Source: Streptomyces antibioticus (GTDB taxonomy: Bacteria > Actinomycetota > Actinomycetes > Streptomycetales > Streptomycetaceae). From it: a DNA stretch of 64,000 nucleotides. The notes beneath the pieces are model-generated. The model was given only the letters and a program-made list of their open reading frames with translations, had not been told where the DNA came from and made no database searches. The position numbers were made by a program, and so were the translations under genes. Shown piece by piece: positions 1 to 64,000 of the stretch. The DNA is taken from the NCBI RefSeq assembly GCF_001514065.1, contig NZ_KQ948424.1, positions 1,026,994 to 1,090,993 on the forward strand, in the 5' to 3' direction. Position 1 is the first letter of the stretch. Each line of letters starts with the position of its first letter.

Positions 1-745
1 TGCCGCCGGCCGCGAGCTTGCTCTCGTAGGAGTCCTTGAACAGGTACAGGATCGTGGTGACCGCGCCCACGTAGAAGACCGCGCCGCACAGGATCGCCGT
101 GGAGACGTGGATGTACAGCCAGTACGAGTGGAGGGCGGGAACCAACTGGTCGCTGGCGGTGTACAAGACGGTGACGGCGATACCGAGATCGAGGAGGACC
201 GAGGTGATGAGGAACAGGCCCATCCAGCGCACGTTCTTCTTCAGCGCCAGCAGCGAGAGGTACACGCCGACGGCCACCGTGGAGAAGGTGATGTTGAACT
301 CGTACATGTTGCCCCAGGGCGCCCGCTCCACCGAGGCCGCGCGGGCGATGACCCCGGCGAGCTCGATGAGGAAGGCGAGCACCGTGAGGGACACGGCGAT
401 ACGCCCGTAGAGGTCACCCTGCTCGTCCCCACCGTGCGCCCCGGGCCCGTCCGGCACGTCGCGCTGCCCGGCGGCCGCCCGGACGACGACCTTCGGCCGC
501 TCCAGTACGGCGGTGGAGCCGCCCTTCTTCACCGTGACCGCCGGCGCCTTGCGCTCCGCCGGGTCGGCCGTCAGCGCGGCGGCCGTGCGGCCGATCTTGC
601 TGCGGCTGCCGAAGATCCATTCGGTGATGTAGGCGAAGAAGGCCAGCGTGTAGACGGCCATCGCGGAGTAGATCAGCGTGTTGCTGAGGTTCGCGAGATG
701 TTCGTTGGTGGCGGCGGCCAGATCCGTCGCGGCGGCGAGAGTCAC
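1..745 (-). CDS. ccsB: Cytochrome c biogenesis protein CcsB/ResC-like (3' end outside window)
   Basis: Membrane subunit of system II cytochrome c maturation, which with ResB carries heme across the membrane for attachment to apocytochromes. About 248 residues are visible; the C-terminal heme-handling part with the WWD region lies beyond the window edge. The visible part has a hydrophobic segment near residue 20, a long cytoplasmic insert rich in charged residues, and further membrane segments. The start is the GTG at 743-745, which overlaps the resB stop codon in a GTGA arrangement, so the two are translationally coupled. It is the last gene seen of a thioredoxin-ccdA-resB-ccsB operon. Confidence 0.88.
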   Translation of the reverse strand, partial: MTLAAATDLAAATNEHLANLSNTLIYSAMAVYTLAFFAYITEWIFGSRSKIGRTAAALTADPAERKAPAVTVKKGGSTAVLERPKVVVRAAAGQRDVPDGPGAHGGDEQGDLYGRIAVSLTVLAFLIELAGVIARAASVERAPWGNMYEFNITFSTVAVGVYLSLLALKKNVRWMGLFLITSVLLDLGIAVTVLYTASDQLVPALHSYWLYIHVSTAILCGAVFYVGAVTTILYLFKDSYESKLAAGG

Positions 746-2451
746 TTCTCCAGCCTTTCGGCAGGTACGGCTTGGGGGTCGGGGGTGTCGGTGGGGTCTT
801 CGTCCGGTTCGGGGGCCCCGGGAGCCTGGTCGTAAAGGGTGTCGGCGAGCGCCCCGAGTTCCTCGGGTACCTTCGCGGACTCGCTGCGGCCGAGGCCGGC
901 CATCTCGACGACCGTGATGCCGTCGTCGCCCTTGACCGCCCGCACCCAGACGCGGCGGCGCTGGATGAACAGCGAGCCGGCGAGGCCGAAGATCGCGGCG
1001 ATGGCACCGGCCAGCGCCCAGCCGCTGCCGGGCTGGCGGGTGACCTGGAAGTTGGCCCACTCCTCGGTGGACTCGTAGGTGATCGAGCCGGCGCCGTTCG
1101 GCAGCTTCATGGTCTCGCCGGGCCGCAGGTTCTCCCGCTGCTGGCCCTTGCCGTTCTTGAACGGCTTCAGGTGCGTCTTGTCGAGCTGGTACACGCTCTG
1201 CGGGACACCGGCGTCGACGCCCAGGTCGCCGTAGTAGCCGGCCAGGTTCAGCACCGGGTTGCCCAGCGCCGGGAAGGTGGAGGACACCTCGTTGCCCGGC
1301 GTGTAGGTGGGCAGGAAGAAGGCCTCGAAGCCCAGCTGCTGCCGCGCGCCCTTGGGGTCGCGGTAGCCGTCCATGACCTTGACGACACCGGAGGAGGTGA
1401 TGTTGGCGTCCAGCGGCAGCAGCGGCACGGCGTCGTGGTAGACGACGTTGCCCTTGCCGTCGCGGACCGTGATGACGGGCGCGTAGCCGTGGGCGGTGAG
1501 GTAGACCTTCGAGTCGCCGATCTCCAGCGGCTCGTTGACCTTGATGATCGTCTTCTTGCTCTTGCCGTACGCGCCCAGGCTGTAGGTGACGTCGGCCTGG
1601 AAGGTGCGCGCGGTGCCGCGGTTGGGGCCGGACTTCTCGTAGGTGCCCTGGAAGTCCTTGAGGTTGAAGCTGAACGGGTCCAGGTCGTCCGCGGTGAAGA
1701 GGCTGCCGGACTTGAAGTCGTCGTACTGGGTGAGCGTGTTGGAGAACCCGCCGCCCTCGACGATCAGCTTGTTGCCCTCCATCTTGAACAGCTGACCCCA
1801 GGCGAAGGCGATCAGCAGCACGATGAGGGCGATGTGGAAGGCGAGGTTACCGACCTCCCGCAGATAGCCCTTCTCGGCGGCGACGGCGTCTCCGGCGAGG
1901 TGAGCGCGGAAGCGGCGTTTCTTGAGGAGGGCGAGGGCGGCCTCGCGGACCTGCTCGGGTTCGGTCTCGGTGCGCCAGGTGGTGTAGGCGGGCAGCCGCG
2001 TCAGCCGCTTGGGCGCGCCCGGCGGGCGGCCGCGGAGCTGGCCGACGAACTGCCAGGTGCGCGGGATGATGCAGCCGATGAGGGAGACGAACAGCAGGAT
2101 GTAGATCGCGGAGAACCACACCGAGCTGTAGACGTGGAAGAGGCCGAGCTTGTCGTAGAGGTCGCCGAGGGTGGGGTTGTTCTTGCGGAAGTCGGCGACC
2201 TTCGTCTCGTCGGTCCCGGACTGCGGGATCAGCGAGCCGGGGATCGCGCCGAGCGACAGCAGCAGGAGCAGCAGCAGCGCGACCCGCATGGAGGTCAGCT
2301 GCCGCCAGAACCAGCGGGCCCAGCCGATGACGCCCAGCGAGGGCATGTTCAGGGTGTCCTCGGGCGCGGTGGACAGCTGGGAGCCGGCGGCGCCGAGATC
2401 CTCGTCACCGGCGGGCGGGGTCCGGGTCGCGTCGGGTGTCGTCTTGCTCAT
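742..2451 (-). CDS. resB: Cytochrome c biogenesis protein ResB
   Basis: ResB partner of CcsB in system II cytochrome c biogenesis; the complex is thought to export and reduce heme for covalent attachment to CXXCH apocytochromes. It has 569 residues, the family's usual size, with a cluster of membrane segments in the first 230 residues (the first follows a WARWFWRQLTSMR stretch), a large extracytoplasmic domain at about 240-490, and a last membrane segment near 495. The ATG start lies 3 bases after the ccdA stop and the 3' end overlaps ccsB by 4 bases, so it is inside a tight operon. Confidence 0.93.
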   Translation of the reverse strand: MSKTTPDATRTPPAGDEDLGAAGSQLSTAPEDTLNMPSLGVIGWARWFWRQLTSMRVALLLLLLLSLGAIPGSLIPQSGTDETKVADFRKNNPTLGDLYDKLGLFHVYSSVWFSAIYILLFVSLIGCIIPRTWQFVGQLRGRPPGAPKRLTRLPAYTTWRTETEPEQVREAALALLKKRRFRAHLAGDAVAAEKGYLREVGNLAFHIALIVLLIAFAWGQLFKMEGNKLIVEGGGFSNTLTQYDDFKSGSLFTADDLDPFSFNLKDFQGTYEKSGPNRGTARTFQADVTYSLGAYGKSKKTIIKVNEPLEIGDSKVYLTAHGYAPVITVRDGKGNVVYHDAVPLLPLDANITSSGVVKVMDGYRDPKGARQQLGFEAFFLPTYTPGNEVSSTFPALGNPVLNLAGYYGDLGVDAGVPQSVYQLDKTHLKPFKNGKGQQRENLRPGETMKLPNGAGSITYESTEEWANFQVTRQPGSGWALAGAIAAIFGLAGSLFIQRRRVWVRAVKGDDGITVVEMAGLGRSESAKVPEELGALADTLYDQAPGAPEPDEDPTDTPDPQAVPAERLEK

Positions 2452-2454
2452 CGA

Positions 2455-3246
2455 TCAGATCCCCACAGTGAAGCCGTTGGACCAGGCCTGCATCTCCTGC
2501 ACGATGCTGTCCCATGCGCCGGTCAGCAGCAGGACACCGGTCAGGATCATCATCGTGCCGCCGATGCGCATCACCCAGACGTAGTGCTGCTTGACCCAGG
2601 CGAAGGCGCCGAGCGCCTTGCGGAAGGCTACGGCAGCGAGCACGAAGGGGACACCGAGGCCGAGGCAGTAGGCGACCGTCAGTATGGCGCCGCGCAGGGC
2701 GCTGCCGTCCTGCATGGCGAGCGTCTGCACCGAGGACAGGGTCGGTCCGATGCAGGGCGTCCAGCCGATGCCGAACAGGGCGCCGAGGAGGGGGGCGCCG
2801 GCGAGTCCGGTGGCGGGCCTGGTGTGGAAGCGGAACTCGCGCTGGGTGAGCCAGGGCATCATGCCCATGAAGAAGATGCCCATGAGGATCATGAGGACGC
2901 CGAGCACCTTGGACAGGACGTCCCGCTCCTCCTGGAGGGTCTGTCCGAAGTAGCCGAACAGCGCGCCGCCGGAGACGAACACGACGGTGAAGCCGAGGAC
3001 GAACAGGGAGGCGCCGGCGGCCATCCGCCCGCGCCGGGCCTCGGCGAGATCGGTGCCGCTGACGCCGGTGACGTACGACAGATAGCCGGGGACCAGCGGC
3101 AGGACGCAGGGCGAGAAGAAGGAGACGAGCCCGCCGAGCACGGCGATCGGCAGCGCGAGCAGCAGGGCGCCGCTCATCACGGTGCCGTTCTGCCCCACCC
3201 CGGCGGCGAGCGTGGTCACTCCGGTGACGGTGACGGCTGCGCTCAC
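2455..3246 (-). CDS. ccdA: Cytochrome c biogenesis protein CcdA (thiol electron transporter)
   Basis: Polytopic membrane protein of the CcdA/DsbD family that moves electrons from cytoplasmic thioredoxin to extracytoplasmic thiol proteins, keeping apocytochrome cysteines reduced. It has 263 residues with about six membrane segments. The two redox cysteines are visible in FFSPCVLPLVPG (near residue 46) and GWTPCIGP (near 160). The GTG start is separated by one base from the upstream TlpA-like gene, its probable redox partner, and resB follows 3 bases later. Confidence 0.93.
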   Translation of the reverse strand: MSAAVTVTGVTTLAAGVGQNGTVMSGALLLALPIAVLGGLVSFFSPCVLPLVPGYLSYVTGVSGTDLAEARRGRMAAGASLFVLGFTVVFVSGGALFGYFGQTLQEERDVLSKVLGVLMILMGIFFMGMMPWLTQREFRFHTRPATGLAGAPLLGALFGIGWTPCIGPTLSSVQTLAMQDGSALRGAILTVAYCLGLGVPFVLAAVAFRKALGAFAWVKQHYVWVMRIGGTMMILTGVLLLTGAWDSIVQEMQAWSNGFTVGI

Positions 3247-3247
3247 G

Positions 3248-3880
3248 TCACTTCTCCGCGAGGACGGGCTTGATCATGCCGAGCAGGGTGTCCTCGCTGA
3301 GCGCCTGGAGCGCGCGGGCGGCGATCTTGCCGTCGCGGTCGATGACGAGCGTGGAGGGGATCAGCTGCGGGTTGAGCGTGCCCTTCTTGAACCGGAGCAT
3401 CTGCTTGCCCGTCGGGTCGAAGAGGCTCGGGTAGGTGATCCCGAACTCCTTCTCGAAGGACTTCGCGAGGGTGGTGCTGGCGTCGCGGGTGTTGAGGCCG
3501 ACGAACTCGACGCCCTGGCCCTTGACCTTCTCGTAGACGCTCTGGAGGTTCTTCGCCTCGGCCCGGCAGGGCGAGCACCAGGAGCCCCAGACGTTGACGA
3601 CGAGGATCTTGCCCTTGTAGTCGGCGGTGGACAGCGTCTTGCCGTCGATGGTCTTGCCGGACAGCTCGGGCGCCGCGCTCCGCTTGCCCTGGGCGACGGT
3701 GTCGACGCCGTTGTTGCCGGTCACGAAGTTGGTGTCGCCGCCACCCCCCGAGACCCCGCCGGAGCTGCACGCGGTGACGGTCAGCGCGGCGGCCGCGGCT
3801 GTCGCGGTCAGCAGGACGGCGCGACGGCGGGTGCGCTTGGTGCGGTTCGGGCGCTGGAAAGCGCTGCTGGCGGCACTCAT
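3248..3880 (-). CDS. TlpA/ResA-like thiol-disulfide oxidoreductase, lipoprotein
   Basis: Membrane-anchored thioredoxin-fold protein that probably reduces the CXXCH motif of apocytochrome c using electrons from CcdA. It has 210 residues: a positively charged N-terminus, a hydrophobic segment ending in a lipobox (TVTAC, Cys near residue 38), a short Gly-rich spacer, then a TlpA-like domain with the active site GSWCSPCRAE near residues 97-106 and the cis-proline loop in PQLIPSTLVID. It is the first gene of the cytochrome c maturation operon, with ccdA starting 1 base later. The role follows from family and context. Confidence 0.9.
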   Translation of the reverse strand: MSAASSAFQRPNRTKRTRRRAVLLTATAAAAALTVTACSSGGVSGGGGDTNFVTGNNGVDTVAQGKRSAAPELSGKTIDGKTLSTADYKGKILVVNVWGSWCSPCRAEAKNLQSVYEKVKGQGVEFVGLNTRDASTTLAKSFEKEFGITYPSLFDPTGKQMLRFKKGTLNPQLIPSTLVIDRDGKIAARALQALSEDTLLGMIKPVLAEK

Positions 3881-3935
3881 GTGAAAAGTTTCGCATGCCC
3901 GTTCTGGGGATCTTGCGCACCCCCCTTGCGGGCGG

Positions 3936-3959
3936 AAACCCGCATATCAGGCGGGGTTT
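3936..3959 (-). terminator. Hairpin overlapping the deacetylase stop codon
   Basis: On the minus strand the stem AAACCCCGC / GCGGGTTT (one bulged base, 7-base loop) carries the TGA stop of the deacetylase-like gene in its loop and ends in a short T run. It could end that transcript before the cytochrome c operon, but the stem is short. Confidence 0.4.
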
Positions 3960-5218
3960 ACAGAGCTCTTCTCCCTGTCCTTCATGTACGAGGCCCAACC
4001 CCCGGCGGGCGCCTGACCGACGTCGAGGCCGCGCAGCTTCTCCAGCACCTCGGGCTTCTGCACGTCCATCCAGTCGACGAACTGCCGGAAGGAGACGAGG
4101 CGTACGTCCTCGCCCTTCTCCTTCTCCGCGGCGATGTGCTTCAGCGCCTGCTCCACGGCGTCCATGTAGATGCCGCCGTTCCAGTGCTCGAAGTGGTTGC
4201 CGATGAAGAACGGGGCGCGGTTCGTCTCGTATGCCCGCCTGAAGCCCGATATGTACGCGTCGGCGGACTGCTTGCGCCAGGCCGGGTAGTGGTAGCTGGG
4301 CGCGTTGGTGGAGTTGATCGACTGGTTGGCGAGCATGTTGTAGTCCATCGAGAGGACCTCGAAGCTGCGCCCCGGGAACGGGATCTGCTGGAGCGGCAGG
4401 TCCCACAGCCCGCCCCTCTTCTCCGGCCACACCTGCCGCCCGCCGGGCGAGGAGGCGTCGTAGCGCCAGCCGAGTTCCTTCGCGGTGGGCAGCAGGTTGT
4501 CCTGCCCGAGAAGGCAGGGCGTACGACCCCCGACGAGCTCCTTGTCGTAGTCGAAGGGAAGGGCCGGCAGATCGGTCCACCCGGTGTTGGTGCGCCACTC
4601 CTTCACGAAGGCCTTCGCCTGGTCGATCTCGCTGCGCCACTGCTTCGGCGTCCAGTTGCCGACGCTGCCGTAGCCGCCGCAGAAGTGGCCGTTGAAGTGG
4701 GTGCCGATCTCGTGGCCTTCGAGCCAGGCACGGCGGACGTTGGTGAGGGTGGCCTTGACGTGCTCGTCGGTGAGGTAGCCGATGTCGGAGGCGCCGACGG
4801 GGTTGTTGGGCGGGTCGTAGAGCCGCTTCTTCGACTCGGGCAGGAGGTACAGCCCCGAGAGGAAGAAGGTCATGTGCGCGCCGTGCTCCTTGGCGAGGTC
4901 CAGGAAGCGCGGGAAGAGGCCGTTGCCGACCTCGCCGGCCCCGTCCCAGGAGAAGACGACGAACTGCGGCGGGGTCTGCCCCGGCTCCAGCGGCTCGGGC
5001 TCGGCGGGCTGGCCGGGCTGCTTGCCGGTGTACGAGGTGGAGCCGTCGCCGATGGGACGGGCCCGGTGGGCCGGCTTGCTCGGCTTGCCACTGGGGGTGG
5101 AACCGGATGCCGGGCTCGGCCCGTCCGACGACGTGAGAGTGCCGCACCCCGCGAGTCCGACAGCGGCGGCACCCCCGACGCCGAGTCCGATGGCTCCCCT
5201 GCGGGTGAGAGTGCGCAT
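3947..5218 (-). CDS. Secreted polysaccharide deacetylase-like lipoprotein
   Basis: Probable extracytoplasmic protein with a NodB-like polysaccharide deacetylase fold. The N-terminus has a twin-arginine-type signal (LTRRGAIG) and a lipobox-like end (VGLAGC, Cys near residue 25). The fold begins near residue 90: VVFSWDGAGE supplies the motif-1 Asp and GHEIGTHFNGH the motif-2 metal-binding histidines. The substrate cannot be read from the sequence, and motif 1 is less canonical than in chitin or peptidoglycan deacetylases. I chose the ATG at 5216-5218 because GGAG lies 6 bases upstream; a GTG 18 bases further up lacks this. A large inverted repeat just upstream may fold in the leader. Confidence 0.82.
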   Translation of the reverse strand: MRTLTRRGAIGLGVGGAAAVGLAGCGTLTSSDGPSPASGSTPSGKPSKPAHRARPIGDGSTSYTGKQPGQPAEPEPLEPGQTPPQFVVFSWDGAGEVGNGLFPRFLDLAKEHGAHMTFFLSGLYLLPESKKRLYDPPNNPVGASDIGYLTDEHVKATLTNVRRAWLEGHEIGTHFNGHFCGGYGSVGNWTPKQWRSEIDQAKAFVKEWRTNTGWTDLPALPFDYDKELVGGRTPCLLGQDNLLPTAKELGWRYDASSPGGRQVWPEKRGGLWDLPLQQIPFPGRSFEVLSMDYNMLANQSINSTNAPSYHYPAWRKQSADAYISGFRRAYETNRAPFFIGNHFEHWNGGIYMDAVEQALKHIAAEKEKGEDVRLVSFRQFVDWMDVQKPEVLEKLRGLDVGQAPAGGWASYMKDREKSSVNPA

Positions 5219-5230
5219 GGCATCTCCGTT

Positions 5231-5271
5231 CGTCACGTTCTCTGGTGGTCACCCATTCAGAGGACGTGACG
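5231..5271. promoter_or_regulatory. 14-bp inverted repeat upstream of the deacetylase-like gene
   Basis: CGTCACGTTCTCTG and CAGAGGACGTGACG form a near-perfect inverted repeat (13 of 14 pairs) around a 13-base loop, ending 3 bases before the GGAG ribosome binding site of the gene starting at 5218. It could be an operator or a leader hairpin that hides the ribosome binding site. No factor can be named. Confidence 0.45.
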
Positions 5272-5328
5272 AGCGGAGGCGTTCCGTCTGAACTTCCCGA
5301 TTACGTAACAGAACCCCCCAAGAGGAAC

Positions 5329-6012
5329 TTAAGCCCCGAATGCCTTGTCCTTGCCCTTCACCGGCTTGGCGCCGGCGCGCAGATGGGCCGGGACCAGGTC
5401 GATCGCGGGCTCGGAGTACCCCACGGACACGATCTTGTCGCCCTGGTACGTGAAGGTCGTCAGGGACGCGAGCGTGCACTGCCGCTTGCGCGGGTCGTGC
5501 CACAGCCGGCGCCGCTCGACGTACGACCGGACGATCCAGATCGGCAGCTGATGGCTGACCAGCACCGCCTCGTGCCCGCGCGCCGCGTCCTTGGCGGCGT
5601 CCAGCGCCCCCATCATCCGGACGACCTGGTCGACGTACGGCTCACCCCACGACGGCTTGAAGGGGTTGACGAGGTGCTTCCAGTTGTCGGGGTTCTTCAG
5701 CGCGCCGTCGCCGACGCCGAAGGTCTTGCCCTGGAAGACGTTGTCGGCCTCGATGAGCCGCTCGTCGGTCGCGAGGTCGAGGCCGTGCGCCTTGGCGATC
5801 GGCGTCGCGGTCTCCTGCGCCCGCTCCAGCGGGGACGCGCAGACGTAGGTCACGTCCCGCGAGGACAGGTGCTCGGCGACCCGGTCGGCCATCTGCCGGC
5901 CCAGCTCGGAGAGGTGGTACCCGGCGAGGCGGCCGTAGAGGACACCGTCCGGGTTGGCGACCTCGCCGTGCCGCATGACGTGGACGACGGTGATGTCAGG
6001 GTTGCTCGTCAT
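5329..6012 (-). CDS. Histidine phosphatase family protein (phosphoglycerate mutase-like)
   Basis: Cytoplasmic member of the histidine phosphatase superfamily. The phosphohistidine motif [13 protein letters not shown] is at residues 12-24, and the typical second-half elements follow ([23 protein letters not shown] with the conserved His). It has 227 residues, usual for the family. The ATG at 6010-6012 overlaps the hemL stop in an ATGA arrangement, so it is coupled to hemL. The substrate is unknown; family members range from phosphoglycerate mutases to broad phosphatases. Confidence 0.88.
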
Positions 6013-7328
6013 GCTGCCGTGGCCTCCGCTGCCGCACGGGCCGCCGCCGGAAGGGCGTCGGCGATCTTCTGAACCGCCTGCTCGTCGTGGGCGGTCGACA
6101 CGAACCACGACTCGAAGGAGGAGGGCGGAAGGTAGACGCCCTGCGCCAGCATCGCGTGGAAGAACGCGGTGAAGCGGAACGACTCCTGCTTCTTGGCGTC
6201 CTCGTAGTCGCGCACCTCACGGTCGGTGAAGAAGACGGAGAACATGTTGGAGGCGGTCTGCAGCCGGTGCGCGACGCCTTCCTTGGCGAGCGCCTCGGTG
6301 ACGAGCGACTGGATCTGCGTGGACACGGCGTCGACCTTGTCGTACGCCGCCTGGTCGAGCAGCCGCAGCTGGGCGAGACCGGCGGCGGTGGCGACCGGGT
6401 TCCCGGAGAGGGTGCCGGCCTGGTAGACGGGCCCGGCGGGGGCGAGGTGGGCCATGACGTCGGCGCGTCCGCCGAAGGCGGCGGCGGGGAAGCCACCGCC
6501 CATGACCTTGCCGAAGGTCATGAGGTCGGGGCGGACGCCGTCGATGCCGTACCAGCCGGCGCGGCTGGTGCGGAAGCCGGTCATGACCTCGTCGGAGATG
6601 TAGAGGGCGCCGTTCTTGGCGCAGGCGTCCTTGAGGCCCTGGTTGAAGCCGGGCCGCGGCGGGACGACGCCCATGTTGCCGGGCGAGGCCTCGGTGATGA
6701 CGCAGGCGATCTCGCCGGGGTGCCGGTGGAAGGCCTCCTGGACGGCTTCGAGGTCGTTGTACGGCAGCACGATGGTGTCGCCGGCCTGGGCACCGGTGAC
6801 GCCGGGGGTGTCGGGCAGCGCGAACGTGGCCACCCCGCTGCCGGCGGCGGCGAGCAGCGAGTCGACGTGACCGTGGTAGCACCCGGCGAACTTGATGACC
6901 TTGGTGCGCCGGGTGAACCCGCGGGCGAGGCGGATGGCCGACATGGTCGCCTCGGTCCCGCTCGACACGAGCCGCACCTGCTCAAGAGGCTCGATCCGCT
7001 CGACCATCTCCTCGGCGAGGGCGACCTCCCCTTCACCGGGCGTGCCGAAGGACGTACCGCGCGAGACGGCGTCCTGCACGGCGGCGATCACGGCCGGGTG
7101 GGAGTGCCCGAGGATCATCGGCCCCCAGGAGCAGACGAGGTCGACGTACTCGCGTCCGTCGGCGTCGGTCAGCCAGGCACCCTTGCCGGACACCATGAAC
7201 CGGGGCGTGCCGCCGACGGCGCGGAAGGCGCGCACCGGGGAGTTCACGCCCCCTGGCGTGACGGCGGCCGCACGGTCGAACAGGGCCTGTGAGGCAGGCG
7301 CATCGTATGAATAGGGCGTTTCACTCAT
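6009..7328 (-). CDS. hemL: Glutamate-1-semialdehyde 2,1-aminomutase
   Basis: PLP enzyme that converts glutamate-1-semialdehyde to 5-aminolevulinate, the C5-pathway step after HemA. It has 439 residues from the ATG at 7326-7328. Visible marks are the [12 protein letters not shown] substrate region near residue 24, [15 protein letters not shown] for PLP phosphate binding, [10 protein letters not shown], and the Schiff-base lysine in [21 protein letters not shown] lies upstream of the start. The rest of the pathway (hemACD, hemB) is 40 kb away in this window. The histidine phosphatase gene overlaps its stop codon. Confidence 0.96.
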
Positions 7329-7624
7329 GACCTGCGACTTCTCCGACCTCTCGGACTCCGGTTTGCCGACGTTCCTCCTCAGGGTAGGGCAGCTCACCCG
7401 GGCGACCGTGGGCTGAGGTGTGGTGGCATCTGCGAAACTGGGACCTGATACACACAGCTCGTACGGCCCGTGCTGTTCGACGGACGGCGAAGATCCTTGT
7501 GAGGATCCTGCGGACAGGTGTTTCAACGCACGTTTCGGCGGGCGGCCGTGGGGGAGGTCACTGACACGATGATCGGGTTGCGCGGCGGGGGCCACGCGTC
7601 CTAGAAAAGCAGTCGGGTGGAGAT
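7329..7624. other. Divergent intergenic region between hemL and the next gene
   Basis: About 300 bases that must hold the promoters of hemL (minus) and the 7625 gene (plus). A small hairpin, GATCCT-TGTG-AGGATC, lies at 7492-7507. I see no tRNA-like structure, recognisable riboswitch or convincing extra reading frame. Confidence 0.5.
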
Positions 7625-8254
7625 ATGCATCGCGGTGGCGGACTGGGCGAGGGGACTGATGACCTGGGTCCTCGACGTGCCCGGCGGGGAAGGCACCGAC
7701 GCGACGCGGAGGAAGCCGCGGAAGCGGCACGCGTACCGAGTGAGTCAGAGCAGGACGAGCGACGTATCGAACGTCGGATCGACCGGCTGAGGGCGGGGAG
7801 CAGGAATGGTGGTCGGGTGGGGGTGACGTACAAGTACTTCGGCGCGCCCGACGGCGCGACCGCAGCCCGCGTCCCGATCTCGATGCGCCCCGAGGAACTC
7901 GGCGGCGACGAGCTCGGCATGAACGGCATGTTCACCAAGATCAAGCCGGAGACGATGGCCGCGATGGTCCTCACCGGCATAGAAGGCGTCCCGCTGCACA
8001 AGGTGCCCCCGCTGGAACTGGTCGTCCTGCACCCCGACTACGCCGTGGTCAAGCTCCCCATGACGGTCGTCGACCCGCTGCGCGGCATCGGCGAGGAAGC
8101 GGTCGGCGCGGCGGCGTTCATCTGGTCGACGGTGCCGGACCGGGGCGGGCCGCGGGACGCGTTCAACGTGTACCAGCTGCTGCACGAGTGGCAGGACTTC
8201 TCCCACCGGTTGCACGAGGCGGGGCATCAGCCGTACTGCCTGGTGTGGCCCTGA
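7625..8254 (+). CDS. Conserved hypothetical protein
   Basis: A 209-residue cytoplasmic protein I do not recognise. The first 65 residues are basic and acidic low-complexity sequence; the compact part begins near residue 66 ([11 protein letters not shown]) and ends in [14 protein letters not shown]. There is no signal peptide or membrane segment and no catalytic motif I can name. The ATG at 7625 has GGTGGAG only 2 bases upstream, so the true start may be downstream, for example at a GTG just before VTYKYFG. It faces away from hemL and is followed by a good terminator. Confidence 0.65.
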
Positions 8255-8275
8255 GCCGAGGCGTTCACGGCGTGC

Positions 8276-8299
8276 GGGCGGAGCTTTCGGGCTCCGCCC
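8276..8299 (+). terminator. Rho-independent-type terminator
   Basis: Perfect 9-bp stem GGGCGGAGC / GCTCCGCCC with a TTTCGG loop, followed by TTCTC, 21 bases after the 7625-8254 gene. It may also serve the convergent SRPBCC gene. Confidence 0.65.
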
Positions 8300-8334
8300 T
8301 TCTCATGTGCCGACGCGTTCTGTTCCAGAGGTGA

Positions 8335-8811
8335 TCAGAGCGGCGACATGCCCGGGTCCTCGGGGCGGATCCGGCCGCGCCAGCCGCCGCTCTCGGCGCT
8401 GCTCTCGACGTAGTCCTTGAAGCGCCGCAGGTCGCCGGAGACCCGGCGGTCGATCAGGCCGAGCGCGTCCGCGCCCTTCTCGGCCATGCCGGTGGGCTCG
8501 ACCTCCATGGTCAGCTCCACCTTGGTGTGCCCGTCGTCCACCCGCTCGAAGCGGACCGAGCCGCGCTGCGCGGTGTCGCCGCCGACGGTGCGCCAGGTGA
8601 TCCGGTCGTCGGGCAGCTGGTCGACTATCTCCGTGTCGAACTCGCGCCGGACGCCTCCGATGCTGGTGGTCCAGTGGTTGTGCCGGTCGTCGAGCTGAGT
8701 GACCTCGTCGACGCCCTCCATGAACTTCGGGAACTCCTCGAACTGGGTCCACTGGTTGTACGCCCGGTGCAGCGGCACCTCCACCTCGACCGCCTTCTTG
8801 ACCGTGCTCAT
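8335..8811 (-). CDS. SRPBCC family protein (cyclase/dehydrase-like)
   Basis: START/Bet v 1-like protein of the coenzyme Q-binding or polyketide cyclase type, 158 residues, expected to enclose a hydrophobic ligand. Visible features are the opening VEVPLHRAYNQWTQFEEFPKFMEG, typical of this subfamily, and the helix-grip strands ITWRTVGGD and VELTMEVEPTG. There is no signal peptide. I chose the ATG at 8809-8811 because GGGAGGAACTC is directly upstream, rather than a start 12 codons earlier. The ligand is unknown; such proteins are common single genes in Streptomyces. Confidence 0.85.
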   Translation of the reverse strand: MSTVKKAVEVEVPLHRAYNQWTQFEEFPKFMEGVDEVTQLDDRHNHWTTSIGGVRREFDTEIVDQLPDDRITWRTVGGDTAQRGSVRFERVDDGHTKVELTMEVEPTGMAEKGADALGLIDRRVSGDLRRFKDYVESSAESGGWRGRIRPEDPGMSPL

Positions 8812-8919
8812 GAGTTCCTCCCTGTTCCTCGGGTTCCATGCGTGCACGGCGTCGAGTACCCGGGAGGCGTCGCCTCACCCCGGCGGGGAACCCGGCGGAT
8901 GACGAAAGAGGTGCCGACC

Positions 8920-9282
8920 GTGAGCGACCGCCGCGACCCCGACGACGTCGTGCTCTCCCCGCACGAACGCCTCGCCCTGTACCGGATAGAGGCCGAACTG
9001 AACGCCGACCGGCGCCTCACCCGCCGTATGCGTCACCACACGGGCCGCGGGCTGCGCAACCCCGTCCCCGTCTCCCGCCGCTGCTGGCTGCCGCTGTCGA
9101 CGGCCGCGCTGCTGAGCGCCTCGGTGTTCCTCGTCGTCATGGGGATCCGCACCTCGTACCCCGCCGTCCTGTGGTGCTTCGCCGTGCTGTGGCCCCTCAC
9201 CCTGTTGCAGGGATTCCGGCTGCTGTGCCGCGCCGCCGGGGAAGGCGCCGCCCAGGAGGAGCGCGGCACACCGCGGCGGTGA
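8920..9282 (+). CDS. DUF3040-type membrane protein
   Basis: A 120-residue protein with a LSPHERLALYRIEAEL N-terminal motif, the hallmark of DUF3040 in actinobacteria, followed by two hydrophobic segments near residues 50-68 and 73-90. Function is unknown. I prefer the GTG at 8920 because GAAAGAGGTG lies 6 bases upstream; an in-frame ATG at 8899 would add 7 residues. It precedes the FAD/Rieske gene by about 60 bases, so co-transcription is possible. Confidence 0.72.
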   Translation: MSDRRDPDDVVLSPHERLALYRIEAELNADRRLTRRMRHHTGRGLRNPVPVSRRCWLPLSTAALLSASVFLVVMGIRTSYPAVLWCFAVLWPLTLLQGFRLLCRAAGEGAAQEERGTPRR

Positions 9283-9340
9283 AGCGGCAGTGAAGCGGCG
9301 GTGAATCGGCGCCCAGACAACCACGAGACAGGAGGCGGCC

Positions 9341-10873
9341 ATGAACGCCGACGCAGGACTCCGGGGGTCGTACTGGCTCGAGACCGCCCCGCCCGGCGAC
9401 CCCGCACCCCCGCCCGCCGGTGACCTCAGCGTCGACGTCGCCGTGATCGGCGGCGGCATGGCCGGGCTGAGCACGGCCTGGGAGCTGGTGAGGGAGGGCC
9501 GCGAGGTGGCCGTGCTGGAGGCCGGCCGGCTCGCCGCCGGGGTGACCGGCCGCACCACGGCCAAGCTGAGCGCCCTGCACACCCTCGTCTACGACCGGCT
9601 GCGCCGCACGCGCGGACCGGAGGGGGCGCGGCTGTACGCCCGTTCGCAGACGGAGGCGATCCGGCACGCCGCGGAGATCGTGGCGGAGCTGGGCGTCGAC
9701 TGCGACTGGGAGGAGGCGGCCGCGTTCACGTACGCCGAGGACGCGGACGGCGTCGCGGAGTTGCGGGCCGAGGCGGAAGCGGCGCGCGAGGCCGGCCTGG
9801 CGGCCTCCTTCGTCACCGACACCGAGCTGCCGTTCCCGGTGGCGGGCGCGGTCAAGGTGGTACGGCAGGCCCAGTTCCACCCCCGCAAGTACCTGCTGGC
9901 ACTCGCCGACGACCTGCGCAGGCGCGGCGGCACGGTGTACGAGGACACACGGGTCGTCGCCCTGACCGAGGGCGAGCCGTGCGTCCTGACGACCGACGCC
10001 GGGGTGACGGTGCGCGCCCATGACGTGGTCGTCGCCACCCACTACCCGGTGTTCGACCGGGCCCTGCTCTTCACCCGCCTCTCCCCCCGCCGCGAACTGG
10101 TCGTGGCCGGGACCGTCGACGCGAGCCGCGCCCCGCGCGACATGTACATCACGCCGGAGCAGAACACCCGCTCGGTGCGCAGCGCGCCGTACGGCGACGA
10201 CGACTCCGTACGGCTGCTGATCGTCACCGGTGAGCACTTCACGCCCGGCACCGCGGACGTCGACAAGCGCTTCGCGCGGCTCGCGGAGTGGGCCGACGAC
10301 CGCTTCCGCGGGCTGACCCTCACCCACCGCTGGGCGACCCAGGACAACGACTCCACCGACTCCGTGCCCCTCGTCGGCCCGCTCCACCAGGGCAGCGGGC
10401 ACACCTACGTGGCGACCGGCTTCGGCGGCTGGGGACTGAGCGGCGGCATCATGGCGGGCCGCCTGATCACCGACCTGATGGCCGGCCGCGAGGTCGCGTG
10501 GGCCGGCCTGTACGACCCGCGCCGCCTCGGCTCCGTCGTCCGCGAGGGCGTGTCCTTCCTCAAGCACCAGACGCAGGTCGCCCGGCACTTCGTCGGCGAC
10601 CGGCTGCCGCCCCGGTCGGGCCCGGCGCCGGAGGACCTCGCGCCCGGTGACGGCGCGGTGATGAGGGTGGGCGGCCACCGGTGTGCCGTGCACCGCGACG
10701 AGAGCGGACAGCTCCGAGCGGTCTCGGCGAACTGCACCCACCTCGGCTGCGTCGTGGGATTCAACCGCGCCGAACAGGCCTGGGAATGCCCGTGCCACGG
10801 CTCCCGGTTCGCCCCCGACGGCAGCATCCTCCAGGGGCCCGCGGTACGCCCGCTGGAACAGCGCGACCTCTGA
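9341..10873 (+). CDS. FAD-dependent oxidoreductase with C-terminal Rieske [2Fe-2S] domain
   Basis: A 510-residue two-domain redox enzyme. The N-terminal DAO/glycine-oxidase-like FAD domain (about 28-400) shows the dinucleotide motif VAVIGGGMAGLSTAWELV and ends in YVATGFGGWGLSGGI. The C-terminal Rieske domain (about 420-510) has CTHLGC and CPCHGS, giving two Cys and two His ligands. AGGAGG 5 bases before the ATG supports the start. The fusion is known in bacteria; the substrate is unknown. It opens a same-strand run with a small peptide, a methyltransferase, a CDGSH protein and a diiron-type oxidase, suggesting electron transfer in a shared process. Confidence 0.92.
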   Translation: MNADAGLRGSYWLETAPPGDPAPPPAGDLSVDVAVIGGGMAGLSTAWELVREGREVAVLEAGRLAAGVTGRTTAKLSALHTLVYDRLRRTRGPEGARLYARSQTEAIRHAAEIVAELGVDCDWEEAAAFTYAEDADGVAELRAEAEAAREAGLAASFVTDTELPFPVAGAVKVVRQAQFHPRKYLLALADDLRRRGGTVYEDTRVVALTEGEPCVLTTDAGVTVRAHDVVVATHYPVFDRALLFTRLSPRRELVVAGTVDASRAPRDMYITPEQNTRSVRSAPYGDDDSVRLLIVTGEHFTPGTADVDKRFARLAEWADDRFRGLTLTHRWATQDNDSTDSVPLVGPLHQGSGHTYVATGFGGWGLSGGIMAGRLITDLMAGREVAWAGLYDPRRLGSVVREGVSFLKHQTQVARHFVGDRLPPRSGPAPEDLAPGDGAVMRVGGHRCAVHRDESGQLRAVSANCTHLGCVVGFNRAEQAWECPCHGSRFAPDGSILQGPAVRPLEQRDL

Positions 10874-10950
10874 AGAACCACCGTTTCCCCGCGGCCCAGC
10901 AGGGCACTCGGCGGACAGTTCGACGAGACACAGAGAGAAGTTGAACCGCC

Positions 10951-11136
10951 GTGACCACGTCCACCGTCCAGAACGACACGACCACCCCCCTCCGGGTGGC
11001 GAAGACGGGCTGGCGAAAGGCTCGCACCGTACGCGACAAGGGCGTACGCACCTGCCTCTCCCCCGTCGACGACGGCACCCGCCCCTCCGCCACGGACCCC
11101 GGCGGCGAGGGCAACATCGTCCGCGGCGACGACTGA
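10951..11136 (+). CDS. Small 61-residue protein of unknown function
   Basis: An open frame from GTG at 10951 with nearly every third codon position G or C, as expected of a real Streptomyces gene. The product is basic in the middle (VAKTGWRKARTVRDKG), has one cysteine (VRTCLSPVDDG) and ends in an acidic, Gly-rich tail (GGEGNIVRGDD). It has no signal peptide or membrane segment. The ribosome binding site is weak (GAGAGAAG about 10 bases upstream). It lies between the Rieske oxidoreductase and the methyltransferase. It could be a substrate or accessory peptide for the enzymes around it, but that is conjecture. Confidence 0.55.
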   Translation: MTTSTVQNDTTTPLRVAKTGWRKARTVRDKGVRTCLSPVDDGTRPSATDPGGEGNIVRGDD

Positions 11137-11153
11137 CCCGAGACAGCCCCCAG

Positions 11154-11195
11154 CACCCGCACACCCTCACCCCCCACCCGCACACCCTCACCCCC
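11154..11195. repeat. Two perfect tandem 21-bp repeats
   Basis: A 21-base unit beginning CACCCGCACACCCTCA occurs twice head to tail without mismatch, in the short gap between the 61-residue gene and the methyltransferase gene. It could be replication slippage or a leader element. Confidence 0.8.
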
Positions 11196-11207
11196 ACCAG
11201 GACGCCC

Positions 11208-11894
11208 ATGCCCTCCGCCACCGTCGGCTGCCCCACCCCCGCCGACCCCCGCCGCTGCGTCGTCCCCCGGGGCGTGTACGCGCCGCAGGCCGACACCCGT
11301 CGCCTGCGGCGGGCGCTGCACCGGGAACCGATCACGGACCGGACGCACGTGCTGGACCTCGGCACCGGCAGCGGGGCGCTCGCGGTCGAGGCGGCCCGGC
11401 TCGGCGGCCGCGTCACCGCGGTCGACATCTCCTGGCGGGCGGTCGCGGCCGCCTGGCTCAACGGCGTGCTGAACGGCCAGAGCCTGCGCGTCCGCCACGG
11501 CGACCTCGCCTCGGCGGTCCCCGGCCGCCGCTTCCACCTGGTGCTCGCCAACCCGCCCTACGTCCCCGCCCCCGGCGCGGCCCCGCCCCGCGGCCCCGCC
11601 CGCGCCTGGGACGCCGGCCCGGACGGCCGGCTGCTGATCGACCGGGTCTGCGACTCCGCACCGGCGGTCCTGCACCCCACGGGCGCCCTGCTCCTCGTCC
11701 ACTCCCATCTGTGCGGCGTCGACGCCACCCTGGCCCGCCTCACCGAGGCCGGTCTGCGCGCGGAGGTCGTCGACCGCACCCGGCTGCCGTTCGGCCCGGT
11801 GCTGCGCTCCCGGCTCGGCTGGCTGCGCGAGCGAGGCCTGGTGAACGGCGAGACGACGGAGGAACTGGTGGTGATCCGTGGCCGCCGCAGCTGA
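11208..11894 (+). CDS. HemK/MTQ2-like class I SAM methyltransferase
   Basis: A 228-residue Rossmann-fold methyltransferase. SAM motif I is VLDLGTGSGALAVEAA near residue 48, the acidic ribose-binding residue is in VTAVDIS, and the catalytic motif is ANPPYVP near residue 115. NPPY is the mark of enzymes that methylate planar amide or amine nitrogens, including the glutamine methyltransferases PrmC and MTQ2. It lacks PrmC's N-terminal helical domain and so resembles the shorter MTQ2/HemK2 form. The target is unknown. The ATG has AGGA upstream, and the 3' end overlaps the CDGSH gene by 17 bases. Confidence 0.87.
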   Translation: MPSATVGCPTPADPRRCVVPRGVYAPQADTRRLRRALHREPITDRTHVLDLGTGSGALAVEAARLGGRVTAVDISWRAVAAAWLNGVLNGQSLRVRHGDLASAVPGRRFHLVLANPPYVPAPGAAPPRGPARAWDAGPDGRLLIDRVCDSAPAVLHPTGALLLVHSHLCGVDATLARLTEAGLRAEVVDRTRLPFGPVLRSRLGWLRERGLVNGETTEELVVIRGRRS

Positions 11895-12111
11895 CCGCCC
11901 CCGCCGCATACGCGTCCAGCGCGACGGGCCCCTGCTGATCGAGGGACCGGTCGAAGTGGTCGACGAGCACGGCGAGGTGACGGTCTCCGACCGTTTCGAG
12001 GTCGCGGTCTGCACCTGCCGCCGCAGCCGCCTGTACCCGTGGTGCGACACCAGCCACCGCCGCCGCGAGCGCCGCACCGGCACAGCGGCCGACGAAGGCG
12101 GCCGGACATGA
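11878..12111 (+). CDS. CDGSH-type iron-sulfur protein
   Basis: A 77-residue soluble protein with one CDGSH [2Fe-2S] motif. The ligands Cys45, Cys47, Cys56 and His60 have exactly the C-x-C-x8-C-x3-H spacing of mitoNEET proteins (CTCRRSRLYPWCDTSH). The usual Gly after Cys-Asp is Thr here. It probably carries electrons or a labile cluster. It starts at GTG 11878 inside the end of the methyltransferase gene, and its stop overlaps the start of the oxidase gene in an ATGA arrangement, so three genes are translationally linked. Confidence 0.88.
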   Translation: MAAAADRPRRIRVQRDGPLLIEGPVEVVDEHGEVTVSDRFEVAVCTCRRSRLYPWCDTSHRRRERRTGTAADEGGRT

Positions 12112-13106
12112 CCAGCCCCTCCCGGCACCGGCCCCCACAGCTCCCCGCCCCCCGCGGCCCGCTCTCCGCCGCGGTACGCGCCGCCCTCCTGGGCGCACCG
12201 CCCCCGCAGAACATCCCGGAGGACTCCCCCGCCTACGGCGACGACCTCCAACTCGCCCTCTACACCCTTTACGAACTGCACTACCGCGGCTTCCGCGACG
12301 TCCCCGACACCCTGGAGTGGGACAGCGCCCTGCTCGCCTGCCGCGCCGCCCTCGAGGACCGCTTCCTGACGGCCCTGCGCGAGGACGTACCGACCACCGG
12401 CACGACCGCCACCGCCGCCCTCGACGAGCTCCAGGTCGAACCGACCGCCGACCCCGACGGCACGAGCGTGTCGTTCTTCCTGCGCGACGAGGGCACCCTC
12501 GACCAACTGCGCGAGTACGCGGCCCTGCGCTCGCTCTACCACCTCAAGGAGGCCGACCCGCACGCCTGGGTCATCCCCCGGCTGCACGGGCGGGCCAAGG
12601 CGGGGATGGTCGCGGTGGAGTTCGACGAGTTCGGCGCGGGCCGCCCCGACGAGATCCACGCGGAACTGTTCGCCGACCTGATGACGGACCTGAAGCTGGA
12701 GACGGCGTACGGCCACTACGTCGACGCGGCCCCGGCCGAGGCGCTCGCCACCGTCAACCTGATGAGCCTGTTCGGTCTGCACCGGGCGCTGCGCGGCGCG
12801 CTGGTCGGCCACTTCGCCGCCGTGGAGGTGACCTCGTCCCCCGGCTCCCGCCGCCTCGCCGAGGCACTGCGCCGGGTGGGGGCGGGCCCGGCGGCCGTAC
12901 GGTTCTACACCGAGCACGTCGAGGCCGACGCCGTGCACGAGCAGGTCGTACGGCAGGACGTCGTCGCCGGTCTCCTGGAGAGCGAGCCGGAGCTGGACGC
13001 CGACGTGGTGTTCGGCGTCCGCGCGACGACGTACCTGGAAGAACGCCTGGCCGCCAGGCTGCTGGGAGCCTGGCGGCAGGAGGCCACCGCACTGCGCGGC
13101 CCCTGA
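12108..13106 (+). CDS. Iron-containing redox enzyme, heme-oxygenase-like diiron oxidase type
   Basis: A 332-residue all-helical protein of the iron-containing redox enzyme family, related to heme-oxygenase-fold diiron oxidases (HDOs) such as UndA and SznF. Candidate metal ligands are Glu56 and His58 in YELHYRG, acidic residues around VEFDEFGAG (171-176) with His184, Glu240, and a clear H-x3-D-x2-H motif at His270, Asp274 and His277. The N-terminal 30 residues are Pro-rich. Known HDOs oxidise amines, fatty acids or amino acids; the substrate here cannot be read. The ATG overlaps the CDGSH stop codon. Confidence 0.83.
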   Translation: MTSPSRHRPPQLPAPRGPLSAAVRAALLGAPPPQNIPEDSPAYGDDLQLALYTLYELHYRGFRDVPDTLEWDSALLACRAALEDRFLTALREDVPTTGTTATAALDELQVEPTADPDGTSVSFFLRDEGTLDQLREYAALRSLYHLKEADPHAWVIPRLHGRAKAGMVAVEFDEFGAGRPDEIHAELFADLMTDLKLETAYGHYVDAAPAEALATVNLMSLFGLHRALRGALVGHFAAVEVTSSPGSRRLAEALRRVGAGPAAVRFYTEHVEADAVHEQVVRQDVVAGLLESEPELDADVVFGVRATTYLEERLAARLLGAWRQEATALRGP

Positions 13107-13113
13107 CGAACCA

Positions 13114-13770
13114 CTACCGCGCGGGACCGAACACCGGGGGCCGCAGATCGTCCCCCGAGGGCCCGACGTCCCCCTCCTCCCAGGCGGGGTCATGGGCACA
13201 CGGAACACTGGCACCGCCCATGAAGTACTCGCGGTCCGGGAACCAGGTGAACGACATCCGCTCGTCGCCGCCGTCCCGCTGCACGAACAGGCTCCAGTCC
13301 TGCCCGTCCTTGCCCTCCCGGTACGACGTGACCTCCCAGCCGTCGTCCCGCAACCGCTCGTGCAGCCGCCGCAGTCCGGGCACGGCCTGGCCGGCCGGCA
13401 CATGGTCCAGGGCCCAGTCGTGGCTCATCGTGTAGGCGCCGTCGACGGCCCTGTCGTCCATGCCCAGCAGCCCGCCGTCGTAGCAGAACCCGGAGTCGAA
13501 GGTGTTCTCCGTGCTGACGCCGACCTTCTCGACGCCCGGCGGCACGGTCCGGGTGAACCCCAGGACGTCGTACGCCTCCTGGGACCGCTCGAAGGCGCGG
13601 TCGGCCATCTCCTCGGGCGCGACGCGCGGATAGTCCGTCGACCCCGCAGACCCCCAGGCGAGCCCGACGAACAGCAGGACGACGACACCGAGCAGGGCGA
13701 CCAGCGCGGCACACCCACAGCCGAGCGCACCGGCGGCAGAGGGGCGGGAAGGGGAGGCGTTCGAGGACAT
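13114..13770 (-). CDS. Hypothetical membrane-anchored protein
   Basis: A 218-residue protein with a short Ser/Pro-rich N-terminus, one hydrophobic segment at about residues 15-40 and an extracytoplasmic region, so it is probably anchored outside the membrane. The exported part has a conserved-looking core (MSHDWALDH, RLRDDGWEVTSYREGKDG, MSFTWFPDREYF). I do not recognise a family. It converges with the diiron-type oxidase gene, with 7 bases between the stop codons. Confidence 0.75.
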   Translation of the reverse strand: MSSNASPSRPSAAGALGCGCAALVALLGVVVLLFVGLAWGSAGSTDYPRVAPEEMADRAFERSQEAYDVLGFTRTVPPGVEKVGVSTENTFDSGFCYDGGLLGMDDRAVDGAYTMSHDWALDHVPAGQAVPGLRRLHERLRDDGWEVTSYREGKDGQDWSLFVQRDGGDERMSFTWFPDREYFMGGASVPCAHDPAWEEGDVGPSGDDLRPPVFGPAR

Positions 13771-13814
13771 GCCAGGACGCTAAGCCGCCCCCGGCCCCCG
13801 CCGGATGAGCGCGA

Positions 13815-14501
13815 TCACTCGCCCGCCCCTGGGTACGGGTACTCATCCTCACCACCCGCCACCACGGTGAAGTGCCGCGCGCCGCCACCGCCCTCCAGTT
13901 CGTCGAGTACGGCGACGGCCAGATCCTCGGCACTGATCCACGACCGCCCGCCCGCATCCGCCAGCAGCGTGTCGGTACCGCGCCGATAACGCCCGGTCCG
14001 CTCACCCGGCTCCAGCAGACCGGGCGGACTCAGATAGACCCAGTCGGCACCGAAGTGCCCTTCACACGCCCGGAGTTGGGCGACCCCCGCCGCGGCGACG
14101 GCCCGCAGCGCATCCGGCACGTACACGGGATCATGGGCGACCAGCAGCTCCCCCTCCCCCGGACTGCGCAGCGCCCCGGCACCGCCGACCACGAGCACCC
14201 GGACACCGAGCCGCGCGGCGGCGTCCAGCACGGTCCGGGTCACCCCCACGAGAAACTCCTCGTCGACCGGATGACTCCGCACGGCGAGAACGAAGGCGTC
14301 CGCACCGGACCCCACGAGCACCTCGGCCAGGGCCGCCGAGTCACCGGCGTCGACCGCGCCCCCGGTGACACCGTCCCCCACCGTCTCTCCCTTCCGCGAC
14401 AACGCCAGCACCCGATGCCCCCGCACCCCGGCCTCCGCGACCACCCGACGTCCGACCATCCCGGTGGCACCGAGCACCACGAGATGCATGTCAGCCCTCA
14501 T
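13815..14501 (-). CDS. NAD(P)H-binding (NmrA/atypical SDR) protein
   Basis: A 228-residue Rossmann-fold protein. The N-terminal dinucleotide motif LVVLGATGMVGRRVV and the LVVGGAGAL strand mark the NAD(P)-binding/NmrA-like group of atypical SDRs. There is no canonical Tyr-x3-Lys pair, so it may be a redox sensor or reductase of unknown substrate. The ATG at 14499-14501 overlaps the stop of the EamA transporter by one base (TGATG), so the two are coupled. Confidence 0.83.
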   Translation of the reverse strand: MRADMHLVVLGATGMVGRRVVAEAGVRGHRVLALSRKGETVGDGVTGGAVDAGDSAALAEVLVGSGADAFVLAVRSHPVDEEFLVGVTRTVLDAAARLGVRVLVVGGAGALRSPGEGELLVAHDPVYVPDALRAVAAAGVAQLRACEGHFGADWVYLSPPGLLEPGERTGRYRRGTDTLLADAGGRSWISAEDLAVAVLDELEGGGGARHFTVVAGGEDEYPYPGAGE

Positions 14502-15421
14502 CAACGGCTCCCTCTCCCCGTCCACTTGCCCCACCCCGGGGCATCCAGTTGCGCCGCGAGCGTCGCGGCCAGCGCCAGCACGAACCCGAGGGTCTGCGGC
14601 AGGCTCAGTGACTCGCCCAGTACGACACCCACGACGGCGGCGACCAGCGGGGACAGCAGCACCAGCGGGGCCGACGCGCTCACCGGCAGCCTGCCGATCC
14701 CCCGGGACCACAGCATGTGGGCGATGAGCCCGCCCATGCTGCCGAGCCACAGATAACCGGCGACGGCCCCCGAGTCGATCCGCTCCGGCACTCCCTCACC
14801 CACCAGAACGAGCGGCACCAACACCAGCCCCCCGAAGGCGAGTTGCCAACTGGCCAACGCCAACGGCCCGACCCCCGCCGGCCGCCCCCAGCGCTTCAGC
14901 AGAACAATCCCGGCGGCCATGGACGCCGTACCGGCAAGCCCGGCCACCACCCCCACCCCGTCCAGCCGCGCCCCCGGCCCGAGCACGACGAGCCCGACCC
15001 CGACGACACCGGCCACCCCCCAGGCCCAACGCCACAAGGCCGGCCGGTCGTGCAGCACGGCGGCGGCGAGCCCGGCGACCAGCAGGGGCTGGGTGGCGCC
15101 GAGCGTGGCGGCGACTCCGCCGGGGAGCCGTTCGGCGGCGAGGAACAACAGGGGATACAGGGCACCGATGTTGAGCACGCCGAGCACCGCGGCCTTCCAC
15201 CACCACGCCCCGCGCGGCAGCACCCGGGTCAGGGCGAGCCCGACCAGCCCGGCGGGCAGGGCACGCATCAGCCCCGAGAACAACGGGTGCCCGGACGGCA
15301 GCAGTTCGGTGGTCACGGCGTACGTGGTGCCCCAGGCGGCCGGGGCGAGCGCGGTGAGCGCGACGGTGGCGGCCTGCCGCACCTGCGAGGTATCGGGCGG
15401 CCGTTCGAGCAAGGCAGTCAT
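14501..15421 (-). CDS. EamA (DMT superfamily) transporter
   Basis: A 306-residue membrane protein with about ten hydrophobic segments in two EamA repeats, typical of drug/metabolite exporters such as RhtA/YdcZ-like permeases. The first repeat includes PAAWGTTYAVTTELLP and the second is centred on ASMAAGIVLLKRWG. I chose the ATG at 15419-15421 over an upstream start that would run into the divergent promoter region. The divergent LysR gene is probably its regulator. The substrate is unknown. Confidence 0.88.
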   Translation of the reverse strand: MTALLERPPDTSQVRQAATVALTALAPAAWGTTYAVTTELLPSGHPLFSGLMRALPAGLVGLALTRVLPRGAWWWKAAVLGVLNIGALYPLLFLAAERLPGGVAATLGATQPLLVAGLAAAVLHDRPALWRWAWGVAGVVGVGLVVLGPGARLDGVGVVAGLAGTASMAAGIVLLKRWGRPAGVGPLALASWQLAFGGLVLVPLVLVGEGVPERIDSGAVAGYLWLGSMGGLIAHMLWSRGIGRLPVSASAPLVLLSPLVAAVVGVVLGESLSLPQTLGFVLALAATLAAQLDAPGWGKWTGRGSR

Positions 15422-15509
15422 GGCGCGAGTGTCACCCCACCGAACAATGAATCCAAAGCATGAGTTCGATGGCAGCCATGCACACCACCCATGCATGATG
15501 ATGTCGGCC
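15422..15509. promoter_or_regulatory. Divergent promoter region of the EamA and LysR genes
   Basis: An 88-base gap between divergent genes, where a LysR protein would be expected to bind. It contains CATGCATG and several CCATG-type half sites but no clear T-N11-A palindrome that I can assign. Confidence 0.45.
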
Positions 15510-16394
15510 ATGGACCTCCAGCAGATGCGCTACGTCGTGGCCGTCGCCGAAACCCGCAACTTCACCCGCGCCGCCGAGCGCTGCGAGGTCGTCCAGTCCT
15601 CCCTCAGCCATCGCATCGCGGGCCTGGAAAAGGAGTTGGGCGTGCGGCTCTTCGCCCGCACCAGCCGTCGCGTCGAACTCACCAGCGCGGGCGAGGCGTT
15701 CGTCGCCGCGGCACGCGAGTGCCTGGCCGCGGCCGACCGCGCGGCGGCCGACGCCGCGGCCGCGACGGGGGTGGTACGGGGCCGGCTCGCCGTGGGCGTG
15801 ATCGTGACGACGGCCGCGGTGGACGTGCCGGAACTGCTCCAGCGGTACCGGGCGAGGCACCCGCAGGTCCGGGTCGACCTGCGCTCGGGCCGCAGCGACG
15901 ACCTGGCGGCGGCCGTCCGGGACGGCAAGCTGGACATCGCGTTCCTGGGCCTGCCGGAGAGCCAGCGCCCCACGGACGTGGAGGCCCTCGCCCTGGACCA
16001 CGACCGGCACGCCCTCCTCGTCCCGGCCGGCCACCCCCTGGCCGACACCCCCCAGGTCACCCTGCGCGAGATCGCCGACGAGACGTTCGTGGACTTCGTC
16101 TCCGGCACCCCCGCCCGGGCCCAGTCCGACCAGGCCTTCGCCGCCGCGGGCCTGTCCCGTGACGTGGCCTACGAGGCCGGAGTCGTCGAGCTGATCACCC
16201 GCCTGGTCGCCCGCGGCCTGGGCGTGGCGCTCCTGCCCTCGGCGTTCATCACCCCGCTCGCAGAGGCGGACCCGTCCCTGTCCCTGATCCCGGTCTCCGA
16301 CGGCCCGAGCCGCATCGAATACCTCATCTGGAGCCGCTTCAACCCAAGCCCGGCGACGAGGGCGATGCTCAAGGTGCTCGGCGTACGGGACTGA
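15510..16394 (+). CDS. LysR family transcriptional regulator
   Basis: A 294-residue LysR-type regulator: a winged helix-turn-helix at about residues 1-60 (MDLQQMRYVVAVAETRNF, SSLSHRIAGLEKELG), a linker helix, then a two-lobed periplasmic-binding-like effector domain from about 88 (RLAVGVIVTTAAVDVPELL). It is divergent from the EamA exporter and NAD(P)H-binding genes, so regulation of them is likely. A start 9 bases earlier (ATG at 15501) is also possible. Confidence 0.92.
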   Translation: MDLQQMRYVVAVAETRNFTRAAERCEVVQSSLSHRIAGLEKELGVRLFARTSRRVELTSAGEAFVAAARECLAAADRAAADAAAATGVVRGRLAVGVIVTTAAVDVPELLQRYRARHPQVRVDLRSGRSDDLAAAVRDGKLDIAFLGLPESQRPTDVEALALDHDRHALLVPAGHPLADTPQVTLREIADETFVDFVSGTPARAQSDQAFAAAGLSRDVAYEAGVVELITRLVARGLGVALLPSAFITPLAEADPSLSLIPVSDGPSRIEYLIWSRFNPSPATRAMLKVLGVRD

Positions 16395-16682
16395 CCCCCA
16401 CGCACCTTTGGCCGCGTACGGCGGGAAGGGGACGCTACGCCCTGCACCACCGGCCCGGCGAGGCGCACCCCCACGGCGCGGCACCCGGCGACGGCGGTGA
16501 GGGGACGTGTCGGGGGGTGTCCGCCCGCAGCGGTTGGCGCGTCAACACGGGCGCCCTTTTATAGGTGACCGATTCCGCGCCGTTCCGAGGACGGACACCC
16601 CCCGGCGCGGCCCCGCCCCACAACGAACCGCCCCACAACGCACCGCACCGCGGAGGCGAACCCCCACAAGGCCGCACCCGGC
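16395..16682. other. Intergenic region between convergent genes, with an inverted-repeat element
   Basis: 288 bases with no supportable gene. They contain the 92-bp inverted-repeat element listed separately and, near 16615-16645, a short direct repeat of CGCCCCACAACG. Confidence 0.6.
16512..16603. repeat. 92-bp element with perfect 12-bp inverted ends
   Basis: GGGGGGTGTCCG at 16512-16523 is exactly complementary to CGGACACCCCCC at 16592-16603, and GGCGCG / CGCGCC lie nested inside. The centre includes CCCTTTTATAGG, AT-rich for this genome. It could be a structured RNA, a long terminator for the converging genes or a small mobile-element remnant. I saw no target-site duplication. Confidence 0.55.
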
Positions 16683-18098
16683 TCAGACCCCGCCCCCCAC
16701 GGTGAACCCCATGACCATCCCGCCCCCGTCCCGCCGAACGGCGAACGGCGCACCCCCATGCGCCAACGCAACCTCCCGCACGATCGACAGCCCCAGCCCC
16801 GACCCCGGCAACGACCGAGCATCCGCGGCCCGATAGAACCGATCGAACACCCGCACAAGATCCTCGTCCCCGACCCCGGGCCCCCGATCCAGCACCTCCA
16901 CCCGCACCACCCCCGCCCGCGCAGGCCCAGCCACCCGGATCTCGACCGGCCCCCGCCCCTCCCGGTCGAACTTCACCGCGTTCTCGACAAGGTTGGACAC
17001 GGCCCGAGTCAGCATCCCCGGCCGCCCGTCGGTGGACGTGTCCCCGCTCGCCCGCACGAGGATCTCCCGCCCGGTACGCCGCCGAGCCACCCCCGCCACG
17101 TCCTCCGCGATGTCGGCGAGATCCACCCGCTGCGGCGGCTCGGTGTCGGACTGCCCCGCGGCCAGCTCGACCAGCTCGTTCACCAGATCGGTCAGCTCCC
17201 GCGCCTCCTGACCGAGGTCGGCGACCAGCTCCTCCCGGGTCTCCGGAGGGAACTCGTCGATGCGCCGCAGCAGCGAGATATTGGTCCGCAACGAGGTCAA
17301 CGGCGTCCGCAACTCATGCCCCGCGTCCTGCACCAGCCGCCGCTGGTCCTCCTCCGACTGCGCGAGCCGCCCGAGCATCCGGTCGAAGGCCCGCCCGAGC
17401 CGCCCCACCTCGTCATAGCCGGTGACGGGCACCTGAACGCCGAGCCGCCGCGTACGGGCGACGTCCTCCGCGGCAGCGGTAAGGACCACGAGCCGCCGAG
17501 TGATCCGCCGAGCCAGCCACCATCCGAACAACCCGGCCCCGACGACGACGGCCGCCATGAGAATCAGCGTCCGCTGCTGAAGCGCCTGCAACAGATCCTC
17601 GGTGTCACTGAACTCCTGGGCGACCTGCACGGCCCCCCGCCCACCCCCGAGCGACACGGTCGCCACGCGATACACATCGCTGCCGACGTCGACGTCCTTG
17701 TGCTCGGTCAGCTCCCCGGCCCCCGAGGCCCCCGCGACGACCCGATCCGCACGCGTGACGGGCAGCCCGGGACTGCCGTGATCGACGACGGACCCGTCCG
17801 CCCCCAGCACCTGTACGTCCGTACGGGCCGGCCGCACCAGATCGTGCCCCGGCGCCGACGACGAGAAGTCCTCCGGCGACATCCGGTGCTGCCGCACCTC
17901 GTCCCGCAGATCCTGCACGACCTCGTCGAACACGGACTGCTGGTCGACCCGCACCAGCCGGGCGGCCGCGCTGTAGGACAGGATGCCGACGAGCACGGTG
18001 ACGGCGGCGGTGACGGCCGCGAAGGACACGGCGAACGTGGTCCCGAGGGACACCAGCCCGGGCCGCCGCCGACGCAGCAGCCGCGCGAGGCGTCCCAC
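16683..18098 (-). CDS. Two-component sensor histidine kinase
   Basis: A 471-residue membrane kinase: membrane segment at about 20-45, extracytoplasmic sensor domain to about 177, second membrane segment at 178-196, HAMP at about 197-250, the dimerisation and phosphoacceptor motif DAGHELRTPLTSL with His261, then an ATPase domain with the N box NLVENAVKF, DRGPGV and GSGLGLSIV. The layout is like MprB/PrrB-type actinobacterial kinases. It starts directly after the stop of the response regulator gene (18099), so they form one operon. The signal is unknown. Confidence 0.95.
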   Translation of the reverse strand: MGRLARLLRRRRPGLVSLGTTFAVSFAAVTAAVTVLVGILSYSAAARLVRVDQQSVFDEVVQDLRDEVRQHRMSPEDFSSSAPGHDLVRPARTDVQVLGADGSVVDHGSPGLPVTRADRVVAGASGAGELTEHKDVDVGSDVYRVATVSLGGGRGAVQVAQEFSDTEDLLQALQQRTLILMAAVVVGAGLFGWWLARRITRRLVVLTAAAEDVARTRRLGVQVPVTGYDEVGRLGRAFDRMLGRLAQSEEDQRRLVQDAGHELRTPLTSLRTNISLLRRIDEFPPETREELVADLGQEARELTDLVNELVELAAGQSDTEPPQRVDLADIAEDVAGVARRRTGREILVRASGDTSTDGRPGMLTRAVSNLVENAVKFDREGRGPVEIRVAGPARAGVVRVEVLDRGPGVGDEDLVRVFDRFYRAADARSLPGSGLGLSIVREVALAHGGAPFAVRRDGGGMVMGFTVGGGV

Positions 18099-18869
18099 TC
18101 AGTCCTCCCGCAGCACGTACCCCACGCCGCGCACGGTGTGGATCAGCTGCGGCGCCCCGGGCTCATCCAGCTTGCGCCGCAGATAGCCGACGTAGACGGC
18201 GAGGTTCTTCGAGCCGGGCCCGAAGTCGTAGCCCCAGATCCGGTCGTAGATGGTCGAGTGGTCGAGCACGATCCCGGCGTTGCGGACGAGCAGCTCCAGC
18301 AGCTCGAACTCGGTACGGGTCAGCTCCAGCTCCCGCCCGTCCCGCCAGGCCCGCCGCGCCTGGGGATCCATACGCAGCCCGGCGGCCTCGAGATACCGCT
18401 CCGCCACGACCTTCTGCGCGATGTCGGCGCCACCCGAAGCCGCACCGCCGGCCCCCGCGCCAGAACCCGATCCGGCACCCGCGCCACCGCCCACGCCCGC
18501 GCTCCCGGTCCGCCGCAGCAGCGCCCGCAACCGGGCGAAGACCTCTTCGACGTCGAACGGCTTCAGCACATAGTCGTCGGCGCCCGCGTCCAGCCCGGCG
18601 ATCCGGTCCTGGGTCTCCACGAGCGCCGTCAGCATGAGGATCGGGGTCCGGTCACCCTCGGCACGCAGCACCCGGCACACCTGGAGCCCGTCGATGCCGG
18701 GCATCATCACGTCGAGGACCAGCACGTCCGGCGGGGTGCGATGGGCCTGCGCGAGTGCCTCGACCCCGTCGGCGACCGCGGTGACCCGGTAGCCCTCCAG
18801 GGTCAGGGCACGCTCCAGCGCATGACGGATGGCGCGGTCGTCTTCGGCGAGCAGCACGGTCTGAGGCAC
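18099..18869 (-). CDS. OmpR-family response regulator with an unusual Gly/Ala linker
   Basis: Response regulator partner of the downstream kinase. The receiver domain (about 1-118) has AEDDRA, the phosphoacceptor Asp53 in VLDVMMPG, and the KPFD lysine; the winged-helix DNA-binding domain (about 155-255) has LTRTEFELLELL and a YVGYLRRKL recognition helix. Between them is an unusually long Gly/Ala/Ser stretch at about 121-149. I chose the GTG at 18867-18869, giving the usual PQTVLLAEDD start; an in-frame ATG 7 codons earlier is possible, and neither has an ideal ribosome binding site. Confidence 0.92.
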   Translation of the reverse strand: MPQTVLLAEDDRAIRHALERALTLEGYRVTAVADGVEALAQAHRTPPDVLVLDVMMPGIDGLQVCRVLRAEGDRTPILMLTALVETQDRIAGLDAGADDYVLKPFDVEEVFARLRALLRRTGSAGVGGGAGAGSGSGAGAGGAASGGADIAQKVVAERYLEAAGLRMDPQARRAWRDGRELELTRTEFELLELLVRNAGIVLDHSTIYDRIWGYDFGPGSKNLAVYVGYLRRKLDEPGAPQLIHTVRGVGYVLRED

Positions 18870-18986
18870 GCCTCCATAGTGCCAAGGCATCCGCCGGTTC
18901 AGCCGGGTGAGCGACCCGACGATCAGCCTTTTTACCCGTCTCTCACCCTCACAGAGACAACCGCACCCTCTCCCCCTACCGTCCTC

Positions 18987-19625
18987 TCACCGCTTGGGCG
19001 CCAGTGCGGCCAGCTGCTCGGCGAAGGGCACGACCGCGAAACCGCTGTGGGCCTCGGACCGCGCGCCCGGCAGCTCCGTCGATGCCCTCGACGCCGTCGC
19101 CGCGTTCCCCGCCGAGAGCCCGGTCATCAGCCCGGCCAGCTCCCCCGCGGCCCGCTCGATCCGCCCCTCAAGACCCTCCGCACCCCAGTCCTCGGAGGCG
19201 GCGTAGACGGCGGTCGGTACGACCACGGCCCGCAGGTAGGCGAACAGCGGCCGCATCGCGTGCTCCAGCACGAGCGAGTGCCGCGCGCTGCCGCCGGTCG
19301 CGGCGACGAGCACCGGCTTCCCGGCGAGCGCGTCCTTGTCGAGGACGTCGAAGAACGACTTGAACAGCCCGCTGTACGACGCCGAGAACACCGGCGTGAC
19401 GACGATCAGCCCGTCGGCCCCGGCCACCGCCTCCTGCGCGGCGGCCAGTGCCTTGCCCGGGAACCCGTTGGTGAAGAAGTGCGCGATCTCCACGGCGAGC
19501 TCACGCAACTCGACGACCTGGACATCCACCGCCGCCGCTCGCTCCACGGCGGCGGCCAGCCGGTCGGCCAGCAACCGTGTGGAGGAGGGCACGCTCAGCC
19601 CGGCCGAGACGACGACAAGCTTCAT
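18987..19625 (-). CDS. NADPH-dependent FMN reductase (CE1759-type)
   Basis: A 212-residue flavodoxin-fold FMN reductase. The N-terminal LVVVSAGLSVPSSTRLLADR contains the flavin phosphate-binding loop, and VTPVFSASYSGLFKSFFD is the conserved substrate-side loop. It overlaps the luciferase-like gene by 4 bases (ATGA) and most likely supplies it with reduced FMN. The same pair is recognised in actinobacteria as the CE1758/CE1759 families. Confidence 0.9.
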   Translation of the reverse strand: MKLVVVSAGLSVPSSTRLLADRLAAAVERAAAVDVQVVELRELAVEIAHFFTNGFPGKALAAAQEAVAGADGLIVVTPVFSASYSGLFKSFFDVLDKDALAGKPVLVAATGGSARHSLVLEHAMRPLFAYLRAVVVPTAVYAASEDWGAEGLEGRIERAAGELAGLMTGLSAGNAATASRASTELPGARSEAHSGFAVVPFAEQLAALAPKR

Positions 19626-20713
19626 GACGACACAGTCTCCTTCTTCGCGGCGGCCAGCAGAGACGCGTGGGTGGGCGCCTCCGGCACATCATCCGGGCGG
19701 CCCTTCGCGAACTCCTCGCGCAGCACCGGAACGACCTCTTCGCCGAGGATGTCCAGCTGCTCCAGCACGGTCTTCAGCGGCAGCCCGGCGTGGTCCAGCA
19801 GGAACAGCTGGCGCTGGTAGTCACCGGCGTAGTCGCGGAAGGCGAGGGTCTTCTCGATGACCTCCTGCGGCGAGCCGACCGTCAGCGGCGTCTGGTCGGT
19901 GAAGTCCTCCAGGGACGGCCCGTGCCCGTACACCGGCGCGTTGTCGAAGTACGGCCGGAACTCCCGCACCGCGTCCTGGCTGTTCTTCCGCATGAACACC
20001 TGCCCGCCGAGGCCGACGATGGCCTGCTCGGGGGTGCCGTGCCCGTAGTGCGCGTACCGCGTCCGGTACAGCTCGATCATCCGCTTGGTGTGGTCGGCCG
20101 GCCAGAAGATGTTGTTGTGGAAGAAGCCGTCGCCGTAGAAGGCGGCCTGCTCGGCGATCTCGGGCGAGCGGATGGAGCCGTGCCAGACGAACGGCGGTAC
20201 GTCGTCCAGCGGCCGCGGGGTCGAGGTGAACCCCTGGAGCGGCGTACGGAACTTCCCCTCCCAGTCGACGACGTCCTCGCGCCACAGCCGGCGCAGCAGG
20301 GCGTAGTTCTCGATGGCGAGGTTGATGCCCTGCCGGATGTCCTGCCCGAACCACGGGTAGACCGGTCCGGTGTTGCCGCGCCCCATCATCAGGTCGACGC
20401 GCCCGTCGGCCAGGTGCTGGAGCATCGCGAAGTCCTCGGCGATCTTCACCGGGTCGTTGGTGGTGATGAGGGTCGTGGAGGTGGACAGCACGAGCCGCTC
20501 GGTCTGGGCGGCGATGTAGCCGAGCATGGTGGTCGGCGAGGACGGCACGAACGGCGGGTTGTGGTGCTCGCCGGTCGCGAAGACGTCGAGCCCGACCTCC
20601 TCGGCCTTCAGCGCGATGGCGACCATGGCCTTGATGCGCTCGCGCTCGGTCGGCGTCCGGCCCGTGGTGGGGTCCGGAGTGACATCACCGACGCTGAAGA
20701 TCCCGAACTGCAT
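19622..20713 (-). CDS. FMN-dependent luciferase-like monooxygenase (CE1758-type)
   Basis: A 363-residue bacterial luciferase-like (TIM-barrel) monooxygenase using reduced FMN. Visible family marks are FGIFSVGDVTPDP at the N-terminus, FATGEHHNPPFVPSSPTTML with the paired His residues, and GRVDLMMGRGNTGPVYPWFG. The downstream FMN reductase overlaps it. GGAGGATG lies upstream of the ATG, and a palindrome that could be a regulator site sits about 25 bases above the start. The substrate is unknown. Confidence 0.9.
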   Translation of the reverse strand: MQFGIFSVGDVTPDPTTGRTPTERERIKAMVAIALKAEEVGLDVFATGEHHNPPFVPSSPTTMLGYIAAQTERLVLSTSTTLITTNDPVKIAEDFAMLQHLADGRVDLMMGRGNTGPVYPWFGQDIRQGINLAIENYALLRRLWREDVVDWEGKFRTPLQGFTSTPRPLDDVPPFVWHGSIRSPEIAEQAAFYGDGFFHNNIFWPADHTKRMIELYRTRYAHYGHGTPEQAIVGLGGQVFMRKNSQDAVREFRPYFDNAPVYGHGPSLEDFTDQTPLTVGSPQEVIEKTLAFRDYAGDYQRQLFLLDHAGLPLKTVLEQLDILGEEVVPVLREEFAKGRPDDVPEAPTHASLLAAAKKETVSS

Positions 20714-20733
20714 GGCCGATCATCCTCCAAGTT

Positions 20734-20747
20734 GTTGACCGTTCAAC
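20734..20747. promoter_or_regulatory. Operator-like inverted repeat before the luciferase-like operon
   Basis: GTTGA-CCGT-TCAAC, with perfect 5-bp arms, lies just upstream of the 20713 start and overlaps a minus-strand TATAGT that could be a -10 box. The shape resembles a MarR- or HxlR-type site. The regulator is not identified. Confidence 0.45.
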
Positions 20748-20799
20748 TATACCCCTGAACGACCACCACGTCCCGGCTATTCCTCGGCCGAGATCCCGG

Positions 20800-20830
20800 T
20801 TGACACCGACCGACCCACCCTTCATATTTA
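20800..20830 (+). promoter_or_regulatory. Probable promoter giving a leaderless MFS transcript
   Basis: A consensus -35 TTGACA at 20800-20805 is followed after 17 bases by CATATT (20823-20828); TATTTA at 20825-20830 is an alternative. The GTG start at 20836 falls about where transcription would begin, and no Shine-Dalgarno sequence precedes it, which suggests a leaderless mRNA. Confidence 0.5.
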
Positions 20831-20835
20831 CCTGC

Positions 20836-22242
20836 GTGACGCAGACACTGCACAACGCAAACAACAACCGGGGCGACCTCCCCGCCCGCACCCGCTGGGC
20901 GATCCTGGCCGTGATCCTCGCGGCCGACGTCCTCGACCTCCTCGACGCGACGATCACCAACATCGCCGCCCCGACCATCACCGCCGACCTCGGCGGCGGC
21001 CCGGCCCTGGTCCAGTGGCTGGGCGCCGCCTACGCACTGGCCCTCGGCGTGCTGCTCGTCCCCGGCGGACGCCTGGGCGACAAGTACGGCCGCCGCAAGC
21101 TGTTCCTGACCGGCCTCGCCGGTTTCGTCGCCGCCTCCCTGGCCTGCGGCCTGGCCCCGAGCCCCGCCACCCTGGTGGCCGCCCGCCTCCTCCAGGGCGC
21201 CTTCGGGGCCCTGGTCATCCCGCAGGGCTTCGGCATCCTCGGCGCCACCTGGCCACGCGACCAGATCGGCAAGGCCTTCGCCCTGTTCGGCCCCGCGATG
21301 GGACTCTCCGCCGTCGGCGGCCCGGTCCTGGCCGGCTTCCTCGTCGACGCCGACATCGCGGGCCTCGGCTGGCGCCCCATGTTCCTGATCAACCTGCTCC
21401 TGGGCGGCGCCGCCCTGCTCGCCGCCGCCCGCCTGCTCCCCCGCGACACCGGCGACAACTCCGTCTCCGTCGACGGCCCCGGCTCCGCTCTCCTCGCCGG
21501 CGCGATGCTCGGCGTCCTGGGCGGTCTGATCGACGGCTCGGCCAACTCCTGGACCGCCCGCCCCCTGACCCTCCTGCTCCTCGGCCTCGCCGCGTTCGCC
21601 GTCTTCTGCCACCGCCAGCGCACCGCGGCCCACCCGCTCATCGAGCCGTCACTCCTGCGCAACCGCGGCTTCGCGGCGGGCCTCACCCTCGGCGTCGCCG
21701 CCTTCGCCGCGACGTCCGGCCTCCTCTACGTCATCTCCCTCTTCCTCCAGCAGGACCTCGGCCGCACCCCCGCCGACACCGCGCTGGGCCTGATCCCCCT
21801 GACCCTCGGCATAGTGATCGCCTCGATCGCCTGCCACGGCCTGCTCCACACCTACGGCCGCCGCCTGGCCGTGACCGGCCTGCTGATCCTCTTGGGGGGC
21901 TGCGTCTGGCTGACCCTCGTCATCCACAACTCGGGCACACACACCGCCGGTTGGGCCCTGACCCCACCCCTCGTGATCCTCGGCATCGGAATGGGCACCT
22001 GCTTCGGCACGATCTACGACCTCACGATCGGCGACATCGCCCCGACAGAGGCCGGCAGCGCAAGCGGCTCCCTGAACGCGGTCCAGCAACTCGCCAACGC
22101 GCTGGGCGCGGCAATGGTGACGACGGTGTACTTCCACAGCAACGGCACGGTGAGCCTGCTGGTGGTGGCAGCGGCGTTGGCAACATGCCTGCCCTTGACG
22201 GCCCTACTGCCGGCCAACCCTCAAAAGGAACAGCACCACTGA
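20836..22242 (+). CDS. MFS transporter, DHA2 (EmrB/QacA-like)
   Basis: A 468-residue membrane protein with about 14 hydrophobic segments. DLLDATITNIAAPTI in the first segment and GGRLGDKYGRRKLFL in the first cytoplasmic loop are signatures of DHA2 drug exporters. It probably exports a toxic compound or antibiotic by proton antiport. I placed the start at GTG 20836; the TTG at 20800 is part of the -35 box. It is divergent from the luciferase-like operon. A dispersed repeat follows the stop codon. Confidence 0.9.
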   Translation: MTQTLHNANNNRGDLPARTRWAILAVILAADVLDLLDATITNIAAPTITADLGGGPALVQWLGAAYALALGVLLVPGGRLGDKYGRRKLFLTGLAGFVAASLACGLAPSPATLVAARLLQGAFGALVIPQGFGILGATWPRDQIGKAFALFGPAMGLSAVGGPVLAGFLVDADIAGLGWRPMFLINLLLGGAALLAAARLLPRDTGDNSVSVDGPGSALLAGAMLGVLGGLIDGSANSWTARPLTLLLLGLAAFAVFCHRQRTAAHPLIEPSLLRNRGFAAGLTLGVAAFAATSGLLYVISLFLQQDLGRTPADTALGLIPLTLGIVIASIACHGLLHTYGRRLAVTGLLILLGGCVWLTLVIHNSGTHTAGWALTPPLVILGIGMGTCFGTIYDLTIGDIAPTEAGSASGSLNAVQQLANALGAAMVTTVYFHSNGTVSLLVVAAALATCLPLTALLPANPQKEQHH

Positions 22243-22250
22243 CGCCGCCC

Positions 22251-22279
22251 AGGGGCGCGGGGAACTGCGCGACCAGCCC
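22251..22279. repeat. Dispersed 29-base repeat, copy 1
   Basis: A 29-base sequence containing GCGCGGGGAACTGCGCG occurs here, 8 bases after the MFS gene, and identically at 53054-53082. Both copies sit just after a stop codon in the same orientation. This sequence family is very common at gene ends in Streptomyces (recalled, not searched). Confidence 0.8.
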
Positions 22280-22347
22280 ACCACTCACCCGCACCCGCAC
22301 CCGCCACACAACAGCCGCCACCGAGCCACCAGGCACCGTCACCACCC

Positions 22348-23235
22348 CTACGGCACCAACACAACCCGCCCCCGAACCCCACCCCCCGCCAGCACCGCAT
22401 GCGCCTTCCCGGCATCAGCCAGCGAGAACGTCTCAGCCACCCGCAGCCTCAGCACCCCGGAATCCACCAGCCCCGCCAACTCCGCAAGCCGCCCCCCATC
22501 CGCCTGAACCTCAACAGCCGTAGCCCGAACCCCTCGAACCCCTTCAGGCGCAGCCTGCGGAATAACCCCCACATACGCCCCTCCATCCCGCACCCACTCC
22601 AGCGCCGGCGCCCCGAGAACGGCCGCGTCCAGCACCGCGTCGAACGCCCCCGCCCGCCCCTCCGTGACGAAGTCCGCCGCTCCCAGCGACCGCACCAACT
22701 CCTCGTCCCCCGCCCGGGCCAGCCCGGTCACCACGACCCCCCGCGCCGCGGCGAGCTGCACGGCGAACCCCCCGACGGCCCCGCCGGCCCCGGTCACCAG
22801 CAGCGAAGAGCCCGCGGAGAGCGACAGCAGATCCAGCGCCTGCGCGGCCGTCAGCCCGTTCAACGGCAAGGTCGCCGCCTCCACCACCCCCACCGTCCGA
22901 GGCGCGAGCGCCACCGCGTCCGTGGGGACGACGACGTACTCCGCATGGGTCCCGAGCGGCTTCACCATCCCGTAGTCGAGGGCGACCACCTCGTCCCCCA
23001 CGCTCCACGCACTGGCCACCCCCACCGCGTCCACGGTCCCGGCGACATCCCACCCCAGCCCGATCCGCTTGCCCGCACCGCCGAAGAAGCCCTGCCGCAC
23101 CCCGGCGTCGACGGGGTTCACCGTGGCCGCCGCCACCTTGATCCGCACCTCGCGGGCGCCGGGCTCGGGCACCTCCGCCTCCACGACCTCGACGACCCCG
23201 GGCCCACCGAACGCGTTCACGACCGCTGCACGCAT
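22348..23235 (-). CDS. NADP-dependent quinone oxidoreductase (MDR family)
   Basis: A 295-residue medium-chain reductase of the zinc-independent quinone oxidoreductase group. The N-terminal GroES-like domain has VNAFGGPGVVEVVE and GWDVAGTVDAVG; the Rossmann part has LLVTGAGGAVGGFAVQLA. No catalytic zinc ligands are seen. I chose the ATG at 23233-23235, with GGGAG 9 bases upstream, over a TTG 9 bases earlier. The divergent HxlR gene and the palindrome between them suggest electrophile- or quinone-responsive control. Confidence 0.88.
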   Translation of the reverse strand: MRAAVVNAFGGPGVVEVVEAEVPEPGAREVRIKVAAATVNPVDAGVRQGFFGGAGKRIGLGWDVAGTVDAVGVASAWSVGDEVVALDYGMVKPLGTHAEYVVVPTDAVALAPRTVGVVEAATLPLNGLTAAQALDLLSLSAGSSLLVTGAGGAVGGFAVQLAAARGVVVTGLARAGDEELVRSLGAADFVTEGRAGAFDAVLDAAVLGAPALEWVRDGGAYVGVIPQAAPEGVRGVRATAVEVQADGGRLAELAGLVDSGVLRLRVAETFSLADAGKAHAVLAGGGVRGRVVLVP

Positions 23236-23336
23236 GACTGTCAACTCCCTTGAGTAAACCGGCTGTTGGCGACCGCCGAGGACCTCGGCGGTCGCGTTCC
23301 ATCTGCCGACAACCCTAGGAAGAGCTACTATCTCCC

Positions 23337-23350
23337 GGTAAGTAGTTACC
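23337..23350. promoter_or_regulatory. Operator-like palindrome between quinone oxidoreductase and HxlR genes
   Basis: GGTAA-GTAG-TTACC has perfect 5-bp arms, with a wider AGCTAC / GTAGTT pair at 23323-23347. HxlR/DUF24 regulators bind such short AT-containing palindromes in divergent promoters. Confidence 0.55.
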
Positions 23351-23381
23351 TGAGAGTGCGTATGTCCCCCAGAGGTGAGCC

Positions 23382-23792
23382 ATGGCGACCATGACGGCGG
23401 CCCAGCGACGCGAGCAGGCCCGCATCGAGTACGACGCGTTCATCAAGGGCTGCCCCACCAACCAGCTCCTGGACCGCCTCAGCGACAAGTGGGTCAGCCT
23501 GGTCGTCTCCGCCCTCGCCGGCGGCACCATGCGCTACAGCGACCTCAGCCGGAAGATCGCCGGAGTGAGCCCCAAGATGCTCACGCAGACCCTGCGTTCA
23601 CTGGAACGCGACGGCATCCTGGCCCGTACGGTCACCCCGTCCGTCCCGGTCCGCGTCGACTACGAACTCACCCCGCTCGGCCACAGCCTGGCCCTGCTCC
23701 TGACGGCCGTGAAGGACTGGGCGGAGACCCACATCGACGAGGTCCACGACGCCCGCGAGCGCTACGACACCCAGGACGAACAGGTCGCCTGA
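23382..23792 (+). CDS. HxlR (DUF24) family transcriptional regulator
   Basis: A 136-residue winged-helix regulator. The conserved N-terminal cysteine of redox-sensing HxlR proteins is Cys24 (FIKGCPTNQLLDRL), followed by the family motif LSDKWVSLVVSAL and the recognition region MLTQTLRSLERDGIL. In known members (YodB, HypR, QorR) this cysteine reacts with quinones or other electrophiles. It is divergent from a quinone oxidoreductase with a palindrome in the gap, matching the QorR-qor2 arrangement of Corynebacterium. Confidence 0.92.
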   Translation: MATMTAAQRREQARIEYDAFIKGCPTNQLLDRLSDKWVSLVVSALAGGTMRYSDLSRKIAGVSPKMLTQTLRSLERDGILARTVTPSVPVRVDYELTPLGHSLALLLTAVKDWAETHIDEVHDARERYDTQDEQVA

Positions 23793-23819
23793 AGCCCCTG
23801 GACACCTCCTGGACGCCCC

Positions 23820-24293
23820 CTAGACGTCCCCGGCCCGAAGCCGGGCCACCTGCGCCGCGCTGAACTCCGTCGTCCGCTTCATGTGGTCGACGATCAGCGC
23901 GAGTTCACCGGCGTCGAGGTCGTCGAAGAGCGCGACCCAACCGCCCCCCAGCCGGTCCCACACGCGCCCGAACTCCTCGATCTTCTCCGGCACGGTGGTC
24001 ACCAGCACCCGCCGCCGGTCCACCACGTCCCGCTCCCGCACCACGTACCCGGCGCGCTCCAGCCGGTCCACGAGCCGCGTCGCGGACCCGGTGGTCAGCC
24101 CCGTCAGCTCGGCGATCCGCCCCGTCGTCACCGGACCGCCCTCCAGGGTCAGCAGGTTCAGACACTGCAAGTCGGTGGGGTGCAGGCCGAGATGGTCGGC
24201 GAGGGCCTGGTTGAACAGGGCGTACGAGGCCATGTACCGACGGGAGACGGCCGACAACTCCTCGAGCACCCGCTCCCGAGCCGCTCCGCCCAT
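23820..24293 (-). CDS. MarR family transcriptional regulator
   Basis: A 157-residue MarR-type winged-helix protein. DLQCLNLLTLEGGPVTTGRI and GLTTGSATRLVDRLERAGYV form the DNA-binding region, followed by the wing DVVDRRRVLVT. The ATG at 24291-24293 was chosen because GGAGGTG lies 9 bases upstream. It converges with the HxlR gene. The target is unknown. Confidence 0.9.
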   Translation of the reverse strand: MGGAARERVLEELSAVSRRYMASYALFNQALADHLGLHPTDLQCLNLLTLEGGPVTTGRIAELTGLTTGSATRLVDRLERAGYVVRERDVVDRRRVLVTTVPEKIEEFGRVWDRLGGGWVALFDDLDAGELALIVDHMKRTTEFSAAQVARLRAGDV

Positions 24294-24381
24294 ACCGCCC
24301 GCACCTCCATCGCCTGCGCCGTGCAGCAATCGTACGACGCACAGAACCGGCGCCCGGCGTCAGCAGCACGAGCCCCCGGCG

Positions 24382-24888
24382 TCAGAAGTAGTACGAGTCC
24401 CCGGTGTCCAGCACCAGCACCCGCTGCTGGTCGTTGGCCCGGTTGAGGTCCACGACCCCACCGCTCCACACCGTGTCCATCTCCAGCAGCACCTCCGTCG
24501 GCTCCCCCCGCAACCGCACCCGTAGTTCGACCTGCTCCCCCAGCCCGTCCGCGTCCAGTGCCCCCACCCGGCACAGCACCACCCGCGCACCCGACCGCGC
24601 ACACCCCTCCGGCAGCGTCTGCCGGTTGACGAGCGGCTCCGACCAGCGCAGCCGTACGGTCGCGTCCGGAACGGCCGAGGGCCCGTGGTTGCGCGGCGTG
24701 AACCGTACGTCCACCCGCCCGGCCGCCATGCTCGCGGCACCGTGATAGGCGAGATCGGCCTCGGGGACATGGATGCCCCACCGGTCGTAAGGCCCGTCCC
24801 CGGGCTCCGCGGCCGCCGCGGCCGGAGCCACCCCGCAGACCGCCGCCGCCCCGACCGCCACGCACGCACCCAGCACCCGAACCCGCAT
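24382..24888 (-). CDS. Secreted protein of unknown function
   Basis: A 168-residue protein with a Sec signal peptide ([19 protein letters not shown], likely cleavage after an Ala-rich stretch near residue 27). The mature part looks like an immunoglobulin-like or DUF11-type beta domain ([21 protein letters not shown]) and has a Cys pair (EGCARSG, VVLCRVG). GAGGAG 9 bases before the ATG supports the start. Function is unknown. Confidence 0.78.
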
Positions 24889-24997
24889 ACCGCCCACTCC
24901 TCAGAGGAGACTCCACCGTGGTCGTACGGATGTATCCCACGCGGAGCGGCGGACAGGCGCCGTCCATCAGGTGAAGCCGGTGTGCCACCCTTCCGGC

Positions 24998-25333
24998 ATG
25001 CACGTCCTACGCTCCGCCGTCCTCTTCGTGGTCGCCGCCCTGTTCGAGATCGGCGGCGCCTGGCTGGTGTGGCAGGGCGTGCGCGAGCACCGCGGCTGGC
25101 TCTGGATCGGCGGCGGCGTCCTCGCCCTCGGTGCCTACGGCTTCGTCGCCACCCTCCAGCCGGACGCCCATTTCGGCCGCATCCTCGCCGCGTACGGCGG
25201 TGTCTTCGTCGCCGGTTCGATCCTGTGGGGCATGGCCGCGGACGGCTACCGTCCCGACCGCTGGGACGTCACGGGCGCGCTGATCTGCCTCGCGGGCATG
25301 GCGGTCATCATGTACGCGCCCCGAGGACAGTGA
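24998..25333 (+). CDS. ynfA: YnfA (UPF0060) family membrane protein
   Basis: A 111-residue, four-helix membrane protein of the YnfA family, distantly related to small multidrug resistance exporters. [21 protein letters not shown] and [19 protein letters not shown], both present in shortened form here, are family signatures. Transport activity is unproven for most members. It converges with the SnoaL-like gene. Confidence 0.9.
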
Positions 25334-25360
25334 GCCTTCCGGACTGAGCCCTCCGGACCG

Positions 25361-25795
25361 TCAGGGCGTGTCTTCGGGCAGCAGCCCCAGCTGCCCCAGG
25401 AACTCCATCTCGTCGAAGTAGAGCCGGTACTCCGTGATCCGGCCGTCCTTCACCGTGGCGAGGTCCACCCCGCGGATGCTGACCTCCTTGCCGGTGGCCG
25501 GCAGGGTGCCGCCGTCGGGCAGATACAGCGGCCCGGTGTTGTGGCCCCTGTACACACCCTCGTCGATGGCGGTGTCGCCGACCTCGTAGGAGTGCAGCGG
25601 CTCGAACCTGCCGTCCGGGACCGACTCCGTCATCTGCCGCCAGTACTCCACGATGTTGTCGCGTCCGTGGATCTCGCCCTCGTCGGGCGTGTAGGCGACG
25701 GCGTCCTCCGCGTACAGCTCGGCGAGGACCTTCGGGTCCGGGTGCGCGGTCACCGCGTCGGTGAGCCGGTCCATGACCTCACGAGCTTCTCCCAT
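25361..25795 (-). CDS. SnoaL-like/NTF2-fold protein
   Basis: A 144-residue single-domain protein of the SnoaL or ester-cyclase group (cone-shaped alpha+beta fold). ELYAEDAVAYTPDEGEIHG and ITEYRLYFDEMEFLGQLGL are typical strands and the C-terminal helix. Such proteins serve as polyketide cyclases, isomerases or ligand-binding proteins; no biosynthetic cluster surrounds this one, so the role is open. Confidence 0.85.
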   Translation of the reverse strand: MGEAREVMDRLTDAVTAHPDPKVLAELYAEDAVAYTPDEGEIHGRDNIVEYWRQMTESVPDGRFEPLHSYEVGDTAIDEGVYRGHNTGPLYLPDGGTLPATGKEVSIRGVDLATVKDGRITEYRLYFDEMEFLGQLGLLPEDTP

Positions 25796-25899
25796 GATCC
25801 ACCTCCGTCGTCCAGGGGATCACCCCCCTCATTTTCTCACCGGCCCGCGATACGGACCGCTCGGAGGAGACCGCGGCACCCCGCCTATCCTGAGGAAGG

Positions 25900-25995
25900 C
25901 CACCGAAGACCGCCCGAAGACCACCGAAGGCCGGCCGAAGACCGCCGAAGGCCGCCCGAGGACCGCCGAAGGTCATCGAAGGCCGCCCGAAGACC
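25900..25995. repeat. Tandem repeat with a 21-bp period
   Basis: About 4.5 imperfect copies of a 21-base unit, each made of two half-units like CCACCGAAGACC and GCCCGAAGA, end 45 bases before the SDR gene. The lack of a plausible host frame suggests a slippage-prone, non-coding array that may affect the SDR leader. Confidence 0.8.
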
Positions 25996-26040
25996 CCCTT
26001 GATCGTCCCGTTTGACCGCCGACCCGAGGAGCCCCCGCCC

Positions 26041-26805
26041 ATGCCCAGCGCAGCGTCCCGCATCGCCGTCGTCACCGGTGCGAGCAGCGGAATCGGCGCC
26101 GCCACGGCCCGCGGGCTGGCCGCCGCCGGCTACCGCGTCGTCCTCACCGCCCGCCGCAAGGACCGTATCGAGGCGCTCGCGGAGGAGATCAACGCGGCGG
26201 GCCACCAGGCCACGGCGTACCAGCTCGACGTCACCGACCGGGCCGCGGTCGACGAGTTCGCCACCGCCTTCAAGACGATCGGCGTCCTGGTCAACAACGC
26301 GGGCGGCGCGCTCGGCGCCGACCCGGTCGCGACCGGCGACCCGGCCGACTGGCGCACGATGTACGAGACGAACGTCATCGGCACCCTCAACCTCACCCAG
26401 GCCCTGCTCCCCAGGCTGATCGCGAGCGGCGACGGCACGGTGGTGGTCGTCTCCTCCACCGCGGGCCACGGCACGTACGAGGGCGGCGGCGGTTACGTGG
26501 CCGCCAAGCACGGCGCCCACGTCCTCGCCGAGACCCTCCGCCTGGAGATCGTCGGCCAGCCGGTGAGGGTGATCGAGATCGCGCCCGGCATGGTGAAGAC
26601 GGACGAGTTCGCGCTCACCCGCTTCGGCGGCGACGAGGAGAAGGCCGCCAAGGTCTACCAGGGCGTCGCCGAGCCGCTGACGGCCGACGACGTGGCGGAC
26701 ACGATCACCTGGGCGGTCACCCGCCCCGCCCACGTCAACGTCGACCTCCTGGTCCTGCGCCCGCGCGCCCAGGCGTCGAACACGAAGGTGCACAGGGAGC
26801 TGTGA
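26041..26805 (+). CDS. Short-chain dehydrogenase/reductase
   Basis: A 254-residue classical SDR: cofactor motif TGASSGIG near residue 12, NNAGG, catalytic Ser in VVSSTAGHGTYEGGGGY and Tyr-x3-Lys in YVAAKH. Overall it is most like the YdfG/serine-3-dehydrogenase group. GAGGAG 9 bases before the ATG supports the start. A tandem repeat array ends just upstream, and a 48-residue membrane protein gene overlaps the stop by one base. Confidence 0.92.
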   Translation: MPSAASRIAVVTGASSGIGAATARGLAAAGYRVVLTARRKDRIEALAEEINAAGHQATAYQLDVTDRAAVDEFATAFKTIGVLVNNAGGALGADPVATGDPADWRTMYETNVIGTLNLTQALLPRLIASGDGTVVVVSSTAGHGTYEGGGGYVAAKHGAHVLAETLRLEIVGQPVRVIEIAPGMVKTDEFALTRFGGDEEKAAKVYQGVAEPLTADDVADTITWAVTRPAHVNVDLLVLRPRAQASNTKVHREL

Positions 26806-26951
26806 TGGCCGAGGCCGACGACGCGGAGCAGCGCCGCCTGGCGCTGGAGAAGAAGCGCGAACGCATCGTCTGGTACTACCTCGGTTACTTCCTCTTCGGC
26901 ATCCACATCGTCGCGTTCGTGATGATCTACGCGGTCATGCACGCGAAATAG
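26805..26951 (+). CDS. Small single-pass membrane protein, 48 residues
   Basis: A short gene starting at ATG 26805-26807, overlapping the SDR stop by one base (TGATG). The N-terminal half is charged and helical (DDAEQRRLALEKKRER) and the C-terminal half is one membrane span (IVWYYLGYFLFGIHIVAF). Third codon positions are G/C-rich. It may belong to a small actinobacterial DUF family (DUF6126 is my unverified recollection). It is coupled to the SDR; function is unknown. Confidence 0.75.
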   Translation: MAEADDAEQRRLALEKKRERIVWYYLGYFLFGIHIVAFVMIYAVMHAK

Positions 26952-26991
26952 CCGGGCGCGGCGGGGAACCGGGACCATAGGGTCACCGCCT

Positions 26992-28254
26992 GTGGACAGA
27001 CACGTAGCCTTCGACGCCCTGCACAACTTCCGCGACCTGGGCGGATACCGGACGGCGGACGGCCGTCGCATCCGCCCGGGGGTGCTCTACCGCTCCGACT
27101 CCCTGGGCAGGTTGACGACGAGCACCCCCGACTGGTCCCGCTTCCTCTCCCTCGGCATCCGCACGGTCATCGACCTGCGCTACCCCTGGGAGATCGAGCG
27201 CCAGGGCCGTGTCCCGGCGGACGACTCCTACGCGTACGTCAATCTCAGCATCGAGCACCGCCCGTACAACCAGGCGGCGCTGGCCCCGGAGATCGATCCC
27301 GGCCCGTACCTGGCCGAGCGCTACCTGCAAGTGGCGGAGGACGGCAGGAAGGAGATCCGGACCGCACTGGAGACGATCGCGACCGCCTCCACCACCGCCC
27401 CCCTCGTCTTCCACTGCGCCTCCGGCAAGGACCGCACGGGCGAACTGGCGGCGCTGGTCCTGACGCTGCTGGGCGTGGACGAGCGCACGGTCGTCGAGGA
27501 CTTCACCCTCACCGAACTGGCGTCCGCGGCCCTCCTGTCCGACTGGAAGGCGCGGCACGACGGCCAGTCCCCCGCCTGGCTGGGCTTCGGCAGAGCCCCG
27601 GCATCGGTGATGCGGGGCTTCCTGGACCTCCTGAAGGAGCGATACGGCTCGGTGGAGGGGTACGTGACCCAGGCGCTCGGCATGGACGCGGAGTCCCTCG
27701 CGGCGAAGCTGGCGGCCAACCTCCTGGAACCGTCCCCCACCACCCACCCCCCGCTGACCTACCGAAGGGCCGAACCCCAGGACGCCGAGCGCCTCGTCCG
27801 GCTCCGCGACTCGGTGGCCCTGTGGATGCTGGCCAGGGACATCGACCAGTGGAAGCCCGCCGAGAAGGACGCGGCCCACTTCCGTACCCGCATGGCGGAG
27901 GGCGAGGTCTGGCTGGCGTACGCGGACGGCCACTTGGCCGGGGCGTACGAACTCTGGTGGACGGACGAGGCGGCCTGGGGCCCCCGCCCCGCCGACGCCG
28001 GCTACATCCACCGTCTGATGACCACCCCGCACCTGGCCCCGCCGGGAACCGGCCAGGCCCTCCTGACCCACGCGGAGTCCCGCATCGCGGCGGCCGCCTT
28101 GCCCTACGCCCGCCTGGACTGCCTGTCCACCAACCCCCGCCTCCGCACGTACTACGAGACGGCGGGCTACACGGTCGCAGGCGAACAGCCCGCGAAGAAG
28201 GACGGCTCGGGCAGCCCGTACGCGGTGACCCTGCTGGAGAAGCGTCTGCCGTGA
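26992..28254 (+). CDS. Tyrosine phosphatase-GNAT acetyltransferase fusion protein
   Basis: A 420-residue fusion. Residues about 1-245 form a tyrosine/serine phosphatase domain of the Y_phosphatase3 type, with the opening HNFRDLGGYRTADGR and catalytic loop HCASGKDRTG (Cys and Arg of the C-x5-R motif). Residues about 255-420 form a GNAT domain (YRRAEPQDAERLVRLRD, PPGTGQALLTHAESR, NPRLRTYYETAGY). The frame is continuous and no internal stop separates them. Each half is normally a stand-alone protein; substrates are unknown. It starts at GTG, and a terminator follows. Confidence 0.88.
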   Translation: MDRHVAFDALHNFRDLGGYRTADGRRIRPGVLYRSDSLGRLTTSTPDWSRFLSLGIRTVIDLRYPWEIERQGRVPADDSYAYVNLSIEHRPYNQAALAPEIDPGPYLAERYLQVAEDGRKEIRTALETIATASTTAPLVFHCASGKDRTGELAALVLTLLGVDERTVVEDFTLTELASAALLSDWKARHDGQSPAWLGFGRAPASVMRGFLDLLKERYGSVEGYVTQALGMDAESLAAKLAANLLEPSPTTHPPLTYRRAEPQDAERLVRLRDSVALWMLARDIDQWKPAEKDAAHFRTRMAEGEVWLAYADGHLAGAYELWWTDEAAWGPRPADAGYIHRLMTTPHLAPPGTGQALLTHAESRIAAAALPYARLDCLSTNPRLRTYYETAGYTVAGEQPAKKDGSGSPYAVTLLEKRLP

Positions 28255-28271
28255 ACGAGGAGTGAACGAGC

Positions 28272-28297
28272 AAGGCCCCGGCCGAAGCCGGGGCCTT
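28272..28297. terminator. Bidirectional hairpin terminator
   Basis: Perfect 11-bp stem AAGGCCCCGGC / GCCGGGGCCTT with a CGAA tetraloop between the convergent phosphatase-GNAT gene and rtcB; both strands end the stem with T residues. Confidence 0.8.
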
Positions 28298-28306
28298 CCT
28301 CCTACG

Positions 28307-29500
28307 TCAGCCCTTCACGCACACGACCTGCTTCAGCTTCGCGACGACCTCCACGAGGTCCCGCTGCTGGTCGATGACCTTCTCGATCGGCTTGTACGCG
28401 CCCGGGATCTCGTCCACGACGCCGGAGTCCTTACGGCACTCCACGCCCCGCGTCTGCTCCTCCAGGTCCTTCGTGGAGAAGCGCCGCTTGGCCGCGTTGC
28501 GGCTCATGCGCCGACCGGCACCGTGGGACGCCGAGTTGAAGGCTTTCTCGTTACCGAGGCCCTTCACGATGTACGAACCCGTGCCCATCGAGCCCGGGAT
28601 GATCCCGAACTCCCCGGAACCGGCCCGGATCGCGCCCTTACGGGTCACGAGCAGGTCCATCCCGTCGTAGCGCTCCTCGGCCACGTAGTTGTGGTGCGCG
28701 CTGATCTCCGGCTCGAAGGTCGGCTTCGCCTTCTTGAACTCCTTGCGGATCACGTCCTTGAGCAGCGCCATCATGAGCGTGCGGTTGTACTTGGCGTACT
28801 CCTGCGCCCAGAACAGGTCGTTGCGGTACGCCGCCATCTGCGGGGTGTCCGCGACGAAGACGGCGAGGTCACGGTCGATCAGGCCCTGGTTGTGCGGGAG
28901 CTTCTGGGCGATGCCGATGTGGTGCTCGGCCAGTTCCTTGCCGATGTTCCGGGAACCGGAGTGGAGCATCAGCCAGACAGAACCGGTCGTATCCGTGCAG
29001 ACCTCGACGAAGTGATTTCCCGAGCCGAGGGTGCCCATTTGCTTCGTGGCCCGCTCCTCCCGGAACTTCACCGCGTCCGCGACTCCGTCGAACCGCCCCC
29101 AGAAGTCGTCCCATCCCGCGGTCGGCAGCGCATGGAATCGCCCCGGGTCGACCGGGTCGTCATGCATCCCCCGTCCCACCGGAATGGCCTGCTCGATCTT
29201 CGACCGCAGCCGCGACAGATCCCCCGGCAGGTCATTCGCCGTCAGGGACGTCTTCACCGCCGACATCCCGCAGCCGATGTCGACACCGACCGCGGCCGGG
29301 CAGACCGCCCCCTGCATCGCGATGACCGACCCGACCGTCGCGCCCTTCCCGTAGTGGACGTCCGGCATGACCGCCAGACCCTTGATCCAGGGCAGGGTCG
29401 CGACGTTGCGCAACTGCTGGAGCGCGCCCTCCTCCACCGACGCGGGATCGGTCCACATACGGATGGGAACCTTCGCGCCCGGCATTTCCACGTACGACAT
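28307..29500 (-). CDS. rtcB: RNA-splicing ligase RtcB
   Basis: A 397-residue RtcB that joins 2',3'-cyclic phosphate and 5'-hydroxyl RNA ends using GTP and manganese. Key motifs are PDVHYGKGATVG, GVDIGCGM (metal-binding Cys), GSGNHFVEV, HSGSRNIG, HHNYV and the guanylylated His in SHGAGRRMSR. Length is in the normal range for the short bacterial form. No archease or RtcA gene is adjacent, so it stands alone here. Confidence 0.95.
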   Translation of the reverse strand: MSYVEMPGAKVPIRMWTDPASVEEGALQQLRNVATLPWIKGLAVMPDVHYGKGATVGSVIAMQGAVCPAAVGVDIGCGMSAVKTSLTANDLPGDLSRLRSKIEQAIPVGRGMHDDPVDPGRFHALPTAGWDDFWGRFDGVADAVKFREERATKQMGTLGSGNHFVEVCTDTTGSVWLMLHSGSRNIGKELAEHHIGIAQKLPHNQGLIDRDLAVFVADTPQMAAYRNDLFWAQEYAKYNRTLMMALLKDVIRKEFKKAKPTFEPEISAHHNYVAEERYDGMDLLVTRKGAIRAGSGEFGIIPGSMGTGSYIVKGLGNEKAFNSASHGAGRRMSRNAAKRRFSTKDLEEQTRGVECRKDSGVVDEIPGAYKPIEKVIDQQRDLVEVVAKLKQVVCVKG

Positions 29501-29708
29501 ATCGTCCTCATTCCCCCGGAATCACAAACAAAGGCTTGAATCGCAAAACCTGCGCCAGGGTCAGCGAAAAGGGACAACGGACCGGCGTTCACGGCTGTGC
29601 GTGCGATACACATGGTGCGCAGGGGGCACCCCCGCCCGGCAAGCGATTAACCAGCAGCGATCAGCCGTAACGATCAGCAGCGATCAGCACCATCGAGAGG
29701 AGCCGACC
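29501..29708. promoter_or_regulatory. Divergent region between rtcB and a lipoprotein gene, with direct repeats
   Basis: A 208-base gap holding the promoters of both genes. Near the lipoprotein start CGATCAG occurs three times (29658, 29671 and 29681), a spacing that could be a protein-binding array. Confidence 0.4.
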
Positions 29709-30533
29709 GTGCAGCGGAAGGCGTACGTACCCGGCGTCGCGGCCCTCCTCGTGGCGCTGCTCGCCGCCGGCTGCACGAGCGGCTCGGACACGGGCGGCAC
29801 GGAGGACAACTCCAACCCGGGTGACGCCGGCACCGCCTCCCCCGTCGCCGAGCCCGGCCGCTACCGCACGCTCCCCGAGCCCTGCGGCGCGGTCAGCCAG
29901 GACACCCTCGACACGCTCCTGCCCGGCATCCAGCAGCTCCCGGACGAGGACCAGCGGGAGAAGGCCTACCAGGGCACCCCGACGACCACCTTCGACATCG
30001 ACCGCAAGGTCGGCTGCCAGTGGAAGGTGGAGTCGGCCGACGCCACCGACCATCTCCTCGTCGACCTGGAGCGGGTCGTGTCGTACGACAACTCCGTCAG
30101 CGACGAGAACCAGGCGCAGGCGCTGTTCGCGGAGGCGCAGACGGCGGCGCATCTCCCGGAGCCGTCCGAGTCGGCGACCTCGGACGTGACTTCCTCGGCG
30201 ACACCGAGCGACGCAGCCTCCGCCTCCTCTTCCCCTTCCTCTTCTTCCTCTTCTTCCTCTTCCTCGCCCGCCGCCGGGTCCACGGCCGCCGATCTCCAGC
30301 CCCGCGTTCTCGACGATCTGGGCGACGAGGCGTTCCTGAACGACGTGGCGAGCAGTTCGGGTTCGACGGCCAAGCAGCGCATGGTGACTGTGGCGTTCCG
30401 CACGTCCAACGTGATCGTGACGATCGAGTACGAGGAGCAGCCGACGACCATCGGCACCGCCCCGGACAGCAAGGAAATGCAGGACAGGGCAAGGAATCTG
30501 GCCGCCGAGCTGGCGGAGGCGCTGGCGGGCTGA
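29709..30533 (+). CDS. DUF3558-type lipoprotein with a poly-serine tract
   Basis: A 274-residue exported lipoprotein: signal peptide with lipobox (LLAAGC, Cys near residue 22), low-complexity spacer, then a DUF3558-like domain with LPEPCGAV and VGCQWKVE, whose cysteines probably pair. A serine tract of about 18 residues with few interruptions interrupts the domain near residues 173-190 and is encoded by TCTTCC-type repeats. GAGAGGAG 6 bases before the GTG fixes the start. It is followed by a second, related lipoprotein. Function is unknown. Confidence 0.82.
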   Translation: MQRKAYVPGVAALLVALLAAGCTSGSDTGGTEDNSNPGDAGTASPVAEPGRYRTLPEPCGAVSQDTLDTLLPGIQQLPDEDQREKAYQGTPTTTFDIDRKVGCQWKVESADATDHLLVDLERVVSYDNSVSDENQAQALFAEAQTAAHLPEPSESATSDVTSSATPSDAASASSSPSSSSSSSSSSPAAGSTAADLQPRVLDDLGDEAFLNDVASSSGSTAKQRMVTVAFRTSNVIVTIEYEEQPTTIGTAPDSKEMQDRARNLAAELAEALAG

Positions 30534-30642
30534 TGCCCGTCGGTGACGTTCCGCAATGCCCGTGAAGCAGAACCGCACAGCTGTCCCACCGCGTACCGTG
30601 GCCCCTCGGACCCGATCCGACCGCAGGAGCACGAGCAGCGTC

Positions 30643-31518
30643 ATGAGTGAAGGAACCATGCAGCGAGCAGCACAGAGCGACCAGCGTGACCCGCGAACGA
30701 AGCGCACCTACCGGGTGCTTCTCGGCGCAGCCGCCGTCCCCCTGATGCTGGTGGCCACGGCCTGTTCCTCTGACTCCGGCTCGTCGTCGGACGACAGCGC
30801 CGCCGGCGCCGGTCAGAGCAGCTCCGAGAACTCCACGTCGGCCAGCCCGTCGCCGACCGTGCAGGCGGCGGCGTACAAGTCGCTTCCGGACGCGTGCGAC
30901 ACCCTGTCGAAGGACACGCTCGGCGATCTGGTCCCGAAGGCGTCGAAGTCCGGCAAGCAGGGCAAGTCGGACGACGTGGCGACGCGCGGCAGTTGCTCGT
31001 GGTCGAGCCTGGACAACAACGGCGTCAAGGGCTCCCAGTTCCGCTGGCTGAACGTCTCCCTGCTCCGCTTCGACTCCGACGTCACGCGCGGCGAGGGCGA
31101 CAAGCTGGCGCAGGAGTACTACGACAAGCAGGTGCAGGACGCCCAGTCGGCGGAGGGCGCGAAGAACACGAAGACGGAGCCGGTGTCGGGGACGGGTGAC
31201 CAGGCCACGCTGGTCCGTTACGACCTGAAGAAGAAGGAAGGCTCCTTCAAGCAGCAGACGCTGGTGACCCGCGTCGAGAACGTCGTCGTGACCCTCGACT
31301 ACAACGGTGCGGGCCTGGCCGGCGAGAAGACGCCGAGCGCCGACACCCTCGCGAAGCTGGTGAAGTCGGCGGCGAAGGAGGCGGTGGCGTCGGTGACGAA
31401 GGCGAACACGGGCGGCGGCAACAGCAGCAGCGGTGGCAGCGGTGGCGGTAAGACCAGCCCCTCCCCGTCCGCGTCGAAGTCGGCATCTCCGTCCAAGTCG
31501 GCTACGAAGAAGAGCTGA
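30643..31518 (+). CDS. Second DUF3558-type lipoprotein
   Basis: A 291-residue lipoprotein with a long basic N-terminus, hydrophobic segment and lipobox (LVATAC, Cys near residue 41), a Ser-rich spacer and a DUF3558-like domain (LPDACDTLSKDTLGDLV, RGSCSWSSL). The C-terminus is a Gly/Ser/Lys-rich tail. It is a tandem relative of the preceding lipoprotein, sharing the C...C-x-W pattern. The ATG at 30658, with GAAGGA close upstream, is an alternative start. Confidence 0.82.
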   Translation: MSEGTMQRAAQSDQRDPRTKRTYRVLLGAAAVPLMLVATACSSDSGSSSDDSAAGAGQSSSENSTSASPSPTVQAAAYKSLPDACDTLSKDTLGDLVPKASKSGKQGKSDDVATRGSCSWSSLDNNGVKGSQFRWLNVSLLRFDSDVTRGEGDKLAQEYYDKQVQDAQSAEGAKNTKTEPVSGTGDQATLVRYDLKKKEGSFKQQTLVTRVENVVVTLDYNGAGLAGEKTPSADTLAKLVKSAAKEAVASVTKANTGGGNSSSGGSGGGKTSPSPSASKSASPSKSATKKS

Positions 31519-31561
31519 CGAACCCTACCGGCCACGCGTGCGCCGCACACATGTGCCACTC

Positions 31562-31575
31562 TGTTGCGCGCAACA
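31562..31575. promoter_or_regulatory. Perfect 14-bp palindrome before the DUF2637 gene
   Basis: TGTTGCGCGCAACA is a perfect palindrome ending 24 bases before the start of the DUF2637 gene, a good position for an operator on its leader or promoter. I cannot name the binding protein. Confidence 0.55.
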
Positions 31576-31599
31576 ACACGCAAGGGGAGGGGAGTACGA

Positions 31600-32958
31600 G
31601 TGGCCGCGCCTATGCAGCTGACTCGGATGCACCGCGTTCTCATCGGCGTGGTCGTGTTCGGCGCAGTGATCATCGCCGGCATCGGCTTCGCGGGTTCGTA
31701 CGCCGCAGTCCGCGAACTCGCCATCAAAAAGGGCTTCGGGAACTTCAGTTACGTCTTCCCGGTCGGCATCGACGCGGGCATCTGTGTCCTGCTGGCCCTG
31801 GATCTGCTTCTGACCTGGATCCGCATTCCCTTCCCGCTGCTGCGCCAGACGGCGTGGCTGCTGACGGCGGCCACGATCGCCTTCAACGGCGCCGCGGCCT
31901 GGCCGGACCCGCTGGGCGTGGGCATGCACGCGGTGATCCCGGTCCTGTTCGTGGTCGCGGTCGAGGCCGCCCGCCACGCGATCGGCCGGATCGCGGACAT
32001 CACGGCGGACAAGCACATGGAGGGCGTCCGCCTGACGCGCTGGCTGCTCTCCCCGATCCCCACGTTCCTGCTGTGGCGCCGGATGAAGCTGTGGGAGCTG
32101 CGCTCCTACGAACAGGTCATCAAGCTCGAACAGGACCGCCTGGTCTACCAGGCCCGCCTCCACTCCCGTTTCGGCCGCGCCTGGCGCCGCAAGGCCCCGG
32201 TGGAGTCCCTGATGCCCCTGCGCCTGGCCCGCTACGGCGTCCCCCTGGCGGAGACGGCCCCGGCGGGCCTGGCGGCGGCGGGCATCGAGCCGGTGCTGCT
32301 GCCTCCGGCCCCGCAGGTGGAGATGGAGCGCGCCCCCGCGCCGCAGGCGATGCCCGCGGTGGCGGGTCCGGCGGCACCGGTGCGGGAGCAGCTTCCCGCC
32401 CCCGAGGCACAGGAGCACCCCGCCGAGCCTGTCGAGGTCGAGCAGCAGAGCCCGTGGCTCCAGGCGAGGGACCCGCACACCGTCACGTACCAGGGCGGCT
32501 ACGACCCGACGTTCGACCCGGACGCGGCGTACTGGCAGCAGTACGCGGAGGAACAGCAGCAGTTCGAGGACCAGCAGCGGTTCGAGGGGCAGCAGCGGTT
32601 CGAGGACCGGCAGGGATTCGAGGGGCAGCAGCAGTTCGACGAGCAGCAGCAGCTGTTCGAGGAGCAGCAGGCGCCCGTCCAGGAGCCGTCCATGGAGGAC
32701 ACGGGCAGCTTCCCGATCCCGTCCGGTCCGGGCCGTACCCGGGAGATGGGCGCGGGCGGCGGCACGGAGCTGACCGAGGACGACTACTACCTGGTCTTCA
32801 AGAAGTCGATAGACGGCAGCTACCCGACCTCGGGCCAGTTCCGGGGCGACGTGGAGGCCACGTACGGCACCACGCTCCCGCAGCGTGAGGCGGAGCGGAT
32901 GGTCAACCGCTTCACCAACCGCCACACGGCGGAGCTCCAGGAAGACCACATCGCATAG
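31600..32958 (+). CDS. DUF2637 membrane protein with a Gln-rich repeat region
   Basis: A 452-residue protein. Residues about 10-130 hold four membrane segments of the DUF2637 type, related to SpdB transfer-associated proteins of Streptomyces. A Pro/Ala-rich stretch follows, then a Gln-rich region near 315-365 made of six-residue units such as QQRFEG, QQRFED and RQGFEG, and a conserved C-terminal domain (DDYYLVFKKSIDGSYP, EAERMVNRF) that looks like a small DNA-binding helical module. GGAGGGGAG before GTG 31600 fixes the start. No plasmid genes are nearby. Confidence 0.85.
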   Translation: MAAPMQLTRMHRVLIGVVVFGAVIIAGIGFAGSYAAVRELAIKKGFGNFSYVFPVGIDAGICVLLALDLLLTWIRIPFPLLRQTAWLLTAATIAFNGAAAWPDPLGVGMHAVIPVLFVVAVEAARHAIGRIADITADKHMEGVRLTRWLLSPIPTFLLWRRMKLWELRSYEQVIKLEQDRLVYQARLHSRFGRAWRRKAPVESLMPLRLARYGVPLAETAPAGLAAAGIEPVLLPPAPQVEMERAPAPQAMPAVAGPAAPVREQLPAPEAQEHPAEPVEVEQQSPWLQARDPHTVTYQGGYDPTFDPDAAYWQQYAEEQQQFEDQQRFEGQQRFEDRQGFEGQQQFDEQQQLFEEQQAPVQEPSMEDTGSFPIPSGPGRTREMGAGGGTELTEDDYYLVFKKSIDGSYPTSGQFRGDVEATYGTTLPQREAERMVNRFTNRHTAELQEDHIA

Positions 32959-32982
32959 CGAACAACGAACGACGAACAACGA

Positions 32983-33012
32983 AGAAGGGGCCCTCACCAG
33001 AGGGCCCCTTCT
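32983..33012. terminator. Bidirectional hairpin terminator
   Basis: Perfect 12-bp stem AGAAGGGGCCCT / AGGGCCCCTTCT around a CACCAG loop, between the convergent DUF2637 and lysS genes. Confidence 0.8.
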
Positions 33013-33021
33013 CGTCACCGC

Positions 33022-34755
33022 TTACTCACCGAGCAGGCCCCGCACCCGCTCCTGGCCGACCGCCAGCAGCAGCGTGGGCAGCCGCGGGCCGGTGTCCCGC
33101 CCGACGAGCAGCTGGTACAGCAGCGCGAAGAACGTCCGCTGGGCCGTCTTGATCTCCGGCGGCAGCTCCTTGGGCGTGGCGTCGGCGGAGAACCCCGCCT
33201 GCACCTTCGGCACCCCGTACACCAGGTGCGTCAGCCCGTCCAGCGACCAGTTCGCCTCAAGCCCGTCCAGCAGCAGCCGCAGGGACTCCCGGGACGCCTC
33301 GTCGAGGGACTTCAGCAGTTCGGCGTCCGGCTCCTCGCGCACGATGGTCCGCTGGTCGGCGGGGACGTGCGTGTTGATCCAGGCCTCGGCCTTGTCGTAC
33401 CGGGGACGGGCCTCGTCCAGGGACGTCAGCGGGTCCGTCGGGTCCAGCTCACTCAGGATCCGCAGCGCCTGGTCCTCGTGCCCGGCGGTGATGTCGGCGA
33501 CGGAGGCGAGGGTCCGGTAGGGCAGCGGACGCGCGGTCCGCGGCAGCTCAGCGCCCGCCGTGCGCACCGCACGCGAGTGCGCGGCGACGTCGGCCGGGAG
33601 CGCGGACCCGTCCGCGACCTTGGCGTCCAGCTTGTCCCACTCGTCGTAGAGCCGCTGGATCTCCTGGTCGAAGGCGATCTTGAAGGACTGGTTGGGACGA
33701 CGGCGGGCGTAGAGCCAGCGCAGGATCTGCGGCTCCATGATCTGGAGCGCGTCACCGGGCGTCGGGACTCCACCCCGCGACGACGACATCTTCGCCATCC
33801 CGGAGATCCCCACGAACGCGTACATGGGTCCGATGGGCTGCTTGCCCCCGAAGATCCCGACGATCTGCCCGCCGACCTGGAAGCTCGACCCCGGGGACGA
33901 GTGGTCGACGCCGCTCGGCTCGAAGACGACCCCCTCGTACGCCCACCGCATCGGCCAGTCGACCTTCCAGACCAGCTTGCCGCGGTTGAACTCGTTGAGC
34001 CGCACGGTCTCGGCGAAGCCGCACTCGTTGCAGGTGTACGACAGCTCGGTGGTGTCGTCGTCGTACGAGGTGACCGTCGTCAGGTCCTTCTCGCAGTTGC
34101 CGCAGAACGGCTTGTACGGGAAGTACCCGGCGGAGCCGGAGGACCCGTCGTCCTCACCGGCCGCACCGGACCCCTCGGCGGCCTCCAGCTCGGCCTCGTC
34201 GAGAGGCTTCTGCTGCTGCTTCTTGGCCGGGGCCTTCTTCGTCCGGTACTGGGCGAGGATGGCGTCGATGTCCGCGCGGTGCTTCATGGCGTGCAGGATC
34301 TGCTCGCGGTACACGCCCGCGGTGTACTGCGCGGTCTGGCTGATCCCGTCGAACTCCACGCCCAGCTCGGCGAGCGCCTCGACCATGGCGGCCTTGAAGT
34401 GCTCGGCCCAGTTCGGGTACGACGAGCCGGCGGGCGCCGGGACGGAGGTCAGCGGCTTGCCGATGTGCGCGGCCCAGGACTCGTCGACCCCGGCGATACC
34501 GGCCGGCACCTTGCGGTACCGGTCGTAGTCGTCCCAGGAGATCAGGTGCCGCACCTGGTACCCACGGCGGCGGATCTCGTCGGCGACGAGATGCGGGGTC
34601 ATGACCTCGCGCAGGTTGCCGAGGTGGATCGGTCCCGACGGCGACAGCCCGGACGCGACGACGACCGGTTTGCCCGGGGCCCGACGCTCCGACTCCTCGA
34701 TGACCTCATCCGCGAAACGGGAGACCCAGTCGGTGGTCTCGGTGCTCTGAGCCAC
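33022..34755 (-). CDS. lysS: Lysine--tRNA ligase, class I
   Basis: A 577-residue class I lysyl-tRNA synthetase, the archaeal-type form found in actinobacteria, unlike the class II LysRS of most bacteria. The HIGH-like motif is in SGPIHLGNLREV near residue 44 and the KMSKS-like motif is KMSSS near 320. Two CxxC pairs (CGNC, CNEC) near 210-240 probably bind zinc. An acidic, Ser-rich insert (about 180-200) precedes them. It attaches lysine to tRNA for translation. argS is close by on the other strand. Confidence 0.95.
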   Translation of the reverse strand: MAQSTETTDWVSRFADEVIEESERRAPGKPVVVASGLSPSGPIHLGNLREVMTPHLVADEIRRRGYQVRHLISWDDYDRYRKVPAGIAGVDESWAAHIGKPLTSVPAPAGSSYPNWAEHFKAAMVEALAELGVEFDGISQTAQYTAGVYREQILHAMKHRADIDAILAQYRTKKAPAKKQQQKPLDEAELEAAEGSGAAGEDDGSSGSAGYFPYKPFCGNCEKDLTTVTSYDDDTTELSYTCNECGFAETVRLNEFNRGKLVWKVDWPMRWAYEGVVFEPSGVDHSSPGSSFQVGGQIVGIFGGKQPIGPMYAFVGISGMAKMSSSRGGVPTPGDALQIMEPQILRWLYARRRPNQSFKIAFDQEIQRLYDEWDKLDAKVADGSALPADVAAHSRAVRTAGAELPRTARPLPYRTLASVADITAGHEDQALRILSELDPTDPLTSLDEARPRYDKAEAWINTHVPADQRTIVREEPDAELLKSLDEASRESLRLLLDGLEANWSLDGLTHLVYGVPKVQAGFSADATPKELPPEIKTAQRTFFALLYQLLVGRDTGPRLPTLLLAVGQERVRGLLGE

Positions 34756-34904
34756 GGGGCACGTCCTTCTTTCCAGTTTGTTCTCGTACGCCGCTGTGGA
34801 CGCCGTGGAGATACGTCGGACCCATTGTCACCCGTGTCGGTCCCAGTCGGAAAACGTTTGGACCCGCCGTACAACCCCGAGCGCCCGAGGCCGGTCCTCT
34901 TGTC

Positions 34905-37241
34905 GTGATCACAGAAAGAATCCGGGCCGGGCTGCGCGTGGGGGCGGCCGGACTCGCGGTGGCGCTGGCGTCGACCTGCGTCCTCCTCGTGGCGCCTGCC
35001 GCCGAGGCTGCCGTGACCTGCGGCGACACCACATTCAAGCGGACGTTCTACACGAACACCTCGTTCTCCGGCACGCCGAAGAAGACGGACTGCGACACCA
35101 CGATCGACCAGTCCTGGACGGGCGCTCCGCTCTCCGGGATGGCCACGAACAACTTCGGGGTGCGCTGGTCGCTCACCCGGGACTTCGGTTCGGGCGGCTG
35201 TTTCGAGTACCGCCTGTCCGGCACGGACGGCCTGCGGCTGTACGTGGACGGCGTGCGGAAGGTGAACAAGTGGACGAACACCGGTGACAGCTCCGGCAAC
35301 AGTGTCCCGGGCACGTTCTGCATCGGCTCGGGCAGCCACACCGTGCGCGTCGACCATGTGAACTGGACGGGCCTGTCCCGGGTGAAATTCACCTGGACCC
35401 CCTCGTCCGACAGCAAGCCGCCGCTGGCCCCGACCGGCATCACCACCACCTACGACGCGGCGACCGGCAAGGCGAAGGCCGGCTGGCGGAAGAACCGGGA
35501 ACTGGACATCGCCCACTACGAGGTCATGGTGAAGACCCCGTCGGGCACCGTCTCCCGCTGGACGACGACCGGCACGACCGCCTCGTACACGCCCGCGAAG
35601 GACGGCCAGAAGTACCGATTCTGCATCCAGGCCGTCGACAAGTGGACGAACTACGGCGCCACCGCCTGCGGCCCCTACGTCACCACTCCGGACAAGACGG
35701 CACCGCCGGTCCCGGACGTGCGCGCCTCCGACGTCTCGGTGTCGGTGACCTCCGGCTCCGAAGGCTCCGACGGCACGCCGATCCCGCGCGTCAACGTCTG
35801 GCTCGGCCAGGTGCAGCCGACCGAGGGGCCCGTCTTCACGCTGTGGCGGGCCACCGCGGCGGCGGGCCCGTTCACCAAGGTCGCCACCATGGACCTGCGG
35901 CAGACGCCGGGTGAGCAGTACCTGTACGACGAGACGGCCGCCGAGAAGCAGACGTACTACTACGCGGCGTCGGCCACCGACACCGCCGGGAACACCTCGG
36001 CGCGCACCGCTCCGGTCGCGGTGACCACGCCGGATGTGACGCCGCCGGGCGCGGTGGCCGGCCTCGCGGCCGTGGCGGACACCCAGAAGGTGGCACTGAG
36101 CTGGACCGCGCCGACGGACGACGCCGTGCGCTGGCAGGTCTACGGCGCGGACGGCAGCGCGCAGCCGGTTCTCCTCGGCACCGCCACGAGCGCCTCGTAC
36201 GACGACATGACGGCGAAGCCGGGCGTCACCCGCACCTACACGGTGTACGCGGTCGACGCGGCCGGTAACCGCTCCGGCGCCGTGAAGATCACTTCCCGGC
36301 GGCAGGTGGCGCCCGCCCTGCCCGTGTTCCTGGGTCCGGACGCGAACGGCCGACCCGAGCTGCGGATCCGGGTCGCCGCGGACAACGACCACAGCGGGGG
36401 CTTCCGGGTCTACTCCGGCACCAGCGCCGCCACGGTCCGTACGACCTTGCGCGCCTGCGCGCCCGAGGAGGTCTACCGCGACGCCGCGTGGGTCGAGTAC
36501 CGCTGCCTGCTCACCGACTTCGGCGGCTCGTCGGACCGCTATGTCACCGCGTTCGCGGTGGCCGCGAACGGCGTGACCTCCAGCACCTACAAGGCCGTGC
36601 GCTACGAGGACACCGTCGCGCCGCCGCTGCCGACCGGGTTCGCCGCCACCTCCGAGCCGTGGGGCACGGCCCTGCGGTGGGACACCTCCACCGCCGCCGA
36701 CGTGCGGGCCTACTGGCTGCGGGCGGGCACCCCGACGACGGTCGACGGGGTGCGCACCTGCGAGTCCGGCACCTCGCACACGCTGACGGCGGACGCCACG
36801 TCCTTCCAGGACACCGAGGGCCTGCCGGACGGCGAGGAGCGCTGCTTCGAGCTGCGGGCGGTGGACGGGGCGAACAACTACACCGACGGCGTCACCGTCT
36901 ACACGACCGAGCAGGACACCCGGCCGTCCGAGGCGACCGCGCCGGGCTCCCCGGTGACCGGCCTGGAGGCCGCGGAGAACGCCGGTGCCGCCGTGCTGAA
37001 CTGGGACACGGTCGACGGCGCGAGCGGCTACCGCGTCTACCGCTGGGACCGCTCCACGGGCTCGTACGAGCGGATCGCGGAGGGAGCGCTGGAGAACCCG
37101 TACACGGACTCCTACCGCCATTACCGCGACGAGGACGCCCCGACGGGCACCGCCGCCTACTACCGCGTGACGGCCGTGTACGCGGACGGCACCGAGTCCG
37201 CTCCCGCGCTCGCGGCCGTGGCCTTGGCGCCCACGGGCTGA
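34905..37241 (+). CDS. Large secreted protein with fibronectin type III-like domains
   Basis: A 778-residue exported protein: signal peptide at about 1-36 (cleavage near AAEAA-V), an N-terminal PA14-like domain at about 40-165 ([33 protein letters not shown]), then about five beta-sandwich repeats of fibronectin III character ([44 protein letters not shown]). No enzyme domain is seen, so binding of a polysaccharide or cell surface is the simplest guess. The GTG start lacks a good ribosome binding site. Confidence 0.85.
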
Positions 37242-37263
37242 CCCACCGACGTCCCGGCATAGA

Positions 37264-37301
37264 GGGGCGGGCGGGAATCCGTGCGACCGCCTGCCCGCCC
37301 C
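37264..37301 (+). terminator. Hairpin terminator after the fibronectin-domain gene
   Basis: GGGGCGGGC / GCCCGCCCC form a perfect 9-bp stem around a 20-base loop, between the secreted protein gene and argS. There is no T run, as is common in Streptomyces. Confidence 0.5.
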
Positions 37302-37356
37302 CGTGGGAGACTGGTGTCGTTTTCTGTACTCCTACGAGTGGAACGGCACCCATTCC

Positions 37357-39123
37357 ATGGCCTCGGTCACGTCCCTCACCGCCAACGTCAACGCACACCT
37401 CGCGTCCGCCCTCTCGGCCACCCTGCCGGAGGCGACCGACGCGGACCCGTTGCTGCGACGTAGCGACCGGGCCGACTACCAGGCCAACGGCATCCTGGCG
37501 CTCGCCAAGAAGGCCAAGGCCAACCCCCGGGAGCTGGCGACGCAGGTGGTCGGCAAGATCACCGCCCCCGGCCTGTTCAAGGACGTCGAGGTCTCCGGCC
37601 CCGGCTTCCTGAACATCACGGTCACCGACAAGGCGATCATCGACACCCTCGCCGCCCGGGCCGCCGACGGCGACCGTCTCGGCGTGCCCCTCAAGGACCA
37701 GCCCGGCATCTCGGTCATCGACTACGCGCAGCCGAACGTCGCGAAGGAGATGCACGTCGGCCACCTGCGCTCCGCGGTGATCGGCGACGCCCTGCGCGGC
37801 ATGCTCGACTTCACCGGCGAGAAGACGATCGGCCGGCACCACATCGGCGACTGGGGCACCCAGTTCGGCATGCTCATCCAGTACCTGATCGAGAACCCGG
37901 ACGAACTGTCCGCGGAGACCGACACGGACGGGGAGCAGGCCATGTCGAACCTGAACCGGGTCTACAAGGCCTCGCGTGCGGTCTTCGACTCCGACGAAGC
38001 CTTCAAGGAGCGGGCGCGGAAGCGGGTCGTCGCCCTCCAGTCCGGCGACAAGGAGACGCTCGACCTCTGGCAGCGGTTCGTGGACGAGTCGAAGGTCTAC
38101 TTCTACTCCGTCTTCGAGAAGCTCGACATGGAGATCCGGGACGACGAAATCGTCGGCGAGTCGGCGTACAACGACGGCATGCCGGAGACCGCCCGCCTCC
38201 TGGAGGAGATGGGCGTGGCCGTCCGCTCCGAGGGCGCGCTCGTCGTGTTCTTCGACGAGATCCGCGGCAAGGACGACAAGCCGGTCCCGCTGATCGTGCA
38301 GAAGGCGGACGGCGGCTTCGGCTACGCGGCCTCCGACCTGACGGCGATCCGCAACCGCGTCGTCGACCTGCACGCGACCGCGCTGCTCTACGTCGTGGAC
38401 GTACGCCAGTCGCTGCACTTCAAGATGGTCTTCGAGGCAGCCCGCCGGGCAGGCTGGCTGACCGACGAGGTCACCGCGCACAACATGGCCTACGGCACGG
38501 TGCTGGGCGCGGACGGCAAGCCGTTCAAGACGCGTGAGGGCGAGACGGTCAAGCTGGAGGACCTCCTCGACGAGGCCGTCGAGCGGGCCACCGCCGTCGT
38601 GCGGGAGAAGGCCGAGAAGGTGGGCCTGACCGAGGAAGAGATCGTCGAGAACGGGCGGTACGTCGGTATCGGCGCCGTGAAGTACGCGGACCTGTCGACG
38701 TCGGCGAACCGGGACTACAAGTTCGACCTGGACCAGATGGTCTCGCTGAACGGCGACACGTCGGTCTACCTCCAGTACGCCTACGCCCGTATCAAGTCGA
38801 TCCTGCGCAAGGCGGAGGGCGCCGACCCGCTTGCCCACCCGGAGCTCGAACTCGCCCCGGCGGAGCGCACGTTGGGCCTGCACCTCGACGCGTTCGGTGA
38901 CACGGTCTTCGAGGCGGCGGCAGAGTACGCACCGCACAAGCTGGCCGCGTACCTCTATCAGCTGGCCTCGCTGTTCACGTCGTTCTACGACCAGTGTCCG
39001 GTGATCAAGCCGCGCCCCGCGCAGGAGATCGCGGAGAACCGCCTCTTCCTCTGCGACCTCACCGCCCGCACCCTCCACCAGGGCATGGCCCTCCTGGGCA
39101 TCCGGACGCCCGAGCGCCTCTGA
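37357..39123 (+). CDS. argS: Arginine--tRNA ligase
   Basis: A 588-residue class I arginyl-tRNA synthetase. The N-terminal Add-1 domain (about 1-115) is followed by [16 protein letters not shown], which holds the HIGH-type motif, then [11 protein letters not shown]. The KMSKS loop is degenerate (GKPFKTREG), as usual for ArgRS. The C-terminal DALR anticodon-binding domain includes [13 protein letters not shown]. The start is the ATG at 37357; a ribosome binding site is weak. In Streptomyces it is typically followed by regulators. Confidence 0.96.
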
Positions 39124-39130
39124 CCCGGCG

Positions 39131-39574
39131 CTAGTTGAGCAGGACCCCGGCAGGGTGGACGAACTCGCACCACACCACCTTGCCGGGGTCCCGCTGTCCC
39201 ACCCCCCACTTGTCGGCGAGCGCGGCGACGAGAAACAGCCCCCGCCCACCCTCGTCGGCCTGCTCCGGCACACACGGCTCCCCGCCCCCGCTGTCGTGCA
39301 CCTCGACCCGCAGTACGTCACCGTCGTACCGCACCCGCAGCAGGAACCCCCGCCCCGGCGGCGCCCCGTGCAGCAGGGCGTTGGTCGCGAGCTCGCTGAC
39401 ACACAGCGACACGTCCTCGCCCCGCTCCCAGCCGCCGAGCCCCCAGTAGAACAGCGCCCACTGGACCAACCTCCTGGCAGCGGGCACGGATCGGCGGTCC
39501 CGGGCGTAGAACTGATCGCGCTGATAGGGAAGTTGGCTTTCCTCGTTCACGGGACGAATGTCGCGCAGAGTCAC
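39131..39574 (-). CDS. ATP-binding protein, anti-sigma-factor-like (HATPase_c_2)
   Basis: A 147-residue GHKL ATPase-domain protein resembling the SpoIIAB/RsbW kinases. The N box is SELATNALLHGAPPG and the G box lies in EGGRGLFLVAALADKWG. Such short proteins are abundant in Streptomyces beside WhiJ-type HTH/DUF397 pairs, as here. It starts at GTG 39572-39574 without an obvious ribosome binding site; divergent from the HTH gene. Confidence 0.88.
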   Translation of the reverse strand: MTLRDIRPVNEESQLPYQRDQFYARDRRSVPAARRLVQWALFYWGLGGWERGEDVSLCVSELATNALLHGAPPGRGFLLRVRYDGDVLRVEVHDSGGGEPCVPEQADEGGRGLFLVAALADKWGVGQRDPGKVVWCEFVHPAGVLLN

Positions 39575-39595
39575 TAGCGTGGATCACTCGGTGAA

Positions 39596-39618
39596 CCCGT
39601 ACAGATTTTTTGTACGGG
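39596..39618. promoter_or_regulatory. Operator-like inverted repeat in the WhiJ-like divergent promoter
   Basis: CCCGTACA-N7-TGTACGGG has perfect 8-bp arms and an AT-rich 7-base centre. It lies between the divergent ATPase and HTH genes, where the HTH protein would be expected to bind. Confidence 0.6.
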
Positions 39619-39663
39619 CTCCTACCCGGTGACGTACGTGTGCCCTGGGGGATTGAGACCAGC

Positions 39664-40491
39664 ATGAGCGCGAAGAAGCCGCCGCGGCCGAAGAACCTGA
39701 CCTCGATGAAGATGCTGGGCAAGCAACTCGGCGCGGCACGCCGGGCGATGGGCTACACCCAGAGTGCCCTGGGCCCGCTGGTGCGGGTCGACGAGGAGAC
39801 GATCGCGTCGATCGAGCAGGGCAGAAGGGCACTGAAACCGGACCTGGCCGCGCTGCTGGACGAGGCCCTCCAGACGAAGGGGATGCTGTCGGCGGGCGTG
39901 GCGAACCTGCCGGAGATCGACCAGTTCCCGATGCGGGCGGAGCTTTATATGGAGCATGAGCGGGAGGCGATCGCGCTGTCCCTCTATGCCAACCAGGTGC
40001 TGCCGGGCCTGCTTCAGACGCGGACGTACGCGGAAGCTGTGCTGCGGGAGCGAGTCCCGGCCTACGGCAAGGAGGAGATCGAGGCGAAGGTGGCAGGGCG
40101 AGTCGATCGGCAGGAGATCTTGCAGCGCAGGGACCCGCCAACGCTCAGCTTCGTCATCTGGGAGCCGGTGCTGCACCTCGGAATCGGAGGTCCGGAGGGC
40201 CAGGCCGAACAGCTCCGCCATCTACGCTCGTGCGCCGAACTGCCCAGCGTTTCGATGCAGTTCCTGCCGATGGGCAGTCCCTCCCACGCCGGGTTGGACG
40301 GACCGTTCATCCTGCTCGAAACCCCAGACCACCAGCATCTGGCATACATCGAAGGCCAACGAGGCAGCCAGTGGGTCTCCGACGCAGATGAGGTATCTCG
40401 GCTCGCGCGCAAGTATGCGATGCTGCGGACACAGGCCCTGACCACCCACGACTCGAAGGGTCTGCTCGACCGTCTGCTAGGAGAGCAATGA
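39664..40491 (+). CDS. Helix-turn-helix regulator with DUF5753 domain (WhiJ-like)
   Basis: A 275-residue DNA-binding protein: XRE-type HTH at about 12-70 (GKQLGAARRAMGYTQSALG, VDEETIASIEQGRR) followed by a DUF5753 domain (about 85-265; LSLYANQVLPGLLQTRTYAE, GGPEGQAEQLRHL). Proteins of this type, including WhiJ, form sets with a small DUF397 protein and an ATPase-domain protein that affect development and antibiotic production. The ATG is at 39664. Its stop overlaps the DUF397 start (ATGA). Confidence 0.9.
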   Translation: MSAKKPPRPKNLTSMKMLGKQLGAARRAMGYTQSALGPLVRVDEETIASIEQGRRALKPDLAALLDEALQTKGMLSAGVANLPEIDQFPMRAELYMEHEREAIALSLYANQVLPGLLQTRTYAEAVLRERVPAYGKEEIEAKVAGRVDRQEILQRRDPPTLSFVIWEPVLHLGIGGPEGQAEQLRHLRSCAELPSVSMQFLPMGSPSHAGLDGPFILLETPDHQHLAYIEGQRGSQWVSDADEVSRLARKYAMLRTQALTTHDSKGLLDRLLGEQ

Positions 40492-40670
40492 GCACCGAGG
40501 CGCTTCAGTGGTTCAAGTCGACCTACAGCGGCAGTGAAGGCGGCGAATGCCTCGAAGTCGCCCCCACCCCCCACACCATCCACATCCGCGACTCCAAGAA
40601 CCCGGCAGAAACGGGCCCCACCCTCCAGGTGACCCCCTCCGCCTGGGCCGCCTTCCTCGCAACCGCCTGA
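40488..40670 (+). CDS. DUF397 protein
   Basis: A 60-residue DUF397 protein with the signature WFKSTYSGSEGGECLEVA and the ending VTPSAWAAFL. It is translationally coupled to the WhiJ-like regulator (ATGA overlap). In the WhiJ system the DUF397 partner is proposed to counteract the HTH protein's DNA binding. The next gene starts in its stop codon (TGATG). Confidence 0.92.
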   Translation: MSTEALQWFKSTYSGSEGGECLEVAPTPHTIHIRDSKNPAETGPTLQVTPSAWAAFLATA

Positions 40671-41404
40671 TGGCGAGCCTCCCCAACCCGCTCCCCACCC
40701 TCTCCGACCTCGAACTCGGGCTGCCTCCAGGCACGTTGCTCGGCACCACACTGTGGCTCGCGGACGCCCCCGCGCACCCCGGTGACTGGACGACGTACCA
40801 GCAAGCGCCGCGTACCGTCGGCCTCCTCCCCGTCCTCATCGACGTGGGCGCGGGTCACGGAGGGCCGGGGGAATGGGAGTTGGAGCCCGAGGAGATGTCG
40901 TATCCCGGGGACCACGACCCCGAGGAGGTGCTGGCCGACTTCTGGGACACGTACCAGGACGATGACTGGCCCGGCCTGGCGGAGCCGATCGCTTCGGACG
41001 GCTCCCCTGATGCCGTCGCCACGGACGTCGTCAGCTCCCTCCTGAACGGCGGAGGCCCCCTCAAGGACCCCCGCCCCGCCCTCGTCCCGGCGCGCCGCAG
41101 CGCGGACATCCCGGCGGTGATCGGCTGGATGGGCCCGGCGAACCACGAGAACGACGTGGCCCGGCTCAGCTCGATCCTCCGCTCCTGGGAGGACCGCTTC
41201 GGCGCCCGCGTCGTGGCACTCGGCTTCGACCAGCTGATCGTGTCCGTCGCCGCCCCGCCCACGACCCTCGACGAAGCCCTGGCCGTGGCCGCCGAGCACT
41301 TCGCCTTCTGCCCGGACAACATCTGGCAAGGAGCAGGCACCCTCCAGGCCTACGCGGAACGCCAGTTGCTCAACCAGCCCGCATGGCACTTCTGGTGGGA
41401 CTGA
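40670..41404 (+). CDS. DUF4253 domain protein
   Basis: A 244-residue cytoplasmic protein with a DUF4253 domain in the C-terminal half (LVPARRSADIPAVIGWMG; LSSILRSWEDRFGARVVALGFDQL; EHFAFCPDNIWQG). Its function is unknown. The ATG overlaps the DUF397 stop by one base, so it is coupled to a WhiJ-like pair, which is not the standard three-gene composition. It could be an effector controlled by the regulator. Confidence 0.85.
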   Translation: MASLPNPLPTLSDLELGLPPGTLLGTTLWLADAPAHPGDWTTYQQAPRTVGLLPVLIDVGAGHGGPGEWELEPEEMSYPGDHDPEEVLADFWDTYQDDDWPGLAEPIASDGSPDAVATDVVSSLLNGGGPLKDPRPALVPARRSADIPAVIGWMGPANHENDVARLSSILRSWEDRFGARVVALGFDQLIVSVAAPPTTLDEALAVAAEHFAFCPDNIWQGAGTLQAYAERQLLNQPAWHFWWD

Positions 41405-41407
41405 CCT

Positions 41408-42619
41408 TCAGCCGCTGAGCGCCCGCCCCAACCGCCGCAACCCCTCCCCGATCCGCTCCGGCGTCTCCGTGACGAAGCACAGCCGCAGGGTGGCCCGGTC
41501 GGGGGCGCCGGCGTAGAAGGGCGCCCCCGGCACGTACGCCACGTCGTGCCGTACCACCTCGCCGAGCAGCGCCGTCGTGTCGTACGCCGAAGGCAGCCGC
41601 ACCCACAGGAACATCCCGCCCTCCGGCCGCTGCCAGCTCGCCCCCTCCGGCAGCACCTCGGAGAGCCCCGCGAGCATCGCGTCCCGCCGCTCGCCGTAGA
41701 CGGCCGCGACCCGCGCCACATGGGCGTCGAGGTCCCGGTCCGCCAAGTACCGTGCGGCGGCGAGCTGGTTGACGGTCGGGGTGTGCAGGTCGGCGGCCTG
41801 CTTGGCGACCACACAGGCGCGCCGTACCGCCGCGGGCGCACGCAGCCAGCCGAGTCGCAGGCCCGGGGCCATGACCTTGGAGAAGGAACCGAGCAGCACG
41901 GTCCGGTCCGCGGCCTCCTCGCGCGCGGCGATCCACGGCACCCGCTCCCCCTCGAAGCGCAGTTCGCCGTACGGGTCGTCCTCGACGATCCACAGCCCGT
42001 GCCGCGCAGCCACCGCGGCGACCTCGGCCCGCCGCTCCGCGGAGACGGTACGGCCGGTGGGGTTCTGGAAGGTGGGCACGGTGTAGAGCAGCTTCGGCCG
42101 TTCCCGTACGACGAGTGCGGCGAGCGCCTCCGGGTCGGGGCCGTCGACGTCACCGGGCACGCCGAGGACCCGCGCCCCGGCGAACCCGAACACCTGAAGT
42201 GCCGCCAGGTAGCAGGGCTCTTCGACCAGGACGGTGTCGCCGGGTTCGACGAGCGCGGTCGCGAGCAGGGACAGTGCCTGCTGCGAGCCGGTGGTGACGA
42301 GGACGTCGTCGGCGGTCGTGGGCAGCCCGCGCACCGACATCCGCGCGGCGAGCGCGGCCCGCAGCGTCGGCTCGCCCTCCGTCGTGGAGTACTGGAGCGC
42401 CTGCGCGGGCGCCTCCTCCAGTACGCCCCGGAAGGCGGCCGCGACGCCTTCGGCGTCGAAGAGTTCGGGCGCCGGGAGCCCGCCCGCGAAGTTGATGACC
42501 TCGGGCCGTGCGGTGACGGCGAGGATGTCCCGTACCGGAGAACCACCGATCGACCGGGCCCGCGCGGCGAGCGGGGGCACGGGGGCGGAGACGTCTGCGG
42601 GCGCGCTCGTAAGGGTCAT
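41408..42619 (-). CDS. PLP-dependent aminotransferase (class I/II)
   Basis: A 403-residue fold-type I aminotransferase of the kind fused to GntR domains in MocR proteins but stand-alone here. Visible marks are VINFAGGLPAPELF, VTTGSQQALSLLA, YTVPTFQNPTG, EDDPYGELRF and the Schiff-base lysine in GSFSKVMAPGLRLGW. Relatives include 2-aminoadipate and branched-chain aminotransferases; the substrate is uncertain. The ATG at 42617-42619 lies right where transcription from the upstream promoter would start. Confidence 0.92.
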   Translation of the reverse strand: MTLTSAPADVSAPVPPLAARARSIGGSPVRDILAVTARPEVINFAGGLPAPELFDAEGVAAAFRGVLEEAPAQALQYSTTEGEPTLRAALAARMSVRGLPTTADDVLVTTGSQQALSLLATALVEPGDTVLVEEPCYLAALQVFGFAGARVLGVPGDVDGPDPEALAALVVRERPKLLYTVPTFQNPTGRTVSAERRAEVAAVAARHGLWIVEDDPYGELRFEGERVPWIAAREEAADRTVLLGSFSKVMAPGLRLGWLRAPAAVRRACVVAKQAADLHTPTVNQLAAARYLADRDLDAHVARVAAVYGERRDAMLAGLSEVLPEGASWQRPEGGMFLWVRLPSAYDTTALLGEVVRHDVAYVPGAPFYAGAPDRATLRLCFVTETPERIGEGLRRLGRALSG

Positions 42620-42626
42620 GCGGAGC

Positions 42627-42654
42627 ACCCTAGACAATTACCTGCCCTCTACAA
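42627..42654 (-). promoter_or_regulatory. Probable promoter for a leaderless aminotransferase mRNA
   Basis: On the minus strand TTGTAG and TAGGGT are 16 bases apart, and the ATG lies 8 bases after the TAGGGT box, where transcription should begin. No Shine-Dalgarno sequence precedes the ATG. Confidence 0.45.
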
Positions 42655-42833
42655 GTACGTTTCCACGATCCGGTACCGCGTCCCGGAACGCCCGCCTGGG
42701 ACGCCCCGAACGCGCAGGTCAGCGGCCATCCCATCGCCCGCGCGTCCCGAATCCCCAGGCCACCCCTGGCGCCCGCCGATCATCACCGCGCAGGCTGGAC
42801 CCGCCGAACTCCCCCACCTGAGAGGGCCGCGCC

Positions 42834-43031
42834 ATGCCCAGGTCCGCACCCACCGCCCGCCCCGCCCGGCTGCTCGCCGCGCTGACGGTCGTGGTCGCCG
42901 TGTTCACCTTGACGGCGTGCGAGGACGGCGAAGGCCTGCGCGACGAGGGACCGTCCTCCTCGATGTCCCAGTCCTACGACGACGATCCGTCGCCCGCCTC
43001 CCAGGCCTTGCCGCCGAGCGGGAACTCATAG
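42834..43031 (+). CDS. Small lipoprotein, possible truncated relative of the DUF4232 lipoprotein
   Basis: A 65-residue protein with a basic N-terminus, hydrophobic core and lipobox (FTLTAC, Cys at about 29), followed by EDGEGLRDEGPSSS and an acidic Ser/Pro tail. The start of the mature part resembles that of the DUF4232 lipoprotein at 44418 ([14 protein letters not shown]), but the DUF4232 domain is missing. AGAGGG precedes the ATG. Its last 58 bases overlap the end of the convergent HTH gene. It may be an intact small lipoprotein or a decayed paralogue. Confidence 0.6.
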   Translation: MPRSAPTARPARLLAALTVVVAVFTLTACEDGEGLRDEGPSSSMSQSYDDDPSPASQALPPSGNS

Positions 43032-44242
43032 GCGGGCCGCCCGTTGTTGCCGCTGGTCCGGAACGGCTTGCCCCCGTCGTCGATCCGCAGCGTGCCGCTG
43101 CGCGACCCGCTCGACCAGTCCAGCTCCAGATACCAGCTGACGTCGTACGCGGAGGCGTCGGCGCGGATGTAGTAGACCTCGGGGTCCGACTCGCTCACCT
43201 TGAACGGGAAGTCCCGGTGCCCCGCCTCCGGCACCACGGCGGGCCGCGTCGCGTCGAGGGCGACGGTGAAGGACCGGGTCGGCACATTGCCGCCGCAGCC
43301 GACGCCCGGATACCCCATGGCGTAGTCGTTCCAGGCGACCGGCGACCGCTTGCCGGCCATGTGCACGGTCAGATCCTTGACGACCACCGTCTCCTCACCG
43401 GTGCCCTGCACGGTGAGCGTCACGTACTGCTCCCCCGACGACACCGCCCCCGTGGCCGCCACCCACGCCGCCGCGTCCTGCTCGATCGGCGGCGGAGGCA
43501 CCTCGCCGGACGGCTTGTCGATGAGATACCGCTGGGAGCAGGGGCTCTCCCAGGAGTAGGGGGCGGCGGACACCGTCAGCGGAACGGCGGCGGTGGCGCC
43601 GGACGACGGAGTGGCGGCGGCCTTCCCGCCGGCGCCCTTCCCCTCGCCCTTCGCGGTGGCCGTGGGTGAGGCGGACGGCGAGCTCTTCGACGGCGAGGGT
43701 GACGCCGCCGTGCTCTCCCCCGCCCGGTCATCCCCGGCGACGGACACGGACCCGGCGGGCCGCTCACCCCGGTCGTCGTCCCCACCCGAGGGCAGCCCCA
43801 GGGCGAGCCCGACGGCACCGAGAACACCGGCTACGGCGATGGCGGCGACGAGCGCGGTACGACGACGGGGCGCCACGACGGCGGCGGCATCAGTGACCTC
43901 GACAGCCTCCACAGCCTCCACAGGCTCAGCAGGCTCAGCAGGCTCGGCAGACGTCGCAGGCGCCGTCGGCGGGACAGCCGCTGTCTTCTTCCCCCGCCCC
44001 GCATCCGCCAGCACCCATCGCCGATGCAGCTCGACGAGCTCCTCCGGCGTGGCCTTGCACAGCCGCGCGAGCCGCTCGACGGGTGCGTAGTCCGCCGGTA
44101 CGGCATCGCCGTTGCAGTAGCGGTGCAGCGTCGACGTACTCATGTGAAGCCGCTTGGCGAGCACCCCGTAACTGAGCCCGGAGCGGTCCTTCAACTCCCG
44201 CAGAAACTCGGCGAACGCATCCGCGCCGGAGCCGTCGGTCAC
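42974..44242 (-). CDS. Membrane-anchored helix-turn-helix protein
   Basis: A 422-residue protein: cytoplasmic XRE-type HTH at about 7-75 (LSYGVLAKRLHMSTSTLHRYC), a Pro/Glu/Ala-rich linker, one membrane span at about 128-150, a Ser/Pro-rich spacer and an extracytoplasmic beta-rich domain at about 230-420 with two visible cysteines (ESPCSQRY, GVGCGG). The design suggests a one-component sensor or a morphogenetic RodZ-like protein. I chose GTG 44240-44242 because GGTGGAG is upstream. It is divergent from a DUF4232 lipoprotein. Confidence 0.82.
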   Translation of the reverse strand: MTDGSGADAFAEFLRELKDRSGLSYGVLAKRLHMSTSTLHRYCNGDAVPADYAPVERLARLCKATPEELVELHRRWVLADAGRGKKTAAVPPTAPATSAEPAEPAEPVEAVEAVEVTDAAAVVAPRRRTALVAAIAVAGVLGAVGLALGLPSGGDDDRGERPAGSVSVAGDDRAGESTAASPSPSKSSPSASPTATAKGEGKGAGGKAAATPSSGATAAVPLTVSAAPYSWESPCSQRYLIDKPSGEVPPPPIEQDAAAWVAATGAVSSGEQYVTLTVQGTGEETVVVKDLTVHMAGKRSPVAWNDYAMGYPGVGCGGNVPTRSFTVALDATRPAVVPEAGHRDFPFKVSESDPEVYYIRADASAYDVSWYLELDWSSGSRSGTLRIDDGGKPFRTSGNNGRPAYEFPLGGKAWEAGDGSSS

Positions 44243-44264
44243 CGTTCTCCACCCCCATGTCGTC

Positions 44265-44287
44265 CCGTTCCGGCGTTCCAGGAACGG
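44265..44287. promoter_or_regulatory. Operator-like palindrome upstream of the HTH gene
   Basis: CGTTCC-A-GGAACG is a perfect palindrome at 44274-44286. CCGTTCC at 44265-44271 and GGCGTTCCA at 44272-44280 and 44316-44324 are repeated half sites. The location between the membrane HTH gene and the DUF4232 lipoprotein gene fits a site for the HTH protein. Confidence 0.5.
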
Positions 44288-44417
44288 TCTGTTCTTGCAG
44301 GTCAAAGCCCATTCGGGCGTTCCAGCGTCCCGTCTGGTCCGGCATCACTGGCGGCCGGGACGAGACACCCCGCAAGCTCTGATCATCCCAACCAGCGCTT
44401 CCGAAAGGGAACTTGCC

Positions 44418-45101
44418 ATGCGTACCGTTCGCCACCACCTGCTCGCCGCCGCCGGCCTCACGCTCGCCACCCTCGCACTGACCGCCTGCAATGACGGAAC
44501 GGGCACGACGGACGAGGGAGCGGCAAAGCCGACCGCATCCGCGACGGCGTCGACGACGGACAAGCCGGCGACGGAGAAGCCCGCTGCCACCCCCGCGAGC
44601 GACACCACGAAGTCCCCGTCGCAGAAGCCGTCGACGGCCGCCCCCTCCCCGAAGGAGGACGACAACCCCGCGGCCTACGCCTTCTGCAACGGCTCCAACA
44701 CCAAGACCACCGCCCAGCCGGTCTCCCGCCCCCTCAACCACATGCTCCTGACGGTCAAGAACACCGGCTCGAAGCCGTGCAACCTCACCTACTACCCGGT
44801 GCTGCGCTTCGACGGGATGCAGTGGGCGCCGCGCCCGATCGAGGCCTCGCACCCGCAGGCGGTCGTCACGCTGAACCCCGGTGAGTCCGGTTACGCGGGC
44901 GTGCTGCTGTCGGCCGCCGACGGCAGCGGCGCCGGCGGTACGACGGGCAAGAAGCTGACCGTGATGTTCCAGGCGGGCACCCCGAACAGCGACGGGGGAG
45001 CGTCGGCGATCCCGACGCTCCCCGCGAAGGGTGTGTACTACGACAGCACCCTGACGCCGACGTACTGGCAGATGTCGGCGGACGACGCCCTGTCCTACTG
45101 A
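44418..45101 (+). CDS. DUF4232 lipoprotein
   Basis: A 227-residue exported lipoprotein: signal peptide with lipobox (LALTAC, Cys near 24), a long Thr/Lys/Pro spacer to about 80, and a DUF4232 domain ([32 protein letters not shown] with a probable Cys-Cys bond). DUF4232 proteins are common in actinobacteria and uncharacterised. AAAGGGA precedes the ATG. It is divergent from the membrane HTH gene and its last 7 bases overlap the convergent hemB. Confidence 0.85.
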
Positions 45102-46099
45102 CGTCCGTCGTTGAGCATCTGGGCCGCCTCGACGGCCCAGTAGGTGAGGATGTTCTGGGCCCCGGCCCGCTTGATGCCGGTCAGGGTCTCCAGGATCGCC
45201 CGCTCCCGGTCGATCCACCCCTTCTCCGCGGCGGCCTCGACCATCGAGTACTCGCCGGAGATCTGGTAGGCGGCGACGGGAACGTCCACGGCGTCGGCGA
45301 CCCGGGCCAGGATGTCGAGGTAGGGCCCGGCCGGCTTGACCATCACCATGTCGGCCCCCTCCTCCAGGTCGAGGGCCAGCTCCCGCAGCGACTCCCGGGC
45401 ATTGGCGGGGTCCTGCTGATAGGTCTTCCGATCCCCCTTCAGCGAGGACCCGACGGCCTCCCGGAACGGCCCGTAGAACGCGGACGCGTACTTGGCGGTG
45501 TAGGCGAGGATGGCGACATCCTCCCGCCCGATCTGATCAAGGGCATCCCGGATCACCCCGATCTGCCCGTCCATCATCCCGCTGGGCCCGACCACATGCG
45601 CCCCGGCATCGGCCTGCACCTGAGCCATCTCGGCATACCGCTCCAGGGTGGCGTCGTTGTCGACGCGCCCCTCGCTGTCGAGCACCCCGCAATGCCCGTG
45701 ATCAGTGGTCTCGTCGAGACACACGTCGGACATCACCAGCAGGTCGTCACCGACCTCGGCCCGCACATCGCGCAGGGCGACCTGCAAGATCCCGTCAGGA
45801 TCGGTCCCCGGAGTCCCCAGAGCATCCTTCTTGCTCTCCTCGGGCACCCCGAACAGCATGATCCCGGACACCCCGGCGGCAACGGCCTCGGCGGCGGCCT
45901 TCTTGAGACTGTCCCGGGTGTGCTGCACCACCCCGGGCATGGCAGCGATCGGCACCGGCTCGCTCACGCCCTCCCGCACGAACGCGGGAAGAATGAAGTC
46001 AGCAGGATGCAGCCGCGTCTCAGCAACCATCCGCCGCATCACAGACGAGGTCCGCAACCGCCGCGGCCGACTACCAGGAAACGATCCGTACTTCGACAT
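45095..46099 (-). CDS. hemB: Delta-aminolevulinic acid dehydratase (porphobilinogen synthase)
   Basis: Condenses two 5-aminolevulinates to porphobilinogen. It has 334 residues; visible are [32 protein letters not shown] (metal-site region), the two substrate lysines in [12 protein letters not shown] and [10 protein letters not shown], and YQISGEYSM. It follows hemD on the same strand but a terminator-like hairpin and a repeat element lie between, so it probably has its own promoter. Its 3' end overlaps the convergent DUF4232 gene by 7 bases. Confidence 0.96.
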
Positions 46100-46173
46100 A
46101 CCCCTAAGCTACGCCCGCCCCAGACCCCCCTTTGCCGACGGTCCGTCGGCCGCGAAGCCTGGGCATCCCTGCG

Positions 46174-46229
46174 TAGCTGCGGGCAGTCGTGCCGCTGGGG
46201 CGGCACGGGTGGGCGCAGCGGCACCCCGC
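46174..46229. repeat. Dispersed repeat copy in the hemB-hemD gap
   Basis: 56 bases identical to 59884-59939. They contain the core GCAGTCGTGCCGCT and a hairpin CGTGCCG-CTGGGG-CGGCACG. Similarity continues for about 25 further bases with scattered differences. No reading frame explains it. Confidence 0.85.
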
Positions 46230-46262
46230 ACGCGCGGGCAAGCGAAACGCCACCCACAGCAA

Positions 46263-46294
46263 CGGCCGCCCGACCAAGAAAGGTCAGACGGCCG
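46263..46294 (-). terminator. Probable terminator of the rex-hemACD operon
   Basis: CGGCCGCCCGACC and GGTCAGACGGCCG form a 13-bp stem with 11 pairs and a 6-base loop, 25 bases past the hemD stop. Confidence 0.6.
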
Positions 46295-46319
46295 TACGCC
46301 ACGAACTACCCGACGCGCC

Positions 46320-48029
46320 TCAGGTCGTCGTACGACGCCGCCGCGCCCCCGGCCGCCGCTCGCTCGGCCGTGTCACCGGATCGCCGGCCTCGACCGCCGC
46401 GGCCCGCCGCTTCAGCCCGAAGTCGGCCAGCGCCTCCGCGAGCTTGTGCACGGACGGCTCGGGAGCCATCACGTCCACCCGCAGACCGTGTTCCTCTGCC
46501 GTCTTCGCCGTCGCCGGCCCGATACACGCGATCACGGTCACGTTGTGCGGCTTGCCGGCGATCCCCACCAGGTTCCGCACGGTCGAGGACGACGTGAAGA
46601 GAACGGCGTCGAAGCCACCCCCCTTGATCGCCTCCCGCGTCTCCGCCGGCGGCGGCGAGGCGCGCACGGTCCGGTAGGCGGTGACGTCGTCGACCTCCCA
46701 CCCGAGCTCGATCAGCCCGGCCACCAGCGTCTCGGTGGCGATGTCGGCGCGCGGCAGGAAGACCCGGTCAATGGGATCGAACACCGGGTCGTACGGCGGC
46801 CAGTCCTCCAGCAGCCCCGCGGCCGACTGCTCACCGCTCGGCACCAGATCCGGCTTCACACCGAAGGCGATCAGCGCCTTGGCGGTCTGCTCACCCACCG
46901 CGGCCACCTTGATGCCCGCGAAGGCGCGCGCATCGAGCCCGTACTCCTCGAACTTCTCCCGCACCGCCTTGACGGCGTTGACCGACGTGAAGGCGATCCA
47001 CTCGTAGCGTCCGGTCACGAGCCCCTTCACGGCCCGCTCCATCTGCTGGGGCGTGCGCGGCGGCTCGACGGCGATCGTCGGCACCTCATGCGGCACGGCG
47101 CCGTAGGAGCGCAGCTGGTCGGAGAGCGAGACCGCCTGCTCCTTCGTACGCGGCACGAGGACCCGCCACCCGAAGAGCGGCTTGCTCTCGAACCACGACA
47201 GCTGGTCGCGCTGGGCGGCGGAGGAACGCTCACCGACCACGGCTATCACCGGCCGCCCGCCCTCCGGCGAGGGCAGCACCTTGGCCTGCTTGAGCGTCTG
47301 GGCAACGGTGCCCAGGGTCGCCGTCCAGGTGCGCTGGCGTGTGGTCGTACCGGCGACCGTGACCGTCATCGGGGTGTCCGGCTTGCGGCCCGCGGCCACC
47401 AGCTCGCCGGCCGCCGCCGCGACCGAGTCGAGGGTCGTCGACACGACGACCGTGCCGTCCGAGGCCCCCACCTCCGTCCAGCACCGGTCGGAGGCGGTCC
47501 GGGCGTCCACGAACCGCACGTCCGCGCCCTGGGCGTCGCGCAGCGGCACACCGGCGTAGGCGGGCACACCGACCGCGGCCGCGACACCGGGAACCACCTC
47601 GAAAGGCACCCCGGCGCGGGCGCACGCCAGCATCTCCTCGGCGGCGTACGCGTCGAGCCCGGGGTCCCCGGACACCGCACGCACGACCCGCCTGCCGCCC
47701 CGCGCGGCCTCCATGACAAGATGTGCGGCATCCCTCACGGCGGGGACACCCACGGTTGCTGACAAACCGTCAACAACCGTCAGCTGAGGCGCGCCTGTGC
47801 CCGGAAGCGGGTCCGACGAGGACCCCGGTTCCGTCTTCACGACGGCGACGCCCGAACGGGCGTGGACGCGTACGACGTCGAGCACCTCGTGCTCGGCGAC
47901 GAGAACGTCCGCGCTCGCCAGCGCCTCCACGGCGCGCAGAGTCAGTAGTCCCGGATCCCCGGGTCCGGCACCCAGGAAGGTGACGTGCCCGTGCTCAGGA
48001 CCGGCGGCAGGAAGGGTGGTGGGGCTCAC
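46320..48029 (-). CDS. hemD: Uroporphyrinogen-III C-methyltransferase/synthase fusion (CobA-HemD)
   Basis: A 569-residue bifunctional protein. Residues about 14-255 resemble a SAM-dependent uroporphyrinogen-III methyltransferase (VTFLGAGPGDPGLLTLRAVE, VVRAVSGDPGLDAY), and about 275-555 form uroporphyrinogen-III synthase (WRVLVPRTKEQA, FTSVNAVKAVREK, FTSSSTVRNL). The synthase closes the tetrapyrrole ring; the methyltransferase would lead toward siroheme or B12. Some methyltransferase motifs are weak, so its activity is uncertain. The tail is very basic. The GTG start overlaps hemC by 4 bases. Confidence 0.93.
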   Translation of the reverse strand: MSPTTLPAAGPEHGHVTFLGAGPGDPGLLTLRAVEALASADVLVAEHEVLDVVRVHARSGVAVVKTEPGSSSDPLPGTGAPQLTVVDGLSATVGVPAVRDAAHLVMEAARGGRRVVRAVSGDPGLDAYAAEEMLACARAGVPFEVVPGVAAAVGVPAYAGVPLRDAQGADVRFVDARTASDRCWTEVGASDGTVVVSTTLDSVAAAAGELVAAGRKPDTPMTVTVAGTTTRQRTWTATLGTVAQTLKQAKVLPSPEGGRPVIAVVGERSSAAQRDQLSWFESKPLFGWRVLVPRTKEQAVSLSDQLRSYGAVPHEVPTIAVEPPRTPQQMERAVKGLVTGRYEWIAFTSVNAVKAVREKFEEYGLDARAFAGIKVAAVGEQTAKALIAFGVKPDLVPSGEQSAAGLLEDWPPYDPVFDPIDRVFLPRADIATETLVAGLIELGWEVDDVTAYRTVRASPPPAETREAIKGGGFDAVLFTSSSTVRNLVGIAGKPHNVTVIACIGPATAKTAEEHGLRVDVMAPEPSVHKLAEALADFGLKRRAAAVEAGDPVTRPSERRPGARRRRTTT

Positions 48030-48985
48030 TGTGCTCGCTCCCCCATCAGACCGGCCGCGCCCTGGGCAAGCATCTCGGCAGCGAGTTCACGGCCGAGCGC
48101 CATTGCTTGGTCGTACGTCTCGGGCACGGGACCGGTGGTGGACAACTGCACCGTACGAGAGCCGTCGGTGGTGCCGACCACCCCTCGCAGGCGCATTTCC
48201 TTGACAACGTGCCCGTCGGCCAGCAGGTCGGCCAGCGCGCCCACAGGGGCGCTGCAACCGGCCTCCAGGGCGGCGAGCAGCGACCGCTCGGCAGTCACGG
48301 CGACCCGCGTGAACGGGTCGTCGAGCTCTCCGAGCGCGGCGATCAGGTCCGCGTTGTCCGCGGCGCATTCGATCGCGAGTGCTCCCTGGCCGGGAGCGGG
48401 CAAAACCGTGTCGACCGACAGGAAGTCGGTCACCTCTTCGATGCGCCCGATGCGGTTCAGCCCGGCCGCGGCCAGCACCACCGCATCCAGCTCACCGTCG
48501 TGCACGTACCGGATGCGCGTGTCCACGTTCCCGCGGATCGGGACGGTCTCGATGTCGAGGCCGTGCGCCCGCGCATACGCGTTCAGCTGGGCCATGCGCC
48601 GCGGCGAGCCGGTACCGATCCGGGCCCCGCGGGGCAGGTCGGTGAACTTCAGCGCGTCCCGGGCGACGATGACGTCGCGCGGGTCCTCGCGCTGCGGGAT
48701 CGCGGCGAGCGAGAGCTCGTCGGGCTGCCCGGTCGGCAGGTCCTTCAGCGAGTGCACGGCGAAGTCGACCTCGCCGCGCAGCAAGGCCTCCCGCAGCGCG
48801 GTGACGAACACACCCGTGCCACCGATCTGCGCGAGCTGCTCCCTGCTCACATCCCCATACGTGGTGATCTCGACGAGCTCGACGGGCCGCCCGGTCACCT
48901 GGCTCACGGCGTCCGCCACCTGCCCGGACTGGGCCATGGCGAGCTTGCTCCGCCTGGTCCCGAGCCGTAGCGCCTTCTCACTCAT
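48026..48985 (-). CDS. hemC: Hydroxymethylbilane synthase (porphobilinogen deaminase)
   Basis: Links four porphobilinogens into hydroxymethylbilane. It has 319 residues: LRLGTRRSKLAMAQSG at the start, HSLKDLPT, GTGSPRRMAQL, RGNVDTR, and the cysteine that carries the dipyrromethane cofactor in LEAGCSAPVGA. It overlaps hemA upstream (ATGA) and hemD downstream (GTGA), so hemACD is a coupled unit. Confidence 0.97.
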   Translation of the reverse strand: MSEKALRLGTRRSKLAMAQSGQVADAVSQVTGRPVELVEITTYGDVSREQLAQIGGTGVFVTALREALLRGEVDFAVHSLKDLPTGQPDELSLAAIPQREDPRDVIVARDALKFTDLPRGARIGTGSPRRMAQLNAYARAHGLDIETVPIRGNVDTRIRYVHDGELDAVVLAAAGLNRIGRIEEVTDFLSVDTVLPAPGQGALAIECAADNADLIAALGELDDPFTRVAVTAERSLLAALEAGCSAPVGALADLLADGHVVKEMRLRGVVGTTDGSRTVQLSTTGPVPETYDQAMALGRELAAEMLAQGAAGLMGERAQ

Positions 48986-50721
48986 GCCGGCCCTCGGTCT
49001 TCCTCATTGGTGTTGCTGTGCTCGGCGCGGGACACGGCGGCCACCGTCTCCTGGTCGAGGTCGAACAGAGTCCGCAGCGCGTCCGCGTACCCGGCACCGC
49101 CGGGCTCGGCCGCGAGCTGCTTGACCCGTACGGTCGGAGCGTGCAGCAGCTTGTCCACCACGCGCTTCACGGTCTGCGTGATCTCACCGCGATGCTTGTC
49201 GTCGAGCCCCGGGAGGCGCCCCTCAAGGCGGGCCATCTCCATGGCCACGACGTCGGCGGCCATGGTGCGCAGCGCGACGACGGTGGGCGTGATGTGCGCG
49301 GCCCGCAGCGCGGCCCCGAACGCGGCCACCTCGTCGGCGACGATCCGCCGCACCTGGTCCACGTCGGCGGCCATGGGCGCGTCGGCGGAAGCCTCCGCCA
49401 ACGACTCGATGTCGACGAGCCGCACCCCGGCGATCCGATGCACGGCGGCGTCGATGTCACGGGGCATGGCGAGGTCGAGCAGGAAGAGCACGGGCTCCGG
49501 CCCGGCGGCGAGGGGCTCGGGCCGACGCCGCTCGGGAATCCGCCCGACGGTCCGGGCAGCGGCGGCGAGCGCGGCGATGGCGTCGGCCTCGTCGACGACG
49601 GACCCGGTGCCCTGCGGCCGGGGCGCGTTGTCGACCCAGGCGGCATGCTGCTCGAGCTCGGCGGCGGCCATCCCGGCGACGGCGGCTTCCCCGAGCACGG
49701 AGAAACCGGGGGTGGCGGGCATGGAGGTCAGATCAAGCGGACAGTTCTCGTCAGCTGACACCGTCTGGTCTGCGGGCAGTCGTGCCGCTTGGGCGGCTCC
49801 CGACCCAAAGCGGGACGGCACCCCGCCGGCGCCGGGCTGCGCAACGCCCCCGCCCCCAGCCCCCGCCACCGGCACCCGCCCACGAACAGCACCCGAAACG
49901 GCGTCCCCAGTGAGCACCAGCCCGGTGGCGCCCGTACAAGACACCACAACATCGGCACGTGTCAGCTCGCCCGACACCGCATCCATCGGTACCGCGCGGG
50001 CCACCACGTCCCCAGCAGAGGAAGCCCCGTCATTGAGAATCTCGGCCAGCCGATCGGCCCGGTCCGCTGTCCGGTTGGCGATGACCACCTCGGCCACCCC
50101 GGCCCGCACCAGCGTCGCCGCGGCCAGCGAGGACATCGACCCGGCCCCGATGACCAGCGCCTTCTTCCCGCGCGCCCAGTCCGCGACGTCACCACCGGCG
50201 GCGAGCTGCTCGAGCCCGAAGGTCACCAGCGACTGCCCGGCCCGGTCGATCCCGGTCTCGGAGTGCGCCCGCTTGCCGACCCGGAGCGCCTGCTGGAACA
50301 GATCGTTGAGCAGCCGCCCGGCGGTGTGCAGATCCTGCGCCTTGGCCAGCGAGTCCTTGATCTGCCCGAGGATCTGCCCCTCGCCGACGACCATGGAGTC
50401 GAGCCCGCAGGCGACGGAGAACAGGTGGTGAACCGCCCGGTCCTCGTAGTGCACGTACAGATAGGGAGTGAGCTCCTCAAGGCCCACCCCGCTGTGCTGG
50501 GCGAGCAGCGTGGAGAGCTCGGCGACACCGGCGTGGAACTTGTCGACGTCGGCGTACAGCTCAATGCGGTTGCAGGTCGCGAGCACCGCGGCCTCGGCGG
50601 CCGGCTCCGCGGCGACCGTGTCCTGGAGCAGCTTGATCTGGGCGTCGGCGTTCAGCGCCGCCCGCTCCAGCACGCTGACCGGGGCGCTGCGGTGGCTCAG
50701 ACCCACGACGAGGAGACTCAT
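48982..50721 (-). CDS. hemA: Glutamyl-tRNA reductase with a large internal insert
   Basis: First committed enzyme of the C5 heme pathway; reduces glutamyl-tRNA to glutamate-1-semialdehyde with NADPH. It has 579 residues against about 420 in E. coli. Catalytic Cys50 is in LATCNRIELY, the cofactor motif is VIGAGSMSSLA near 191, and the C-terminal dimerisation domain has VDKLLHAPTVRVKQ. The extra length is a low-complexity Ala/Gly/Pro insert at about residues 283-408, between GDAVSGAVRGR and LFLLDLAMPRDID. Bases 49771-49840 of the insert match the dispersed repeat. The ATG overlaps rex. Confidence 0.95.
   Translation of the reverse strand: MSLLVVGLSHRSAPVSVLERAALNADAQIKLLQDTVAAEPAAEAAVLATCNRIELYADVDKFHAGVAELSTLLAQHSGVGLEELTPYLYVHYEDRAVHHLFSVACGLDSMVVGEGQILGQIKDSLAKAQDLHTAGRLLNDLFQQALRVGKRAHSETGIDRAGQSLVTFGLEQLAAGGDVADWARGKKALVIGAGSMSSLAAATLVRAGVAEVVIANRTADRADRLAEILNDGASSAGDVVARAVPMDAVSGELTRADVVVSCTGATGLVLTGDAVSGAVRGRVPVAGAGGGGVAQPGAGGVPSRFGSGAAQAARLPADQTVSADENCPLDLTSMPATPGFSVLGEAAVAGMAAAELEQHAAWVDNAPRPQGTGSVVDEADAIAALAAAARTVGRIPERRRPEPLAAGPEPVLFLLDLAMPRDIDAAVHRIAGVRLVDIESLAEASADAPMAADVDQVRRIVADEVAAFGAALRAAHITPTVVALRTMAADVVAMEMARLEGRLPGLDDKHRGEITQTVKRVVDKLLHAPTVRVKQLAAEPGGAGYADALRTLFDLDQETVAAVSRAEHSNTNEEDRGPA
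49771..49789. repeat. Dispersed repeat core inside hemA
   Basis: TGCGGGCAGTCGTGCCGCT is identical to the core of the intergenic repeats at 46178 and 59888, and weaker similarity continues to about 49840 (GGCACCCCGCC and beyond). Here it is read in frame as about residues 294-317 of HemA. Confidence 0.75.
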
Positions 50722-51485
50722 GCCGGCATCACGGCGGGTACGTCCCCGTCGGGCCCCTGGTCGGCGGACTCGCTGCGCGCGGCGACGGCCGGAGCGCCCC
50801 CGTCGGTCCCGGCGGCGGCCTCCTCACCGGCCTTGCGCTGCTCGTGGAAGGCGAGGATCTGGAGTTCGATCGACAGATCCACCTTGCGCACGTCGACGCC
50901 GTCCGGAACGGACAGCACGGTCGGCGCGAAGTTCAGGATGGAGGTGACACCGGCGGCGACGAGCCGGTCGCAGACCGGCTGGGCGGCACCGGCCGGGGTC
51001 GCGATGACGCCGATGGACACGCCGTTGTCTTCGATGATCTTCTCCAGATCATCGGTGTGCTGGACGGGGATGCCCGCGACGGGCTTCCCGGCCATCGCCG
51101 GATCGGCGTCGATGAGGGCCGCCACCCGGAAACCGCGGGAGGCGAAACCGCCGTAATTGGCGAGAGCGGCACCGAGGTTGCCGATACCGACGATCACGAC
51201 CGGCCAGTCCTGGGTGAGCCCGAGCTCACGGGAGATCTGGTAGACGAGATACTCGACGTCGTACCCGACACCACGCGTTCCGTAAGAACCCAGGTAAGAG
51301 AAATCCTTGCGCAGCTTCGCGGAGTTGACCCCCGCCGCGGCCGCGAGCTCCTCGGAGGAGACCGTGGGCACCGAGCGCTCCGACAGTGCGGTCAGCGCGC
51401 GGAGGTACAGCGGAAGCCTGGCGACGGTGGCCTCGGGAATCCCTCGGCTACGGGTCGCCGGTCGGTGAGTTCGGCCAGTTGCCAC
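50718..51485 (-). CDS. rex: Redox-sensing transcriptional repressor Rex
   Basis: NADH/NAD+-sensing repressor. It has 255 residues: an N-terminal winged-helix domain (ATVARLPLYLRALTALSER, GVNSAKLRKDFSYLG), then a Rossmann NAD-binding domain (VVIVGIGNLGAALANY) and a C-terminal domain-swapped helix (IELQILAFHEQ). When NADH rises it leaves DNA. The GTG at 51483-51485 gives the N-terminus known from S. coelicolor Rex, with AGGAG upstream. It leads rex-hemA-hemC-hemD, with a Rex site 77 bases above the start and ATGA overlap with hemA. Confidence 0.97.
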   Translation of the reverse strand: MATGRTHRPATRSRGIPEATVARLPLYLRALTALSERSVPTVSSEELAAAAGVNSAKLRKDFSYLGSYGTRGVGYDVEYLVYQISRELGLTQDWPVVIVGIGNLGAALANYGGFASRGFRVAALIDADPAMAGKPVAGIPVQHTDDLEKIIEDNGVSIGVIATPAGAAQPVCDRLVAAGVTSILNFAPTVLSVPDGVDVRKVDLSIELQILAFHEQRKAGEEAAAGTDGGAPAVAARSESADQGPDGDVPAVMPA

Positions 51486-51561
51486 GGTGCTCCTGCGGGT
51501 AGAGCGGGGCTGCAGGCGGTCACACGTACCTAGACCGCCCCGTCGAATGCAGGCTATGTCT

Positions 51562-51579
51562 TTGTGAACGCGTGCACAA
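51562..51579. promoter_or_regulatory. Rex operator (ROP)
   Basis: TTGTGAACGCGTGCACAA matches the known Rex operator consensus TGTGAACNNNTTCACA with one change in the right half site. It sits upstream of rex, as in S. coelicolor, where Rex represses its own operon. Confidence 0.88.
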
Positions 51580-51720
51580 AGATGGTGTCCGATTTGCCCG
51601 GCCAACGTGACCGGGGTCACGCACTGCAGTCTCGGGGGCAAAACGGGTCACTCTCCTCACGAATCCCACCCCCAAGGCCAAGCCGCCAACGATCCTAAGC
51701 GAGTTTGCGGATCGTTTGGA

Positions 51721-52005
51721 CTACTCGGTCAGTGCCCTGCGCAGTCGATCTTCGTTCACCCGCCAGAACGTGTGCTGCTCGCCGTCGACCAGTACGACGG
51801 GAATCTGCTCCCAGTACTGGTCGTGCAGCGTCTGATCTGTGGAGATGTCCTTCTGCTCCCACGTCGCACCGAGCTCGCCGCACACCTTCTCCACTACGAG
51901 TTGTGCGTCATCACACAGATGGCAGCCCGGTTTGCGGATGAGAGTGACAAGCCTGTCCTGGGGCGCCGACGGCTTCCGCCGGAAGAGGGGACTCATACGA
52001 GCCAT
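51721..52005 (-). CDS. Glutaredoxin family protein
   Basis: A 94-residue thioredoxin-fold protein with the redox motif KPGCHLCDDAQ (C-x-x-C) near residues 25-30 and the cis-Pro in EQIPVVLVDGEQ. It probably reduces cytoplasmic disulfides, perhaps with mycothiol as in mycoredoxins, although the motif is not the CxYC type. The start is the ATG at 52003-52005 with GAGAGG upstream; an ATG three codons later is possible. It lies upstream of rex in the same direction and is divergent from the HAD gene. Confidence 0.88.
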   Translation of the reverse strand: MARMSPLFRRKPSAPQDRLVTLIRKPGCHLCDDAQLVVEKVCGELGATWEQKDISTDQTLHDQYWEQIPVVLVDGEQHTFWRVNEDRLRRALTE

Positions 52006-52123
52006 TGTCCCGCGCCTCTCCACTCGCCCGCGAGCAGTCCTTTAACGACGCGGTCGCGGAGAGTTCACACCCTCCAAACCTCTCGACTCCGGAACCACCG
52101 AACAGACTGGCTATGCTCACGCC

Positions 52124-53044
52124 ATGGCCGCTCTCGGATGGCTCACTCCCCGTAGGCGCTCCGCCACGGCGCGGAGCGTGTTGGCAGGCGAGGCCTCGGC
52201 GGAGGCCGCGCGCAAGTCGTCGCAGGAGGTCGAGGAGACCTCAGCCCCGGAACCGGAGTTCCCGGTGCTCGGCGACGACAAGGCAGCCGCCTTCTTCGAC
52301 CTCGACAACACGGTGATGCAGGGCGCCTCGCTGTTCCACTTCGGCCGGGGCCTGTACAAGCGGAAGTTCTTCGAGACCCGCGACCTCGCCAAGTTCGCCT
52401 GGCAGCAGGCCTGGTTCAGGCTGGCCGGCTTCGAGGACCCCGAGCACATGCAGGAGGCCCGCGACTCGGCCCTCTCCATCGTCCAGGGCCATCGCGTCTC
52501 CGAGCTGATGTCCATCGGCGAGGAGATCTACGACGAGTACATGGCCGAGCGCATCTGGCCGGGCACCCGCGCCCTCGCGCAGGCCCACCTGGACGCGGGC
52601 CAGAAGGTGTGGCTCGTCACCGCGGCTCCCGTGGAGATCGCCCAGGTGATCGCCCGCCGCCTCGGCCTGACCGGCGCGCTCGGCACGGTCGCGGAGTCGG
52701 TGGACGGCGTCTACACCGGCAAGCTCGTCGGCGAACCCCTGCACGGCCCCGCGAAGGCGGAAGCGGTACGCGCGTTGGCTTCCGCGGAGGGCCTGGACCT
52801 CTCCCGCTGCGCCGCCTACAGCGACAGCCACAACGACATCCCCATGCTCTCCCTGGTCGGCCACCCCTACGCGATCAACCCGGACACAAAGCTGCGCAAG
52901 CACGCCCGCCAACTGGACTGGCGTTTGCGCGATTACCGCACCGGAAGGAAGGCCGCGAAGGTGGGCATTCCCGCGGCGGCGGGTGTCGGGGCGGTAGCCG
53001 GAGGCACCGCAGCCGCGATCGCTCTGCATCGCCGCCGCCGGTAA
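52124..53044 (+). CDS. HAD-IB family hydrolase (SerB-like)
   Basis: A 306-residue HAD superfamily phosphatase, subfamily IB. Motif I is FFDLDNTVMQG near residue 58, motif II lies in WLVTAAPVEIAQ, and motif III is SDSHNDIPML. Residues 1-45 are a variable acidic leader and the C-terminus ends in a Gly/Ala-rich hydrophobic segment (GVGAVAGGTAAAIAL) with a basic tail, so it may attach to the membrane. In Streptomyces this gene usually precedes bldN. The substrate is unknown. Confidence 0.9.
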   Translation: MAALGWLTPRRRSATARSVLAGEASAEAARKSSQEVEETSAPEPEFPVLGDDKAAAFFDLDNTVMQGASLFHFGRGLYKRKFFETRDLAKFAWQQAWFRLAGFEDPEHMQEARDSALSIVQGHRVSELMSIGEEIYDEYMAERIWPGTRALAQAHLDAGQKVWLVTAAPVEIAQVIARRLGLTGALGTVAESVDGVYTGKLVGEPLHGPAKAEAVRALASAEGLDLSRCAAYSDSHNDIPMLSLVGHPYAINPDTKLRKHARQLDWRLRDYRTGRKAAKVGIPAAAGVGAVAGGTAAAIALHRRRR

Positions 53045-53053
53045 AGGGCCTTT

Positions 53054-53082
53054 AGGGGCGCGGGGAACTGCGCGACCAGCCC
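53054..53082. repeat. Dispersed 29-base repeat, copy 2
   Basis: Identical to 22251-22279. It begins 10 bases after the HAD gene. The core GCGCGGGGAACTGCGCG can form a short stem. Confidence 0.8.
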
Positions 53083-53397
53083 CCACGAGCCCGCACCCAA
53101 AACACAACCAATACCCCCCACCCCCCTCACCCAGTCCTCTTGTCGGCACACGGCCACAACACGCCCTGACCCTGACCGGAACTCGATCTCAAACGATCAA
53201 CAACCGGTCACTCTGCGGTACTTGAGAGGGCACCAATCGGTTACAGAAGCGACGTAATCGATGAATAGAGCAACTGGGTGTAGCAGTGCCTGCACGAAGC
53301 GTTATTCTCCTCAGACGCAATCCGGTACCCCTCCGTCGCTACGACGGGTGAACGGTCCCGCACTGCACGTGATGGAAGCTCTGCCTCTGGGAGTCCC
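53083..53397 (+). promoter_or_regulatory. Long upstream region of bldN
   Basis: 315 bases without a convincing gene, holding the bldN promoter and a long leader. The stretch around 53225-53300 is AT-richer than its surroundings (GTAATCGATGAATAGAGC), as expected of a developmental promoter. I could not place a BldD box with confidence. Confidence 0.5.
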
Positions 53398-54171
53398 GTG
53401 TACTCACACGTCGGGGTTGACGCCTCGGGCCTGGCTACGCTGCGCGCGACGGTCAACAACCTCATGCGCTTCGTCCCCACCGCGTACGCCGTCCCCGCCC
53501 TTGCCGTAGCCACCGCACCAACCGGCCCGTGCTACGCACTGGCCGAGAGCAGCGCGGCCGTCGGCAGAAGGGGACGCTCGGCCGGCGCCGCAACGACCAC
53601 CCGCCGTCCCGCCGCGGACAGCGACAGCGCCCGGATGATGGATCTGGTGGAGCGCGCCCAGGCCGGCGAGGCCGACGCGTTCGGACGGCTCTACGACCAG
53701 TACAGCGACACCGTCTACCGGTACATCTACTACCGCGTCGGCGGAAAGGCGACGGCCGAGGACCTCACCAGCGAGACGTTCCTGCGGGCGCTCAGAAGGA
53801 TCGGCACCTTCACCTGGCAGGGCCGCGACTTCGGCGCCTGGCTCGTGACCATCGCCCGCAACCTCGTCGCCGACCACTTCAAGTCGAGCCGCTTCCGTCT
53901 GGAGGTGACCACCGGCGAGATGCTCGACGCCAACGAGGTGGAGCGCTCCCCGGAGGACTCGGTCCTGGAGTCGCTCTCCAACGCCGCGCTCCTGGACGCG
54001 GTCCGCCGCCTCAATCCGCAGCAGCAGGAGTGCGTGACGCTCCGCTTCCTCCAGGGCCTGTCCGTCGCCGAGACCGCGCGCGTGATGGGCAAGAACGAGG
54101 GCGCGATCAAGACCCTCCAGTACCGGGCCGTCCGCACCCTCGCCCGGCTCCTGCCGGAAGACGCCCGCTGA
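53398..54171 (+). CDS. bldN: Developmental RNA polymerase sigma factor BldN
   Basis: ECF sigma factor needed for aerial mycelium formation; it drives the chaplin and rodlin genes and bldM. It has 257 residues. As in S. coelicolor there is an N-terminal extension of about 85 residues before the sigma-2 region (AFGRLYDQYSDTVYRYIYYRV), and in that species the protein is made as a pro-sigma and processed. Region 2.4 is in TFTWQGRDFGAWLVTIARNL and region 4 in LNPQQQECVTLRFLQGLSV. The GTG at 53398 with GGGAG upstream is the start. rsbN follows. Confidence 0.97.
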   Translation: MYSHVGVDASGLATLRATVNNLMRFVPTAYAVPALAVATAPTGPCYALAESSAAVGRRGRSAGAATTTRRPAADSDSARMMDLVERAQAGEADAFGRLYDQYSDTVYRYIYYRVGGKATAEDLTSETFLRALRRIGTFTWQGRDFGAWLVTIARNLVADHFKSSRFRLEVTTGEMLDANEVERSPEDSVLESLSNAALLDAVRRLNPQQQECVTLRFLQGLSVAETARVMGKNEGAIKTLQYRAVRTLARLLPEDAR

Positions 54172-54267
54172 TTTGAGCCCCGCCCGGCCACGCTCCGCCA
54201 CTATCCGCGACATCCAACTCACGGTCAGTTAAAGTCTGTTGACTTCGCGATCCGATCATCCGCAGTC

Positions 54268-54296
54268 CGTAACCCAAGTGCCGCGCCGCTCGTTGT
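54268..54296 (+). promoter_or_regulatory. Sigma-BldN-type promoter upstream of rsbN
   Basis: CGTAAC, 17 bases, CGTTGT closely matches the known sigma-BldN consensus (CGTAAC and CGTTGA). It lies in the bldN-rsbN gap, 130 bases before rsbN, so BldN should activate its own anti-sigma factor. Confidence 0.75.
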
Positions 54297-54426
54297 GCGG
54301 GATGCAGGCTCCCTGTGGTCACTCCCTGGCCGACATCGATCACTCGATCGTGTGCATGTGGTCAGGGCGTGCAACCCTCAGGACCCCCTGGGGAGTCGAC
54401 CGTCATGACGAGAGGAGGTGCCGCCA

Positions 54427-55662
54427 GTGATCGCGAACGTATCGGCGCACCGGCGGGCGAACGCCTTCGCCCAGGCCCTGGAGGACGAGTCCGACCGGGG
54501 CACGGCGGCCCAAGAGGCCGAAGGACCGGCGCCCGACCCGGCCGCCGCCGAACAGTCCGAGCAGGGCCGTATGTTGGCCCTCGCGGAATGTCTCGGCGAG
54601 CTGCCGAGGCCGACGCTGGATCCCGAGGTCAAGGTCGTCCAGCGGGCCCAGCTGGTGGCAGCGTTCGAGGCCATGCTCCAAGAGGGCACCGCCGGAGGCG
54701 AGGCAGGCGACGCGTCGGTGCCCGAGCAGCGCTCGCATCGCGCGCGAGGCGCCCACCGGGCGACCGGACTGGGCAAACTGCGACCGCGTTCCCGGCTCAC
54801 CAAGGGCCTCGCGGCCGGCGGGCTCAGTGTCGGGGTCGCCGCGGGAGCCTTCGGCGGAGTCGCAGCGGCCAGCTCGGACGCCCTCCCGGGCGACTCGCTG
54901 TACGGCCTCAAGCGCGGCATCGAGGACTTCAAGCTCAACTACCTGTCCGACGGGGACGACGAGCGCGGCGTGGCCTACCTCGACCAGGCCTCCACCCGGC
55001 TCAACGAGGCCCGCCGGCTGATGGACCGCGACCGCGGCGGCCAGCTGGACCACGAGTCGCTGGGCGAGATCCGCCGCGCCCTGTCCGGCATGCAGCAGGA
55101 CGCGACCGAAGGCCACCGCCTGCTGCACGAGGCGTACGAGCGCGACCCAGACTCCCTCGGCCCCATCCAGGCCCTCTCCTCCTTCTCGCGCTCGCACCGC
55201 GAGGTCTGGGGCGCGCTCCGCGACCGCCTCCCCGTCCAGCTGGGCGATGTCAGTCAGCAGGTGTCGTCGGTGTTCGACGCCATAGACGAAGAGGTCGCCC
55301 CGCTCCAGTCCCTGCTCCCCCAGCCCCCGGCCCAGGACGGCGGCGCGAGCAGCAGGCAGGGCGGTTCCGGCACGGCGTCCAAGGGCACCTCCGGCACCGA
55401 CCGCTCGGCCGCCCCGAGCAAGGGCCACGGCACCTCGGACGGCTCGGGCACCGGCTCCAACAGCCCCAGCCACTCCGCCTCCTCCGGCAGCGACGACGGC
55501 CTGCTCGGCGGCAACACCGGCGGCCTCCTGGACCCCCCGGAGACCGGCTCCGGCACCTCCACGCCGACGACCACCCCGCCCACCGAACCGGACGTCACCC
55601 TCCCGCCCCTCCTCCCGGGCCTCCTGCCCGGCTTGGGCATCAACGGAGAAGACGCGAGCTAG
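54427..55662 (+). CDS. rsbN: Anti-sigma factor RsbN
   Basis: Membrane-bound anti-sigma factor of BldN. It has 411 residues: cytoplasmic N-terminal sigma-binding region (about 1-120), one membrane span at about 126-149 (KGLAAGGLSVGVAAGAFGG), then an extracytoplasmic DUF5667-type helical domain (about 150-290; PGDSLYGLKRGIEDFKL) and a long Ser/Gly/Pro/Thr-rich tail. AGGAGGTG 6 bases before GTG 54427 fixes the start. It probably holds BldN inactive until released. A strong terminator follows. Confidence 0.93.
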   Translation: MIANVSAHRRANAFAQALEDESDRGTAAQEAEGPAPDPAAAEQSEQGRMLALAECLGELPRPTLDPEVKVVQRAQLVAAFEAMLQEGTAGGEAGDASVPEQRSHRARGAHRATGLGKLRPRSRLTKGLAAGGLSVGVAAGAFGGVAAASSDALPGDSLYGLKRGIEDFKLNYLSDGDDERGVAYLDQASTRLNEARRLMDRDRGGQLDHESLGEIRRALSGMQQDATEGHRLLHEAYERDPDSLGPIQALSSFSRSHREVWGALRDRLPVQLGDVSQQVSSVFDAIDEEVAPLQSLLPQPPAQDGGASSRQGGSGTASKGTSGTDRSAAPSKGHGTSDGSGTGSNSPSHSASSGSDDGLLGGNTGGLLDPPETGSGTSTPTTTPPTEPDVTLPPLLPGLLPGLGINGEDAS

Positions 55663-55667
55663 CAACA

Positions 55668-55723
55668 GCGGTACGACGATGGGGGCGCCCTCCTCAGGGA
55701 GGGCGCCCCCATCGTCGTACCGC
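55668..55723. terminator. Very long perfect-stem terminator
   Basis: Two perfectly complementary 26-base arms (55668-55693 and 55698-55723, core GGGGGCGCCCTCC) around a TCAG loop, directly between rsbN and the convergent acyltransferase gene. It would stop transcription in both directions. Confidence 0.9.
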
Positions 55724-55729
55724 CAACCG

Positions 55730-56785
55730 CTAGAAGAACACCGACCGCCGCTGGACGAGCAACTTGTACAGCGTGTGCTGGATCTGTTCCCGTACCTGGT
55801 CCGTGAGGTTGAACATCAGCATCGGGTCCTCCGCAGCCTCCGGCGGATAGCCGTCCGTGTGGATCGGCTCGCCGAACTGGATCGTCCACTTCGTCGGCAG
55901 CGGGATCGCGCCGAGCGGGCCGAGCCACGGGAAGGTCGGCGTCAGCGGGAAGTACGGGAAGCCGAGGAGGCGCGCCAGGGTCTTGGCGTTGCCGATCATC
56001 GGGTAGATCTCCTCCGCGCCCACGATCGAGCACGGGATGATCGGGGCGCCGTTGCGCAGGGCCGTGGAGACGAAACCGCCGCGGCCGAAGCGCTGAAGCT
56101 TGTAGCGCTCGCTGAACGGCTTGCCGATGCCCTTGAAGCCCTCCGGCATGACCCCGACCAACTCGCCCTGACTGAGCAGCCGTTCGGCGTCCTCCGCGCA
56201 GGCCAGGGTGTGGCCGAGCTTGCGGGCCAGCTCGTTGACCACCGGCAGCATGAAGACCAGGTCCGCGGCGAGGAGGCGCAGATGCCGGCCCGCCGGGTGG
56301 TTGTCATGGACCGCGACCTGCATCATCAGGCCGTCCAGCGGCAGCGTCCCGGAGTGGTTGGCGACGATCAGCGCGCCGCCCTCCGCCGGGATGTTCTCGA
56401 CGCCCTTCACCTCGACCCGGAAGTACTTCTCGTACACCGGCCGCAGCAGCGACATCAGGACCTGGTCGGTCAACTCCTCGTCGTAGCCGAAGTCGTCGAC
56501 GTCGTAGTCCCCGGTGAGCCGGCGGCGCAGGAACGACAGCCCGCCGGCGATACGCCGCTCGATCCCACCCTCGTCCTGCGGCCCGACCGGCGGCTGTTCC
56601 TCACGCGTCACAGGGACATCATCCTGCGCCGACGCCCTGCCGGGCAGGGGTTGAACCTCACGGACCTCACGGACCAGCGACGATTCCTTGCGTCGGCTCC
56701 CCGCGCCGCGGCGCCGCGACGGCCGCTGCACGGCGGCCCCGCGGGACCTGTCGTCGTCGAACGGAATGACCTTGGCGTCCGCCAT
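55730..56785 (-). CDS. 1-acyl-glycerol-3-phosphate acyltransferase-like protein
   Basis: A 351-residue PlsC-family acyltransferase. The catalytic H-x4-D-type motif is NHSGTLPLDG near residue 146, followed by GVMPEGFKGIGKPF (glycerophosphate binding) and PIIPCSIVG. The first 90 residues are basic, low-complexity sequence. It probably acts on membrane lipids at the inner membrane face. It follows the epimerase-like gene by 14 bases and is likely co-transcribed with it. Confidence 0.9.
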   Translation of the reverse strand: MADAKVIPFDDDRSRGAAVQRPSRRRGAGSRRKESSLVREVREVQPLPGRASAQDDVPVTREEQPPVGPQDEGGIERRIAGGLSFLRRRLTGDYDVDDFGYDEELTDQVLMSLLRPVYEKYFRVEVKGVENIPAEGGALIVANHSGTLPLDGLMMQVAVHDNHPAGRHLRLLAADLVFMLPVVNELARKLGHTLACAEDAERLLSQGELVGVMPEGFKGIGKPFSERYKLQRFGRGGFVSTALRNGAPIIPCSIVGAEEIYPMIGNAKTLARLLGFPYFPLTPTFPWLGPLGAIPLPTKWTIQFGEPIHTDGYPPEAAEDPMLMFNLTDQVREQIQHTLYKLLVQRRSVFF

Positions 56786-56799
56786 CGTTGATGCGCTCC

Positions 56800-57873
56800 T
56801 CAGTTGGCGCTCTGCGTCGGGGGGTGGCTCGGGAGGTGGCCGCCGCCCAGGGCGGGCAGCGCGGCGATCCGGTCGACGGCCCCCGCGAGGGCCTCCGGCG
56901 GCAGCAGCCCGGGGCCGCGGACCCGCGCGAAGTCCGCGAAGGTCTCCGCCGTCGTGTACTTCGGCTGGAATCCGAGCGTCTCCCGCATCTGGTCCGTCGA
57001 CACGACCCGGCCATGGGTGAGCAGCCGGATCTGTTCGGGCGAGAAGTCCGTCATGCCCAGCGTACGGACCAGCGAGCCCGCCCAGGTGACGGCGGGCAGC
57101 AGCAGCGGCACGGTCGGCCGCCCGAGCCGCCGCGAGCACTGCGAGAGCAGCAGTACCCCGTCGCCGGCGATGTTGAAGGTGCCGCTGTTGAGCGTGCCCC
57201 GCTCCGGTTCGTGCGAGGCGATCCGCAGCACCTCGATCACATCGTCCTCATGGACGAACTGGAGCCGCGGGTCGTACCCGAACACGGTCGGCAGCACCGG
57301 CAGCGAGAAGTACGAGGCGAGCGGGGTGTCCGCGCTCGGCCCGAGGATGTTCGCGAACCGCAGCACACACACGGCGACATCGGGCCGCCGCCGCGCGAAG
57401 CCGCGCACATACCCCTCGACCTCGACGGCGTCCTTCGCGAACCCGCCGCTGGGCAGGGACTTGGGCGGGGTCGTCTCGGTGAAGACGGCCGGATCGCGGG
57501 GCGCCGACCCGTACACGTTCGTACTGGACTTCACCACCAGCCGCTTGACCGTCGGCGACTTCTGACAGGCCCCGAGCAGCTGCATGGTGCCGATGACGTT
57601 GGTCTCCTTGACCGTGGTCCGGCTGCCACTGCCCAGTGCCATCGCCGTCACGTCCAGGTGTACGACCGTATCGGCGGCCGTCTCGGCCAGCACCCTCGCT
57701 ATGGTCGGCTGCCGGATGTCGGCCTGGATGAAGTCGGCACCGCCCAGATGATGCTCGGGCGGCACGGCGTCCACCGCGATCACCCGGTCGACCCGCGGGT
57801 CCCGCTGGATGCGTCGGACGAACCGGCCGCCCAGTTGACGGGCCACTCCGGTCACGAGCACGACCTTGCCCAA
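56800..57873 (-). CDS. NAD-dependent epimerase/dehydratase family protein
   Basis: A 357-residue extended SDR. The cofactor motif is VVLVTGVARQLGGRFV at the N-terminus; VIAVDAVPPEHH and FANILGPSADTPL are family elements. The catalytic Tyr-x3-Lys is not canonical at the usual place (TNVYGSAPRD), so the enzyme may be divergent or a non-sugar reductase. I chose the TTG at 57871-57873 because GGAAGG lies 8 bases upstream and it gives the usual N-terminal length. It is paired with the acyltransferase gene. Confidence 0.88.
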   Translation of the reverse strand: MGKVVLVTGVARQLGGRFVRRIQRDPRVDRVIAVDAVPPEHHLGGADFIQADIRQPTIARVLAETAADTVVHLDVTAMALGSGSRTTVKETNVIGTMQLLGACQKSPTVKRLVVKSSTNVYGSAPRDPAVFTETTPPKSLPSGGFAKDAVEVEGYVRGFARRRPDVAVCVLRFANILGPSADTPLASYFSLPVLPTVFGYDPRLQFVHEDDVIEVLRIASHEPERGTLNSGTFNIAGDGVLLLSQCSRRLGRPTVPLLLPAVTWAGSLVRTLGMTDFSPEQIRLLTHGRVVSTDQMRETLGFQPKYTTAETFADFARVRGPGLLPPEALAGAVDRIAALPALGGGHLPSHPPTQSAN

Positions 57874-58064
57874 GATCAGCGCCTTCCTTCCAGCACTCGT
57901 CCCCCTGCACACCTTGTCGCGTTCCCCGTGTGCGGCCAACCTAGCGGGTCGATGTTGCGCTGTGATGACCACCCAATGCACGAAGTGACGACATCCACAG
58001 TCGTACGACCAGACCAGGCCATGTGAAGCAGACGTCTGGCCGGGGACCTGCGCGTGGATATGCG

Positions 58065-58098
58065 TGTGGCCCCCCACCGGGTGTGGTGGGGGGCCACA
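58065..58098 (-). terminator. Strong hairpin terminator after the bS22 gene
   Basis: TGTGGCCCCCCACC / GGTGGGGGGCCACA form a perfect 14-bp stem with a GGGTGT loop, starting 24 bases past the bS22 stop. Confidence 0.8.
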
Positions 58099-58122
58099 TC
58101 ACGCTACCTGCGCGGCGCCGTA

Positions 58123-58221
58123 CTACTTCTTGTTACGACGCTGAACGCGCGTGCGCTTGAGCAGCTTGCGGTGCTTCTTCTTCGCCATCCGCTTGCGCCG
58201 CTTCTTGATAACAGAGCCCAC
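58123..58221 (-). CDS. Small ribosomal protein bS22 (AURKAIP1/COX24 domain)
   Basis: A 32-residue, extremely basic protein starting [18 protein letters not shown], nearly the same as mycobacterial bS22, an extra small-subunit protein seen in mycobacterial ribosomes. It starts at GTG 58219-58221 with GAGGG upstream and ends at TAG. Such a short, Lys/Arg-rich gene is easily missed. It stands alone with its own terminator. Confidence 0.9.
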
Positions 58222-58379
58222 GACTACCCTCGCTCACTTCTCATCCACTCGGCGTTTGGGCGCCATGGGCCCACACGACCTACGAGGGGCTAGCCTACCC
58301 GCCCGAGCGCTGAGGTCGTAATCGAGGGGGAAAGGGGGGTCCGGAACATGCCCTGAGGGATCCCCCCACCCCACAGTCA

Positions 58380-58592
58380 TCAGGCGGTTTCCACCCCCAC
58401 ATAACTCTCGCGAAGGTACTCGTGAACCGCTTGCTCGGGGACGCGGAAGGACCGCCCCACCCGGATCGCGGGCAGATGACCGCTGTGCACCAACCGGTAC
58501 ACGGTCATCTTCGACACTCGCATCACCGAGGCGACTTCCGCCACGGTAAGGAACTGAACCTCGTTCAGAGGCCTCTCGCCAGCTGCAGCCAT
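58380..58592 (-). CDS. Excisionase-type helix-turn-helix protein
   Basis: A 70-residue protein made of one MerR-like winged HTH (FLTVAEVASVMRVSKMTVYR, HLPAIRVGRSFRVPEQAV), like the excisionase and BldC families. No phage or integrase gene is nearby, so it is more likely a chromosomal regulator of the BldC type than a phage excisionase. The ATG at 58590-58592 has AGGTG upstream. Confidence 0.9.
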   Translation of the reverse strand: MAAAGERPLNEVQFLTVAEVASVMRVSKMTVYRLVHSGHLPAIRVGRSFRVPEQAVHEYLRESYVGVETA

Positions 58593-58721
58593 GACACACC
58601 TGAACCTTCCGCACTCGACGGCCACCGGCTTCCCCTTCCGGTGACTCTTCGTCGTTGCGTGCTCACTCCCCAATGTAGGGGCGGGTGATGCGAGTGGGGA
58701 AGAGGTGCACCCATCGGCGGC

Positions 58722-59537
58722 CTACTGTGACAGACACGCTCGATTGAGTACGTAGCGGGTAAGCGGCCGGTAGTAATCAGACCGCACAGCGTCATCAAGT
58801 GGAACGACTACGGACACAACCCCTTCGGCCTCCCCCACGAACAACGCGGGATCATCCGTGTCGGCCAGCCCAATGGCCTCAAACCCCAGCTGACCTGCCC
58901 CGCAGACCCACCCGTGGTCCCCGATGACGAGCTCCGGCAGCCCCGTGCCGCACTCGGCGGCGGCCGCGAGCACGGTCCGAACCGGGAGGGGCGAATGACT
59001 GTGCACGCCGGTCGCACAACCGGAGCTCAACTCGCCCGGTTCCCGTACCAGCGCGACTCCTCGTACGTAGTCAAGGTTGTACGTGCGTAGACCGAACCGG
59101 GTCGTTATGTCGACACAGTGACCCTGCGCTGGGGTGAGGACGGTACATCCCGCCGCCGACAGGGCGTCCGCCAAGGCGGCGTAGAACCCGAGCAGTCGAT
59201 GGGGGTGCCCGGTCCCGAGCAGCACCGTGGCGCCACGCTCCGCTACAGCGGCGAGCCGAGCAGCGAAGGCGTCAAGCGCGGCGAGCGTGCGGTCGGGATC
59301 GATCACATCATGGCCAGTTGTGTGCCTGGGATCGCTGGAAACCCCGCACTTATCGGCCATCAACTCAATCAAATCCCGCTGCTTCCACGTCCATTCCGGG
59401 TCAAGACCGATCAGCACCCGAGGATCCCGAGCCGCGAAAAGCCGATAACTCCGCAGACTCTCCTCCCGAGAGGTAGCCACGGTCCCGGCCAGTCGAGCGG
59501 CCAACAGATGAGCGCGCAGCGCGCCGGTGCTCAACAC
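58722..59537 (-). CDS. Phosphatase-like conserved actinobacterial protein
   Basis: A cytoplasmic protein of about 271 residues commonly labelled phosphatase in Streptomyces genomes; I cannot confirm the activity. Conserved-looking stretches are LIGLDPEWTWKQRD, VLLGTGHPHRLLGFY, ELVIGDHGWVCGAGQ and YRPLTRYVLNR. The start is uncertain: I place it at GTG 59535-59537, with a G-rich stretch about 14 bases upstream, but it could be up to 30 codons longer. The upstream gap holds the tandem repeat array. Confidence 0.7.
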   Translation of the reverse strand: MLSTGALRAHLLAARLAGTVATSREESLRSYRLFAARDPRVLIGLDPEWTWKQRDLIELMADKCGVSSDPRHTTGHDVIDPDRTLAALDAFAARLAAVAERGATVLLGTGHPHRLLGFYAALADALSAAGCTVLTPAQGHCVDITTRFGLRTYNLDYVRGVALVREPGELSSGCATGVHSHSPLPVRTVLAAAAECGTGLPELVIGDHGWVCGAGQLGFEAIGLADTDDPALFVGEAEGVVSVVVPLDDAVRSDYYRPLTRYVLNRACLSQ

Positions 59538-60043
59538 GGGAGCGATGCTGACGGATCCCCCCGCAGAACAACATGGGAACAGGAAAACACCGCACAGTTG
59601 GCGTAACGAGCCCTGAATGCCGACGGGCAACCGCACCGCCTCCTGCCCCCGCCGCGGCCAGCCGCACCGCTAGGCCGACGCCCACGCGGGCAGCCGCGCG
59701 CCCACGCCATAGCTGCGCAGTCGTGCCGCTGAGGCGGCGCCCACCCCTGTAGCTGCGAGCAGTCGTGCCGCTGAGGCGGCGCCCACCCAAGCAACGGCAC
59801 CCACATCCCTGCGCCATAGCTGCGAGCAGTCGTGCCGCTGAGGCGGCGCCCACCCAAGCAACGGCACCCACATTCCTGCGCCATAGCTGCGGGCAGTCGT
59901 GCCGCTGGGGCGGCACGGGTGGGCGCAGCGGCACCCCGCCAGCGCGGGCGAGCGAAACCCACCCCCGCCCAGCACCGACGCCGAGCACCCGCACAACCCC
60001 GCCCAGTCCCGCCCAGCAGCCCTACGCCACCACCGCCGCAGCC
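59538..60043. other. Long repeat-filled intergenic region
   Basis: About 500 bases between the acuC 3' end and the phosphatase-like gene. It contains the tandem repeat array at 59710-59965 and G/C-rich simple sequence on either side. I see no gene with support and no tRNA. Confidence 0.65.
59710..59965. repeat. Four tandem copies of the dispersed repeat
   Basis: Copies beginning TAGCTGCG start at 59710, 59750, 59817 and 59884. The two middle ones have a 67-base period with only small differences. The last (59884-59939) is identical over 56 bases to 46174-46229. Each has the core CAGTCGTGCCGCT and a GC-rich hairpin. Confidence 0.88.
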
Positions 60044-61219
60044 CTACGCCAACAACCCCCGCAACGGAAACACCGCCCGCCGAGTAGCCAGCACCGCCTG
60101 ATCCAGCCGGTCAGCCGGGTCGTACCCCGCCTCCCAGTCGGCCCACGCCACCGGCCACCGCCCATCAGTCATCCGCATCGGCCCCAACTGCCGCGTCCGA
60201 GCGAACACTTCCTGCCGCCAACTCTCAGGAATCACACTCTCCGGCGCCAACTCCCGCCCCGCAGCGATCCCCACCAGATGCGTCCACGACCGAGGCACGA
60301 CCTCCACGACCGCATACCCGCCCCCACCCAACGCGACCCACCGCCCGTCGGCGTAGGAGTGCGCCAGCTCATGACACGCCACCTGCACAGCCCGCTGCGC
60401 ATCCAACGACACCGCGAGATGAGCCAACGGATCCTCGAAGTGCGTATCCGCGCCGTGCTGCGTCACCAACACCTGCGGCCGGAAATCCGCCAGCAGCTCC
60501 GGCACCACCGCATGAAACGCCCGCAACCACCCCGCGTCCCCGGTCCCCGCCGGCAACGCGACATTCACCGCGCTCCCCTCCGCCACCCCGTCCGCCCCGG
60601 TCTCCTCAGCCCACCCGGTCTGCGGAAACAACGTCCGAGGATGCTCGTGCAGCGAAATCGTCAGAACCCGCGGATCCTCCCAGAACGCCGCCTGCACCCC
60701 GTCCCCGTGATGCACATCGACATCCACGTACGCGACCCGCTCGGCCCCCAGCTCCAACAGCCGCGCGATCGCCAACGACGCGTCGTTGTAGATACAGAAC
60801 CCCGACGCACCCCCAGGCATCGCATGATGCAGCCCACCCGCGAAGTTCACGGCATGCAGCGCATCCCCGTGCCACACCGCCTCCGCCGCCCCCACCGACT
60901 GCCCGGCGATCAAAGCGGACACCTCATGCATCCCGGCGAAGGCAGGATCATCGAGCGTCCCGATCCCGTACGCCCCGTCCGCCGCCCCGGGATTCTCCGA
61001 AGCCGCCTTCACGGCCTCGATGTAGTCCTCCCGATGCACCAGCCGCAGCGTCGACTCCCCGGCCGGCTTGGCCGCGACGACGTCCACTTCCCGGTCCAGC
61101 CCGAAGGCACTCACCAGGCTCCGGGTCAGCGCAAGCCGGACCGGATCCATCGGATGCTCCGGACCGAAGTCATAGCCCGTTACTGCCTCGTCCCACATCA
61201 GCTGTGCGCGGCCGCTCAT
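60044..61219 (-). CDS. acuC: Acetoin utilization protein AcuC / histone-deacetylase-family enzyme
   Basis: A 391-residue zinc-dependent deacetylase-like protein (histone deacetylase family). The metal site is in YVDVDVHHGDGVQAAF, with FNYAG-like NFAGGLHHAMPG and STHGADTHFED-like TQHGADTHFEDP. Family members remove acetyl groups from proteins such as acetyl-CoA synthetase, or act on polyamines. The ATG at 61217-61219 starts inside the MFS gene, overlapping it by 50 bases. Confidence 0.92.
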   Translation of the reverse strand: MSGRAQLMWDEAVTGYDFGPEHPMDPVRLALTRSLVSAFGLDREVDVVAAKPAGESTLRLVHREDYIEAVKAASENPGAADGAYGIGTLDDPAFAGMHEVSALIAGQSVGAAEAVWHGDALHAVNFAGGLHHAMPGGASGFCIYNDASLAIARLLELGAERVAYVDVDVHHGDGVQAAFWEDPRVLTISLHEHPRTLFPQTGWAEETGADGVAEGSAVNVALPAGTGDAGWLRAFHAVVPELLADFRPQVLVTQHGADTHFEDPLAHLAVSLDAQRAVQVACHELAHSYADGRWVALGGGGYAVVEVVPRSWTHLVGIAAGRELAPESVIPESWRQEVFARTRQLGPMRMTDGRWPVAWADWEAGYDPADRLDQAVLATRRAVFPLRGLLA

Positions 61220-62387
61220 GCCCGCCACCGTATCGGTCCGGTTGAGCAGCGAACGACCGGGCGTACACAAGCGTCACCAGCACCAACACCATCGGCACCA
61301 GCATCGCCCCGCGATAGCTCCAGGCGTCACCCAGCGCCCCCACCAACGGCGAACCGATCAAAAACCCCACATAGTTGAAGACATTGAGCCGCGCGACAGC
61401 CGCATCGGACGCCCCCGGGAACAGCCGCCCGGCCGCCGCGAAGGTCTGCGGCACCAGCACACACAGCCCCAGCCCCAGCAGCGTGAACCCGAGCATCCCG
61501 ACCCACGCGCCAGGCGCCACAGCCACCACGGCGAACCCGCCCGCAGCCACCACGGCCCCCACCCGCACCACCGTCACGGCCCCGAACCGCCGCACCCCGA
61601 AGTCTCCGAGCCCCCGCCCGATCAGGGTGGTGATCATGTAGACGTTGTACGGCACGGTCGCCAACTGCTCACTGCTCCCGAGCACGTCCTCCAGATACTT
61701 CGCGCTCCAGTTGGAGACGGTCGAGTCCCCGATGTACGCGAAGGTCATCACCAGACACAGCGGCAGCAACGCCTTGAAGACCACACCGCCCCCACCGCCG
61801 CCGACCTGCGCGTCCACCGGCTCGGGAGCATCGCTGTCGACGTACCACCGACTCCCGACGAACGCGGCCGGCAGCAGCACGGCCACCACCGGCAGATACG
61901 ACACGAACAACGCCAGATCCCAGTGCGCCCCCACCCACGCCAGCGACGCCCCCACGATCCCGCCGAGGCTGAACACGGCATGGAAGCTGAGCATGATGCT
62001 GCGCCCGTACGCCCGCTGCAGACTGACCCCGAGCATGTTCATCGAGGCGTCCAGCGCACCCACGGCCAGCCCGAACGCGGCCAGCGCGATCGCCAGCTCG
62101 ACCGTCGCGTCCCCCGCCCCGACCCCGAGCAGCGCCAGCAGCACGACCGGCTGGGCCCACCGCAGCAGCCGGCTCGGTGGTATGCGACGCACCAGCTTCT
62201 CGGTGGTCACGCTCCCGACCCCGGCCAGCACCGGCACGGCGGCCAGGAAGGCCGGCAGCAGCGCGTCGGAGATCCCGTAGCGGTCCTGGATCGCCGGAAT
62301 CCGCGTCACGAGCAGAGCGAAGGCCACCCCCTGCGCGAAGAAGCTGAACGCCAACGAGGCCCTACCGCGCCGCAGCACATCTGTCAT
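61170..62387 (-). CDS. MFS transporter
   Basis: A 405-residue membrane protein with about 12 hydrophobic segments, similar to the YbjJ/fucose-permease-type MFS group (SLAFSFFAQGVAFALLVTR, GALDASMNMLGVSLQ, FHAVFSLGGIVGA). A Gly run interrupts the central loop near residue 195. The substrate is unknown. Its last 50 bases overlap the start of acuC, so the two are likely co-transcribed. Confidence 0.9.
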   Translation of the reverse strand: MTDVLRRGRASLAFSFFAQGVAFALLVTRIPAIQDRYGISDALLPAFLAAVPVLAGVGSVTTEKLVRRIPPSRLLRWAQPVVLLALLGVGAGDATVELAIALAAFGLAVGALDASMNMLGVSLQRAYGRSIMLSFHAVFSLGGIVGASLAWVGAHWDLALFVSYLPVVAVLLPAAFVGSRWYVDSDAPEPVDAQVGGGGGGVVFKALLPLCLVMTFAYIGDSTVSNWSAKYLEDVLGSSEQLATVPYNVYMITTLIGRGLGDFGVRRFGAVTVVRVGAVVAAGGFAVVAVAPGAWVGMLGFTLLGLGLCVLVPQTFAAAGRLFPGASDAAVARLNVFNYVGFLIGSPLVGALGDAWSYRGAMLVPMVLVLVTLVYARSFAAQPDRYGGGHERPRTADVGRGSNGL

Positions 62388-62498
62388 GGCGGCGAGCGTA
62401 GGGCCCCGGACTACCCGTGGGTAGATCCAGCCAAAGATGAATTTCCCTCAGCTTCGATCCGAGCTGGTCCCGAAAGGTCTTGGCTTACGACGACGAGC

Positions 62499-63200
62499 TC
62501 AGGCGGCGACGGCGACCCGGCCCTTCATTTCCTGCTCAGCCGCCTCGACCTCGTCGGCGATCATCCGCTCCATGGGCCCGGCGGCCAGCGCCCCACTCAC
62601 CACCATCCCGAGCCCGATCGCACCGACCAGGACGACCGAGCCCAGCCACACCATGGTGTCCACGGGCACGGTGTACGCCCCCACCATCCGCACCACGCAC
62701 TCCCCGAGCAGCACCACACCCCACACCACCGAGAAGATCCGCTCGGCCCGCAGGAAGTCCGCGGACCCGGCCGCGCGGCCGCCCAGCAACCTCTCCCAGG
62801 CCGCGTGCTTGGCGGCGTCCGCCTTGACCAGGAAGGGCTTGAGAGCCGCCGTCATCATCGGCCGCCCCAGCACCACCGACGCCAGGACCCCGATCCCGAT
62901 CGTGCTGCTGACCGCACTGTCCTTGGCGAGCATCAGCCGCGGGTCCCCGGAGACAAAGCTGAGCAGCAGCGACACCAGGTTCACGACCAGGATCAGCCCG
63001 GCGAGCCCGTTGGCCTTCCGCTCCTTGACGACCGCCCACACGGTCCGCCCGGCCGGCACGACACTGCTCCAGGCGAGCGCCGCGAAGGTGCTCATCCCGA
63101 AGGCCTCCCGGAAGAGGTAGTACGACCCGACCGGCACCGCCACGTCCAGGAGCAGGGGGCGGAAGGGGTTCTGCGGCTTGTTCGCACTCGTCGTCGTCAT
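62499..63200 (-). CDS. VC0807-family membrane protein
   Basis: A 233-residue integral membrane protein with about six segments, matching the VC0807 family of unknown function (SYYLFREAFGMSTFAALAW, AERIFSVVWGVVLLGECV). The ATG at 63198-63200 was chosen because GGGAAG lies upstream and it gives a short cytoplasmic N-terminus. It is the next gene after a HAD phosphatase on the same strand. Confidence 0.8.
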   Translation of the reverse strand: MTTTSANKPQNPFRPLLLDVAVPVGSYYLFREAFGMSTFAALAWSSVVPAGRTVWAVVKERKANGLAGLILVVNLVSLLLSFVSGDPRLMLAKDSAVSSTIGIGVLASVVLGRPMMTAALKPFLVKADAAKHAAWERLLGGRAAGSADFLRAERIFSVVWGVVLLGECVVRMVGAYTVPVDTMVWLGSVVLVGAIGLGMVVSGALAAGPMERMIADEVEAAEQEMKGRVAVAA

Positions 63201-63293
63201 GCCCCCAGCTTCCCTTCCACCAGGGGTCCCCCAGTAGAAACGATCGTCCGGAGCTCGGCGTGACAAATGTCAGGCCGGCGACGATGCCCACGA

Positions 63294-63938
63294 TCACATC
63301 AGCAGGTCGGCCAACTCGCCCATGTCGGAGAAGAGTTGAGTGGCACCGGCGAGCCTGTCGGCAGGCGTCATGGCGGTGAACCCATAGACATCCATCCCGG
63401 CCGCGACAGCCGCCTGCACCCCCAGCGGACTGTCCTCGACGACCACACACCGCCCCGGCGCCACCCCCATCCGCTGGGCGGCGTACAGAAACAGATCCGG
63501 CGCCGGCTTCCCCCGCCCCACATCCTGCGAACTGAAGACCCGCGACTCCTCGAACCACCGGTCCAGCCCGGTCGTACGATGCCCGACCCGAATCCGCTCG
63601 TGACTCCCGGAGGAGGCCACGCAGTACGGCACTCCGGCACCGGCCAGCCTCTCCAGCACGTCCACCGCACCACCCACGGGCTTCAACTCCCGCTCGAACG
63701 CGTCAAACACCCGCCGATGAAAGACGTCGTCGAACTCGTCCGGCAGCCGCTCCCCCGTGCGCTCCAGCACCAGATCATGAATCCGATGCATCGCGGACCC
63801 CATGTAGTCCCGGATGGAGTCCTCGTACGAGGTCGGGTGCCCCAGCTCCGTCAGATAGGCCGCCAGCAACCGATTGGAGATCGGCTCACTGTCCACGAGG
63901 ACACCGTCATTGTCGAAGATCACCAAGTCATAGCGCAT
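63294..63938 (-). CDS. HAD-superfamily phosphatase (beta-phosphoglucomutase-like)
   Basis: A 214-residue HAD-IA hydrolase. Motif I is VIFDNDGVLVDSE near residue 6, motif II is in YCVASSGSHERI, the Lys motif is GKPAPDLFLYAA and motif III is VVVEDSPLGVQAA. The first Asp is followed by N-D rather than the usual D-x-D order seen as DLDG, as in some phosphoglycolate-like members. It probably acts on a sugar or organic phosphate. The ATG is at 63936-63938. Confidence 0.92.
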   Translation of the reverse strand: MRYDLVIFDNDGVLVDSEPISNRLLAAYLTELGHPTSYEDSIRDYMGSAMHRIHDLVLERTGERLPDEFDDVFHRRVFDAFERELKPVGGAVDVLERLAGAGVPYCVASSGSHERIRVGHRTTGLDRWFEESRVFSSQDVGRGKPAPDLFLYAAQRMGVAPGRCVVVEDSPLGVQAAVAAGMDVYGFTAMTPADRLAGATQLFSDMGELADLLM

Positions 63939-63957
63939 AACTTCACAGCCTAAACGC

Positions 63958-63992
63958 AGAAAACCCCGCACCGAACCGGTGCGGGGTTTTCT
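63958..63992. terminator. Strong terminator at the right edge
   Basis: AGAAAACCCCGCACCG / CGGTGCGGGGTTTTCT form a perfect 16-bp stem with a 3-base loop and T runs on both strands. It lies upstream of the HAD gene and so probably ends a transcript from beyond the window. Confidence 0.85.
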
Positions 63993-64000
63993 CAAAATTT

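Follow-up and report, generated by a model that had tools for sequence, protein, structure and literature searches.

The window (the whole stretch of DNA analysed, 64,000 nucleotides) carries three core genes, all on the + strand, for a HemK2/MTQ2-like methyltransferase (MT), a CDGSH/NEET-type [2Fe-2S] protein and a haem-oxygenase-like diiron oxidase (HDO). The HDO-NEET pair was found actinobacteria-wide; two large families have the MT as well, and different partners occur in other groups. We propose that these genes form a stress-controlled N-oxygenation module of Actinomycetota, in which the MT and the HDO would share a substrate and the unit would answer to SigB/SigF-type promoters, and we place the probability of this reading at about 0.5.

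The HDO would bind two irons through three histidines and four carboxylates and, with O2, would oxidise an amine, amide or guanidine nitrogen in a small substrate that probably derives from an amino acid. Between turnovers, the diferric centre would be brought back to the diferrous state by single electrons from the NEET protein, which is co-inherited with the HDO, and the HemK2-like MT, where present, would N-methylate the HDO substrate. GCS2 carboxylate-amine ligases or GT2-like enzymes may build or decorate the substrate in other lineages, and SigB/SigF-type promoters would turn the unit on in stress. A wider version, to which we give clearly less than even odds, makes the NEET protein the dedicated redox partner of 3H/4C HDO N-oxygenases that form a clade spread across the actinobacteria; together with the MT or a carboxylate-amine ligase, the pair would make an N-oxygenated compound (hydroxylamine, hydroxamate, nitroso or nitro) that protects the cell in the general stress response, mycobacteria included.

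If true, bacterial NEET proteins would gain a defined function from this conserved pairing with an HDO, HDOs would take on a stress role across a major phylum, and three strongly SigF-dependent Mycobacterium smegmatis genes known as "methylase" or "conserved hypothetical" would become testable enzymes. MboAB has been described as possibly the first dedicated pair of an HDO and a redox partner (PMC13185094; this and the other papers cited are quoted from excerpts). An HDO-NEET pairing was not described among the matches listed in a search of titles and abstract openings of open-licence PMC texts.

Gene layout and protein families

Five genes lie on the same strand, as the preliminary description had it, and all but the peptide gene code for members of families scoring above cut-off (Table 1). 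That description had taken the five as one cassette; the genes are real, but the unit kept elsewhere is the last three. The overlaps between these three were read directly: the MT gene and the CDGSH gene share 17 bases, and the CDGSH gene and the HDO gene share the four bases ATGA. The genome (99.98% complete) has a single zf-CDGSH match and a single PF14518 match, both at this locus.

Table 1. Positions of the genes and of the promoter-like motif in the window.
Feature	Position	Strand	Remarks
FAD-dependent oxidoreductase with C-terminal Rieske domain	9341..10873	+	DAO and Rieske both above cut-off; local companion
SigB/SigF-type promoter-like motif GTTT-N15-GGGCA	10883..10906	+	44 bases upstream of the peptide start codon
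61-aa peptide, C-terminal NIVRG(E/D)D, Streptomyces family	10951..11136	+	Local companion
HemK2/MTQ2-like class I methyltransferase (MT), NPPY motif	11208..11894	+	Core; start codon ATG at 11208
CDGSH/NEET-type [2Fe-2S] protein, variant signature CDTSH	11878..12111	+	Core; start codon GTG at 11878
Haem-oxygenase-like diiron oxidase (HDO), SznF-like ligand set	12108..13106	+	Core; start codon ATG at 12108

The HDO (332 aa) scores 192.4 bits against Haem_oxygenas_2 (PF14518; cut-off 28.9), the sole family above cut-off, and the C-terminal cupin domain of SznF is absent from it in the same family profile search. Its predicted model (pLDDT 92.6) matches the structures of HrmI, SznF, RohS, FlcD, CADD, BesC and UndA. 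The nearest of these are the N-oxygenases HrmI, SznF and RohS, at about 20% identity and with the fold shared over nearly the whole length. The predicted ligands E148, E174, H184, E240, H270, D274 and H277 align with the seven iron ligands of SznF with identical spacing (a constant offset of 41), and all seven are invariant in 34 aligned homologues. An oxidase lacking a metal site in a structure or model had been named in the preliminary description as grounds for rejecting its reading of the cassette; the alignment gives a complete metal-site signature of seven residues (3H/4C). From this signature and the kinship to N-oxygenases, N-oxygenation by the HDO is predicted. HrmI, the closest of the solved structures, is classed as 3H/3C in the excerpted review of HDOs, hence the seventh ligand is neither required for N-oxygenation nor proof of it.

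About a dozen HDOs have been characterised, mostly enzymes of natural-product pathways, according to the same review. SznF, HrmI and RohS belong to such pathways, whereas the window module lies outside any recognisable natural-product cluster, and its HDO differs from them further in consisting of the HDO domain alone and in having a NEET protein as its partner. The substrate of SznF is an N-methylated arginine, which offers a precedent for an N-methyltransferase and an HDO working on one substrate.

The MT scores 56.3 bits against MTS (cut-off 23) and 106.1 bits against TIGR00537 (HemK2/MTQ2; cut-off 87), and its NPPY motif agrees with the latter family. The NEET protein scores 59.7 bits against zf-CDGSH (cut-off 29.5). 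The family assigned to it at the outset was confirmed, but the literal signature, read directly as C-x-C-x8-P-x-C-D-T-S-H, is CDTSH and not CDGSH; with the three cysteines and the histidine kept, CDTSH is, by its sequence, a variant inside the CDGSH/NEET family. It occurs in 71 of the 91 motif-bearing loci of the Streptomycetaceae and phylum sets described below, namely in Streptomycetaceae relatives of the window and in one other family, taken as mycobacterial.

Gene neighbourhoods in Actinomycetota

Three sets of loci were compared. The Streptomycetaceae set holds 61 loci, the window and 60 regions chosen for genus spread from CDGSH matches (119 of 150 Streptomycetaceae genomes), so that CDGSH is present by construction; 59 of the 61 have an HDO, the exceptions being L075 and L077. 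The phylum set holds 52 regions, some clipped by contig ends, chosen among the HDO hits that 62 of 396 Actinomycetota genomes gave. The third comprises the 80 best named loci from actinobacteria among at least 590 matches in a scan with a broader HDO alignment. Core genes were located by HMMs, and some neighbours by a composition-based ORF caller blind to short genes.

The MT, CDGSH and HDO genes lie within 6 kb of each other at 53 of the 59 Streptomycetaceae HDO loci. A CDGSH gene is found within 6 kb of the HDO at 31/52 phylum loci and 71/80 named loci, and an MT gene at 18/52 and 19/80 (the named loci being the best 80 of at least 590). The triplet, which the preliminary description had put forward as perhaps conserved in actinobacteria, was thus recovered by neighbourhood search as strongly conserved, and the separation of these genes in other genomes that would have spoken against that description was not observed. 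Its order varies: among the 59 Streptomycetaceae loci MT> CDG> HDO> occurs 21 times, HDO> CDG< MT< 18 times and HDO> MT> CDG> 12 times, and the second order recurs at 11 of the 52 phylum loci. Proximity kept despite changing order suggests a shared function rather than a single frozen operon. Fixed stoichiometry, which had been read from the overlaps, does not stand, since the HDO gene is convergent to the other two in those 18 loci.

Plasmid-borne copies were found as well. A mobilizable Streptomyces plasmid carries MT, CDGSH and HDO genes with a SigB/SigF/SigG sigma-factor gene on each side, and a 62-kb Curtobacterium plasmid carries paired HDO and CDGSH genes that overlap by 4 bases, with no MT gene adjoining them. 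On an HDO tree of 189 rows, of which the 163 with long flanks were counted, we obtained 18 state changes for the MT, 6 for CDGSH, 25 for GCS2 and 18 for the GT2-like gene; pairwise tests on this tree showed no significant tendency of partner genes to come or go together.

GCS2 carboxylate-amine ligase genes lie within 6 kb of the HDO at 12/59, 6/52 and 23/80 loci (the last being the best 80 of at least 590), with MT< GCS> HDO> CDG< a frequent order in Solirubrobacterales. The chance rate is about 0.5%, as inferred from 43 matches, several of them weak, in 13 genomes (about 107 Mb). Three neighbouring GCS2 proteins tested all pass TIGR02050 (YbdK). Identity with EgtA is weakly supported, two of the three scoring 21.7 and 24.7 bits against a cut-off of 370.8 and the third being unlisted. 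In a tree of 54 GCS2 proteins (11 of them background rows), 7 label changes account for the 28 encoded no more than 500 bases from an HDO, and at least 6 of these changes fall on supported branches, against a shuffled mean of 18.3; ligases from several branches therefore adjoin HDOs, gain and loss not being distinguishable from this tree. A GT2-like gene is found near the HDO at 11/52 phylum and 26/80 named loci (best 80 of at least 590); the single protein tested is weakly GT2-like (Glyco_transf_21, 19.3 bits, under the cut-off of 21.7). That MT, GCS2 and GT2-like genes keep recurring beside HDOs points to a pathway. A DDAH-like neighbour, seen at 7 loci, was judged a local feature and not a pathway step.

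The promoter motif and a probable stress response

The motif in the window, GTTT-N15-GGGCA, is one base off the published SigF consensus GTTT-N(14-19)-GGGTA, which is a M. smegmatis consensus (PMC4694148). Within 300 bases before the first genes of units, GTTT-N13-17-GGG(T/C)A was detected at 41 of 191 loci (80 of them the best of at least 590), or 40 without the window, whose peptide gene was added as a first gene. The other 79 letter permutations reach at most 19 loci (median of all 80, 1.5), and a reverse-strand control on these windows has the motif at 8 loci; several motif forms had been tried ahead of the permutation test. With 200-base windows, 49 of 311 core windows have the motif compared with 39 of 1102 before other ORFs of the Streptomycetaceae and phylum sets, a difference whose Fisher p of 1e-12 overstates the evidence, the loci being related. 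The stricter GTTT-N-GGGTA(C/T) is rare (1, 4 and 1 loci in the Streptomycetaceae, phylum and named sets, the last being the best 80 of at least 590), so it is the GGG(T/C)A form that carries the promoter claim; with a looser form, 67 of the 191 loci, again with those 80, had a match, against 27 in the reverse-strand control. Both convergent units carry the motif in L125, L127, L128, L132 and L172, and both HDO and CDGSH genes in L194, L195, L197, L198 and L253. The operon of the Streptomyces plasmid, between its two sigma-factor genes, is not preceded by it. The link of such a motif to these genes is new in this analysis; like the recurrent GCS2 and GT2-like neighbours and the particular resemblance to N-oxygenases, it is absent from the preliminary description.

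Several observations count against the module. Of the 52 phylum HDOs, 19, some near contig ends, have neither MT nor CDGSH gene within 6 kb. MT, GCS2 and GT2-like genes change repeatedly on the HDO tree, with no significant joint change. Finally, 150 of the 191 loci (80 the best of at least 590) are without the motif in the tested form, the plasmid operon between the two sigma-factor genes also having none before it.

In M. smegmatis, a sigF mutant shows log2 drops in exponential/stationary phase of 6.17/5.69 for MSMEG_1771 (a putative methylase), 5.91/6.43 for MSMEG_1772 and 5.98/4.09 for MSMEG_1773; MSMEG_1771 and the next gene share one SigF promoter, and MSMEG_1773 has its own (PMC4694148). 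The cluster MSMEG_1766-1802 is among the genes changed in cells cycled through spray drying, and MSMEG_1764 is a lysine aminotransferase (PMC5445863). Our locus L126 contains an L-lysine 6-transaminase (724.3 bits), UsfY (98.9 bits; cut-off 100), a CsbD-type gene on the opposite strand, MT, CDGSH and a convergent HDO, an order that fits MSMEG_1764, 1769 (UsfY), 1770, 1771, 1772 and 1773. MSMEG_1771-1773 are therefore presumed, by this synteny, to be the counterparts of the module genes. They were matched by gene order alone, and the HDO is convergent there, whereas it is co-directional in the window. The published MSMEG_1771 promoter sequence had 0 matches in 297 genomes, and the link to M. 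smegmatis accordingly rests on synteny.

A further HDO-domain protein linked to stress survival, DtpC of Acinetobacter baumannii, protects dried cells, limits peroxide and needs its predicted ligands (PMC13232832). It differs from the window HDO in lying in an operon with katE and in having six ligands described, the two being compared by description alone. Taken together, the motif enrichment, the SigF-dependent counterparts, the spray-drying cluster and, by analogy, DtpC point to a stress role, and the module is probably switched on by general stress.

A rival reading is a protective oxidase with no dedicated metabolite, in which the HDO of stressed cells would consume O2, peroxide or other reactive species with NEET electrons, much as DtpC may do, and the MT would be separate. 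The peroxide phenotype of DtpC, the motif upstream of module genes and the position of the M. smegmatis counterparts in the spray-drying cluster all speak for it. We consider it unlikely, however: the nearest HDO structures are substrate-specific N-oxygenases, and the recurring MT, GCS2 and GT2-like neighbours suggest a pathway.

Putative redox partner, local companions and methyltransferase

Otherwise in keeping with the N-oxygenation module, the NEET protein may be an iron or cluster donor that loads a labile diiron site. Diiron sites are labile in many HDOs according to the HDO review, and the tight HDO-CDGSH pair standing alone on the Curtobacterium plasmid would fit such a role. On the other hand, mitoNEET takes electrons from reduced flavin and hands them on to acceptors (PMC9490426), and MboA, likewise an HDO coupled to a [2Fe-2S] protein, depends on its dedicated flavoprotein partner MboB (PMC13185094). 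The analogy is limited, in that MboB is a flavin-[2Fe-2S] reductase and not a NEET protein, and MboA a 3H/3C acetylenase. The present observations suit either role; by analogy with MboB and mitoNEET, we prefer the NEET protein as electron donor to the HDO, with iron donation as the main, less probable alternative.

That all five genes form one pathway, with the FAD/Rieske protein and the peptide as working parts, is quite improbable, and with fixed stoichiometry it does not stand. All five occur together in one further locus (L267) and partial sets in L259, L260, L261 and L262, and the peptide copies of these five loci have an upstream GTTT-N-GGG(A/C)A motif, like that of the window. The FAD/Rieske protein matches both of its families (DAO, 163.9 bits, cut-off 27.9; Rieske, 55.7 bits, cut-off 20.3). 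Its gene lies within 6 kb of the HDO at only 4/59 Streptomycetaceae, 1/52 phylum and 2/80 named loci, or 7 of 191 with the window included (the 80 being the best of at least 590), which gives no support to it as a part of the system and led to its rejection as a general electron source. The 61-aa peptide matched no family above cut-off in the profile search. Homologues are present in 21 of 81 genomes of the genus; of 20 homologue loci retrieved, 3 have the peptide gene next to core genes, and the gene is often located elsewhere, so an obligate partnership was ruled out.

Least probable of all, the MT would modify a macromolecule in stress (for example a translation-factor glutamine, the kind of target that PrmC and Mtq2 methylate), the NEET protein being its small partner and the HDO a merely co-regulated neighbour. 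In favour of this, the predicted MT model is nearest to N6AMT1, PrmC and Mtq2, and 65 of 71 CDTSH-type genes have an MT gene immediately before them on the same strand, compared with 7 of 93 other CDGSH genes (three sets, the third the best 80 of at least 590), a count confounded by ancestry. Against it, HDO-CDGSH pairs without an MT are common, and a full-length PrmC (242 bits, cut-off 199.1) is encoded elsewhere in the genome, which also makes a housekeeping release-factor role for the MT unlikely.

The peptide family and its upstream motif

The peptide belongs to a family of about 60 amino acids with the pattern ETGW...RTC(V/L)PAV...NIVRG(E/D)D, whose homologues include those in loci L259-L278 and which was found in 21 of 81 Streptomyces genomes. 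The copies adjoining HDO (haem-oxygenase-like diiron oxidase) or FAD/Rieske loci (L259-L262 and L267) have GTTT-N-GGG(A/C)A, a SigB/SigF-type promoter-like motif, upstream, and a motif of this kind likewise precedes the peptide gene of the window. For the copies located elsewhere, it was detected in only one of the 13 tested. The window holds a sole further strict motif match, listed below.

A PAS/GAF-type protein cluster occurs in 13 of the 20 peptide loci, in many of them close to the peptide, for example in L266, L268, L270 and L271.

Coordinates of the features discussed
Feature	Sequence	Position	Strand
Peptide	window	10951-11136	
Further motif match, GTTT-N17-GGGTA	window	7361-7386	+
Plasmid locus L312	NZ_CP071045.1	225280-236254	

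Module copies in other genomes

The Streptomyces plasmid p65_CHABEC (L312) bears the methyltransferase, CDGSH and HDO genes, flanked by two sigma-factor genes of the SigB/SigF/SigG type; genes for GAF-ANTAR and STAS proteins are close by. The 58-amino-acid gene preceding its methyltransferase gene does not belong to the peptide family.

Three other loci are probably decayed or partial copies of the module. HDO is split over two frames and the methyltransferase is in two pieces in L071; L077 retains a methyltransferase/CDGSH remnant and L075 the methyltransferase-CDGSH pair, both without HDO.

The DDAH-like neighbour

At seven loci (L054, L070 and L085-L089), a DDAH-like hydrolase is encoded 38-68 bases upstream of HDO on the same strand, which could hint at an arginine-type substrate in these loci.
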